Translations under genes and position numbers: made by a program
The notes under the pieces: generated by a model
Told to the model about the DNA's origin: nothing
Seen by the model: only the letters and a program-made list of their open reading frames with translations
Database searches by the model: none
Shown here: positions 1-34,529 of the stretch, piece after piece
How positions within the stretch are numbered: position 1 is the stretch's first letter
How the letters are laid out: each line of letters opens with the position of its first letter
From: Lishizhenia tianjinensis
GTDB lineage: Bacteria; Bacteroidota; Bacteroidia; Flavobacteriales_D; Crocinitomicaceae
Assembly (NCBI GenBank): GCA_945863425.1
Contig: CAMBBW010000007.1
Location: forward strand, 1-34,529
Reading direction: 5' to 3'
DNA length: 34,529 nucleotides

Positions 1-141
1 TACTACAGTTTCGAATCCAGACAACTTCGCTTGCGAACCAATTTCATCTGAAAAACAACTGCCTAAAAATGTGAGAGCATGTGAATGATTTATTTTATGC
101 TTAGACGGTGACAGCAATAAAGGTAAAAAAAACTGGTTCAC
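1..141 (-). CDS. GSCFA-domain protein, N-terminal fragment (continues past window start)
   Basis: Minus-strand frame open to the window edge from a GTG directly abutting the recN stop (TAG|GTG). Translation (M)NQFFLPLLLSPSKHKINHSHALTFLGSCFSDEIGSQAKLSGFETVV contains a GSCF-S-DEIG motif typical of GSCFA (PF08885) N-termini. Not in the supplied track. Confidence 0.7.
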   Translation of the reverse strand, partial: MNQFFLPLLLSPSKHKINHSHALTFLGSCFSDEIGSQAKLSGFETVV

Positions 142-1791
142 CTAGTTCAAAATTAAATTTCTAGCATTTTCAATTGCTGCAGGTGTAATAATTTCACCAC
201 TCATTAATCGTGCAATTTCAGTTACTTTTTCCTCACCAGCCAACCATTCGACTTTGGAAATAGTTCGTTCTCCCTTTTGCATTTTTTCAACCTTCGCGTT
301 ATGATTTGCCTTTGCAGCAACTTGAGGTAGATGTGTAATTGCAAATAATTGGGCTTCATTACTCATTGAACCTAGCAAAGAGGCAATTTTATGTGCCACT
401 TCTCCAGAAACCCCGGTGTCTATTTCATCAAATAAAATTGTCGGTAGCTGACGCTTCTCTGATATCAATTTTTGCAAAGCCAACATTACCCGAGATAATT
501 CACCACCACTCGCCGCTTTTTCTATAGATATGGGAGAAATCCCCTTATTTGCAGAAAATAACAATTGTATTTCAGTATTACCTGAGACCGTCAAGTGTTC
601 AGATTTAGTCAATTGAAATAACAACAACGTGTCAGGCATTTTTAATTCAGTCAGTATTGCTTCAATCGCTTTAGAAATTGGTCCAACCGCATTTAATCGA
701 TTATTGTGAAGAATTCCAGCACGAATAATTAGTTCATCGTACTCTTGTTGGACCTCTCGATTTAGTTGCTCCAATTCTTCGCGCATCAAATCTGTGTCAT
801 CCACCGAATTAGTTAGTTCATTCATCAAAACCTTCAATTCTTCTTGTGACTGCTTTTGATGTTTTGATAACATTCTGTTAAACGCATCTAAGTACCCTGT
901 AAGCTGAATGATTTTATCTGGATTCATTTCCAAATTATCTGCGAAATTTTCAGCTTCTTCGCCAATATCCTTCAATTCAAGAATAATACTGGCTAATCGA
1001 TCTTTTAACGCATTTAAGTTTGCATTGCTCACATTGTTTTTATCCAATATAGATTTTAATGAAATTAAACTGGAATAAATACCTGATTCAGCCTGAATAG
1101 TTTGGGCTAAATGATAAAAATTAGACTTTAATGACTCACTGTTTTCCAAGGTATGTAACTCATTTTCAATTTGACTAAAATCAAGTTTTCCTAAATTTAG
1201 TTCCGCTAATTCATTCAATTGAAATTGGTTATAATCAAGCCATTTGAGTCTTTCTTCGTATTTTTCTTGCTGAACTAATAGCAATTGCTGCTTACTTTTC
1301 CATCGGTGAAATAGTCCCAAATACGCTGTTTTATCATACTCTATATCAGCCAAACAATCCAGTATATCCAATTGATAACTTTTATCTTTGAGTTCAAGTG
1401 TATTGTATTGAGAATGAATATTCACGAGTTGGGTTGTAAGCCCCCGTAACACATGTAAAGAAACAGGAGTGTCGTTGATAAATGCACGTGATTTTCCTTG
1501 AACATTAATTTCCCTTCTAATCAAAGTACACACATTAAAATCAATGTCGTTTTCTTCAAAAAATGACTGAAAAGTTTCCTCTATTTGAAATTCTGCTTCA
1601 ACAAAGCACTTTGAGCTATCAGGACCAATTACTGTAAAATCAGCACGTCCACCTAAAATCAAATCCAAGGCCCCTAATAAAATTGATTTTCCAGAACCCG
1701 TTTCACCCGTTATAACGGTAAACCCATTTTTGAACTCAAGCTCAATGAAATCAATTAAAGCAAAATTAGAAATCCGCAGAAAAGCTAACAT
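142..1791 (-). CDS. recN: DNA repair protein RecN
   Basis: 549 aa; N-terminal MLAFLRISNFALIDFIELEFKNGFTVITGETGSGKSILLGAL (Walker A); C-terminal ASGGELSRVMLALQ and TILFDEIDTGVSGEVAHKI (ABC signature / Walker B). Confidence 0.97.
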   Translation of the reverse strand: MLAFLRISNFALIDFIELEFKNGFTVITGETGSGKSILLGALDLILGGRADFTVIGPDSSKCFVEAEFQIEETFQSFFEENDIDFNVCTLIRREINVQGKSRAFINDTPVSLHVLRGLTTQLVNIHSQYNTLELKDKSYQLDILDCLADIEYDKTAYLGLFHRWKSKQQLLLVQQEKYEERLKWLDYNQFQLNELAELNLGKLDFSQIENELHTLENSESLKSNFYHLAQTIQAESGIYSSLISLKSILDKNNVSNANLNALKDRLASIILELKDIGEEAENFADNLEMNPDKIIQLTGYLDAFNRMLSKHQKQSQEELKVLMNELTNSVDDTDLMREELEQLNREVQQEYDELIIRAGILHNNRLNAVGPISKAIEAILTELKMPDTLLLFQLTKSEHLTVSGNTEIQLLFSANKGISPISIEKAASGGELSRVMLALQKLISEKRQLPTILFDEIDTGVSGEVAHKIASLLGSMSNEAQLFAITHLPQVAAKANHNAKVEKMQKGERTISKVEWLAGEEKVTEIARLMSGEIITPAAIENARNLILN

Positions 1792-2699
1792 TATTGTAAT
1801 ATTTCCTCGTACTTGGATGCATTTGAAGGATCAATTTTCTTCATCAAATTCACGATATCCGTTTTATCTTTTTGTTCTGAATCTGATGCAAGCTCCTTAA
1901 TTTCTATACGTTTGGCTTGAACAAAATTAATTAAGTTAATCGCATTTGGACGAGATTGTGTCACTGTGTTCAATTTAGCTAAGGCATCAAACATTTGTTT
2001 TCGTGCCGCTACTTTATCTTCGTATAACTTGTCTACTCCTTTGCGATGATAGAGAAAGTTACATTCGCGCAAAGGTTCAAACAATTGATGTAGTACATTG
2101 TCTACCAACCAAAATCGATTTTTTTTATTGGTTTCATTGGATTTCCATCCGGAAGCCCCTGAACTTTGAGCTAAGGAAACAATTTGCTGTGCTTCATTGA
2201 AATAAGCTGTTCCTCCCTTCAAAGAAAAAGAATCATAGTCCATTCCAATAATGTAGTAAGCATAAAATGCGAGAATTGAAGTCAGGTTATCTCTAAATTG
2301 ATTCGGCGCATAAATCAACAAGGCATTCCGAGAAAAACTAAATGTGATATTTTCATCTAAAAAATTCAACAATGTTGTGTTATAGGTTGAATTGAACGCT
2401 GGACGTGTTGATTGAACTTGCAATGATCCAGAATAAGAACCTGTTGAAGGTTTTTCCTTAATTTGCAATTGAAGTACGCAATTGATTCGTTCCTCTACCT
2501 TAAACTTATCTTTTGTCCATTGCGTATTATTCATCATATCCGTTATGGTCTGTTTTAATTGTGCAATAATATCTTGATCAACAGTTGTTAATTCTAGCTT
2601 GGCATCAGCGACAATCGTTACTTGACAATTTAATTCCTGTGAATAAAAATGAGTTGTTACAAAAGACAGGATAAATACGAGGATAAGTTTCTTTTTCAT
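1791..2699 (-). CDS. porD: DUF4835 family protein, PorD-like type IX secretion-associated protein
   Basis: 302 aa with signal peptide; QELNCQVTI, YNTTLLNFLDENITFSFSRN, LTSILAFYAYYIIGMDYDSFSLKGGTAYFNEAQQIVSLAQ match the DUF4835/PorD pattern; located between coaBC and recN. Confidence 0.85.
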   Translation of the reverse strand: MKKKLILVFILSFVTTHFYSQELNCQVTIVADAKLELTTVDQDIIAQLKQTITDMMNNTQWTKDKFKVEERINCVLQLQIKEKPSTGSYSGSLQVQSTRPAFNSTYNTTLLNFLDENITFSFSRNALLIYAPNQFRDNLTSILAFYAYYIIGMDYDSFSLKGGTAYFNEAQQIVSLAQSSGASGWKSNETNKKNRFWLVDNVLHQLFEPLRECNFLYHRKGVDKLYEDKVAARKQMFDALAKLNTVTQSRPNAINLINFVQAKRIEIKELASDSEQKDKTDIVNLMKKIDPSNASKYEEILQ

Positions 2700-3898
2700 G
2701 AGCTAATCATTTCTTGTATATGCAAAACGATTTCTTCGGCAATTTCGTACTTCGACTTTAAAGAAAATTCAGTTTTGTTGTTTCTTTTATCTAAGATAGT
2801 TACTTTATTTGTATCCGATGCAAAGCCGGCTCCTTTATCTTGCAAAGAATTTAAAACAACGCAATCCAAATTTTTATTTTCCAGTTTCAAGGAAGCGTTT
2901 TCCAATTCATTTGAAGTCTCTAGCGCAAACCCAACCAAAAATTGAGTATCAGTTTTCATTTGTCCTGCCCACTGCAAAATATCTGGATTCTTAATTAATT
3001 CAAGAGATAATTCATTCGATTTCTTTTTTATTTTATCCAACGACACCTCCTTTGGACGATAATCCGCAACAGCAGCCGAAAAAACACCAAAATCTTGTTC
3101 CTTCCAATAATTTTTAACCTCGTTAAACATATCATCTGCTGAGACAACATGAATCAAATCAAGGTTATCATGCGACAATGTTAAGTTTGTTGGCCCAGAA
3201 ATCAATTTTACTTTAGCTCCCTTTTTAAGAAATACTTCCGCCAACGCAAAACCCATTTTTCCACTGGAATGATTTCCAATAAAACGAACTGGATCGATAG
3301 ATTCATAGGTTGGTCCAGCAGTTATTAAAACTTGTTTTCCTTCAAAATGACTATTAGATTCAGAAAAAAGTAATACATTAATATCATTAAAAATCTTTTC
3401 AGGTTCAGCCATTCGACCAGTGCCGACGAGTCCACTCGCCAATTCTCCGAATTCTGCTGGAATAACACGAACTCCATCTTTTTCAATCAATTCTAAATTC
3501 CGAAATACCGTTGGATGTTGATACATGTCTAAATCCATTGCTGGAGCAACAAGTGTGGCTCCTTTCATTGAAAAATACACCGACATTAATAGGTTATCAC
3601 AAATTCCATTTGCCATTTTCGCCAATGTATTTGCAGTCAACGGGGCAATAATGAAACAATCTGCCCATTCAGCCATTGAAACATGGTTGTTCCAAGATTT
3701 ATCATCTGAAATAAGATCTGAAAAAACTGGATTTTCTGAAAGAGCGGACAAAACCAAAGGAGTAACAAATTCTTTTGCATCAGTTGTCATAACACAACGC
3801 ACCTCGAAACCTTGTTTTTTTAATAAGCGAACTAATAAAGGGATTTTATACGCGGCAATGCCAGCGGTAACACCAATCAATACGCGTTTAGAACGCAT
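2696..3898 (-). CDS. coaBC: Bifunctional phosphopantothenoylcysteine decarboxylase / phosphopantothenate-cysteine ligase
   Basis: 400 aa; flavoprotein N-terminus VLIGVTAGIAAYKIPLLVRLLKKQGFEVRCVMT, PLTANTLAKMANGICDNLL; CoaB region VLITAGPTYESIDPVRFIGNHSSGKMGFALAE. Confidence 0.97.
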   Translation of the reverse strand: MRSKRVLIGVTAGIAAYKIPLLVRLLKKQGFEVRCVMTTDAKEFVTPLVLSALSENPVFSDLISDDKSWNNHVSMAEWADCFIIAPLTANTLAKMANGICDNLLMSVYFSMKGATLVAPAMDLDMYQHPTVFRNLELIEKDGVRVIPAEFGELASGLVGTGRMAEPEKIFNDINVLLFSESNSHFEGKQVLITAGPTYESIDPVRFIGNHSSGKMGFALAEVFLKKGAKVKLISGPTNLTLSHDNLDLIHVVSADDMFNEVKNYWKEQDFGVFSAAVADYRPKEVSLDKIKKKSNELSLELIKNPDILQWAGQMKTDTQFLVGFALETSNELENASLKLENKNLDCVVLNSLQDKGAGFASDTNKVTILDKRNNKTEFSLKSKYEIAEEIVLHIQEMISS

Positions 3899-4221
3899 TA
3901 TTTTTCTGACTCTGGGTTTCTGATAAAGAGTTTATCTTCCAATAATTCTTGAGTAGCTATTGCAGTAGGTTTCGCCATTTTCTCATAATGACGAGAAATT
4001 TCGATTTGCTCTCGATTCTCAAAAATCTCCTCTAAATTGTCTGTTGTTGTATTAAATTCTTGAAGTTTTTGAGTTAACTCTTCTTTCAACGTTGCGCTAA
4101 TTTGATTCGCTCTTTTGGAGATAGCTGCAATTGACTGATAGATGTTTCCTGTTTTCTCCTCAATACGAATAGTATCTCTTGTTACAGTTGATTTCTCCGC
4201 AGTTATGTTTTTGAAATTCAT
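3898..4221 (-). CDS. rpoZ: DNA-directed RNA polymerase omega/RPB6-like subunit
   Basis: 107 aa; GNIYQSIAAISKRANQISATLKEELTQKLQEF matches the Bacteroidota omega-like family; embedded between bamD and coaBC. Confidence 0.85.
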   Translation of the reverse strand: MNFKNITAEKSTVTRDTIRIEEKTGNIYQSIAAISKRANQISATLKEELTQKLQEFNTTTDNLEEIFENREQIEISRHYEKMAKPTAIATQELLEDKLFIRNPESEK

Positions 4222-5027
4222 TGCTCTGACTTTCTTTTAGTTAATACATTTAATTCTTTTTCCGATTCAGATTCAATGTAAGTCAATGATTTAACAAAAT
4301 CTGAATCAGGAAAGAGGGATGCAAAGTTACGATATCTTTCTATAGTTTGTTCAAATCGCTCACTTTTTTTATTAGAAATACTATTTTTCGCCAAGAAAAA
4401 TGAATTTTTTATCAACATTGCCCATGCTTGATCAATAAATTTTGATCGAGGATAATTTTCTAAGAAAAGCAAGGAAGCCGTAACTGCGGCTTTGAATGAT
4501 TCTGTTTTGCTATATAATTTTACCATTTCAAATTCTTTGATTTCAATCTTTAACCGCAAATTATCTATGATATGATTACAACTATCAATTAGGATAGAAT
4601 TAGGATATTCGTTAACAAATTGTTGAATATTATTAATCGCAACATTCGTTTCATCTTGGTCTAAATGAAATTCGGGTGAATTTTTAACACTACACATCGC
4701 CACCATAAACAAACTTTCTTCTACTTTATCACTGTATGGATATCGCTGAATAAATGAATTAAAATAATAGCCTGCCATGTAATAATCTTTTAAATTAAAA
4801 TAAGACTTTGCTAAGCGATAATAAGAAACCTGACCCTGATCTGTTTTGGGGGAATTTTGATAAATCTGCTCAAATAAAACAATGGCCTTATTAAATTTCG
4901 CATCATCAAATAACTCATTGGCTGTTATAAATTTTTCCTGATAATCATCAGATTTTACAATTTTTTGGTAATCGGAACATCCAACAAGCAAAATACACAT
5001 TAACACTAAAAATATATGGTTCTTCAT
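4218..5027 (-). CDS. bamD: Outer membrane protein assembly factor BamD (lipoprotein)
   Basis: 269 aa; lipobox LVGC; TPR-like segments (FNKAIVLFEQIYQNSPKTDQGQVSYYRLAKSYFNLKDYYMAGYYFNSFIQRYPYSDKVEESLFM). Confidence 0.9.
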   Translation of the reverse strand: MKNHIFLVLMCILLVGCSDYQKIVKSDDYQEKFITANELFDDAKFNKAIVLFEQIYQNSPKTDQGQVSYYRLAKSYFNLKDYYMAGYYFNSFIQRYPYSDKVEESLFMVAMCSVKNSPEFHLDQDETNVAINNIQQFVNEYPNSILIDSCNHIIDNLRLKIEIKEFEMVKLYSKTESFKAAVTASLLFLENYPRSKFIDQAWAMLIKNSFFLAKNSISNKKSERFEQTIERYRNFASLFPDSDFVKSLTYIESESEKELNVLTKRKSEQ

Positions 5028-5037
5028 TTAGTTTTTA

Positions 5038-6030
5038 TTATTTAACCCGCAAACTTTTTCCAATTTGCAAGGATGTTGTTGGCTTGATTCCATTTAATTT
5101 GCATAGTGCCGAAACAGTTGTGCCATATCTCGAAGCGATTTTTGATAAATTATCACCACTTTTAACTTTGTAATAAATTACCGTTTCCTTTTTAACTGGT
5201 TTTGGCTTAACAGGAATCGTTTTTTTTGCGATCTCCTGTTTTTCAACCGGTTTAATATACTCAATTGGTTTGGTTCCTGGACTGAAGATGTTTTTATGAA
5301 CATACAACTTTTCCATTTTCAATTTCTTTGATATAACATCAATATAGACCTCCGGATTAATTGGCGCATCGAAAAATCTAACTTCAAAATGAAGATGTGG
5401 ACCAAAGGAATGCCCTGTATTGCCTCCTAACCCTAATACCTCACCAGCCTTAATCTCGTCATTGGGCTGAACTAATAATTTGCTTAAATGGGCATAATAA
5501 GTCTCCAAACCATTGTAGTGACGAATAATCACTAAATTACCAAATCCACCCTCATTAAATTTGGCGTAGCGCACTTTACCCGACCACGCAGCAACCACAG
5601 TATCACCCACATTCAAGTTCAAATCAACCCCATTGTGATTTTTACCCCATCGTGGACCAAAGGGAGATGTTTTAACACCTGGGACAGGCATAGAAAAAGC
5701 CAAATGTTCTTCATTTGAGACATTTAACCACAATGTATCCCTCAATTGTGATGGATCAGACGATTTAGAAGAAGTAAAGCATTTTTGATTATCCCAACCT
5801 TGAGAAAACTCAACGGGACTCAACAACTTGAGACTAGAGTAAATACCTGGATTTAAAACCCCATCAAACCCTTTATCTTTTAAATATTCCCATGTACGAT
5901 TGGAATAAAGAACGATATCACCGCTGGGGGTGGATATTGTATCGATAATTTTTTGGGTTTGAGATTGAACCGTTAGGAAACAAAAAAATACAAAAAATAT
6001 AATAAAATATGTTCTTTTTAAAACAATCAT
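5038..6030 (-). CDS. M23 family metallopeptidase with C-terminal LysM domain
   Basis: 330 aa; KTSPFGPRWGKNHNGVDLNLNVGDTVVAAWSGKVRYA...HYNGLETYYAHLSKL...GGNTGHSFGPHLHFEVRF (LytM/M23), C-terminal YYKVKSGDNLSKIASRYGTTVSALCKLNGIKPTTSLQIGKSLRVK (LysM). Confidence 0.95.
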   Translation of the reverse strand: MIVLKRTYFIIFFVFFCFLTVQSQTQKIIDTISTPSGDIVLYSNRTWEYLKDKGFDGVLNPGIYSSLKLLSPVEFSQGWDNQKCFTSSKSSDPSQLRDTLWLNVSNEEHLAFSMPVPGVKTSPFGPRWGKNHNGVDLNLNVGDTVVAAWSGKVRYAKFNEGGFGNLVIIRHYNGLETYYAHLSKLLVQPNDEIKAGEVLGLGGNTGHSFGPHLHFEVRFFDAPINPEVYIDVISKKLKMEKLYVHKNIFSPGTKPIEYIKPVEKQEIAKKTIPVKPKPVKKETVIYYKVKSGDNLSKIASRYGTTVSALCKLNGIKPTTSLQIGKSLRVK

Positions 6031-6068
6031 TTAACAAGCAGTTGTATTCAAAGATAGTATTATTTCGA

Positions 6069-6905
6069 TTATTTCGCTAATACTTCCACAACTTGTATTG
6101 TGTAAAATAGGCTTTCATCTGAATTTAATTTCCTGTCTAACCCTTTAATTTGCGCGATTTCTGATGCAGTTAACAACATAAAGATGCCTTGACCCTTTTT
6201 AGCATTTGTTAACGCTTTCTTTAAGGATTTTGGAGTTATCTCATCCTCAAATCTATTTGAAATCAACATGTTTTTTGCATGCGTATTAATTATTCCTATT
6301 TCTTTGGATGAATTTGCCAGTATATGAAACTTTATTGTTTTTCCAGGTCCAAAACTCAAATCCGTTTTTTCATTTTTCTTCAGGCTCCAACGCCAAATTT
6401 TAGTACCATTTTCAACAATTGCGGGTTTAACTTTTTTAACAATATGAATTTGCAACAAATTATCCGCATTAGCAGGTAAAACATCCCCCAAGGCACGATC
6501 TGACCTCCCTAATTCAGCAGGAATAACAATCGTTGCAACATCACCCACATGCATTTTTAAAATCGCTTCATCCCAGCCTTTAGTTTGCATATTATACCCT
6601 ACCATAAATGGTAAATCCGATTTGGTTATTTTCGAACTCCCATCTACCAGCTTCCCGTTAGGCAGCGTCACCACATAATTAATAAGAATTACATCACCTC
6701 TTTCAATCGGCGCTCCTTTTCCTTTAAACGCCCATTTTATTTTTAATCCATTTGGTTCAACTAATGAATCAATGTATTTAACATTTTTAGAAAGGGAATT
6801 AACTTTCTTATTTGTTGGGTTGGGTTGAGTTTTTTTTTTAGTCACAGCTTCACCACAAGAGGTAAAAATCCCAAATAAGAGTATTATGAAAATTGGATTA
6901 TTCAT
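6069..6905 (-). CDS. FKBP-type peptidyl-prolyl isomerase lipoprotein, possibly with a degenerate second FKBP-like half
   Basis: 278 aa; lipobox FTSC; GAPIERGDVILINYVVTLPNGKLVDGSSK...VGYNMQTKGWDEAILKMHVGDVATIVIPAELG is FKBP-like. Confidence 0.85.
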   Translation of the reverse strand: MNNPIFIILLFGIFTSCGEAVTKKKTQPNPTNKKVNSLSKNVKYIDSLVEPNGLKIKWAFKGKGAPIERGDVILINYVVTLPNGKLVDGSSKITKSDLPFMVGYNMQTKGWDEAILKMHVGDVATIVIPAELGRSDRALGDVLPANADNLLQIHIVKKVKPAIVENGTKIWRWSLKKNEKTDLSFGPGKTIKFHILANSSKEIGIINTHAKNMLISNRFEDEITPKSLKKALTNAKKGQGIFMLLTASEIAQIKGLDRKLNSDESLFYTIQVVEVLAK

Positions 6906-7446
6906 TGATTTTATTATTTTTAGTTACTTTAATTAACTCAACATCTACTTTGATAGGCGACATAGGTGGGATTTTTTCAAAATCACCCAACAGACCATGT
7001 GCCAAATTACTAGGTAAAATAAATATTGCTTTTTCCCCTTCCTTCATGAATTTAATCCCTTCTTGAATTCCAGATTCTATTGAACTTTTATCTACCAAAA
7101 ACAAATCAACATCCGATGAATCTGTTTGATAACAAATCGAACCGTTTAACAAAGAAATTTTGAGCGACACCTCCACTGAATCACCAGACTGCACTTTTAT
7201 TCCATTAGATTTTTTTACTATTTGGTACCTCAATCCTGTTCCTGTAGTTTGCGCTTGAATTTCGCTGTGATGACTAAGGAATAAATTGATTTGCAATTCT
7301 TCCTCCTTTAATCTATCCTTATTGAAACCAACTGAAGTGCTATCATTCCATGTATTTCCAGTGGCTACTTGTTCCTTTATACTTTCGTCGCATGAAACAA
7401 AAATTAAAGAGAAAAAAAATAAAGAGAAAAAATAATTTACACTCAT
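6898..7446 (-). CDS. FKBP-type peptidyl-prolyl isomerase lipoprotein, GldI-like
   Basis: 182 aa; lipobox FVSC; GTGLRYQIVKKSNGIKVQSGDSVEVSLKISLLNG...SGIQEGIKFMKEGEKAIFILPSNLAHGL...IPPMSPIKVDVELIKV. Adjacent to a DHH phosphoesterase, as I recall for gldI neighbourhoods in flavobacteria. Confidence 0.8.
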   Translation of the reverse strand: MSVNYFFSLFFFSLIFVSCDESIKEQVATGNTWNDSTSVGFNKDRLKEEELQINLFLSHHSEIQAQTTGTGLRYQIVKKSNGIKVQSGDSVEVSLKISLLNGSICYQTDSSDVDLFLVDKSSIESGIQEGIKFMKEGEKAIFILPSNLAHGLLGDFEKIPPMSPIKVDVELIKVTKNNKINE

Positions 7447-8462
7447 AGAGAATTATAAAAACCAGATAAAATAATAGCCTTGAAACGTTCTTTTGTCAAA
7501 AAGATACTCTCTGCACTAAAACCACCAGCAGCATATTTATGTCCGCCACCATTAAAATTTACTGAAGCCAATTCGTTTACAAAATAGGACCCTTTGGAGC
7601 GGAAAGAAATTTTCACTCCTTCGTCTGTTTCGATAAACAAGGCCGCTACCATGATGTTTTCAATAGACAGAATCGTATTCACAAGTCCTTCCGTGTCGCC
7701 TTTTTGATAATTAAATTGGTTAAGCTCTTTGACCTCAAGGTAAATTAAACCTATTGGTAAATCCTGAAGTATCTCAAGCTTTTCAACAATTGCATACGAC
7801 TTTAATTTTATACGATCTAGTGTGTTTGTATCAAAAATAGACTCATGAATAACAGCGTGAGGCAGTCCTGTTTCTAGCAATTTCGCAGCAATCTCGTGTG
7901 TTCTGGAAGATACTGAAGGAAATCGAAATGATCCTGTATCTGTCATTATTCCTAAATAAATATACCGAGCAATTTCTTGATCTAATAAATCTAATTGCCC
8001 ACTTTGTTCAATTAATTCAAAAATTAATTCAGATGTTGATGCAATTGCAGTTTCAGAAATTGATACTTCGGCAGAAATTGTTGGATTTTGGTGATGGTCA
8101 ATAAGGATTTTTTTTGATCCAGAATTCTGTACAAATCCACCAAACTCTTCCCCCAATCTATCATACGAATTATAATCCAAGCAAAATACTAGGTCTGATT
8201 CTTGAACAAATTTGATTACTTCTCCCCTATTGTCTTTAAACAAATGTATCGAGTAAATATCTTTCAACCAATTAAATGATGCTGATGCCTGATCTGGGTG
8301 ACAAACAAGTACGTTGGCATTGAATTTTTGAATAAATTTTAATAATGCCAGTGAACTGCCTATTGAGTCGCCATCGGGAGATTTATGGGATGTAATAACT
8401 ATATTCTTAGCTGTCTTTATTAACCCTAAAACTGTTTTAAAATCTTCTTTTCGATCTAACAT
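7443..8462 (-). CDS. DHH family phosphoesterase (bifunctional oligoribonuclease/PAP phosphatase NrnA-like)
   Basis: 339 aa; ITSHKSPDGDSIGSSLALLKFI, LDYNSYDRLGE, ILIDHHQNP, YLGIMTDTGSFRF, GGGHKYAAGGFS (DHH/DHHA1 motifs). Confidence 0.93.
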   Translation of the reverse strand: MLDRKEDFKTVLGLIKTAKNIVITSHKSPDGDSIGSSLALLKFIQKFNANVLVCHPDQASASFNWLKDIYSIHLFKDNRGEVIKFVQESDLVFCLDYNSYDRLGEEFGGFVQNSGSKKILIDHHQNPTISAEVSISETAIASTSELIFELIEQSGQLDLLDQEIARYIYLGIMTDTGSFRFPSVSSRTHEIAAKLLETGLPHAVIHESIFDTNTLDRIKLKSYAIVEKLEILQDLPIGLIYLEVKELNQFNYQKGDTEGLVNTILSIENIMVAALFIETDEGVKISFRSKGSYFVNELASVNFNGGGHKYAAGGFSAESIFLTKERFKAIILSGFYNSL

Positions 8463-8528
8463 ATTATGTACATTCAGTAAATTATGTAAAGTTAGTATTT
8501 AATCAAGAATAAATTCAATCTATGTAAG

Positions 8529-8559
8529 TTGGGTGTTATCTAAATATTAATTATTTTTG
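8529..8559 (+). promoter_or_regulatory. Candidate Bacteroidota sigma-A promoter for the 8617 gene
   Basis: TTG at 8529-8531, 20-nt spacer, TATTTTTG at 8552-8559, an exact TAnnTTTG match; about 58 nt upstream of the ATG. Confidence 0.5.
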
Positions 8560-8616
8560 TGAAAGAGCGCAACCCAATTTAATAGTTGGACGTCCTCTAA
8601 CTAACTAAACTAAATT

Positions 8617-11352
8617 ATGAAAACATTTTATTCATTTATAGTACTATTTTTCTGGATTTTAACAGTTAACTTCTCTAGTGCTCAACCCGTTAATTTGTGT
8701 CTGGGTGCTGATGCCACAATCTGTGCTGGACAAGCTGTTACAATTACGAACTGCAATTCTGGTAACAATGCAAATAATGCAGCTGGTATTTATCTAAATG
8801 CCCCATCAAGTGTTAGCTTAACGGATGATGTTTGGTCGGGGGTAGTTAATGTTGGATTTACATTTAACTTTTATGGCCAAAACTATACCCAATGTGTTAT
8901 TGGTTCAAATGGTCTAATTTCATTTAATTCAACTCAAGCGAACCAATATTGTCCCTGGTCCTTAACAGGTGGGCCACTTCCGAACGCCGTTTTAACTGGT
9001 GCAAGAAATTCAATTATGCTCACTTATCAGGATATTAACCCAAGTTTAGGCGGACAAATTCAATACCAAACATTGGGTACTGCTCCGAATAGAAAGTTCG
9101 TGGTGTTATATAAAGACATTTACATGTTTAGTTGTACTTCACAATGTAATTATATGGCAATTGTTTTATACGAAACGACTAATGTTTTTGAGCTGCATAT
9201 TGGAAATAAACCACTGTGTAATTCATGGAACAGCGGGTTAGCAATCCAAGGATCAGAAAATAATCCGATGACGGTTGCACACACAGTTCCAGGGAGAAAT
9301 AATGCAGTATGGTCAGCCAATCAAGATGGTAGAAGATTTACGCCAACAAGCGCTTCAAACACGAACAGTTACACTATTAATCAAATTCCATATGTTATGG
9401 TTAATAGTCCTGGTAGTAATTTTGTCTGGCAAGCAGTAAATGCAACTGGAACAGTTTTAGCGACCTTTCCTTACAATAACGGTGTTCTCAATTTACCTTC
9501 AACAAATCCAAATTATGCCATACCAGCAGGAACATCTGGATACTTCTTATCTGGTGCAGCATGTGGAACAAGTGTTGGTTCTATTACAAGCGACACTACA
9601 TGGTTAACCGTTGCAAATCCAGTATTAACTGGAACTTCCACTCCCGATATTTGTTCACAATCTTTAGGATCAGTTACAGCAGTCCCTGGAGCATCATCTC
9701 CACCTCCTTATACGTTTAGTTGGCCTCTTTTAGGATCATCTAGTCAAACAGTTAATAATGTTGCTGCAGGAACTTATACAGTCTTTATGACTGATGGAAA
9801 TGGTTGTACCGCCAATGGTTCAGTAGTTGTTGGTGACACACCCGCTAGTTTCACAGGGATAACCACTCAAGTTAGTTGTCCTGGCGGATCAGACGGAACA
9901 GCAACAGCAACCATGGTGCCTTCATTAGGAACGGTAACATATTTATGGAGTGATGGACAGACAAGCCAAACAGCAATAGGATTATCTGCTGGGAATTATA
10001 CTTGTACTGTAACATCAAGTATTGGATGTTCGGGTACGGTAAATGTTACGGTAACAGAAATTCCACCAATGATTCTAAGCATAACTAATCAGGTAGACGT
10101 TACTTGTAATTCTGGATCAGATGGTATTGCCCTAATCAATGTAGTTCAAGGAACAGCACCATATACCTATAACTGGGACAATTCATCTTCAACTAGTAAT
10201 ACGGCAACCGATTTAAATGCTAATATTCATACCGTTACTGTAACAGATGCAAACAATTGTATACAAACTATACAAGTTACAATTGGCGAACCTGCACCTC
10301 TTTCAATTGATTTCATCACTCCTGACTCCATGATTTGCCCTAGTACTATTATTAATTTAATAGCAATAGGTTCTGGCGGTTCTTCTCCGTATACCTATAC
10401 TTGGACTGAAAACGGAACAACATTAAATACTGGAAGCAATTTTTCTGTTGAACCAAACGCATCTAACACCCAATATTGCGTTACCCTTTCGGAACAATGC
10501 GGATCACCTACAACTCAAGAATGTGTTGTAATAACTTTTCCAACTCCAATTATACCAAGTGTAGTTCCTGACAAACCAAAAGACTGTATTCCTGGAGAAT
10601 TTACTTTTACAAACACATCTTCGAATGCGGGAGCTGTTTCTTTTACCCAATATGCTTTTTCAAGTGGAGATGTATATAATCTAATTGGAACTGAAAATCT
10701 AACCGCTACTTTTCCAAACGTTGGAGTTTATGATGTTCAAATGACGGTTACATCAAACTATGGGTGTGTTTATACAACTACTTTGGATGATATTATTGAG
10801 GTAACTCCTATTCCGACAGCAGATTTCACTGTTTCAAAAAATCCAGCGACATGGTTCGAAACTGCGATTCAAACATCCGATATATCTTTAGGTAACATTA
10901 CAGTATGGAACTGGGCAAGTCCAGGAGCAGTATCGATTGCTTCGGGTGGCTCTAGTGCTTTGATTACATATCCTGAAGGACAAGTTGGAACTTACCCTAT
11001 AACTCTAACAGTAACAACGGGAGAAGGATGTTCGGATTCTATAACTTTAGAAATTGAAATCGTTCCAGATATTATTATGTACGTTCCAAATTCATTTACT
11101 CCTGATGATGACGAACATAATCAAAACTGGTCCATTCAAATTGATGGAATTGACTTTGAGAATTTTGAACTTGTCCTATACAATCGATGGGGCGAAATGA
11201 TATGGGAATCTCATGATGCTAAAGGAGTTTGGGATGGAACTTATGGTGGAAGAACAGTTTCAAATGGTACTTATATTTGGAAATTATCTTTCAAAGAAAA
11301 GGATAATGATGGACGTAAGTTTTATACAGGATTTGTTAATGTAATTAGATAA
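8617..11352 (+). CDS. Secreted T9SS type-B sorting protein with SprB-like repeats, PKD-like region and gliding-motility C-terminal (CHU_C) domain
   Basis: 911 aa; signal peptide MKTFYSFIVLFFWILTVNFSSAQ; C-terminus MYVPNSFTPDDDEHNQNW...FELVLYNRWGEMIWESHDAKGVWDGTYGGRTVSNGTYIWKLSFKEKDNDGRKFYTGFVNVIR. Confidence 0.92.
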   Translation: MKTFYSFIVLFFWILTVNFSSAQPVNLCLGADATICAGQAVTITNCNSGNNANNAAGIYLNAPSSVSLTDDVWSGVVNVGFTFNFYGQNYTQCVIGSNGLISFNSTQANQYCPWSLTGGPLPNAVLTGARNSIMLTYQDINPSLGGQIQYQTLGTAPNRKFVVLYKDIYMFSCTSQCNYMAIVLYETTNVFELHIGNKPLCNSWNSGLAIQGSENNPMTVAHTVPGRNNAVWSANQDGRRFTPTSASNTNSYTINQIPYVMVNSPGSNFVWQAVNATGTVLATFPYNNGVLNLPSTNPNYAIPAGTSGYFLSGAACGTSVGSITSDTTWLTVANPVLTGTSTPDICSQSLGSVTAVPGASSPPPYTFSWPLLGSSSQTVNNVAAGTYTVFMTDGNGCTANGSVVVGDTPASFTGITTQVSCPGGSDGTATATMVPSLGTVTYLWSDGQTSQTAIGLSAGNYTCTVTSSIGCSGTVNVTVTEIPPMILSITNQVDVTCNSGSDGIALINVVQGTAPYTYNWDNSSSTSNTATDLNANIHTVTVTDANNCIQTIQVTIGEPAPLSIDFITPDSMICPSTIINLIAIGSGGSSPYTYTWTENGTTLNTGSNFSVEPNASNTQYCVTLSEQCGSPTTQECVVITFPTPIIPSVVPDKPKDCIPGEFTFTNTSSNAGAVSFTQYAFSSGDVYNLIGTENLTATFPNVGVYDVQMTVTSNYGCVYTTTLDDIIEVTPIPTADFTVSKNPATWFETAIQTSDISLGNITVWNWASPGAVSIASGGSSALITYPEGQVGTYPITLTVTTGEGCSDSITLEIEIVPDIIMYVPNSFTPDDDEHNQNWSIQIDGIDFENFELVLYNRWGEMIWESHDAKGVWDGTYGGRTVSNGTYIWKLSFKEKDNDGRKFYTGFVNVIR
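9625..10300 (+). repeat. Three divergent SprB-like protein repeats within the 8617 CDS (approximate bounds)
   Basis: PYTFSWPLLGSSSQTVNNVAAGTYTVFMTDGNGCTANGSVVVGD / VTYLWSDGQTSQTAIGLSAGNYTCTVTSSIGCSGTVNVTVTE / PYTYNWDNSSSTSNTATDLNANIHTVTVTDANNCIQTIQVTIGE. Confidence 0.8.
11077..11349 (+). other. CHU_C / gliding motility-associated C-terminal sorting domain (type B T9SS signal)
   Basis: Starts at MYVPNSFTP; contains YNRWGEMIWES, WDGTYGGRTVSNGTYIW. Confidence 0.9.
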
Positions 11353-11355
11353 TTC

Positions 11356-12090
11356 ATGAGGAAGATTTTACTGGGATTTATTTTGTTTGCTTTATTAATA
11401 TCTTGTGATATTATAAACAATACGATTCAAACTATTGATGTTTCTAACAAAGGAAATGCACCTGCCTTAACTAATGATGAAGTAATTTCAGGTTTAAAAG
11501 AAGCCTTACAAGTAGGGATTAAAAATTCAGTTGAATTAACATCCATAACAGATGGGTTTTTAAAAAATGAAACAATACGTCTACCTTTTCCACAAGATGC
11601 CATTAAAGTTAAAGAAAAAGCAATTGAATTTGGTCTTTCTGGTCAAGTTGAGAAATTTGAGACTACCTTAAACAGAGCAGCTGAAGAAGCAACAAAGGAA
11701 GCATTACCTATTTTTAAAGAGGCAATTCTAACTATGTCAGTTCAAGATGGTTTTACAATTTTGAAAGGTGGCGATGGTGCCGCAACTAAGTTTTTAAAGG
11801 ATCAAACAACAGCGAAATTAGTCGCAGCTTTTAGTCCTAAAGTAAAAGAAGCTACATCCAAAGTAAAACTTACGGAATCTTGGACACCCATAATTAATCG
11901 TTACAATCAAGCAATGACATTAACTGGTGGACAAAAATTAAATCCTGATTTAGATGCCTATATAACTGAAAAAGCAATCACAGGATTATTTTTCATGGTT
12001 GAGAAGGAAGAAAATAAAATAAGAAAAGATCCTGCCGCACGCGTAACAGATATCTTAATGAAAGTTTTTGGTAGTATTACTAATAAATAG
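11356..12090 (+). CDS. DUF4197 family lipoprotein
   Basis: 244 aa; lipobox LISC; LTNDEVISGLKEALQVGIKNSVELTS...RLPFPQDAIKVKEKAIEFGL...FNRA-like pattern...ITEKAITGLFFMVEKEENKIRKDPAARVTDILMKVFG typical of DUF4197. Confidence 0.88.
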   Translation: MRKILLGFILFALLISCDIINNTIQTIDVSNKGNAPALTNDEVISGLKEALQVGIKNSVELTSITDGFLKNETIRLPFPQDAIKVKEKAIEFGLSGQVEKFETTLNRAAEEATKEALPIFKEAILTMSVQDGFTILKGGDGAATKFLKDQTTAKLVAAFSPKVKEATSKVKLTESWTPIINRYNQAMTLTGGQKLNPDLDAYITEKAITGLFFMVEKEENKIRKDPAARVTDILMKVFGSITNK

Positions 12091-12093
12091 GAC

Positions 12094-12954
12094 TTGGATT
12101 ATCCTCTTTCAGAATTAGTTTTAAATGATAAAGGGCAAGTTTATCACTTGGGATTACATCCTGAAAATCTTGCACACAAAATTATTTTAGTTGGAGATCA
12201 AGATCGTGTAGGATTGATTAGTCAATTTTTTGATTCAATTGAACATAAATCATCCCATCGTGAATTCGTCTGTCATACAGGCACATATAAAAACAAAAAG
12301 ATTTCTGCATTATCGACAGGAATTGGTACCGATAATATCGATATTGTTATCAACGAATTAGATGCACTTGTAAATATAGATTTAGTTAAAAGATCTGATA
12401 AGCGAGAACTGACGTCTTTAGAAATTGTCCGAATTGGTACATGTGGAATATTACAAAAAAACATTCCAGTTCACTCATGGATAGTTTCGTCATTTGCATT
12501 AGGCCTTGATAATGTAGCTCATTTTTATTCTATCGAATTTTCTAAGGAAGAAATTGAAATGGGAAATAAACTGACATCATTCATTGACTTACCCAGTTCC
12601 ATAAAACCTTATTTTATTGAGTCAAATAAAAGTATTACAAATAGACTAATTTCTGACAAGACGTTTAATGGAATTACAATAACAAGCTCAGGATTTTATG
12701 GGCCACAAGGCAGGAAGCTAAGATTGAAAACGCACACTGAAGAATTACAGATAAAACTAGGTCAGTATAAATCAAATCTCCCGGTAATAAATTTCGAAAT
12801 GGAAAGTTCTGCATTATTTGCATTGGGCAGAGAACTCGGGCATAAGTGTTCAACCATTTGCCTTGGAGTAGCAAATAGACCAAATATGGAATTTTCTAAG
12901 GGGTATCAAAAAGAAATGGAAGGTCTTATTTTATATACTCTTGATAGAATTTAA
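12094..12954 (+). CDS. Nucleoside phosphorylase (uridine phosphorylase-like), TTG start
   Basis: 286 aa; ILVGDQDRVGLISQFFD, FVCHTGTYKNKKISALSTGIGTDNIDIVINELDAL, IVRIGTCGILQ, NFEMESSALFALGRELGHKCSTICLGVANRP. Start codon at 12094 is TTG, 3 nt after the upstream stop. Confidence 0.85.
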   Translation: MDYPLSELVLNDKGQVYHLGLHPENLAHKIILVGDQDRVGLISQFFDSIEHKSSHREFVCHTGTYKNKKISALSTGIGTDNIDIVINELDALVNIDLVKRSDKRELTSLEIVRIGTCGILQKNIPVHSWIVSSFALGLDNVAHFYSIEFSKEEIEMGNKLTSFIDLPSSIKPYFIESNKSITNRLISDKTFNGITITSSGFYGPQGRKLRLKTHTEELQIKLGQYKSNLPVINFEMESSALFALGRELGHKCSTICLGVANRPNMEFSKGYQKEMEGLILYTLDRI

Positions 12955-13033
12955 TTAAAAAATTCAACTCAATTCTTCCATTAGAATATTTTTCTCACTA
13001 TTTTCTGTAATAAATAAAATAGCGTATTTAAAC

Positions 13034-13062
13034 AAAAAAGGCTATCATTTCTGACAGCCTTT
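13034..13062 (-). terminator. Rho-independent terminator downstream of rpoC
   Basis: AAAGGCT (13037-13043) pairs with AGCCTTT (13056-13062), extended by an inner TCA/TGA pairing; followed on the minus strand by a T-tract. Confidence 0.75.
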
Positions 13063-13081
13063 AACTAATACAAATTAAATA

Positions 13082-16000
13082 TTATATTTCTTCTTTCAAT
13101 TTTTGTAATTCCTCGTTTGATCCTACAATTTGATTTTGGAAATTTCGGACACCTGTTCCAGCAGGGATTAAATGACCTACAATTACATTTTCTTTTAATC
13201 CTAATAACCAATCTTCTTTTCCAGAAATTGCAGCCTCGTTAAGAACTTTGGTTGTTTCTTGGAAAGATGCAGCTGAAATAAAGGATTGCGTTTGAAGTGA
13301 AGCCCTTGTAATACCTTGAAGTAACGGACGAGAAGTAGCAGGAGTTGCTTCCCTAGCTTCAACCATTTTCTTATCTGCTCGTTTCAATTGAGAATTTTCA
13401 TCTCTCAATTTTCGCGAAGAAACAATTTGTCCAGCCTTCAAATTTTCAGAATCACCAGAGTCATCAACCACCATCATCCCAAACAAATCATCATTGGCGG
13501 TCATGATATCCGCTTTATGAATTGACTGTCCCTCAAGGAAACGTGTATCACCAGATTCAATAATTTCATTTTTAAGCATCATCTGACGAACAATGACTTC
13601 AAAATGTTTATCATTAATCTTAACCCCTTGTAAACGATATACTTCTTGGATTTCATTAACAATATACTCTTGAACTTTTGTCGGACCTTCAATATTCAAA
13701 ATATCGATTGGAGTGATCGCACCATCAGATAAAGCTGATCCTGCACGCACATAATCATTTTCCTGAACCAAGATATGTTTGGATAGTGGAACCATGTATT
13801 TTTTCTCCTCACCCGTTCTTGAAATAACAGAAATTTCACGATTACCACGTTTGATTTTTCCAAATTGAGCTGTTCCATCAATTTCAGCTACAACGGCTGG
13901 ATTAGAAGGATTACGTGCTTCAAACAATTCAGTTACTCGTGGAAGACCTCCTGTTATATCACCTGTTTTTCCAGCTAATCGAGGTATTTTTACTAGAATC
14001 TCACCAGCCTCAATCTTAATGCCTTCTGCTACAGATATATGCGCATCAACAGGTAAAGAATATTCTCTTAATATTTCTTTCGATTTCGGGTCAATGATGT
14101 GAATACTTGGACTTCTCTTTTTATCTCTTGTTTCGATGATTACTTTTTCAGTAAAACCAGTTTGCTCATCGACCTCCTCTCTAAAGGTTATCCCTTCAAC
14201 GATACTATCAAAAACTACTTTACCCGGAACTTCAGAAATAATCAAGGCATTGTATGGATCCCATTTACAAATTACATCGCCTTTCTTAATTTTATCTCCC
14301 GTTTTAACCATTATGTCAGATCCATAAGGAATATTGGCATTCATAACCACAATTCCTGTTTTATCATCCGTAATTTTCAATTCAGCAGAACGACCAACAA
14401 CAATTGAACGAATAGTACCATCCGTATTTACTTTTTCTATTGTTCTAAGTTCATCAATCTCTAATTTACCATTAGCTTTTGCTTTGATGTCAGAAATATC
14501 AGCGACATTGGATGCAGTACCCCCCACGTGGAATGTACGCAATGTTAACTGTGTTCCTGGCTCTCCGATTGACTGTGCGGCAATTACACCAACGGCATCA
14601 CCCAATTGGGCTAAACGGTGGTTAGATAGGTTTCGTCCGTAACATTTTGAACAAACACCTTTACGCATTTCACACGTCAAAACAGAACGAATCTCAACTT
14701 CTTCAATTCCTGCGGTTTCAATTGCTAAGGCAACTTCTTCAGAAATTAATTCTCCTGAAGCTATAATTAATTGATCAGAATCTGGTAGATAAACATCATG
14801 AACAGATGTTCTACCTAAAATTCTATCATATAATGGTTCAACAACTTCATCATTTTTCTTTAATGCAGTTGCAACAATACCTCTTAATGTTCCACAATCA
14901 TTTGAATTAATGACAACATCTTGAGCAACATCAACTAAGCGTCGTGTTAAGTATCCAGCATCAGCCGTTTTAAGAGCAGTATCTGCAAGACCTTTACGTG
15001 CACCGTGAGTTGAAATAAAATACTCCAAAATGGACAATCCTTCTTTAAAATTTGATAGGATCGGATTCTCGATTATTTCCTGAGCACTTGCACCAGACTT
15101 TTGTGGTTTTGCCATCAATCCCCTCATTCCTGATAACTGACGAATTTGTTCTTTGGAGCCCCTTGCACCAGAATCAAACATCATATAGATTGAATTAAAA
15201 CCTTGGCGGTCACTTTTCAATTGATCCATTAATGTTTGAGTCAATTTGGCATTGGTATGAGTCCAGATATCAATAATTTGGTTATATCTCTCATTATTAG
15301 TAATGAGACCCATATTGTAATTCATCATTACCTCTTTCACATCAGTATCTGCTTTTAGTACTAATTCATCTTTCTCTTTCGGGATAATAACATCATCCAA
15401 ATTAAAAGACAGACCTCCTCTGAAAGCCATTTCATATCCCAATCCTTTGATATCATCTAAAAATTGAGCAGTGCGAGAAGTACCAGAAATTTTCAAGACA
15501 TTACCAATGATATCTCTTAACGCTTTTTTAGTCAATACATCATTTATAAATCCTACTTCTCTTGGAACTTTTTCATTAAACATTACTCTACCACAAGTGG
15601 TTTCAATAAGCATTAATGCAGGTTCCTTGTTTTCATTTAAATCGTAGGATTTAACTTTAATATGAGCATGCAAATCCAATTTATTTTCATTGTAAGCAAT
15701 AATTACTTCTTCGGGTGAATAAAAGGTACTTCCTTCACCTTTAACGATTGCATCTGTCGTACTTTTCTTACCTTTAGTTATGTAATACAATCCCAAAACC
15801 ATATCCTGAGATGGTACAGCAATAGGTGCTCCATTGGCTGGATTTAATATATTATGAGATGCCAACATCAACATTTGAGCTTCTAAAATAGCAGCATTAC
15901 CTAGTGGCAAATGTACAGCCATTTGATCCCCATCAAAATCCGCATTGAAGGCAGTTGTAACCAACGGGTGTAAACGAATCGCTTTACCTTCAATCAATTT

Positions 16001-17371
16001 TGGTTGAAACGCTTGAATTCCCAAACGGTGCAAAGTTGGTGCTCTATTCAAAAGAACAGGATGTCCTTTCAAAATATTCTCCAGAATATCCCAAACAATT
16101 GGTTCTTTACGATCAACAATTTTCTTTGCTGATTTAACTGTTTTTACAATACCACGTTCGATCATCTTACGAATTACAAACGGTTTATATAGTTCCGCAG
16201 CCATGTCTTTTGGCAAACCACACTCATGTAATTTCAAATCCGGACCAACAACAATTACAGAACGAGCAGAATAATCAACACGTTTTCCAAGTAAATTTTG
16301 ACGAAAACGACCTTGTTTACCTTTTAATGAATCAGACAAAGATTTTAAAGCCCGATTTGATTCAGTTTTTACGGCACTCGCTTTTCTTGAGTTATCAAAT
16401 AAAGAGTCTACAGATTCCTGTAACATTCTTTTTTCATTACGCAAAATAACTTCAGGCGCTTTAATTTCGATTAATCTTTTTAAACGATTATTACGAATAA
16501 TTACCCTTCTATACAAATCATTTAAATCCGAAGTTGCGAATCTTCCTCCATCTAATGGAACCAAAGGACGTAATTCAGGTGGAATAACAGGAACAACCTT
16601 CACAATCATCCATTCTGGCCTGTTATCAATACGTTTTTGAGAATCACGCATTGACTCAACTACCTGAAGTCTTTTTAATGCTTCATTTTTACGTTGAACA
16701 GAAGTTTCATGATTCGCTTGATAGCGCAGGTCATACGATAACTGTTCTAAGTCAAGATTTCTCAATAAATCATGTAATGCTTCAGCTCCCATTTTAGCGA
16801 TAAACTTATTGGGATCATTATCATCTAAGTATTGATTTTCTTTTGGTAGAGCATCTAAAATATCCAAATATTCTTCTTCAGTTAAAAAATCTGTTTCTTT
16901 TAAATGAATACCATCCAAAGTATTTGCTAAACCAGCATGGATAACAACATATCTCTCATAATAGATAATTTGATCTAATTTTTTAGTTGGTAAACCCAAC
17001 ATGTAACCAATTTTATTTGGTAAAGATCTAAAATACCAAATATGAGCGACTGGTACAACCAATGAAATGTGTCCCATACGTTCACGGCGTACTTTCTTTT
17101 CCGTTACTTCAACTCCACAGCGGTCGCAAACAATTCCTTTATAACGAATTCTTTTGTATTTCCCACAATGGCATTCATAGTCTTTAACAGGTCCAAAAAT
17201 ACGTTCACAGAATAAACCATCTCTTTCAGGTTTATAAGTTCGATAATTAATGGTTTCCGGTTTCAATACTTCACCACTAGATTGCTCAAGAATAAGTTCT
17301 GGAGATGCTAGTGAAATGGTTATTTTATTAAAACTACTTTGTTTTTTTGGTGTTTCTTTTCTAAAAGTCAT
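13082..17371 (-). CDS. rpoC: DNA-directed RNA polymerase subunit beta'
   Basis: 1429 aa; [36 protein letters not shown] (Zn site), [15 protein letters not shown] catalytic motif, [16 protein letters not shown]. Confidence 0.99.
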
Positions 17372-17397
17372 TTTTACTTTATTTAGTTAAGACTTAA

Positions 17398-20300
17398 TTA
17401 ATCTAACGAAATGTTTAAACACAAACCGCGTAACTCATGCAGTAATACATTAAATGATTCAGGAATACCTGGTTCAGGAATGTTATCACCTTTAACAATT
17501 GCTTCATAGGCTTTCGCTCTACCGACAACGTCATCCGATTTAACAGTTAGTATCTCTTGAAGGATATTAGCTGCACCATACGCTTCAATCGCCCAAACCT
17601 CCATCTCTCCAAATCTTTGTCCACCAAATTGTGCTTTACCACCAAGAGGCTGCTGTGTGATTAGGGAGTATGGTCCGATAGATCGAGCATGCATTTTATC
17701 ATCTACCATGTGGGATAATTTCAACATATAGATAATACCTACAGTTGCAGGTTGGTGGAATTTTTCACCAGTACCACCATCATATAAATATGTTTTTCCA
17801 GATCTAGGAACTCCAGCTTTATCAGTTAACTCGTTGATTTCTTGAGGTGTTGCGCCATCAAAAATTGGAGTAGCGAACTTCACACCCAACTTTTCTCCAG
17901 CCCAACCCAACACAGTTTCATAAATTTGACCAAGGTTCATACGAGATGGCACCCCTAGTGGATTTAATACAATATCAACTGGTGTTCCATCTTCCAAAAA
18001 TGGCATATCTTCTTGGCGTACAATATTGGCAACAATACCTTTATTACCGTGACGTCCTGCCATTTTATCACCCACTTTCAATTTACGCTTCTTAGCGACG
18101 TATACCTTAGCTAATTTAACAATACCTGCTGGAAGTTCATCACCTACAGAAATATGAAATTTCTTACGCTTATAGATACCTAATAAATCGTTTGCCTTAA
18201 TATTAAAGTTATGTAATAAACGGATAACTAATTGGTTAACATCTTGCTCGGCTGTCCAATGTAACGGATTTACAATAGTATAATCAATTGAAAGCAAATT
18301 CTTTTGATTGAATTTAGTTCCTTTTTTAATTATTTCCTCTTTATAATTATTGAAAACTCCTGAGGTTTTGTGTTCACCAAGAATAAGAATTAACTTATCA
18401 ACTAATTGATCCTTCAATTTAGCTAATTCAATTTGATATTCAGATTCTAGCTGATCCAAAGCTGGTTTATCTTGAGATTTTGTTTTTCTATCTTTAATTG
18501 CTCTTGAGAACAATTTTTTATTGATAACAACTCCACGCAGTGACGGTCCAGCTTTTAAAGAAGCATCTTTAACATCACCTGCTTTATCGCCAAAAATCGC
18601 ACGTAATAATTTTTCTTCAGGAGATGGATCTGTCTCACCTTTTGGAGTGATTTTTCCAATTAGAATATCACCTTCTTTAATTTCTGCACCAATTCTAATA
18701 AGACCATTTTCATCTAAATCCTTTGTTGCCTCTTCACTAACATTTGGAATATCAGAAGTTAACTCCTCCATTCCACGTTTTGTGTCACGTACTTCTAACG
18801 AGTACTCATCAATGTGTATTGAGGTAAAAATATCATCACGAACAACTCGTTCAGAAATAACAATCGCATCTTCAAAGTTATATCCTTTCCATGGCATAAA
18901 TGCCACTTTCAGATTTTGTCCTAAGGCTAATTCACCTTGCTGTGTTGCATACCCTTCACACAATACTTGACCTTTAGATACTCGATCTCCTTTAGAAACA
19001 ATAGGTTTCAAATTGATACAAGTACTTTGATTGGTTTTCATGAATTTAATCAGGTTGTAGGTAATAACCTCACTTTCAAAACTCACTAATTTATCAGCAT
19101 CGGTCCAATCATATCTTATAGTAATTTGATTTGCATCAACATACTCAACAACACCAGTTCCTTCAGCATTAATTAAAACACGTGAATCTCTCGCAACTAA
19201 TCGTTCGATTCCAGTTCCCACGATTGGAGAATTTGGTCTCAACAATGGTACAGCTTGACGCTGCATGTTAGATCCCATCAAGGCCCTATTGGCATCATCA
19301 TGTTCCAAGAAAGGAATCGAGGAAGCTGCAATCGATGCAATTTGATTTGCTCCAACATCAATTAAATTAATTTTCTTCGGTTCAACTAACGGAAAGTCTC
19401 CCTCAAATCGAGCTTTAACTAAATCACTTAATAACGCACCTTTATCGTCCATTTGAACGTTAGCTTGAGCAATCATTTTTTCATCTTCCTCTTCTGCAGC
19501 AAAGTAAATTGGCTGTTTTGCCATTTGTACCTTACCATTCTCAACTTCTCGATAAGGAGTTTCAATGAATCCAAGTTTATTAACTTTAGCAAAAACACAA
19601 AGCGATGAAATCAAACCAATATTTGGTCCTTCAGGAGTTTCAATTGTACAAAGACGTCCATAATGCGTATAGTGAACATCTCTCACCTCAAAACCAGCAC
19701 GTTCTCTGGATAAACCACCAGGTCCAAGGGCAGACAATCTTCTTTTGTGAGTTACCTCAGACAAAGGATTAGTCTGATCCATAAACTGCGACAACTGATT
19801 TGTTCCAAAGAAAGAGTTGATTACAGAAGACAGTGTTTTCGCATTAATTAAGTCTATCGGAGTAAAAACCTCGTTATCACGTACATTCATACGCTCGCGA
19901 ATTGTTCTAGCCATACGAGCTAAACCAACGCCAAATTGAGCATATAATTGTTCTCCCACCGTTCTAACACGACGATTAGAAAGGTGATCAATATCATCTA
20001 CATCAGCCTTGGAATTAATTAATTCAATTAAATACTGAATAATTGAAATAATATCTTTTTTCGTTAAAACTCGAGATTCTTCAGATTGATCTGTCTTAAG
20101 TTTTTTATTCATTCTAAAACGACCAACCTCACCTAAATCATAACGTGTATCAGAGAAAAATAATTTCTCAAATACATTTTTGGCTGTTTCATAATCAGGT
20201 GGTTCAGCGTTACGCAATTGTCTATAAATATGTTCAATAGCTTCTTTTTCGCTATTAGATGTATCTTTTTGTAACGTATTATAAATAATGGTAAAATCAA

Positions 20301-21210
20301 TATTAGCACCATCTTCTTTATGAAGAATAACTGCCTTCGCACCTGAATCCATAATAGCTTCAATATGCTCTTCTTTCAAAATTGTTTCTCGATCCAATAA
20401 AACTTCATTACGTTCAATGGAAACAACTTCACCAGTATCTTCATCTACAAAATCCTCAATCCATGTTTTTAAAACTCTAGCTGCCAATCGACGATCGATA
20501 AGTTTTTTCGCATTTGCTTTATTCACTTTTACCTCATCTGCCAAACCAAATATCTCAAGGATATCTTTATCAGCTTCATAACCAATAGCTCTTAATAACG
20601 TAGTTACTGGTAATTTCTTTTTACGATCAATGTACGCATACATTACGCCATTGATATCTGTAGCGAATTCGATCCAAGATCCTTTGAAAGGAATTATTCG
20701 CGCAGAATATAATTTTGTTCCATTTGCATGGCGGCTTTGGCCAAAGAAAACACCAGGTGAACGATGTAATTGTGAAACGATAACCCGCTCTGCACCATTA
20801 ATAACAAATGAGCCTTTGGGCGTCATATATGGAATTGTACCAAGATAAACATCTTGTACGATAGTTTCAAAATCTTCGTGTTCAGGATCTGTACAATATA
20901 ACTTTAATTTTGCTTTTAAAGGTACACTGTAGGTAAGACCTCTTTCGATACATTCAGCAATTGTATAACGAGGTGGATCAATAAAATAATCCAGGAACTC
21001 AAGTACAAATTGGTTTCTAGTATCCGTAATTGGAAAATTTTCAGCAAAAACTTTATATAAGCCTTCACTTTCTCTATTTTCTGGAGTAGTTTCTAACTGA
21101 AAAAACTCTTGAAAAGATTTCAATTGAATTTCTAAAAAATCAGGATATTCAAACTGATTTTTACTTGATGCAAAACTGATCCTTTCAGTTGTATTTTTTT
21201 GTGTTGCCAA
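17398..21210 (-). CDS. rpoB: DNA-directed RNA polymerase subunit beta
   Basis: 1270 aa; [68 protein letters not shown] (rifampicin region); [12 protein letters not shown]. Confidence 0.99.
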
Positions 21211-21263
21211 GGTTCAACAGTTTTAATTTATAAAAAACAAGATACGCTAAAAAAGATGACTTT

Positions 21264-21310
21264 AAAAACAGAACAAGGCATCCCGAAATCGGGACGCCTG
21301 ACCTGTTTTT
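21264..21310 (-). promoter_or_regulatory. Strong extended hairpin with T-tract in the rplL-rpoB intergenic region (attenuator or processing-site candidate)
   Basis: Plus strand AAAAACAG-AACA-AGGC-A-TCCCGA-AA-TCGGGA-C-GCCT-GAC-CTGTTTTT. Nested complementary arms; on the minus strand it ends in CTGTTTTT. Confidence 0.65.
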
Positions 21311-21321
21311 ATTTAATGAAA

Positions 21322-21699
21322 TTATTTAACTTCAACTTCAGCACCAGCCTCTTCAAGAGACTTTTTAAGTCCTTCCGCTTCGTCTTTAGAAACTCCTTCT
21401 TTCAAAGTTGTTGGAGCGCTATCAACTAAATCTTTAGACTCTTTCAAACCGTTTCCAGTTAATTCTTTTACTAATTTAACTACAGCAAGTTTATTAGGTC
21501 CACAAGCTTTAAGGATAACATCGAATTCAGTTTTTTCAACAGCTTCTTCACCAGCACCTGCAGCAGATCCTGCCATCATTACTGGAGCAGCAGCAGCTGG
21601 CTCAATTCCATACTCATCTTTAAGGACAGCAGCTAATTCATTTACTTCCTTTACCGTTAAATTTACAAGCGTTTCCGCTATTTGCTTTACATCAGCCAT
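21322..21699 (-). CDS. rplL: 50S ribosomal protein L7/L12
   Basis: 125 aa; [71 protein letters not shown]. Confidence 0.99.
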
Positions 21700-21731
21700 T
21701 TTGATTTGATTTTAAAAACGTTTTACACTAA

Positions 21732-22250
21732 TTATTTTTCTTCTAAAGTTTTAAGAATTCCAGCGATTTTAGCACCAGAACCTTTAAGGCCAGAAATAAC
21801 ATTTTTGATAGGACTTTGCAACAATCCAATAATATCTCCAACAAGTTCTTCTCTGCTTTTCAACGACTCCAATACTGTTAATTGATCGTCACCTATAAAA
21901 ATCGCTTCATCAATATAAGCTCCTTTTAATACAGGTTTAGTACCTTTTTTTCGAAATTCTTGAATTAATTTTGCTGGGGCATTTCCAACTTCACTAAACA
22001 TGATAGATGTACCACCTTTCAGGGTCTCTTTCAAGTTACCAAAATCTTTACCCTCAACACGATCCATAGCTTTTTCTAAAAGAGCATTCTTTACAACTCT
22101 CAAACGAATGTTGGTTTGGAAACATCTTCTTCGTATAGCATTGATTGTGTCTACTGTCAATTCTGCTGTATCGGCAATATAGAATACACTAGCTGCTTTA
22201 ATTTCAGCTGCTAACTCATCTATGTAATTTGATTTTTCTTCTCTTGTCAT
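21732..22250 (-). CDS. rplJ: 50S ribosomal protein L10
   Basis: 172 aa; MTREEKSNYIDELAAEIKAASVFYIADTAELTVDTINAIRRRCFQTNIRLRVVKNALLEKAM. Confidence 0.98.
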   Translation of the reverse strand: MTREEKSNYIDELAAEIKAASVFYIADTAELTVDTINAIRRRCFQTNIRLRVVKNALLEKAMDRVEGKDFGNLKETLKGGTSIMFSEVGNAPAKLIQEFRKKGTKPVLKGAYIDEAIFIGDDQLTVLESLKSREELVGDIIGLLQSPIKNVISGLKGSGAKIAGILKTLEEK

Positions 22251-22262
22251 TTTTTTTTAAAT

Positions 22263-22958
22263 TTAAGCATTGACAGATTTTGAATCAATTAGAATACCTG
22301 GACTCATAGTTGCAGACAAGTAAATACTCTTAATGTAAGTACCCTTAGCAGCAGATGGTTTCATTTTGATTAAAGTTTGAATAATTTCACTTGCGTTATC
22401 ACGAATTTGTTCTCCACCGAAACTAGTTTTACCTATTCCAGCATGTACAATTCCGTATTTATCCACACGAAAATCAATTTTACCTGCTTTAACCTCTTGA
22501 ACCGCCTTTCCTATGTCCATAGTAACTGTTCCTGTTTTTGGATTTGGCATTAAACCACGTGGCCCGAGAATTCGACCAAGTGCACCAACTTTACCCATAA
22601 CAGATGGCATTGTAATTATAACATCGATATCGGTCCAGCCACCTTTGATTTTTTCGATATAATCATCTAAACCAACGTGATCAGCACCTGATGCCGTAGC
22701 TTCTGCTTCTTTGTCTGGAGTACATAACACCAAAACACGAACATCTTTACCTGTACCATGAGGCAAGGCAACTGTTCCACGAACCATTTGATTTGCTTTT
22801 CGAGGATCAACTCCTAAACGAACAGCAATATCAACTGAAGCATCAAATCGAGTGGTAGAAACTTCCTTAATTAAATTACAAGCATCACTTAAGGAATACG
22901 TTTTAGAGAAATCGTATTTCGCCAAAACCTCTTTGCGTTTTTTTGGAATCCTTTTCAT
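22263..22958 (-). CDS. rplA: 50S ribosomal protein L1
   Basis: 231 aa; [59 protein letters not shown]. Confidence 0.99.
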
Positions 22959-22966
22959 AACTTGTA

Positions 22967-23413
22967 TTATTTAGATTTTGGAGCTTCACCCCCTTTAACA
23001 GTGACACCCATACTTCTCGCTGTACCAGCAACCATTTTCATGGCTGAATCAACCGTAAAGCAATTCAAATCTGGAAGTTTATCTTCGGCAATTGCACGAA
23101 TTTGATCCCAAGAAATTGAACCAACCTTAACTCGATTTGGTTCAGCAGAACCCTTTTTTATTTTAGTATGCTCTACAATCTGGATAGCTGCAGGAGGCGT
23201 TTTTAAAATAAAATCGAAAGATTTGTCACCATAAACTGTGATAACTACCGGAACAACCTTTCCTTGTTTATCTTGGGTTCTTGCATTAAACTGTTTGCAA
23301 AACTCCATGATATTCACCCCTTTCGCACCCAATGCAGGTCCAATCGGAGGTGAAGGATTGGCTACTCCTCCTTTAATTTGCAGCTTGATTAGCGCTGCGA
23401 CTTCTTTTGCCAT
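22967..23413 (-). CDS. rplK: 50S ribosomal protein L11
   Basis: 148 aa; [68 protein letters not shown]. Confidence 0.99.
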
Positions 23414-23492
23414 TTTACTATAATTTATGTAGTCAAACGTGAATCTGATCGGGAAGCTTTAATCGACTCTTCACTCCTACGGTTAATACAAA

Positions 23493-24044
23493 TTAAACTT
23501 CTTTTTCAACTTGCATATAGCTAAGCTCAAGTAGGTTTTTCCTACCAAAAATCTTAACCATAACTTTTAATTTTTTCTTATCTTCATTAATTTCGTCTAT
23601 AACACCACTGAAGTTATTAAATGGTCCATCGATAACCTTAACGGATTCACCAATAGTGAAAGGGATTTTCATTTCCTCTTCATTTTCAGAAAGTTCGTCT
23701 ACTTTACCCAATATACGATTCACTTCCGAAAGCCTCATGGGCACAGGACTTCCGCCTTTTTCGGCACCTAAAAAACCAATTACATTCGTTATATTTTTTA
23801 TAACATGGGCTACCTCACCAACAAGAGCCGCTTCAATTAAGACATATCCAGGTAAGTAAGCTCTTTCTTTTGAAATTTTCTTTCCATTACGAATTTGAAA
23901 TACTTTTTCAGTTGGAATAAGTACTTGAGAAACATAATCATTCAAATTATGTCTATTTATTTCTAATTCAAGATATTCTTTTACCTTTTTTTCCTTTCCA
24001 CTCACAGAGCGAACTACATACCAACGTTTTTTTATTTCTTCCAT
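23493..24044 (-). CDS. nusG: Transcription termination/antitermination protein NusG
   Basis: 183 aa; KRWYVVRSVSGKEKKVKEYLE...YLPGYVLIEAAL...PFTIGESVKVIDGPFNNFSGVIDEINEDKKKLKVMVKIFGRKNLLELSYMQVE (NGN + KOW). Confidence 0.97.
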   Translation of the reverse strand: MEEIKKRWYVVRSVSGKEKKVKEYLELEINRHNLNDYVSQVLIPTEKVFQIRNGKKISKERAYLPGYVLIEAALVGEVAHVIKNITNVIGFLGAEKGGSPVPMRLSEVNRILGKVDELSENEEEMKIPFTIGESVKVIDGPFNNFSGVIDEINEDKKKLKVMVKIFGRKNLLELSYMQVEKEV

Positions 24045-24055
24045 TAAATGAGAAA

Positions 24056-24277
24056 TTAAAACATATTATAAATCATCCCGACTAAACCTCTCCAAGTTGA
24101 ACCAGAATCTCCTGTAATACCAAATACAAAATCCATTACGAAAATTGAAATAGAGAAAAGAACTGACGCGACCACAACAACTATTGTGTTACTTTGTAAC
24201 TCTTTCCATGTTGGCCATGATACATTATGCATCATTTCGTTATAAGTTTCAGTAAAATATTCTTTAATTTTCATCAC
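24056..24277 (-). CDS. secE: Preprotein translocase subunit SecE
   Basis: 73 aa; IKEYFTETYNEMMHNVSWPTWKELQSNTIVVVVASVLFSISIFVMDFVFG, between tRNA-Trp and nusG. Confidence 0.93.
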   Translation of the reverse strand: MMKIKEYFTETYNEMMHNVSWPTWKELQSNTIVVVVASVLFSISIFVMDFVFGITGDSGSTWRGLVGMIYNMF

Positions 24278-24301
24278 AATTCAATTCGTTAATTCAATTT
24301 G

Positions 24302-24374
24302 CACGGGTGGTAGGATTCGAACCCACGGCCAATGGTTTTGGAGACCACTACTCTACCAGCTGAGCTACACCCGT
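24302..24374 (-). tRNA. tRNA-Trp (CCA anticodon)
   Basis: Reverse complement ACGGGTGTAGCTCAGCTGGTAGAGTAGTGGTCTCCAAAACCATTGGCCGTGGGTTCGAATCCTACCACCCGTG; cloverleaf by eye, acceptor ACGGGTG/CACCCGT. Confidence 0.95.
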
Positions 24375-24381
24375 TTGGTTT

Positions 24382-24405
24382 AAAAAGGGGGAATATAAAT
24401 CCCCC
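24382..24405 (-). terminator. Rho-independent terminator-like hairpin downstream of tuf
   Basis: Plus strand AAAAAGGGGG-AATATAAAT-CCCCC; on the minus strand GGGGG...CCCCCTTTTT, between the tuf stop and the 5' end of tRNA-Trp. Confidence 0.7.
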
Positions 24406-24431
24406 CCTCAACTAGCTAATATGATACTTAA

Positions 24432-25619
24432 TTAAGCGATAATCTCAGTAACCTGACCTGCACCTACTGTTCTACCTCCCTCACGGATGGCAAAACGTAA
24501 ACCTTTATCCATTGCAATCGGAACGATCAATTTCACATTGATAGTAACGTTATCTCCTGGCATAACCATTTCACGACCATCAGTTAAAAATATCTCTCCT
24601 GTTACGTCTGTTGTTCTAAAATAAAACTGTGGACGATATTTATTGTGGAAAGGAGTGTGACGACCACCTTCTTCTTTCTTCAATACATAAATCTCTGCTT
24701 TAAACTCATTATGAGGAGTTGTTGAACCTGCTTTACAGATAACCATTCCACGTTTAATTTGAGTCTTCTCAATACCTCTTAATAAAAGACCAACATTGTC
24801 CCCAGCTTCGCCTCTATCTAAGATTTTGCGGAACATTTCAACTCCAGTTACGGTTGATGTTAGTTTATCATCACCCATACCTAAAATCTCAACAGGGTCT
24901 CCTGAATTGATAATACCAGTTTCTATTCTTCCTGTTGCTACGGTACCACGACCTGTAATCGTAAATACATCTTCAACTGGCATTAGAAAAGGTTTGTCAA
25001 TGTCACGTGGAGGAAGTTCAATATAAGTATCAACTGCTTCCATTAGTTCCTCAATTTTCGCAACCCATTCTGGCTCGCCATTCAATGCACCCAAGGCTGA
25101 ACCTTGAATAACTGGAGCATTATCTCCGTCATATTGATAAAAAGAAAGTAATTCACGTACTTCCATCTCAACCAATTCCAATAGTTCTGGATCATCAACC
25201 ATATCCACTTTGTTCATGAAAACTACCATTCTAGGAACACCAACTTGGCGACCCAAAAGAATGTGCTCACGAGTTTGAGGCATTGGTCCGTCAGTCGCAG
25301 CTACCACCAAAATAGCTCCATCCATTTGCGCAGCTCCAGTAACCATGTTCTTTACGTAATCCGCGTGACCTGGACAGTCTACGTGAGCGTAATGACGATT
25401 AACAGTTGCATACTCAATGTGTGAAGTATTAATAGTAATACCGCGTTCTTTCTCTTCAGGAGCATTATCAATTGAGGAGAAATCACGAACAGCCGCCAAA
25501 CCTTTACTAGCCAAAACGCTAGAGATTGCTGCTGTTAAAGTTGTTTTACCGTGGTCAACGTGACCAATTGTTCCGATGTTTACGTGCGGCTTGGAACGAT
25601 CAAAATTCTCTTTTGCCAT
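24432..25619 (-). CDS. tuf: Elongation factor Tu
   Basis: 395 aa; [66 protein letters not shown]. Confidence 0.99.
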
Positions 25620-25709
25620 TTTTTAAAAATTGTTACGGTTAATAATTTTAGTTAAACCTTTTATATTACAAAGTATCTCAAAGACACTGTTGTTTCATTA
25701 TTACTGTAG

Positions 25710-25781
25710 AGCCAATGACGAGATTTGAACTCGTGACCTCTTCCTTACCAAGGAAGCGCTCTACCCCTGAGCTACACCGGC
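25710..25781 (-). tRNA. tRNA-Thr (GGT anticodon)
   Basis: Reverse complement GCCGGTGTAGCTCAGGGGTAGAGCGCTTCCTTGGTAAGGAAGAGGTCACGAGTTCAAATCTCGTCATTGGCT; anticodon loop TTGGTAA. Confidence 0.93.
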
Positions 25782-25792
25782 AGAAATTATTG

Positions 25793-25865
<73 letters not shown>

Positions 25866-25884
25866 TTTAATAATACTACCTTGG

Positions 25885-25966
25885 TGGGGGTGGATGGACT
25901 CGAACCAACGATACCAAACGGTGACAGATTTACAGTCTGCTGCAATAGCCACTATGCGACACCCCC
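25885..25966 (-). tRNA. tRNA-Tyr (GTA anticodon)
   Basis: Reverse complement GGGGGTGTCGCATAGTGGCTATTGCAGCAGACTGTAAATCTGTCACCGTTTGGTATCGTTGGTTCGAGTCCATCCACCCCCA; class II with long variable arm. Confidence 0.95.
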
Positions 25967-25975
25967 AACACTCTG

Positions 25976-26049
25976 AGCCGATGGAGGGATTCGAACCCCC
26001 GACCAGCTGATTACAAATCAGCTGCTCTGGCCAACTGAGCTACATCGGC
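25976..26049 (-). tRNA. tRNA-Thr (TGT anticodon)
   Basis: Reverse complement GCCGATGTAGCTCAGTTGGCCAGAGCAGCTGATTTGTAATCAGCTGGTCGGGGGTTCGAATCCCTCCATCGGCT; loop TTTGTAA. Confidence 0.95.
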
Positions 26050-26074
26050 TAGTGTTTTGTTAACGATAAGTTAA

Positions 26075-26103
26075 AGAACGTACCCCAAATTTCGGATTGC
26101 AAA
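26075..26103 (-). promoter_or_regulatory. Candidate promoter for the tRNA-tuf transcript
   Basis: Minus strand TTTG (26103-26100), 17-nt spacer, TACGTTCT (26082-26075), a near match to TTTG...TAnnTTTG, about 25 nt upstream of tRNA-Thr. Confidence 0.35.
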
Positions 26104-26278
26104 TGTATGTCTTTTTTTTTTATCTGCAATAACCAATTGCTTTTTTTTCTAAAAAAAACGAAAAACTAATTTTAATATTTGTTAGGTTATTCTTTTCAAA
26201 GGTTAATCGTGCTTACAAATTGTTTGAATTTATCTTTTATAGGTTAAAAATGATTACCTTCAATTTTCAATTTATTTT

Positions 26279-29200
26279 ATGAAACAGTTTTTCATTTTTT
26301 TCTTCCTATTCAAGTACGTTGTTATATCGGCGCAGTCATTTCCATCTGACAAACAAAAATTCATTAAACATCTTAATGACCTTTATGCTGATAATGAATC
26401 AGATAAAGTAAAAAAATTTCCAGATGATTTGTTGAAGGACAATCTCTTAAAAAATGGAAAAATTGACGATGCAACTTTTACGCAAATTGTCAACACCTGC
26501 AACTCTATGCAAGAAAACGCATTGAAATCATATCCAGATATCTTTAATTATTTGTATTCATACAACCATTTATTATCTAAAGAAACAAGTTCTGACCAGT
26601 TGGAGAATTGGCATGATGTAATCGATCAATTAATATCAACTAAGAATAAGACAACTGATGACTTTCTGAAATTTTCTCTTCAGTTTTTTTTATACGGTAA
26701 ATTATCCGACGCTGCCAATTCAAAATGGTTTTATACGAATGGGGATTTTTCCTTCGAAATAGGTACATCTGTCAATGTTCGGTTGGAAAACGGGAATCTA
26801 CGATGCTTACTTTCAGAAAAATCATCCGGTTCAAATGCAACAGACAGTATTGTAATTCATGAGACAAATGGCAACTTCAACTTATCAACGAAAAAATGGG
26901 TAGGTTCAGGTGGTAATATAAATTGGACGAAAACAGGTGTTGATCAAAAGAAAATGTTTGCTACCCTCAATAGTCTCTATACAATCAATACAAAAGGATC
27001 CGAAATTAAATTAGATTCTGTTCAATTAACGGCTCCTTACTTCCAGAATCCGGTATTTGGTACAATTGAGGACCGAACTTCGACGTATTTAAGAGATGTT
27101 GATCGAATCTACCCTCGTTTTTATTCTTATACCAAAGAAGAAAAGGTTTTAAATATAATGGATGGAATTGATTATTTGGGTGGTTTTTTAATTGAGGGAG
27201 AAAAACTCATTGGGAAAGGAGACAATGAACATCCCGCTCAAGTTATTATTAAAAAAAATAAAAGCCCATTCATCATAGCAACAGCTGATGTTTTTCAATT
27301 TACAATTAATTCCATACAATCCAATCAAACAGCTATTAAGATTTTAATTGGTAAGGATTCCATTTCACATAATTCGATTAATTTCAATTATAATAATTCA
27401 ACCAAGGAAATTGAAATTGCGCGACCTTTAAAGGGAAGGGGTTTTGCTCCGTTTGAAGATTCATATCATCAACTGGATATTCATGCTCAACGAATTTTAT
27501 ACGCAATTGGAACAAATGAAATTCGATTCACCTATGATTATGGAGCACCAATTGATTTGCGTAATGCAAAATTTGAATCGAAAGATTATTTTGATGAAAA
27601 ACTTTTTGAATCATTTAAAGGTATGGATGCGGTAAACCCATTAACACTAGCCGCAAAATATGCTATTGATAAAAACACGAAAGTATTTACGGAGGGAGAA
27701 TTTGCAAGTGGAATCAATAAATTCATTACTCAATGCAAACCATTAATACTCGAAATGGCTGTACATGGATTTATTCAATATAATGTGGAAAAGAAATCAG
27801 TCGAAGTAAATGATAAACTTTTTAAATACGTCGACTATAAATCTGGTAATCGAGATTTTGACAACCTAAGTTTCACCAGTGATTTGTCTCCACAATTAAA
27901 AAACTTTTCTGAACAGGAACTCGAAGCAATCAAATCAGATTCAAATCTTCTATCTGATTATTCTCAAATGCTATCCAATGATAATCGAAGAAAAAAGTTG
28001 CCTTTTTATGCCATTTTAGACCTAAATACATCTCACTTAATAATTGACGGAGTTGATTATTTGACACTAGCGGTAAACCAACCAACTTATGTTTCACCGA
28101 CAGATTTGCAATTAACAATCAAAGCTAATCGCAATTTTTCTTTCAATGGAATTATTCATTCAGGAAAAATGGCTATCACGTCTGAAATTGGTGAATACAA
28201 TTATCTAACAAATTCGTTTCAGATTAAGAACGCAAAAAAAGTTTCCTTAACCGTTAGACCATTTACAGAAAAGGAAAAAAATGGTGAGCCGATACAAATG
28301 ATTTCGGAGTTATCTAATGTAACCGGAATACTTAGCGTTGATGACGTAAACAATAGATCAGGTAAGAACAAGCTGTTCTCGGATTATCCCAAATTATCAC
28401 TCAGCAAACCTTGTACTATATTCTACAACAATCTATTAAATGGGGCATATGATTCCACTCGATTTTATGTAAGCATTGATCCATTTGAATTAGACAGTTT
28501 GGATAACTTTAATGAAAAATCACTTGTATTAAAAGGTGAGTTAACATCAGCTGGAATTTTCCCAAAAATAAAAGAGAACATTCGAATAATGGATGATTAT
28601 TCGTTTGGTTTTTCCACACAAGCTCCTGAAAATGGCTACAAATTTTACGAAGGGAATACAAATTACAAAAATAAAATCATTCTTTCCGGAAATGGACTAC
28701 AAGGCGCAGGAACTATCCAATTCCTTCAAGCATCTGCGGAATCAAATCGCTTAACTTTTTTACCCGACTCAACAATAGGAATTGCAAAATTCATAAACAA
28801 TCCATCAGAAGAAAAAATGCAGCTTCCAGACGTATACAATGACCGTGCTTTTATTTGTTACTTACCCAAAATTAGAATACTCAAAGCATCTTCAACAAAT
28901 GAAAATCCAATGCGGTTATTCAACAATGAAGCTCATTTAGGGGGTACATTAGTTTTTTCAGAGGCTGGTATGACTGGGAATGGAGAAATGGGATTTAAAA
29001 CAGCTTCAATGAATTCCAAATATTATCGCTTTAATAGATGGGAAATATTAGCAGATACCTCGAGTTTCTTTCTAAAAAACAGTTTCAGAGAACAAGGAGA
29101 AGACCCATTAGCATTAAAAGCGGATGGCGTAACTGCAAAGATTAGTTTTAAAACAAGAAAAGGAGAGTTTAATGCATCCAAAACGAAACAAATTGAATTT

Positions 29201-30886
29201 CCGGCTAATTTATACTATTGCAAAATGGATAAGTTCTTTTGGTATATGGATGAATTAAGTATTGATTTGGAAAGAAACAATGATGGCCTTACCTCATTTG
29301 AAGCAGACGCTTCTGGAGTGGTCTCCAATTTTTTTTGTTATGATTCCAAATTTAAAAATGATCGTAAAATAGAATTTAAAGCGTTAAACGCCCGATACGA
29401 TTTGAAGTCACAACATATTTATTGTGAAAAGGTGGTCAATCTGCCAATCGGTGATGTATTGATACACCCAGATAGTAACCGATTAGTTATTGAAAAGAAA
29501 GCTGTGATTCGACCGCTAATTAACGCTCAAATTCAAACGCTCAATAAAATGCATGTATTTGAACAATGCGCTGTAGAAGTAACAGATAAATCTTACTACA
29601 AAGCCAAGGGTAAATACAAATATATTGATATTGACAAGGAGGTTTCATTTATTCAAATGGACCAGATTTTATGTAGTGATTTTAAAACAAAAGCAACGGG
29701 GATCATTAAAGAAAATCGTGGATTTAAACTTTCGAAACAATTTGAATATTTTGGAAACATCGAGGTTTTGACAAACGAAGACAGTATTTATTGCGATGGT
29801 AGTACCCGGATTGTTCATGATTGCAAATACAAAAAATCATGGATGGCCTTTAAAGACAAAATCCAACCATTAAACATTCAAATTCCGGTAGGTAAGGAAA
29901 TTAAAAACACAGATGATCAACCTCTCGGATTAGGGATTTATTGGGATAAAGAGAATAAGAATCTATACACTACTTTTCTGTCACTCACGAATATGCCCGA
30001 GGACGAATTAGTCTATTCATCAACCGGTTATTTGCAATTTAACGCTGTGAAGAATGAATTCCAAATATCAACGAAACAACAACTCAAGCAACGGAATGAG
30101 AATATCTCAATTGATGCCTTAACAACTGATAATTATTTGTCTTTGGATTTAGAAAATAACAACTGTAATATTTACGGTGAAGGAGAAATTAAACTTGGAA
30201 TACCTGTTGGTGAAACATCAATTGAATCATTTGGCACTGTCCGTTATGATGCTACTGGGACTAAAAAAATCAGTTTGTCAGTCACATCAAAATTCTCATT
30301 TCCCGTAAGTCAGGAACTAATGGTCGATTTAGCAAAAAAAATGAAAGTGTCAGAGGAATTGATAGCGACAAAAGAATCTGACTTGAATAAAACAAGTTTT
30401 GATAGAGCTATGAAACATTGGAATAATCAAAAAGATTACGAAAAAATAAGAGAAGCTGTTTTAAATGAAACCACTCCTAAATTCCCCAAAAACATGGAGC
30501 AAACCATTATATTAAGTGGTTTAGAATTGGTTAGTTATGTTAAAAATGATAGACGTGGATTAAAATCAAATACAACAAACGCAATTATTATTGGTATGTA
30601 TGATAGACCTGTTTTTAAAACTGTACCATGCGAGTTCTATCTCGATTTGTCCGTAGAGGAGTTAAATAAATATAACTTTGGACTTAATTTTATCGTAGGT
30701 AACTCAGAATATTTTTTTGATTTAAAAACTATTAAAACATCAAGAGATTTAAAGATCCTAAGCACCGATGAGCAATTTAATAAAACTCTATTTGAAATTA
30801 AACCAAAAATGAAAAAAATCAAAAGCTTCAGCTATGAAGGTACGGAAAACCCAGAAATCAAAGAATTATTTAATGAAATTTTTTAA
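26279..30886 (+). CDS. Large exported protein of unknown function (1535 aa)
   Basis: Signal peptide MKQFFIFFFLFKYVVISAQS; one uninterrupted ORF; no motif I recognise; no CHU_C or T9SS type A tail at the C-terminus (ends ...NPEIKELFNEIF). Confidence 0.9.
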   Translation: MKQFFIFFFLFKYVVISAQSFPSDKQKFIKHLNDLYADNESDKVKKFPDDLLKDNLLKNGKIDDATFTQIVNTCNSMQENALKSYPDIFNYLYSYNHLLSKETSSDQLENWHDVIDQLISTKNKTTDDFLKFSLQFFLYGKLSDAANSKWFYTNGDFSFEIGTSVNVRLENGNLRCLLSEKSSGSNATDSIVIHETNGNFNLSTKKWVGSGGNINWTKTGVDQKKMFATLNSLYTINTKGSEIKLDSVQLTAPYFQNPVFGTIEDRTSTYLRDVDRIYPRFYSYTKEEKVLNIMDGIDYLGGFLIEGEKLIGKGDNEHPAQVIIKKNKSPFIIATADVFQFTINSIQSNQTAIKILIGKDSISHNSINFNYNNSTKEIEIARPLKGRGFAPFEDSYHQLDIHAQRILYAIGTNEIRFTYDYGAPIDLRNAKFESKDYFDEKLFESFKGMDAVNPLTLAAKYAIDKNTKVFTEGEFASGINKFITQCKPLILEMAVHGFIQYNVEKKSVEVNDKLFKYVDYKSGNRDFDNLSFTSDLSPQLKNFSEQELEAIKSDSNLLSDYSQMLSNDNRRKKLPFYAILDLNTSHLIIDGVDYLTLAVNQPTYVSPTDLQLTIKANRNFSFNGIIHSGKMAITSEIGEYNYLTNSFQIKNAKKVSLTVRPFTEKEKNGEPIQMISELSNVTGILSVDDVNNRSGKNKLFSDYPKLSLSKPCTIFYNNLLNGAYDSTRFYVSIDPFELDSLDNFNEKSLVLKGELTSAGIFPKIKENIRIMDDYSFGFSTQAPENGYKFYEGNTNYKNKIILSGNGLQGAGTIQFLQASAESNRLTFLPDSTIGIAKFINNPSEEKMQLPDVYNDRAFICYLPKIRILKASSTNENPMRLFNNEAHLGGTLVFSEAGMTGNGEMGFKTASMNSKYYRFNRWEILADTSSFFLKNSFREQGEDPLALKADGVTAKISFKTRKGEFNASKTKQIEFPANLYYCKMDKFFWYMDELSIDLERNNDGLTSFEADASGVVSNFFCYDSKFKNDRKIEFKALNARYDLKSQHIYCEKVVNLPIGDVLIHPDSNRLVIEKKAVIRPLINAQIQTLNKMHVFEQCAVEVTDKSYYKAKGKYKYIDIDKEVSFIQMDQILCSDFKTKATGIIKENRGFKLSKQFEYFGNIEVLTNEDSIYCDGSTRIVHDCKYKKSWMAFKDKIQPLNIQIPVGKEIKNTDDQPLGLGIYWDKENKNLYTTFLSLTNMPEDELVYSSTGYLQFNAVKNEFQISTKQQLKQRNENISIDALTTDNYLSLDLENNNCNIYGEGEIKLGIPVGETSIESFGTVRYDATGTKKISLSVTSKFSFPVSQELMVDLAKKMKVSEELIATKESDLNKTSFDRAMKHWNNQKDYEKIREAVLNETTPKFPKNMEQTIILSGLELVSYVKNDRRGLKSNTTNAIIIGMYDRPVFKTVPCEFYLDLSVEELNKYNFGLNFIVGNSEYFFDLKTIKTSRDLKILSTDEQFNKTLFEIKPKMKKIKSFSYEGTENPEIKELFNEIF

Positions 30887-30889
30887 TCC

Positions 30890-31525
30890 ATGATAGAGTA
30901 TGTTTTAGTGCTCTCTGCGGTAATTATTGGTTACCTTTTTGGATCAATACCAACAGCCGTATGGATTGGGCGCTTTTATTTTAAGCTAGATGTTAGAGAA
31001 CATGGCAGTAAAAATGCGGGTGCTACGAATACTTTTCGCGTATTGGGAAAAAAACCTGGAATAATTGTACTTTTCATTGACATACTAAAAGGCGTAATTG
31101 CCTCGATGTTTCCAATTATTTTTACTGAGTTTTATGAACTGAGCTATACCTTTTTGATTACATTGCGACTCATCTCTTCCATTTTTTCCATGATTGGCCA
31201 TGTTTTACCTGTCTTTGCAAAATTTAAAGGGGGTAAAGGTGTGGCTACATCCCTTGGAGTATTAATAGGGCTTCAACCATTTGCAGCATTGATTTGCTTT
31301 TCTGTATTTCTATGTGTGTTCATTGCGTCAAAATATGTTTCTCTTGGTGCAATATCCTCCGCTATTACCTATCCATTTATTGTTTATTTTGTCGATCCAA
31401 CAGTTCTTCCGCATGAATTGATTTTTACTGTTATTCTCAGTTCTGCCGTTGTTTTTACGCACCGAAAGAATATTTTCCGTTTACTCAATGGAAAGGAAAA
31501 TAAAATGAACCTTTTTAAACGATAA
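30890..31525 (+). CDS. plsY: Glycerol-3-phosphate acyltransferase PlsY
   Basis: 211 aa; GYLFGSIPTAVWIGRFYFKLDVREHGSKNAGATNTFRVLGKKPGIIVLFIDILKGV, IGHVLPVFAKFKGGKGVATSLGVL. Confidence 0.97.
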   Translation: MIEYVLVLSAVIIGYLFGSIPTAVWIGRFYFKLDVREHGSKNAGATNTFRVLGKKPGIIVLFIDILKGVIASMFPIIFTEFYELSYTFLITLRLISSIFSMIGHVLPVFAKFKGGKGVATSLGVLIGLQPFAALICFSVFLCVFIASKYVSLGAISSAITYPFIVYFVDPTVLPHELIFTVILSSAVVFTHRKNIFRLLNGKENKMNLFKR

Positions 31526-31546
31526 TTGTATATCACTTTTTGTATT

Positions 31547-34529
31547 TTGAAGAAATTTCTAATTTATAGTGTCTGTTTTGTTTTGACCTGCCAAACTTTG
31601 GTTATTGGTCAATCAAAAAATGACCTGAAAAAATTAAATAGCCTTTTTTGGAATGGAAATTATCACGAAGTAATTCTCAATTACGCCGAACTTTATAATC
31701 AAGATCGAAATAATCAGGATATCAATTTTAAATATGGAACTTGCTTACTATTTGAATCTGATAGCACAACAAAACTTGAAAAAGCAATTGGACACCTCAG
31801 ATTTGCATGTGCAAAGGAGGGCTCACTTGCCGAATATCATTTTTTTCTGGGTAGAGCACTTCATTGTTTTGGTGATTTCGAAGGCGCACTAAATCAATTT
31901 AAATCGTACAAAATAAAAAAGAATAAAACTAGCGTTGAATTGAACGCCGAATTATACATTAACTATTGTAATGAGTCCTTAAAATTAAATGAACTTGCTC
32001 AAGCATCATTCAGTAAAACAGGATCAATCGTGCCCACCCAATTGGGTAAATCCTATTCGTTGAATCAAATCGAATTAACTGGTAAATTTTTTAATAGTAT
32101 CGAATTCCAGACCAAATTGGACAAAAAAAAGAATTACGAACCCTTAATTTTCAAATCTGAAATTGCTTCAATGCGTTTTTTTGCGAGCTATGGTGAAAAA
32201 GATGAAGAAAACAAAGATATTTACCTAGTAACTGGAAGTTTTGACAATAAGAAAATTGAGCGATTATCCTCAAAAATCAACACAAACTTTGATGAAGATT
32301 TTCCAATATTTGACGAAAAAACAAATTACCTTTATTTTTCATCATTAGGTCACAATAGTTCTGGTGGGTATGATATTTTTCGTTCAAAATACGATTCGTT
32401 ATCTCAAGATTTCGAAACTCCCGAAAACCTTGGCAAAGGAATTTCCACGCCTTTTGACGATTATCTTTTTATGTATAACCCCTCAAATAATCGGGCATTT
32501 ATTAGTTCAACTAAACTTAGTCTAAAAGGAGGAATTTCCATTTTTCAGGGAGCAGTGAATTTTATAGACAATTCACTCCAATTGCCAGTAACCGTTAATA
32601 TTCAATTCAAGAATGAGGATAATAACTCCATGAAATTAAAGAGTATTCAAGTTAAAAACCTCGCGAATGACTCAATCGTTCAAATCCTAAACCCTTTAGC
32701 ATCGAATAATTTCGAAATGAAATTAGGTCCTGGATCTTACAGTTACATCATTCAATTATCAGGCAGCCAGGATGTTTTTGAAGCAAAGATTGACATACCC
32801 GACAAGCAACAAACAATAATTCAAACCATTGAGTATTCTCTAAATGATCGTAACACGGAAATAGTGGCAATTACCAATATCATAGAGAATGTCAATAGTG
32901 AAATAGTATTAGCTCAAAACAAAACTAAGGAGGAAAAATCGAACATCCAATCCCGTAACCTTCTTGATGAGCAAGATGAAAAGGAAGTCCTTGAGAAACT
33001 AGGAATGGAAAGTTATAGTAAAATTGAAGTTATTGATGCTGCTTCGGATAAAATAATAGAAATCGAATTAGCTCAAAAAGATAATATAGAGTTGCTAAAT
33101 AAGTTAAATGCTGCGATTGTTCAAAACAAGACCTATTATCAGCAACTCCAACATGAAATTGACTCCATTAGCCCAAGTCTAAGCGATTTCACAAACATTG
33201 AAAAATTAGAAAAACTGAAGTGTGTTGAAAATATTTCCGCCGAACAAGCTGAGGTAGCGAAGCAAACTATTTGGCTTCAACAACTAAATGATTCCATCCG
33301 AAATGTTCAAAAATTGAATGAAACTAACTACAAGTTGGTACAAAAGTTAGGGGAAGAAATTATGGAGTTAACGCAACAAGAAAATCAAACTGAAGCGTAT
33401 CAAAAAATCATTAAGAATCATCAACAATTTTTGGCGCTAACCACTGAAACAGCCTTCGAAACAATTTATAATGACTTACTGAACATTGAATTGGAATTAT
33501 CGAGAATTGATAAAAAAGTTATTGGTTTAATGAATGAAAAAACAAAATCTCAAGATGAACTTACCGAAATAGAAATTAAACTGAGGAACTCAACAAATAA
33601 GGAAAGGACAGAATTGGAAAAATCAAAAATGAATCTCGAACAAAAACTCGCTTCAAATGAAAAACAAATTACTCGATTAAAATTAGATAAAAATGAATTG
33701 AATATTGTAAAAACAGATAAAGAATTAAAGAGAAACATCCTAGCTGCTGTAATAAAGGAAGATTATGAAGGACCAACAAGTTATGAAGATGCCGTTAAGA
33801 ACTATTTTGATTCAAAATCGAATCAAGATTCAAAATCTGAGGAAATCACACAACAAATAAAGCAAATTGAGGAGAATTTAACGCCCGAGGAAATCGATTA
33901 CATTAAAGCATCTAAACTGTACGTAACAAAGATAGAGTCAATCTCCAATTCAAATATTGATCAAACACAAAAGATCGCTATAGAACAAGAATACTCAAAT
34001 ACCCTACAGCAACTTATTGAAAAAGGGGAAGATTCAGCTTCATTCATTAGTTTTTTAAATGAAAAACTTCAGGAAAGCACTTCCAAATTACAGGCATTGA
34101 AGTTGGATGAAAAACAGCAAGAAGATAACAATCAAATTGTAAAATCTGATGGTAAACAAGTCAATCCGACTGAGGAGAATGATAAAGAGAACGTTACTGA
34201 AAATCAAATTGCTAAATCTGATGGTAAACAAGCCAATCCAACTGAGGAGATTGATAAAGAAAGCATTACTGAAAATCAAATTGCAAAATCTGATGGTAAA
34301 CAAGCCAATCCAACTGAGGAGATTGATAAAGAGAACATTACTGAAAATCAAATTGCTAAATCTGATGGTAAACAAGCCATTCCGACTGAGGTAATTGAAA
34401 AAGAGAACATTACTGAAAATCAAATTGCAAAATCTGATGGCAAACAAGCCAATCCAACTGAGGAGAATGATAAAGAGAACGTTACTGAAAATCAAATTGC
34501 AAAATCTGATGGTAAACAAGCCAATCTGA
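31547..34529 (+). CDS. Exported TPR-like/PD40-like protein with coiled-coil region and C-terminal 24-aa tandem repeats (runs off window end)
   Basis: TTG start: (M)KKFLIYSVCFVLTCQTLVIGQSKNDLKKLNSLFWNGNYHEVILNYAELYNQD...; NTNFDEDFPIFDEKTNYLYFSSLGHNSSGGYDIFRSKYDS is PD40-like; my manual read found the frame open from 31547 to 34529. Absent from the supplied track, presumably because of non-ATG start and no stop. Confidence 0.85.
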   Translation, partial: MKKFLIYSVCFVLTCQTLVIGQSKNDLKKLNSLFWNGNYHEVILNYAELYNQDRNNQDINFKYGTCLLFESDSTTKLEKAIGHLRFACAKEGSLAEYHFFLGRALHCFGDFEGALNQFKSYKIKKNKTSVELNAELYINYCNESLKLNELAQASFSKTGSIVPTQLGKSYSLNQIELTGKFFNSIEFQTKLDKKKNYEPLIFKSEIASMRFFASYGEKDEENKDIYLVTGSFDNKKIERLSSKINTNFDEDFPIFDEKTNYLYFSSLGHNSSGGYDIFRSKYDSLSQDFETPENLGKGISTPFDDYLFMYNPSNNRAFISSTKLSLKGGISIFQGAVNFIDNSLQLPVTVNIQFKNEDNNSMKLKSIQVKNLANDSIVQILNPLASNNFEMKLGPGSYSYIIQLSGSQDVFEAKIDIPDKQQTIIQTIEYSLNDRNTEIVAITNIIENVNSEIVLAQNKTKEEKSNIQSRNLLDEQDEKEVLEKLGMESYSKIEVIDAASDKIIEIELAQKDNIELLNKLNAAIVQNKTYYQQLQHEIDSISPSLSDFTNIEKLEKLKCVENISAEQAEVAKQTIWLQQLNDSIRNVQKLNETNYKLVQKLGEEIMELTQQENQTEAYQKIIKNHQQFLALTTETAFETIYNDLLNIELELSRIDKKVIGLMNEKTKSQDELTEIEIKLRNSTNKERTELEKSKMNLEQKLASNEKQITRLKLDKNELNIVKTDKELKRNILAAVIKEDYEGPTSYEDAVKNYFDSKSNQDSKSEEITQQIKQIEENLTPEEIDYIKASKLYVTKIESISNSNIDQTQKIAIEQEYSNTLQQLIEKGEDSASFISFLNEKLQESTSKLQALKLDEKQQEDNNQIVKSDGKQVNPTEENDKENVTENQIAKSDGKQANPTEEIDKESITENQIAKSDGKQANPTEEIDKENITENQIAKSDGKQAIPTEVIEKENITENQIAKSDGKQANPTEENDKENVTENQIAKSDGKQANL
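34142..34529 (+). repeat. 72-bp in-frame tandem repeat (24 aa, consensus KSDGKQANPTEEIDKENITENQIA), 5 full units plus partial sixth
   Basis: AAATCTGATGG(T/C)AAACAAG recurs at 34142, 34214, 34286, 34358, 34430, 34502, exactly 72 bp apart. Confidence 0.97.

Follow-up and report, generated by a model that had tools for sequence, protein, structure and literature searches.

Locus and protein architecture

The window (the whole stretch of DNA analysed, 34,529 bp) is the entire contig C7. The MAG is fragmented, with 239 contigs for 2.56 Mb at 85.8% completeness, and C7 stops within a tandem array in a large gene directly downstream of plsY. The features at this end of the window are as follows:

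30890..31525 (+): plsY (glycerol-3-phosphate acyltransferase), the syntenic upstream neighbour; Pfam PF02660, E 2.7e-54
31526..34529 (+): N-terminal portion of the repeat protein; the ORF begins with TTG and runs off the contig, and its other half is on contig C42
31526..31612 (+): signal-peptide-like segment; KK, a hydrophobic stretch and a GQ/AQ end across 30 orthologs (alignment A1), judged by eye
31616..31984 (+): TPR domain; the A1 profile matches TPR proteins in PDB, TPR_2 in 21 of 30 members, helices in the model
31988..32560 (+): PD40/beta-propeller-like domain; PD40 in 8 of 30 members (best E 5.7e-10), strands in the model
32588..32836 (+): CRD/CnaB-like beta domain; CarboxypepD_reg in 1 of 30 members, strands in the model, CnaB2 among weak Foldseek matches
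32846..34129 (+): first helical (coiled-coil-like) stalk segment, from composition; equivalent regions of relatives hold ~100-aa helical repeats
34130..34529 (+): 72-bp / 24-aa tandem array; TRF score 675, truncated where the contig stops
34146..34254 (+): a stretch that recurs, unchanged, as the first 109 bp of C42, a repeat common to both contig ends

From N- to C-terminus, the protein consists of the signal-peptide-like segment, the TPR, PD40/propeller-like and CRD/CnaB-like domains, a stalk, the array, a second stalk and two SPOR domains. Its N-terminus supports the proposal of the first-pass annotation that the protein is exported, and of the downstream tails offered there, SPOR was the one found when the array was followed onto C42. 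The AlphaFold model of the head has a mean pLDDT of 86.7, with the TPR clear and the remainder weak by Foldseek, and the PD40 match in the window protein itself is weak (E 0.01). At the C-terminus, SPOR scores 23.5 bits against a Pfam gathering cut-off of 21, Pfam SPOR was matched in 17 of 18 ortholog C-termini, and the glycan-contacting Gln is invariant in both domains (Q26 and Q161; alignment A3). In SPOR domains generally, this conserved Gln of the first strand contacts the glycan (PMC6895207). The C-terminal model returned no significant Foldseek match (DedD SPOR only at E 0.29), and neither half of the protein matches any NCBIfam model.

Two further ORFs lie upstream in the window. Positions 26279-30886 (+), upstream of plsY, encode an apparently exported 1535-aa protein with no Pfam or NCBIfam match, and with 94% and 90% DNA identity in two sister genomes. 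At 8617-11352 (+), the encoded protein matches the T9SS type B sorting domain model TIGR04131 above cut-off; T9SS substrates are therefore probable in this organism.

TRF, run on the whole window, places the array at 34130-34526 with a period of 72, 5.5 copies, 91% matches, 0% indels and a score of 675, far above the scores of 63 and 53 for the window's other two tandem arrays. Unit 1 is in frame from 34142, five full units occupy 34142-34501, and a partial sixth continues to the window end, all as first described and with the 24-aa consensus correctly read. As in VNTR proteins, the tandem units are exact and in frame, with a constant period and no indels. By composition, the array is polar and charged, as had been claimed (net -13 over 132 aa, 14% hydrophobic, 79% in charged or polar classes), and may be disordered. 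An antisense ORF of 143 aa (34088-34519, -) runs through the array; it was set aside as a gene, since it is probably there only because the repeat unit has no stop codons in that frame.

Contig ends and copy number in close relatives

When the MAG was searched with the repeat, matches were found on C7 and C42 only, and a dispersed repeat or mobile element was rejected on these grounds. The minus strand of C42 carries 4.0 more units and then 684 aa until the stop, with clpS and a rhomboid gene beyond. In L091 (a MAG filed as 'Lishizhenia tianjinensis'), a single ORF on one contig contains both flanks, separated by 2.25 units, so C7 and C42 hold two halves of one gene. DNA identity to L091 is 90.2% for the N-flank (C7) and 95.3% for the C-flank (C42), with a divergence of pS 0.27 vs 0.11. 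These identities raised the suspicion that C7 and C42 come from different strains, but other loci of the same genome also span 90-96% identity to L091, leaving mis-binning without support; local recombination near the array may have occurred. Since the first 109 bp of C42 equal window positions 34146-34254, the join is more than a plain overlap, and the two ends allow different totals: at least 9 units if they lie in series, and fewer if they represent alternative strain paths.

The comparison of copy number across related genomes that had been suggested for this array could be made among close relatives. L091 has 2.25 units, the window's own genome at least 5.5 and the sister genome G029 at least 5.6, these being minimum values wherever a contig ends inside the array, and most genomes being MAGs. 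This supports the earlier suggestion of a length-variable linker on an envelope protein. In G029 (99% complete, in 50 contigs), too, a contig (L039 = C12:1-4500) breaks off in the array; neither the C-terminal half nor clpS nor the sequence past it is in the G029 bin.

Several contigs end inside the array (C7, C42, L039, L066, L073, L076 and others), as would be expected if short-read assembly had produced the repeats by chimeric joining or collapse, an artefact that the first-pass annotation had allowed for. We consider this very improbable: the 72-bp unit is common to three separately binned MAGs (the window's own, G029 and L091), units within one contig differ (the longest exact internal repeat of C7 is 47 bp), and the reading frame is intact. 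Contig breaks at these points look instead like the result of real repeats, which explain how this gene comes to be cut at MAG contig ends and one protein to appear as two partial ORFs.

Arrays at one slot across orthologs

Most fetched orthologs also have plsY immediately 5', and the arrangement plsY-gene-clpS recurs in several families of the order. Of 296 Bacteroidia genomes, 117 have a match to a profile of the double-SPOR tail, usually within an ORF of ~1,700-2,600 aa. Relatives were taken as the best 80 of 313 from a profile search of genome contigs; those named are for the most part MAGs of Crocinitomicaceae and Flavobacteriales, alongside isolates of Fluviicola, Brumimicrobium and Taishania. 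The window's gene is divergent, with 19-30% head identity outside its sister and a long stem in the tree; it was assigned as an ortholog of the other genus members by synteny and architecture. A literature search, with most subscription journals outside its coverage, found nothing on this giant protein of aquatic Bacteroidota or on repeat-slot turnover, and the protein, flanked by plsY and clpS, is apparently undescribed.

Within the genus, 16 of 24 fetched ortholog loci bear an array at the same place at the TRF threshold used, in addition to the window and C42; 4-5 own-genus orthologs are without a short array, and L161 and L078 have little or none. The array starts 423-447 aa (about 420-450) after the CRD in many orthologs and ends ~270-330 aa before the first SPOR domain in most, with some boundary estimates wrong where the profile also matched elsewhere. 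The units and their periods are entirely different from one another. Among own-genus orthologs there are units of 36 bp (NENTNKEENIAK), 39 bp (KEEAKKEPEE), 42 bp (NGQRTTEN), 75 bp (EEERLAANPV), 84 bp (NDSKLAETNSNE) and 87 bp (TTETTPVV), and periods of 141 bp, 225 bp and, as helical units, 288 bp. Clustering by DNA at one BLAST threshold sorted 31 short-unit arrays into 19 groups with no detectable similarity to one another, and arrays in the same group come from related genomes. Most are polar and acidic; a small number (L060, L170) are K/E-rich and probably helical, which makes extendedness, not one sequence, the common feature. L161 and L164 share 90% and 87% identity in their flanks but have different middles; between L057 and L159, flank identity is 92% and 88%, with different higher-order units. 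Unit replacement is visible here at short evolutionary distance.

In 431.5 kb of control sequence sampled elsewhere in the genus, arrays occur at three places, so the slot is enriched for arrays, with the control background an underestimate because MAG contigs break at arrays. One control array (L186:13064-15669) has collagen-like 99-117-bp units, and the other two lie at contig starts (L171:1-1992, 153-bp x13; L188:1-127, 24-bp x5). The same stalk holds tandem helical units of ~96-107 aa (288-321 bp) in L102, L105, L065, L117, L140, L158 and others, and these units are perhaps the ancestral form of the spacer. The median length of the non-array stalk is 737 aa in proteins with an array vs 1380 aa in those without a short-unit array (p ~1e-7, kinship ignored), as if the repeats stood in for lost helical stalk.

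Constraint on the units, proposed spacer model and known systems

All 62 TRF periods of at least 24 bp are multiples of 3, in rows that are not independent (several can stem from one array), and phase variation was rejected on this basis. Units within an array were compared by pN/pS, which is lower than 1 for 22 of 23 arrays and has a median of 0.33 vs 1.52 and 1.18 in the other frames. It is 0.36 for the window contig and 0.82 for C42, which has few units, and the frame contrast is noisy for both since frame 2 gives 0.40 and 0.22, respectively. These values bear on whether the region is a slippage-prone, tolerated linker, unconstrained and functionless, in which repeats come and go by mutation alone. 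Units that are unrelated between species and of low complexity fit such a linker, as do orthologs with little or no array (L161, L078), and any surviving in-frame array would be expected to have a period that is a multiple of 3. However, unit differences are mainly synonymous in the coding frame only, and the slot is fixed whereas arrays are rare in the control sequence, and we regard this explanation as rather unlikely.

The 'recent expansion' read earlier from the high identity of the units found no support. Synonymous differences among units (pS 0.145 in the window's own genome, 0.22 in G029) are comparable to the divergence of the gene flanks from sister genomes (pS 0.11-0.31), and against L091 the window's value falls between those of the C-flank (0.109) and the N-flank (0.271). 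Being of the same order as flank divergence, these differences indicate that the units were not freshly copied. Units differ at 5.2 of 72 positions within a genome vs 9.1 between the window's own genome and G029, a higher within-genome likeness that fits continuing turnover.

We favour, at a probability of roughly 60%, the reading that the array is part of a polar spacer, fixed in position and quickly re-seeded, in a periplasmic strap protein that connects a PorE-like head to the wall. From its domain families, the protein would be exported and its head would dock on envelope machinery; by analogy with SPOR domains elsewhere, the tail would bind denuded glycan strands of the wall. The repeats would then form an extended, soluble, non-sticky tether whose copy number sets its reach. 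Units may be gained and lost as whole codons through slippage or unequal exchange, different lineages may rebuild the array from a new local seed sequence, and selection seems to preserve the frame, the polar character and, within a lineage, the amino-acid sequence of the unit.

The spacer model explains the position, composition, frame and replaceability of the arrays, and the occurrence of unrelated arrays at one slot suggests that a spacer's physical properties may outweigh its exact sequence. A counterpoint is that the constraint on units within a lineage exceeds what a pure spacer needs, and this conservation could reflect either a constraint on composition or a co-evolving partner. If each unit were a specific binding motif, a multivalent site for a ligand or partner that co-evolves with the lineage, constraint within lineages and replacement between them would both be accounted for. 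The very different chemistries found in one slot (Asn/Thr-rich, Lys/Glu-rich, Pro-rich and 96-aa helical) argue against this, as does the lack of a known partner, and we judge it quite unlikely. Tentatively, and with much less confidence than in the spacer itself, we suggest a broader possibility: at a fixed slot in a conserved giant wall-anchoring protein, each lineage may repeatedly build an unrelated array that then comes under purifying selection on its amino acids, the physical role being selected, with lineage-specific tuning or partner co-evolution, and not an inherited sequence. The many genomes with unrelated spacers at the conserved slot provide a natural swap experiment on the length, charge and flexibility that a linker requires when sequence may vary freely, and they point to a large, widely conserved SPOR protein.

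PorE (PG1058), a T9SS lipoprotein, combines TPR, beta-propeller, CRD and OmpA_C-like domains (PMC5053529, PMC7192894). The repeat protein resembles it in the head order of TPR, propeller and CRD-like domains, the latter two weak in the window's own protein, and in having a C-terminal peptidoglycan-binding module. It differs in having two SPOR domains where PorE has OmpA, and a stalk of ~570-1900 aa with or without arrays. Membership in PorE was rejected, since Pfam finds no OmpA in the repeat protein and neither half matches NCBIfam PorE; a separate TPR-PD40-OmpA protein of the same genome (on C88) matches NCBIfam PorE below cut-off.

In FtsN, DamX, DedD and RlpA, as in the repeat protein, a wall-binding tail is set apart from the rest by a linker. 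The likeness extends to the C-terminal SPOR with its glycan-contacting Gln (PMC6895207). Compared with these proteins, the repeat protein has two SPOR domains, a head unseen there, a far longer spacer and tandem arrays. Bacterial surface and envelope proteins with intragenic tandem repeats (VNTRs) likewise have in-frame units in variable copy number; here, the unit too is replaced between related species at one slot. The variable periplasmic linkers of TolA and TonB are polar or charged extended spacers of poorly conserved sequence that bridge the periplasm, but nothing of the inner-membrane energy-transducing part of these proteins is seen in the repeat protein, which has SPOR anchors instead.
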